A DNA stretch of 9,142 nt from Myxococcota bacterium (lineage in GTDB: Bacteria > Myxococcota_A > UBA9160 > PR03), in NCBI GenBank assembly GCA_030066475.1, contig JASJBO010000308.1, positions 1-9,142 on the forward strand. The letters are read 5' to 3'. Made by a program: the position numbers and the translations under genes. The notes beneath the pieces are model-generated. The model worked only from the letters and a program-made list of their open reading frames with translations. It made no database searches and was not told the origin of the DNA. Positions 1 to 9,142 of this stretch are shown here, in pieces (within the stretch, counting starts at the first letter, position 1; each line of letters opens with the position of its first letter).

Positions 1-96
1 GTTACCTCCACTGCCGCTCCGAGGGCTACCGGCTGGAGCGACCAGTCACCGGGTGGGATTCGCACCCACTGAGAAGCGCCGCCTTGGCACGGCGCA
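1..96 (-). ncRNA. Partial IscB-type omega RNA (HEARO-like), 5' part
   Basis: Read on the minus strand, this edge folds into a series of hairpins. The first stem is GCGCCG/CGGCGC (90-95 with 76-81). The second is GTGGG-TGCGAAT-CCCAC (65-69 with 53-57). The third is CGCTCC/GGAGCG (35-40 with 15-20). A further arm, GGCAGTGGAGGTAAC (15-1), would pair beyond the window. The order and the GTGGGTGCGAATCCCAC core match my memory of the structured RNA that precedes iscB genes in IS200/IS605-like elements and guides the IscB nuclease. That identification is recall, not a search. The nuclease gene would lie to the left on the minus strand, outside the window. The inferred element end is near 96, so the guide would be read from flanking DNA at about 97-112, next to the stop codon of the VOC gene. 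It could instead be some other hairpin-rich repeat. Confidence 0.5.
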
Positions 97-110
97 CCGA
101 AGTCCACCAG

Positions 111-641
111 CTAGCCGCCGATCCGGCGGATCGGGTCGCTGCCGTCCCAGCTCGCCGCCGTCTCGCGGATGTGGGCGAACAGCGCGCCCTTGGCGCCACT
201 GATCTCCGAGAGCTCGAGGATCGTGCCGGGGTGCGCCTCGGTGTCGAGGTAGACGAAGCGTCCGTCCGGACCGCCCGCGCAGCCCGACTGCAGCTCGGCG
301 TGTCCGAGCGCGCGCACGCGCGCCAGGTCCGCGTCGAACTGCTCGGTCCAGAACGCGACGTGCTGGAGCCCTTCGCGGCCGGCGCGCAGGAAGTCGAGGT
401 AGCTCGACGGCGCGTCGTTGCGCTGCTGGATCAGCTCGATCTGGAGCGGGCCCGAGTTCGTGAGCGCGATGCTCGCCTCCATCTCCGACGGCGCCCCGCG
501 GTACAGGAAGTCGGTGATCGGCGCGCGCTCCAGGTAGAACCAGGGCCCGACGCCGAGCACCTCGACCCAGTGCTTCATCGCGGCCTCGATGTCGCGCACC
601 ACGAAGCCGTTCTGCCGGATGTCGCCGTAGATGCGGCTCAT
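111..641 (-). CDS. VOC superfamily (glyoxalase-fold) protein
   Basis: A 176-residue protein with two beta-alpha-beta-beta-beta modules typical of vicinal oxygen chelate enzymes, closest in feel to the Glyoxalase_4 group that includes methylmalonyl-CoA epimerase-like proteins. Module one starts with QNGFVVRDIEAAMKHW (residues 10-25) and ends with QIELIQ (67-72). Module two starts with LQHVAFW (92-98) and ends with TILELSE (140-146). Likely metal ligands are E69, H94 and E143. The first ligand position, usually His, is Q10 or N11 here. The ATG start is supported by GGAGGG about five bases upstream (complement of 646-651). The same frame stays open far upstream, antisense to the amidohydrolase, but that extension is GC-driven and not part of the protein. 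It is transcribed divergently from the amidohydrolase operon. The substrate is unknown; it may be a cytoplasmic isomerase, lyase or dioxygenase. Confidence 0.88.
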   Translation of the reverse strand: MSRIYGDIRQNGFVVRDIEAAMKHWVEVLGVGPWFYLERAPITDFLYRGAPSEMEASIALTNSGPLQIELIQQRNDAPSSYLDFLRAGREGLQHVAFWTEQFDADLARVRALGHAELQSGCAGGPDGRFVYLDTEAHPGTILELSEISGAKGALFAHIRETAASWDGSDPIRRIGG

Positions 642-734
642 GAAGCCCTCCGCGCCCCGCGAGCCTCCGGGACGTTCGTCCAGTAGTCTAGTCGCTCCTG
701 CGGGACCCGAGGAACCACCGAAGGATCGCTTCTC

Positions 735-2489
735 TTGGCGAACGACGCGGCGCTCCTGTTCACCGGCGGCAGGGTTCTCGTCCTCGACGGACCGGCCCGC
801 GAGGCGCAGGCGCTGCTGGTCCGGGCGGGGCGCGTGGTCGCGGCGGGCGACCGCGCGGAGCTGCGCGCGGCCGCAGGCAGCGGGGCGCGCGAGATCGACC
901 TGGATGGCGCGACCGCGCTCCCCGGCCTGATCGACACCCACCCCCACCTGCTCCACTTCGGCGTGCTGTCGGAGCCACTGGTCGACATCGGCGACGCGCG
1001 CTCGCACGCCGACATCGTCGAGCGCATCGCGCAGCGGGCGGAGGCAGAGCCCGCCGGCGAGTGGATCATGGCGACCCCGGTCGGCGAGCCCCACTACTTC
1101 CTGCGGCGCTCCTGGCGCGACCTCGCCGAGGGCGAGCTGCCGGATCGCGCCGTCCTCGACCGCGCGACCGCGCAACATCCGGTCTTCGTCCAGGCGTGGG
1201 CGCCGGTCACGCCGAACGTGTGCGCCTTCAACTCCGCGGCCCTCGAGCGGCTCGACATCGCGCGCGAGAGCCCGGACCGCATCGAGAACGTCTGGATCGA
1301 GAAGGACGCGAGCGGCGCGCCGACCGGCCGCCTGCACGGCTCGGTCAACAACTACTACTCCAATGATCCGTTCATGGAAGGCCTGCTGCGCCAGATCCCG
1401 ATCCTCCAGCTCGACAAGACCGTGCCGGGGGTCGTGCGCAGCATGGCCGCCTACAACCGCCTGGGCGTCACCACCGTCTACGAGGGACACGCGATGTCCG
1501 AGGCGGAGATCGCCGTCTACGGCCACCTGCGCGAGACGCGGCAGCTCACCCTGCGCGTCCTCACCGCCCTGGAGGCGGAAGCCTACGGCCTGCCCTGGAG
1601 CCGCCCGCTCTCCGACGCAGCCTTCCACACCAACCTGGAGCGCGCCCTGGCCCTCGAGTCGCCGGAAGACGACTGGCTGCGTCATCGGGGCGTCACGCTC
1701 TCGCGCGGCGGTCCGTGCTGGCCGGGCTTCCTCCGCATGCACGCCGCCTACGAGGGACCCTACGGCGAGCCCACGCGCGGGGTGACCTTCGTCCCGGCCG
1801 AGCGAGAGCAGATGGCGCTCGAGTTCTGCGCCGAGCGCGGCCTGCGACTCAACTTCATCGGCACCGGCGACCGCGACCACGACGAGTTCCTGGAGCGCGC
1901 AGAGGCCGTGGCGAAGCGGCACCCCGTGGCCGCCCGGCGCTGGATCCTCCAGCATGTCTACCTGCTGAGCGAGCGCCAGGCCGAGCGCTACGCGGCGCTG
2001 GGCTTCGACGTCACCACCAGCATGTCGTTCTCGTGGGGCAAGGGCGACCTGATCGGCGCGCGCGTCGGTCGACACGCGTGGGCCGACCTGATCCCGCTGC
2101 GCCGGATGCTGGACGCGGGCCTGTGTGTGGCCTGCGGGACCGACTGGGGCCCCAAGAACGTCTTCGAGCAGATCCAGCTGGCCGAGACGCACCGCTTCGA
2201 GGGCAGCGGCCACTGCAACCGGGGCCCAGGTCAGCTGGTGACGCGCGCCGAGGCGCTCGCGATGTGGACGCGCGATGCGGCACGCGTGCTCGGCTGGGCG
2301 GGGATCGGCACGCTCGCACCCGGCAGCCACGCCGATCTGACCATCGTCGACCGGGATCCGCTGCGCTGCCACCTCGAGGAGCTCCCGGAGACCCGCGTGC
2401 TCGCGACCGTCGTGGGCGGCGAGACCGTGTACGCGGGCGGTGAGCCCGCCACGCTGCCGGCCGGGCCGGAAGAGCGGGGACCGCTTTGA
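735..2489 (+). CDS. YtcJ-like metal-dependent amidohydrolase (amidohydrolase family 3)
   Basis: A 584-residue hydrolase of the YtcJ/NfdA type (PF07969), which normally hydrolyses amide, formamide or related C-N bonds at a metal centre in the cytoplasm. The N-terminal beta-sandwich start, LLFTGGRVLVLDGPA (7-21), is followed by the first metal-binding motif DTHPH (67-71, H69 and H71). Later come ILQHVYLL with H407 and GTDWG with catalytic D470. The C-terminal GIGTLAPGSHADLTIVDRDP (523-542) is the usual closing sandwich. At the place where relatives have a HAIGD motif, this protein reads FIGTGD (374-379), so one metal-binding His seems to be absent. The TTG start is preceded by AAGGA at 721-725 and places the N-terminus as in relatives. 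It is the first gene of a tight three-gene operon and overlaps the next gene by four bases. The substrate cannot be named. Confidence 0.9.
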   Translation: MANDAALLFTGGRVLVLDGPAREAQALLVRAGRVVAAGDRAELRAAAGSGAREIDLDGATALPGLIDTHPHLLHFGVLSEPLVDIGDARSHADIVERIAQRAEAEPAGEWIMATPVGEPHYFLRRSWRDLAEGELPDRAVLDRATAQHPVFVQAWAPVTPNVCAFNSAALERLDIARESPDRIENVWIEKDASGAPTGRLHGSVNNYYSNDPFMEGLLRQIPILQLDKTVPGVVRSMAAYNRLGVTTVYEGHAMSEAEIAVYGHLRETRQLTLRVLTALEAEAYGLPWSRPLSDAAFHTNLERALALESPEDDWLRHRGVTLSRGGPCWPGFLRMHAAYEGPYGEPTRGVTFVPAEREQMALEFCAERGLRLNFIGTGDRDHDEFLERAEAVAKRHPVAARRWILQHVYLLSERQAERYAALGFDVTTSMSFSWGKGDLIGARVGRHAWADLIPLRRMLDAGLCVACGTDWGPKNVFEQIQLAETHRFEGSGHCNRGPGQLVTRAEALAMWTRDAARVLGWAGIGTLAPGSHADLTIVDRDPLRCHLEELPETRVLATVVGGETVYAGGEPATLPAGPEERGPL

Positions 2490-3193
2490 GGATCGCAGTG
2501 CTCCAGCACGTGCCGTTCGAGGGACCCGCCGCCATCGGCGACTGGGCGGCGCAGCGCGGGCACGCGCTCGCGACGCGGCGTCTGTTCGAGGGCGAGGCGC
2601 TGCCGGAGATCGACGAGGCGGACGCCCTGCTCGTGATGGGCGGTCCGATGGGCGCCAACGACGACGCGCACTACCCGTGGATGCGTCCGGAGCGCGAGCG
2701 GGTGGCGGCGTTCCTCGGCGCCGGCAAGCCGCTGCTGGGCATCTGCCTCGGCGCCCAGATCCTCGCGCGCGCCGCCGGCGCGCGGGTCTACCCCGGCCCC
2801 GAGAAGGAGATCGGCTGGTTGCCCGCCGAGCGGATGCCGGCCGCGAGCGACTCGCTGCTCGCCGCCCTGCCCGACCCGTTCGTGCCCTTCCACTGGCACG
2901 GCGACACCTTCGACCTGCCCGCCGGCGCCCGCCACCTGGCGCGCTCGGAGCGCTGCACGCACCAGGCCTTCCAGCTCGGTCCCTGCGCGCTGGGCCTGCA
3001 GTTCCACCTGGAGGCGACGCTCGAGAGCATCGCAGCCATGCTGCAGGCGTGTGCCGACGAGCTCGGCGAGCCGGGCAGCGGCATCCAGACGGCGGACGCG
3101 ATCCGCGGCGCGGCCGCAGAGCGAGTCCGGGCGCTGCACGAGCCGCTGCGCGCGATGCTGGACGCCTGGAGCGGAGCCGGCGCCGACGGCTGA
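2486..3193 (+). CDS. Class I glutamine amidotransferase-like protein (GuaA-type domain)
   Basis: A 235-residue stand-alone glutamine amidotransferase domain resembling the YfeJ/GuaA-like group. The triad is complete: nucleophile C87 in GICLGAQ (85-91), and H174 and E176 in LQFHLE (171-176). The oxyanion region is VMGGPMG (50-56). FHWHGDTFDLPAGA (135-148) is typical of this subgroup. No synthetase domain is attached, so it may hydrolyse gamma-glutamyl compounds or pass ammonia to a separate partner. The TTG start overlaps the amidohydrolase stop (TTGA, 2486-2489), with GGGGA at 2476-2480 as a ribosome-binding site inside the upstream gene. Translation is therefore probably coupled. The start must be here because the first beta strand (RIAVLQH) begins at residue 2. 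The roughly 50 residues after E176 form an Ala/Glu-rich helical tail. Confidence 0.88.
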   Translation: MRIAVLQHVPFEGPAAIGDWAAQRGHALATRRLFEGEALPEIDEADALLVMGGPMGANDDAHYPWMRPERERVAAFLGAGKPLLGICLGAQILARAAGARVYPGPEKEIGWLPAERMPAASDSLLAALPDPFVPFHWHGDTFDLPAGARHLARSERCTHQAFQLGPCALGLQFHLEATLESIAAMLQACADELGEPGSGIQTADAIRGAAAERVRALHEPLRAMLDAWSGAGADG

Positions 3194-3205
3194 GGAGGCA
3201 ACGCG

Positions 3206-3824
3206 ATGCAGGATCTCACGGGAGCGGTCGCCGTCGTGACCGGCGGCGGCGACGGCATCGGCCGCGCCCTGGTGCTCGAGCTGGCGCGCGCCGGCGCCCA
3301 GGTCGCCGCAGCGGACATCCGGGAGGACGCCGCCAAGGCGGTCGCCGACGAGGCCGGCGCGCTCGGCGTGCGCGCGCTCGCGGTCGGCTGCGACGTGTCC
3401 GACGAGGCTTCGGTCGCGGCCCTGGCCGAGCGCGTGCTCGGCGAGCTGGGCCCCGTCCGCATCGTCTGGGGCCTACGCCGCCAGCAAGTTCGCGGTGATC
3501 GGCGTCGCCGAAGGCCTGCGTACCGAGCTCGAGGCGGACGGCATCGGCGTCACCGTCCTGTGCCCGGGCCTGGTGAACACGCGCATCTGGAACGGCGCCC
3601 GGGCGCGCCCCGAGCGCTTCGGCGGACCACGCCACCTTCCCGAGGCGATCGGCGAGCGCTGGCGAAGCGACGGCATGTCCGTCGAGGCGGTCGGGCGCTG
3701 GGGGGTGGAGGCGCTGCGAGCGGGCCGCTTCTTCGCGCTGATGCCGGACGACGAGGAGCGCGCCGGCTTCCTGACCCGCCGCCACGAGGAGATCCTGGCG
3801 GGCGTCCGCTACCCCGGCCGCTGA
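3206..3824 (+). pseudogene. Short-chain dehydrogenase/reductase with internal deletion and frameshift
   Basis: The frame starting at 3206 encodes the N-terminal Rossmann half of an SDR. It has the dinucleotide motif TGGGDGIG (residues 12-19), an acidic D37 after beta-2 that suggests NAD preference, and CDVSDEASV (62-70). It runs normally to LGPVRIV (81-87), where relatives continue into the NNAG motif. Instead the DNA jumps at about 3464-3471 into another frame reading AYAASKFAVIGVAEGL, which carries the catalytic Tyr and Lys, and continues to the normal C-terminus at 3824. About 65-70 residues are missing, including NNAG and the catalytic Ser, and the loss is not a multiple of three. Left in its original frame, the first half would be read into a nonsense tail ending near 3979. 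The gene has a strong GAGGAGG site (3192-3198) directly after the upstream stop and is the third gene of the operon. A metagenomic assembly collapse would look the same. Confidence 0.82.
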
Positions 3825-3830
3825 GTCGCC

Positions 3831-5036
3831 TCACTCGCGCCGGGCGTCGAAGCCGGCCTCGGCGAGCGCGGCCAGCACCGCCTCGGCCTGCTCCTCGCCG
3901 CGCATCTGGAGCACCAGGTCCACGCGCACGGCACGGGCCGACGAGATGCGGAAGCGGCGCTGCTGCGTCACCTCGATGATGTTGCAGTTCATCGCGCCGA
4001 TGCGTGCGGCCAGGTCGCCGAGCGCGCCGGGCACGTCGCGCAGCTCCACGCCGATCCGAACCAGCCGGTGGGTGCGCACCAGGCCGCGCTGGAGGATCGA
4101 CGAGAGCACCATCAGGTCGATGTTCCCGCCGCAGAGCACGAGGCCCACGCGGCGCCCGGCGAAGCGCTCGCGCTGGCTGTCGAGCGCGGCGAGGCCGGCC
4201 GCGCCCGCCCCCTCGACCACGGTCTTCTCGACCTCGAGCAGCGCGAACACGGCCGCCTCGATCGCGTCCTCGCTCACCAGCACGACGTCGTCCGCGTGGC
4301 GGCGGATCAGCGCCAGGGTGCGCTCGCCGGGCACCTCCACCGCGATCCCTTCGGCCACGCTGCCACCGCCCGGCACCCGCGCGGCCAGACCGTGGAACGC
4401 CTGGTGCGCCGCCGGGTAGCGCTCGCTCTGCACGCCGATCACCTCGGTCGCCGGTGCGCGGGCCTTGATCGCCGTGGCGACACCGGCCAGCAGCCCGCCG
4501 CCGCCGATCGGCACCAGCACGGCGTCGAACTCGGGGCCGTCCTCGAGCATCTCGAGCGCGAGCGTCCCCTGCCCGGCGATCACGGCGTCGTCCTCGAATG
4601 GATGCACCAGCGTGAGCCCGCGCCGCGCGGCCTGCTCGCGGGTGAACGCCCGCGTCTCGTCGAACCGTTCGCCGTGCAGCAGCACCTCGGCGCCGTGCAC
4701 GCGCGTCTGCTCGACCTTCACGTTGGGCGTCGAGCGCGGCATCACGATCACCGTGGGGATGCCCAGGCGCTTGCCGTGGTAGGCGACCGCCTGGGCGTGG
4801 TTGCCGGCCGACATCGCGATCACGCCCCGGGCGCGGGCCTCGGCGTCGAGGGTGAGCAGCCGATTCAACGCGCCGCGCTCCTTGAACGACGCCGTGAACT
4901 GCTGGTTCTCGAACTTGAGCCAGACCTCGGCGCCGCTGGTGGCGGAGAGCGTCCGCGAGTGCGCGAGCGGCGTCCGCTCGACCTGGTCGCCGAGGCGCGC
5001 GCGAGCAGCCTCGATCTCCCGGAGGGTCACGCTCAT
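3831..5036 (-). CDS. ilvA: Threonine ammonia-lyase (threonine dehydratase), PLP-dependent, with C-terminal ACT domain
   Basis: A 401-residue fold-type II PLP enzyme that deaminates L-threonine (often also serine) to 2-oxobutyrate, feeding isoleucine synthesis or threonine catabolism. Visible motifs are the Schiff-base lysine K52 in TASFKERGA (48-56), the substrate loop SAGNHAQ (76-82), the phosphate-binding glycines GGGG (178-181) and CGGN (302-305), whose Cys contacts the pyridine ring. Residues about 327-398 form a single ACT domain beginning VRIGVELRDVPGALGDLA. This is the ~400-residue, one-ACT form, unlike the ~500-residue biosynthetic enzyme, so the symbol is used loosely (tdcB-like is equally fair). 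No good Shine-Dalgarno sequence precedes the ATG. It converges on the broken dehydrogenase with a six-base gap and is divergent from the small VOC gene. Confidence 0.93.
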   Translation of the reverse strand: MSVTLREIEAARARLGDQVERTPLAHSRTLSATSGAEVWLKFENQQFTASFKERGALNRLLTLDAEARARGVIAMSAGNHAQAVAYHGKRLGIPTVIVMPRSTPNVKVEQTRVHGAEVLLHGERFDETRAFTREQAARRGLTLVHPFEDDAVIAGQGTLALEMLEDGPEFDAVLVPIGGGGLLAGVATAIKARAPATEVIGVQSERYPAAHQAFHGLAARVPGGGSVAEGIAVEVPGERTLALIRRHADDVVLVSEDAIEAAVFALLEVEKTVVEGAGAAGLAALDSQRERFAGRRVGLVLCGGNIDLMVLSSILQRGLVRTHRLVRIGVELRDVPGALGDLAARIGAMNCNIIEVTQQRRFRISSARAVRVDLVLQMRGEEQAEAVLAALAEAGFDARRE

Positions 5037-5086
5037 CCGACGGCATATACTACCGGCAAGAGCGGCCCGAACCCGAGGAGACCCCC
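5037..5086. promoter_or_regulatory. Divergent promoter region between ilvA and the small VOC gene
   Basis: This 50-base gap is the only space for the promoters of two divergent genes. TATACT at 5046-5051 is a good -10 candidate on the plus strand and would give a leader of about 30 bases before the VOC start. On the minus strand the overlapping TAGTAT would place the transcript start only a few bases before the ilvA ATG. No convincing -35 is visible for either direction. GAGGAG at 5075-5080 is the ribosome-binding site of the VOC gene. Confidence 0.35.
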
Positions 5087-5464
5087 ATGAGCATCCGCGC
5101 CAAGGCCCACCACATGTCCTTCCCCGTGACCGACCTGGCCCGCTCGCGGCGCTTCTACGAGGACGTGCTCGGCCTCGAGACGATCCCGCGCCCCGACCTC
5201 GGCGCGCTGGGCGGCGTCTGGTACGGCGCGGGCGCCTGCGAGGTGCACCTGATCGAGATGCCGGGGGGCACCCAGCTCACGGCGCCGCCGGCCAAGACCA
5301 ACCCGATCGACCGCCACGCCGCCTTCGCGGTCGAGGACTACGACGCAACGCTCGCCCACCTCGAGAGCCACGGGCTCGAGGTGGTCCAGAGCCCGCGCGG
5401 CGGCCAGTTGTGGGTGCAGGACCCCGACGGCCACATCATCGAGCTGATCGTCGCCGGGACGTAG
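5087..5464 (+). CDS. Small VOC-family protein (glyoxalase/dioxygenase-like)
   Basis: A 125-residue, two-module VOC protein of standard length. Module one reads HHMSFPVTDLARSRRFYEDV (8-27) and CEVHLIE (51-57). Module two has the metal-ligand His in RHAAFAVEDYD (76-86) and closes with QDPDGHIIELIV (111-122). Candidate metal ligands are H8 or H9, E52, H77 and E119, so the metal site appears intact. The ATG is supported by GAGGAG six bases upstream. It is unrelated in detail to the larger VOC protein at the left of the window. It stands alone on the plus strand, divergent from ilvA. The family includes glyoxalases, epimerases, fosfomycin-resistance enzymes and extradiol dioxygenases; the sequence alone does not choose between them. 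Confidence 0.88.
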   Translation: MSIRAKAHHMSFPVTDLARSRRFYEDVLGLETIPRPDLGALGGVWYGAGACEVHLIEMPGGTQLTAPPAKTNPIDRHAAFAVEDYDATLAHLESHGLEVVQSPRGGQLWVQDPDGHIIELIVAGT

Positions 5465-5556
5465 CTGGCTACGCCGGCCTGCCAAGGCGGGAGATGCGAA
5501 CGAGGTTGCCCGCGCAAGCGCCGCCCTCGCGTTCCGCACGGAGGGCCCGCTCCGAG

Positions 5557-5591
5557 CGGCGCGCGCAGCGAGCCGAAGGCGAGCGAAGTCC
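5557..5591. repeat. GC-rich 35-bp direct repeat, copy 1
   Basis: The segment contains GCGCGCAGCGAGCC and ends GCGAGCGAAGTCC. It matches 5655-5689 with one mismatch (A at 5576, C at 5674) at a distance of 98 bp. A larger, more variable unit can be drawn from GCAAGCGCCG (5514) to CAAG (5597). Such repeats are typically dispersed and intergenic in high-GC genomes. Confidence 0.85.
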
Positions 5592-5641
5592 ACCAAGACG
5601 CCCCCGCGCCAGCAACAGGTCCCTCCGCGGGCACCCCGCAA

Positions 5642-5660
5642 GCGCCGGCGAAGCCGGCGC
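5642..5660. repeat. Perfect inverted repeat (8-bp stem, GAA loop)
   Basis: GCGCCGGC-GAA-GCCGGCGC forms a perfect very GC-rich hairpin inside the second repeat unit, 31 bases past the MarR stop codon in its direction of transcription. There is no T-run, so it is not a classical intrinsic terminator. It could still protect the 3' end of the MarR or VOC transcripts. Confidence 0.6.
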
Positions 5661-5689
5661 GCGCAGCGAGCCGCAGGCGAGCGAAGTCC
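5655..5689. repeat. GC-rich 35-bp direct repeat, copy 2
   Basis: Second copy of the 5557-5591 repeat with one mismatch. It begins inside the hairpin at 5642-5660 and ends directly beside the MarR stop codon. The enclosing unit runs from GCAAGCGCCG (5638) to CAAG (5695). Confidence 0.85.
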
Positions 5690-5690
5690 T

Positions 5691-6143
5691 TCAAGCCGGC
5701 CGGTTTTCGTCGAGCCAGCTCTTCAGCCGGAGCAGCAGGCGGTGCAGCTCGGCCACCTCGCCGCGCTTCCAGCCGCGGAACACGTCCTGCCGGTCGGGCT
5801 CGAGCCGCCCCACCATCGCGTCGCGCAGGCGCACCCCGCGACGGGTGACGCGCAGCCAACGCACGCGGCCGTCACCCGGGTCGGGGCGCGACGCCAGCAG
5901 CCCCAGCTCGAGCAGCTTCTTCACCTGCTTCGTCATGCCCGGCTGGTTCACCTCGAAGGCGGCAGCGAGCTGGGTCACCGTCCACTCGCGGTCGGGGTCG
6001 TGGCAGAAGTGGCGCAGCAGCACGAACAGCGGGTACGGCAGCTCGGCGTCGCGCAGGATCCGGTTGGCGCGCGTCCGCACGAGCTGCGTCACGACCCCGC
6101 ACCAGATCAGGATCTCCTCCTCCTGCGGGCGCTTCGGTCGCAC
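5691..6143 (-). CDS. MarR-family transcriptional regulator
   Basis: A 150-residue winged helix-turn-helix protein of normal MarR length. Helices occupy residues 8-32. The helix-turn-helix reads WTVTQLAAAFEVNQPGMTKQ (54-73), followed by KKLLELGLLASRPDPGDGR (75-93). The wing strand is VRWLRVT (94-100), and C-terminal dimerisation helices follow. MarR proteins bind palindromes as dimers and usually repress their own operon until a small ligand or oxidant releases them. The GTG start lies two bases after the lipoprotein stop (TAG-CG-GTG), with GGAG about eleven bases upstream, so the two genes form one operon. Upstream extension of the frame has no better start and runs antisense-like through the lipoprotein gene. 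The palindromes at 6626-6657 upstream of the operon are the natural candidate operator. C16 and C47 are the only cysteines. Confidence 0.88.
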   Translation of the reverse strand: MRPKRPQEEEILIWCGVVTQLVRTRANRILRDAELPYPLFVLLRHFCHDPDREWTVTQLAAAFEVNQPGMTKQVKKLLELGLLASRPDPGDGRVRWLRVTRRGVRLRDAMVGRLEPDRQDVFRGWKRGEVAELHRLLLRLKSWLDENRPA

Positions 6144-6145
6144 CG

Positions 6146-6607
6146 CTAGCGCGACTCCATCCGGAAGATCCAGGCCTGCTCGGCGTGGGCGTCTGCCTCC
6201 ACCTCGTACTTGGCCAGCAGCGCGCTGCGCACGCGCTCGCGCTCGGCCTGGTCGTCCACCCGCACCGCCCTCAGCTCGTACACCGTTCCGTCGATGCGCA
6301 GCCGCACGTCCGGGCTCTCGATCACGTTGCGCACCCAGCTGCGCTCGTTCGGGTCGTCGGGGCCGAGGATCAGGGAGGTCGGCACGTAGAGGCGGCCGTC
6401 CACCTCGCCGCACCAGACGTTGACCGAGTAGGGGTCGTCGGGGCGCGACTCGAGCTGGACGTTCTCGACGTCGGCGACGAAGGCCCAGTCCGGCGCCTCG
6501 CCCTCGTGGACGGGCCCGCGCAGGGCGCCGCCGGGAATCGGTCCGATCGGGCCACAGGCGCTGGCGAGGAGCAGGCTGGCGAGCAGAACGACGGGTCGGG
6601 GGTTCAC
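6146..6607 (-). CDS. Small lipoprotein, possible split-barrel (PNPOx/DUF385-like) domain
   Basis: A 153-residue protein starting at GTG, with a clear GGAGG site seven bases upstream (complement of 6615-6619). The N-terminus, NPRPVVLLASLLLASAC, is a lipoprotein signal with C18 as the lipidated cysteine, so the mature protein sits in the periplasm on a membrane. The rest is beta-rich: FVADVENVQLESR (43-55), YSVNVWCGEVDGRLYVPT (60-77), RSWVRNVIESPDVRLRIDGT (89-108), VYELRAVRVDD (109-119) and a final Glu/Arg-rich helix. This succession resembles the split beta-barrel of pyridoxine-oxidase-like and deazaflavin-dependent proteins, but I could not confirm it and no cofactor residues are certain. It heads the operon with the MarR regulator and is divergent from the kinase-like pair. 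Confidence 0.82.
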   Translation of the reverse strand: MNPRPVVLLASLLLASACGPIGPIPGGALRGPVHEGEAPDWAFVADVENVQLESRPDDPYSVNVWCGEVDGRLYVPTSLILGPDDPNERSWVRNVIESPDVRLRIDGTVYELRAVRVDDQAERERVRSALLAKYEVEADAHAEQAWIFRMESR

Positions 6608-6625
6608 GGAGGGTCCTCCAGATAA

Positions 6626-6657
6626 ATTCCCAGGAATATTAGTGCATTCCCAGGAAT
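6626..6657. promoter_or_regulatory. Two identical palindromes, probable MarR operator
   Basis: ATTCCCAGGAAT occurs twice, at 6626-6637 and 6646-6657. Each copy is an ATTCC/GGAAT inverted repeat with a two-base centre, and the centres are 20 bp apart, about two helical turns. The site is an AT-richer island ending about 18 bases before the lipoprotein start. It overlaps any promoter of the lipoprotein-MarR operon, including a weak TAATAT -10-like hexamer on the minus strand between the two palindromes. Size, symmetry and position are what is expected of an autoregulated MarR dimer site. That this MarR protein binds here is inference. Confidence 0.65.
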
Positions 6658-6716
6658 TCATCGAGACCGGCATGCCGCGATCCTCCGGCGCGCGGCGCCC
6701 GTGAAGGCCGCACGCC

Positions 6717-6752
6717 GCTGGTGAGCCGTATCGGGCGCGCCTATCCTGCGGC
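6717..6752 (+). promoter_or_regulatory. Conserved upstream block, candidate promoter of kinase-like gene 1
   Basis: GCTGGTG (6717-6723) and CGGGCGCGCCTATCCTGCGGC (6732-6752, one base longer than the 20-base display norm, the last C being 6752) are kept at identical spacing in the second copy, with T6744 replaced by C. TATCCT (6742-6747) is a plausible -10, and the TGG-containing block 18 bases earlier sits where a -35 would be. No experimental consensus for this organism is known to me. Confidence 0.4.
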
Positions 6753-6776
6753 CTTCCAGAGAAACGGGGGCAGCGG

Positions 6777-7805
6777 ATGCGGTTCTCCATGCGAACGACT
6801 CTCCTCGGGCTCGCCGCCCCGGCGTTCCTGGCCTGCGCCACGCCGCAGTCGGTGCGCTTCGACACGGTGCCCCCGGGCCCGCCCGCCGATGCCCATCCCA
6901 ACCGGCGCCACCCCCCCCTGGTGTCGCTCGAAGAGCTCCGGGAGATCGATACCGCTCGCGCCGAGGTCCTCTCCGAGGAGGACGCGGGCGCCGGCGTCAC
7001 AGGGGCACGAAAGGTCGAGATCCGCCTGCCGTCCTTCGACGAGGACCTCGAGCTCAAGGTCAAGCAGGTGCCCGGCCGACTGGACGGCTGGAACAACTCG
7101 CCGCGCAAGGAGCTGGCCGCCTTCAAGGTCCAGCAGCTCTTCCTCGACCCGGTCGACTTCGTGGTGCCGACCACGGCCGTGCAGTGTCTGCCCCTGGATC
7201 GTGCCAGGAAGCTCGTCGGATCGACCTCGCCGAGCATCGAAGGCACCAACTGCGTGCTGGTGACCATCGCGATGTGGCTGCAGGACGTCACGCTCCCCGA
7301 CCTGCTCTACGACGAGGAGCGCTTCCTCTCCGAGCCCCGCTACGCCTACAACTTCGCCAACTTCAACGTGCTGACCCACCTGATCGCGCACCGCGACAAC
7401 CGTACGGGCAACTTCCTGGTGTCGAAGGACGACGAAGACCGCCGCGTCTACGCAATCGACAACGGCTCCACGTTCGGCGCGTGGTTCTTCAACTGGTTCT
7501 TCCCGTGGACCTACAGGTGGCACGACCTGCGCGTGCCCGCCCTGCCGCGCCAGACCGTGGAGCGCCTGCGAGCCCTGAGTCGCGAGGACCTCGACGTGCT
7601 CGCGGTCGTGTCCCAGCTGGAGGCCGACGAAGCCGGCATGCTGCGCGTCAGCGCACCCACGGTGCCGATCGACCCCGGCGAGGGGGTCCGAGTGGACGGC
7701 ACGACCGTACAGTTCGGTCTGACGACCGACGAGATCGACGACGTGTGGGAGCGGATCGAGGAGCTGCTCGAGGACGTGGACGAGGGCGACCTGGCGATCT
7801 TCTAG
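6777..7805 (+). CDS. Exported lipoprotein with type II PI4-kinase-like fold, paralogue 1
   Basis: A 342-residue protein. The N-terminus (MRFSMRTTLLGLAAPAFLAC) is a lipoprotein signal with C20 as the anchor, followed by a Pro-rich linker. The rest reads as a protein-kinase-like fold. There is a beta-3-like LELKVKQV (91-98, K94 or K96) and an alpha-C-like SPRKELAAFKVQQLF (108-122, E112). VVPTTAVQCLPL (129-140) follows, where type II PI4-kinases have a VPRT segment. The catalytic loop is HRDNRTGNFLV (205-215, D207 and N212) and the metal-binding motif YAIDNG (225-230, D228). A Trp/Phe-rich stretch, WFFNWFFPWTYRWHDL (236-251), then VPALP parallels the PI4K segment after IDNGLAF. Seen: the motifs. 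Inferred: phosphotransferase activity and family. The ATG is preceded by GGGGGC, also kept in paralogue 2. Substrate and phosphate donor outside the cytoplasm are unknown. Confidence 0.85.
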   Translation: MRFSMRTTLLGLAAPAFLACATPQSVRFDTVPPGPPADAHPNRRHPPLVSLEELREIDTARAEVLSEEDAGAGVTGARKVEIRLPSFDEDLELKVKQVPGRLDGWNNSPRKELAAFKVQQLFLDPVDFVVPTTAVQCLPLDRARKLVGSTSPSIEGTNCVLVTIAMWLQDVTLPDLLYDEERFLSEPRYAYNFANFNVLTHLIAHRDNRTGNFLVSKDDEDRRVYAIDNGSTFGAWFFNWFFPWTYRWHDLRVPALPRQTVERLRALSREDLDVLAVVSQLEADEAGMLRVSAPTVPIDPGEGVRVDGTTVQFGLTTDEIDDVWERIEELLEDVDEGDLAIF

Positions 7806-7853
7806 CGGGAGGCCCCGGTCGACGGATTCCTGCTGGGAGTCCCGTAGGCGCAC

Positions 7854-7889
7854 GCTGGTGCGCGGCGGCGGGCGCGCCTACCCTGCGGC
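7854..7889 (+). promoter_or_regulatory. Conserved upstream block, candidate promoter of kinase-like gene 2
   Basis: GCTGGTG (7854-7860) and the CGGGCGCGCCTA-CCCTGCGGC block (7869-7889) match the copy before gene 1 at the same spacing, one base differing in the longer block. TACCCT (7879-7884) occupies the -10 position. Retention suggests gene 2 has its own promoter and is not just read through from gene 1. Confidence 0.4.
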
Positions 7890-7919
7890 TCTTCGGGTTC
7901 TTCGGAATGGGGGCACCAG

Positions 7920-8957
7920 ATGCAGTTCTCCGTGCGATCGATCCTCCTCGGGCTCGCGGCCCCGGCATTCCTGGCCTGCGCCACGCCGCAATCCGTGCGC
8001 TTCGACTCGGTGCCGCCGGGTCCGCCCGCGGATGCCCATCCCAACCGGCTGCACGCACCCGTCGTGACGCTCGAGGAGCTGCAGGAGCTCGACCGCGCTC
8101 CCGTAGAGGTTCGATCCCAGGAGGGCGCCGGGGGGGGCGTCACGGGCGCCCGCAAGGTCGAGGTCGGCATCTACGTGCCAACCTATCACCGCGACCTCAA
8201 GCTCAAGATCAAGCCGGTCCCGGCCCGGCTCGACGGCTGGAACAACTCGCCGCGCAAGGAGCTGGCCACCTTCGAGGTCCAGCAGCTGTTCCTGGATCCG
8301 GTCGACTACGTCGTGCCGACCACGGCCATCCGCTGCCTGGAGATGGACCACGTCAGCCAGACCTATGGGGATCAGCGGGCGGCCACCGTGGAGGGCACCA
8401 ACTGCGTGCTCGCCATGATCGCGATGTGGTTGCAGGACGTCACCCTCCCCGACCCGCTCTACGACGAGGAGCGCTTCCTCTCCGACCCGCGCTACGCCTA
8501 CAACCTCGCCAACTTCAACATCTTGACCTACCTGGCCGACCACCGCGACAACCGCACCGGCAACTTCCTGGTCTCGAAGGACGAGGAGGACCGCCGCGCC
8601 TACGCGATCGACAACGGCATCACGTTCGGCGACTGGCTGTTCAACTGGTTCTTCCCGTGGACCTATGCCTGGCGCCAGATCCAGGTCCCGGCGCTGCCGC
8701 GCACGTCGGTGGAGCGCCTGCGTGCCCTGAACCGCGAGGACCTCGACGAGCTGGCGGTGGTGTCGCAGCTCGAGATGGACGCGGACGGCTTCTTGCGGGT
8801 CGCCGCGCCCACGGAGCCGTTCGACGCCGACGAAGGCGCGCGCCGGAGCGGCACCACCGTGCAGTTCGGTCTGACCCGGGACGAGATCGACGACGTGTGG
8901 GAGCGGATCCAGGACCTGCTCGAGGACGTGGACGAGGGCAAGCTGACGCTGTTCTAG
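7920..8957 (+). CDS. Exported lipoprotein with type II PI4-kinase-like fold, paralogue 2
   Basis: A 345-residue paralogue of the preceding gene. The lipoprotein signal is nearly the same, with C20 after LLGLAAPAFLA. All putative catalytic positions are kept: K96/K98 in DLKLKIKPV (92-100), E114 in SPRKELATFEV (110-120), HRDNRTGNFLVSK (208-220, D210 and N215) and YAIDNG (228-233, D231). The aromatic segment WLFNWFFPWTYAW (239-251) and VPALP follow. The two copies differ most in residues 82-92 (two extra residues here) and 142-157, and in the acidic linker around 60-72. The C-terminal helical part, DEIDDVWERIQDLLEDVDEG (321-340), is almost unchanged. The ATG was chosen for its match to paralogue 1; GGGGGCA lies just upstream. 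No terminator is visible in the 28-base gap to the convergent gene. Activity and substrate are inferred or unknown, as for paralogue 1. Confidence 0.85.
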   Translation: MQFSVRSILLGLAAPAFLACATPQSVRFDSVPPGPPADAHPNRLHAPVVTLEELQELDRAPVEVRSQEGAGGGVTGARKVEVGIYVPTYHRDLKLKIKPVPARLDGWNNSPRKELATFEVQQLFLDPVDYVVPTTAIRCLEMDHVSQTYGDQRAATVEGTNCVLAMIAMWLQDVTLPDPLYDEERFLSDPRYAYNLANFNILTYLADHRDNRTGNFLVSKDEEDRRAYAIDNGITFGDWLFNWFFPWTYAWRQIQVPALPRTSVERLRALNREDLDELAVVSQLEMDADGFLRVAAPTEPFDADEGARRSGTTVQFGLTRDEIDDVWERIQDLLEDVDEGKLTLF

Positions 8958-8985
8958 TGCGCGACGCCCGGCTCGGCAGCGCCCG

Positions 8986-9142
8986 CTAGAAGGTCCACTT
9001 CACGGCCAGGCCGTTCTTCTGGGGAACGACCGCGAGGCCGCCCTTGCTGGACGTCCGTCCGGTCGCCTTGAAGCTCTGGTAGTCCTCCCAGTCCTGCCGC
9101 GGGCGGCTGGGCTCGCTCCAGATGCGCGCCTCGGCGCCGAGC
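8986..9142 (-). CDS. C-terminal end of a probable outer-membrane protein (partial)
   Basis: Fifty-one codons and a TAG stop (complement of 8986-8988) are visible; the rest lies beyond the right edge. The tail reads LGAEARIWSEPSRPRQDWED, then about 17 residues, then KNGLAVKWTF at the very end. The last residues alternate hydrophobic and polar and finish on Phe, the signature recognised by the BAM machinery in outer-membrane beta-barrels. This supports a Gram-negative host. The family is not recognised. The gene converges on the second kinase-like gene. A soluble beta-rich protein remains possible. Confidence 0.6.
   Translation of the reverse strand, partial: LGAEARIWSEPSRPRQDWEDYQSFKATGRTSSKGGLAVVPQKNGLAVKWTF

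What the first reader, a model, noticed from the sequence alone, without database searches (positions are those of the whole stretch)
6777..8957. Tandem exported lipoproteins with a type II PI4-kinase-like catalytic core
Both proteins combine a lipoprotein signal with an ordered set of kinase-like motifs: Lys/Glu in the N-lobe, VVPTTA, HRDNRTGNFLV, YAIDNG, then a W/F-rich stretch and VPALP. The order and spacing recall eukaryotic type II phosphatidylinositol 4-kinases (NTDRGNDNWL, then AIDNGLAFP, then YPFYWAWLP). An envelope-anchored kinase is unexpected because ATP is scarce outside the cytoplasm. It may use another donor, modify lipid or protein during export, or be a catalytically altered relative. 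Complete conservation of putative catalytic residues in both copies argues for activity.
Basis: partly seen in the sequence, partly recalled or inferred. Interest (0 to 1): 0.82.

Follow-up and report, generated by a model that had tools for sequence, protein, structure and literature searches.

The report
Exported bacterial kinases paired with ATP translocases
Two neighbouring genes encode bacterial cell-envelope proteins with a kinase fold, and in many relatives a nearby gene encodes an ATP/ADP-translocase-type protein, which suggests that these bacteria may send ATP outwards to phosphorylate things in their envelope.

Summary

In 21 of 40 kinase loci an NTT (ATP/ADP translocase) gene lies in the fetched stretch, in 11 directly downstream. 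In 235 genomes of one phylum, NTT subtypes A/B occur in 14 of 16 kinase-positive and 27 of 219 kinase-negative genomes. In a second phylum, searched later, an NTT-type gene lies at 13 of 17 kinase loci and co-occurs in 16 of 17 kinase-positive against 5 of 183 other genomes. Subtypes A/B also adjoin a second exported kinase family (k2, Fam20-like fold).

Best reading: an NTT exchanges cytoplasmic ATP for envelope ADP, feeding exported kinases opposed by phosphatases. Transport direction, activity and substrate are inferred. The window has no NTT and its genome is not held; all six near-relative genomes checked have one elsewhere.

The parts
6777..7805 (+). copy 1: exported kinase-like lipoprotein, 342 aa (alternative start 6789)
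   Evidence: homologues; weak PF00454 match at residues 185-234, below cut-off
6777..6836 (+). copy 1 signal peptide with lipobox FLAC; Cys20 codon 6834-6836
   Evidence: regular expression
7056..7058 (+). copy 1 Lys94 (K96 of copy 2), putative N-lobe Lys
   Evidence: alignments; coordinates worked out by hand from the sequence
7395..7412 (+). copy 1 catalytic loop D207-NRTG-N212
   Evidence: sequence; conservation
7458..7466 (+). copy 1 metal-binding motif D228-N-G
   Evidence: sequence; conservation
7920..8957 (+). copy 2: exported kinase-like lipoprotein, 345 aa; structure modelled
   Evidence: AlphaFold model pLDDT 87.6, pTM 0.87; fold matches
7920..7979 (+). copy 2 signal peptide with lipobox FLAC; Cys20 codon 7977-7979
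   Evidence: regular expression
8205..8207 (+). copy 2 Lys96
8259..8261 (+). copy 2 Glu114 (PRKE, in helix 111-123 of the model)
8547..8564 (+). copy 2 catalytic loop D210-NRTG-N215
8610..8618 (+). copy 2 D231-N-G

Best explanation
Both genes encode envelope-anchored kinases (in some relatives apparently soluble exported ones) on the Fam20/PI4KII branch of the kinase fold. They work outside the cytoplasm on ATP that a translocase of the NTT family moves out through the inner membrane in exchange for the ADP the kinase makes; exported phosphatases reverse the reaction. The substrate is most likely an exported protein or an envelope lipid or glycan. Shown by computation: ORFs, fold, conserved catalytic residues, signal sequences, linkage and co-occurrence with NTT-type genes. 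Inferred: catalytic activity, ATP as donor, outward transport, substrate.
For: Fold and residues. Export: lipobox in 95 of 120 homologues, some of the rest truncated or with starts too short for the pattern; a cruder pattern found 25 of 41 ORFs at the loci; L036, L037 and L038 have a signal-like start without a lipobox; in L032 one ORF joins a signal-like start, a Beta-lactamase2 domain (E 9.4e-14) and the kinase. NTT ORF in the fetched stretch: 21 of 40 loci, directly downstream on the same strand in 11 (within 200 bases between stop-to-stop ORFs), divergent in 3, in records from five phyla. The chance for one locus, assuming 2-4 NTTs in 4.5 Mb, is about 1%. Genome co-occurrence of NTT subtypes A/B: 14 of 16 kinase-positive against 27 of 219 (Fisher 2.7e-10). 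Second phylum, after the hypothesis was formed: NTT-type gene at 13 of 17 kinase loci; genome co-occurrence 16 of 17 against 5 of 183, or 8 of 9 without the genomes that trained the profile. Subtypes A/B adjoin a second exported kinase family, k2, in 9 loci (Fam20-like fold); k2 genomes have A/B in 16 of 19 against 25 of 216. Phosphatases: Y_phosphatase3 type in 6 of 40 loci and calcineurin-like in 3 of 40, calcineurin-like in 12 of 17 in the second phylum.
Against: The window has no NTT by profile scan and its genome is not held. In 19 of 40 loci no NTT is in the fetched stretch, including the closest relatives L001-L008 and L010; some stretches are short. Neither activity nor direction is known for these NTTs; PMC5381601 (parts 1-3 of 4 read) says the characterised ones are from parasites and organelles and serve uptake, and that S. 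negevensis NTT4 failed to transport nucleotides. N215 is Gln in 7 of 63 and K96 replaced in 3 of 65 rows. Two of 16 kinase-positive genomes lack A/B: G128 (fragment match with stops) and G166. Profiles A2/A3 were built partly from kinase-positive genomes; without those, 6 of 8 against 27 of 219, p 1.4e-4. By plain Pfam the contrast is weaker: 12 of 16 against 65 of 219. Genomes are related, so Fisher values overstate. Of A/B loci not beside this kinase, 13 of 29 (kinase-negative genomes) and 12 of 20 (kinase-positive) show none of the ATP-using families that I scanned. The one second-phylum NTT scanned in Pfam is just under the TLC cut-off (20.3 against 21 bits).
Confidence: 0.6

Rival explanations
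1. The protein is an active exported kinase, but the NTT works inwards: it salvages nucleotides from the surroundings or prey, and the kinase uses extracellular ATP that is not self-supplied.
For: Characterised NTTs take nucleotides up (PMC5381601). NTTs of other subtypes in kinase-negative genomes recur, in 6 of 40 loci, with a protein that I read by eye as a nucleoside phosphorylase (not checked in Pfam).
Against: The kinase-linked subtypes differ from those: the ATP-using families lie beside 16 of 29 A/B loci but 0 of 33 loci of other subtypes. These families were defined on these loci, so this is not blind.
Confidence: 0.17
2. The kinase fold is used for another reaction or donor (AMPylation, glutamylation, GTP or polyphosphate), or as a lipid kinase proper; the NTT is linked for that chemistry.
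For: Kinase-fold proteins with other chemistry are known (SelO, SidJ: recalled; one search lists SidJ as a weak match for k2). PI4KII is close in structure. N215 varies in some members.
Against: The canonical set K, E, D, N, D is kept in nearly all members aligned.
Confidence: 0.15
3. A catalytically inactive or chance-linked lipoprotein: the NTT neighbourhood reflects inherited gene order without function.
For: Linkage is clustered on the tree (9 label changes against a shuffled mean of 15.0, only 3 forced by well-supported branches), and no NTT was seen beside the kinase in the window's clade (6 of its 10 rows have short or unknown flanks).
Against: Linkage recurs with different NTT subtypes and orientations, in a second phylum, and for a second exported kinase family; co-occurrence persists where the genes are apart; the two Asp residues do not vary where aligned.
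Confidence: 0.08

Closest known systems
Fam20 secretory-pathway kinases (animals)
   Different: No sequence membership (PF06702: none for the window proteins; 4 of 58 members at E<=1, best 0.019); bacterial and lipid-anchored; Asn at D+5 as in PI4KII (recalled)
Type II phosphatidylinositol 4-kinases
   Different: Cytoplasmic-face eukaryotic enzymes (recalled); PF00454 cut-off not reached by the window proteins
NTT / TLC ATP-ADP translocases (PF03219)
   Same: Partner genes match PF03219 above cut-off in L009, L012, L013, L024, L034 and L037
   Different: All characterised ones are from parasites or organelles, and the functions of the HEAT fusions are given as unknown (PMC5381601)
CotH spore-coat kinase; H. 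pylori CtkA; HipA
   Different: Not envelope lipoproteins, no linked NTT known to me (recalled)

Membership tests
Type II PI4-kinase (PF00454 family) | Match to PF00454 above its cut-off | tested here: not met
   12.2 of 27.1 bits for copy 1, none for copy 2; best of 58 members E 6.8e-5, bits not shown
Type II PI4-kinase | Kinase fold like PI4KII | tested here: met
Type II PI4-kinase | Phosphorylates phosphatidylinositol at D4 | not testable with these tools
   needs an assay
Fam20 | Match to PF06702 | tested here: not met
   no hit at E<=10 for either window protein; 4 of 58 members at E<=1, best 0.019
Fam20 | Fam20-like fold | tested here: met
Fam20 | Acts in a secretory compartment | tested here: inconclusive
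   signal sequences only; no localisation
Bacterial lipoprotein | N-terminal signal with lipobox Cys | tested here: met
   both copies Cys20; 95 of 120 homologues by regular expression; column Cys 113 of 121
NTT-coupled envelope phosphorylation (proposed) | NTT gene linked to or co-occurring with the kinase gene | tested here: inconclusive
   21 of 40 loci, 13 of 17 in the second phylum, 16 of 17 against 5 of 183 genomes; absent from the window, its genome not held
NTT-coupled envelope phosphorylation (proposed) | ATP is moved outwards and used by the kinase | not testable with these tools
   needs transport and kinase assays
Anti-phage defence (PADLOC) | Match to a PADLOC model | tested here: not met
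   0 families for both copies and for one k2 protein

The most novel reading that the evidence does not exclude
Free-living bacteria of several phyla run ATP-powered chemistry in the cell envelope: particular NTT translocases export ATP against ADP to feed exported ATP-using enzymes of at least four kinds (the window's Fam20/PI4KII-like kinases, the k2 kinases, a third kinase-like domain joined to Omp85, and PPDK-type dikinases), with exported phosphatases as erasers. These NTTs would then be exporters, not marks of parasitism.
Probability: 0.5. Interest if true: 0.93.

Novelty: new variant of a known kind. Interest (0 to 1): 0.8.

Why it matters
The periplasm is held to lack ATP, so a conserved family of exported kinases needs an energy source; genomic linkage now names one and makes it testable. 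PMC5381601 says that all characterised NTTs come from parasites or organelles although free-living bacteria have many, and ATP/ADP translocases have been counted as a symbiosis factor (Omnitrophota, PMC10066038, passages read). If some of them export ATP, such inferences need review, and bacteria would have a counterpart to the secretory-pathway kinases of animals.

Tried and rejected
Searches that led nowhere: window genome (none held); PDB by sequence (weak matches, E 0.076 and above, to a decarboxylase, tyrosyl-tRNA synthetases and, at 0.36, PI3K class III); NCBIfam (TIGR03843 at E 0.14, copy 2 only); PADLOC (none). In the class of G030 (Gammaproteobacteria by its record title) 1 of 229 genomes has the kinase, and that is G030 itself.

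Rejected readings: membership in PI4KII or Fam20 by sequence; NTT presence by plain Pfam as a strong separator (12 of 16 against 65 of 219, p 4e-4); the effect in that phylum is mainly in subtypes A/B.

Limits of counts: genes were taken as stop-to-stop ORFs. The first neighbour count (15 loci) missed genes and was replaced by a profile count (21 of 40). The 40 loci came from conserved-peptide patterns, so distant members are under-sampled. One search was given 37 of the 40 loci, lying in 36 genomes: 30 have PF03219 over cut-off. NTT loci in kinase-negative genomes were picked from the best-scoring matches, some genomes more than once; one search counted 62 of them (29 A/B, 33 other). Only 1 of the 13 second-phylum NTTs and 1 of the 12 phosphatases were put to Pfam. 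The second-phylum loci are from related genomes; G033 was left out of the 17 because its locus L037 helped to build the profile. Loci without an NTT there: L192, L193 (genome G379, no NTT found), L194 and L198 (genomes G443 and G425, which have one elsewhere).

Literature: the pairing was not seen in eight searches of an open-access library, of which I saw listings. PMC5381601 was read in parts 1-3 of 4; PMC9758233 and PMC10066038 by passages; PMC7948968 by a term search with one hit, in its reference list; PMC5865150 by a term search with no hits; other papers as listings only.

Full report
What is there. The two ORFs at 6777-7805 and 7920-8957 are real and tandem. They are 74% identical, and dN is well under dS (0.167 against 0.437, NG86), as expected if both are under purifying selection. 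Seven neighbouring window ORFs were scanned and look like ordinary metabolic or regulatory genes. Profiles for NTT, k2, k3, PPDK-type and phosphatase genes find nothing convincing in the window (nttC 0.02 and omp 0.1 at best).

A large unnamed family. A protein search gives 573 relatives at E<=1e-3; where the 120 listed ones bear a name it is 'hypothetical protein'. The 40 loci found in genome contigs come mostly from uncultured Myxococcota/Deltaproteobacteria, with Kiloniellales, Gemmatimonadetes, Gammaproteobacteria and others by record title. In the 120 homologues plus copy 2, K96, E114, D210, N215 and D231 are invariant, as are C139 and C162. In a wider set D210 and D231 are 63 of 63 aligned rows and N215 56 of 63; in the second phylum C139 is kept in 2 of 17 and C162 in 0 of 17.

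Export. Both window copies have a lipobox with Cys20; a regular expression finds one in 95 of 120 homologues, and a number of the misses are truncated or start just before the lipobox. L036, L037 and L038 have a hydrophobic signal-like start without a lipobox; L034 is ambiguous. In L032 one ORF runs from a signal-like start through a Beta-lactamase2 domain into the kinase, which argues for an extracytoplasmic kinase domain.

The neighbour. Clustering ORFs around the 40 loci turned up two recurrent families besides the kinase. Pfam identifies the first as TLC ATP/ADP transporter (E 3.7e-18, 1.1e-20, 1.8e-21, 1.3e-11 and 2.4e-10 in L009, L012, L013, L037 and L034; 8.8e-5, just over cut-off, in L024; a second, HEAT-fused copy in L012 is under the cut-off), and one member of the second as a tyrosine phosphatase (E 4.4e-64). 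A calcineurin-like phosphatase and a DUF2252/APH protein occur too. A profile scan finds an NTT ORF in 21 of 40 loci, in three subtypes that I call A, B and C, the last HEAT-fused. In 11 loci (L009, L012, L013, L015-L018, L020, L021, L023, L024) the NTT ORF starts within 200 bases downstream on the same strand; in L026, L030 and L035 it is divergent; the rest vary. The kinase tree of 44 rows needs 9 changes of the label 'NTT beside it' (shuffled mean 15.0; at least 3 forced by starred branches), so linkage is inherited in part; none is seen in the window's clade, where 6 of 10 rows have short or unknown flanks.

Genome level. Of 36 genomes that hold 37 of the kinase loci, 30 have PF03219 above cut-off. 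In 235 genomes of the phylum of G005, 16 have the kinase and 77 have PF03219. With subtype profiles (E<=1e-60), 14 of 16 kinase-positive and 27 of 219 kinase-negative genomes have subtype A or B. The profiles were partly trained on eight of the kinase-positive genomes; leaving those out gives 6 of 8 against 27 of 219, p 1.4e-4. Six of six genomes of the window's near relatives (G001-G006) have subtype A or B on another contig.

More possible ATP-users. Other recurrent neighbours of A/B NTTs are proteins with PPDK_N and PEP-utilizers domains (the second domain is under cut-off in L144 and L178; signal-like starts seen by eye in L026, L030 and L158, the others not examined), a protein with a kinase-like motif and, in L153, an Omp85 domain (k3), PAP2, and Omp85-like proteins under the Pfam cut-off. 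In A1-negative genomes a1/k2/k3/PPDK lie near 16 of 29 A/B loci and 0 of 33 other NTT loci; in A1-positive genomes, at NTT loci away from the first kinase, 8 of 20 and 0 of 7. These families were defined on these loci, so the contrast is descriptive.

Check in another phylum. After the hypothesis was formed I searched 200 genomes of the phylum of G033 (Gemmatimonadetes by the title of its record): 17 have the kinase. Of 17 loci fetched from the 16 genomes other than G033, 13 have an NTT-type gene (E 1e-68 to 2e-154 to the subtype C profile, which holds one sequence from this phylum) and 12 a calcineurin-like phosphatase. Pfam on one of each: HEAT, cNMP-binding, MFS and, just below cut-off, TLC (20.3 of 21 bits); PF00149 above cut-off, with a signal-like start seen by eye. 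Background in the same 200 genomes: an NTT of this kind (E<=1e-40, profile from eight of these genes) in 16 of 17 kinase-positive and 5 of 183 other genomes; without the eight genomes that trained the profile, 8 of 9 against 5 of 183. The genomes are related and count as few independent events.

Mechanism. An exported kinase needs ATP. NTTs of the ATP/ADP kind exchange the two nucleotides, so an NTT paired with an exported kinase could form a closed cycle: ATP out, phosphate transferred, ADP back. Linked exported phosphatases would make the modification reversible. Direction, activity and substrate are not shown. Characterised NTTs take nucleotides up (PMC5381601), which is the main rival.

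Novelty. The parts are of known kinds; the pairing was not seen in the searches. I rate the kinase family as a new variant of a known kind and keep the ATP-export system as the bold reading.

Noticed in passing
window 3206-3824 (+): A short-chain dehydrogenase gene seems split over two frames: N-terminal adh_short in 3206-3979 (E 2e-16), a weak C-terminal match (E 0.008, under cut-off) in 3495-3824; a frameshift, real or from assembly.
   Followed up: partly
window 735-6413: Ordinary genes: Amidohydro_3, GATase, PALP/ACT (threonine-dehydratase-like), glyoxalase, MarR regulator.
   Followed up: yes
L158, L187, L026, L178, L144: Proteins with PPDK_N and PEP-utilizers domains in unusual order, some with signal-like starts, near subtype B NTT and a serine-hydrolase-like gene: possible exported dikinase.
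   Followed up: partly
L153 7351-10134, L176 7325-10129, L177 2715-5165, L163 12169-13500: k3: GDFDRHRKQWRW...PIPEDRD motif protein, Omp85 domain over cut-off in L153 and under it in L176, near subtype A/B NTT.
   Followed up: partly
L032 6876-8837: One ORF with a Beta-lactamase2 domain and the kinase.
   Followed up: partly
L098, L100, L113, L114, L120, L122: NTTs of other subtypes recur with a gene that I read by eye as nucleoside-phosphorylase-like, suggesting a salvage role for those.
   Followed up: no
L018 11552-12934, L020 5416-6846: DUF2252/APH kinase-fold protein (L018 scanned) with a lipoprotein-like start by eye, in the same cluster as kinase, NTT and phosphatase.
   Followed up: no
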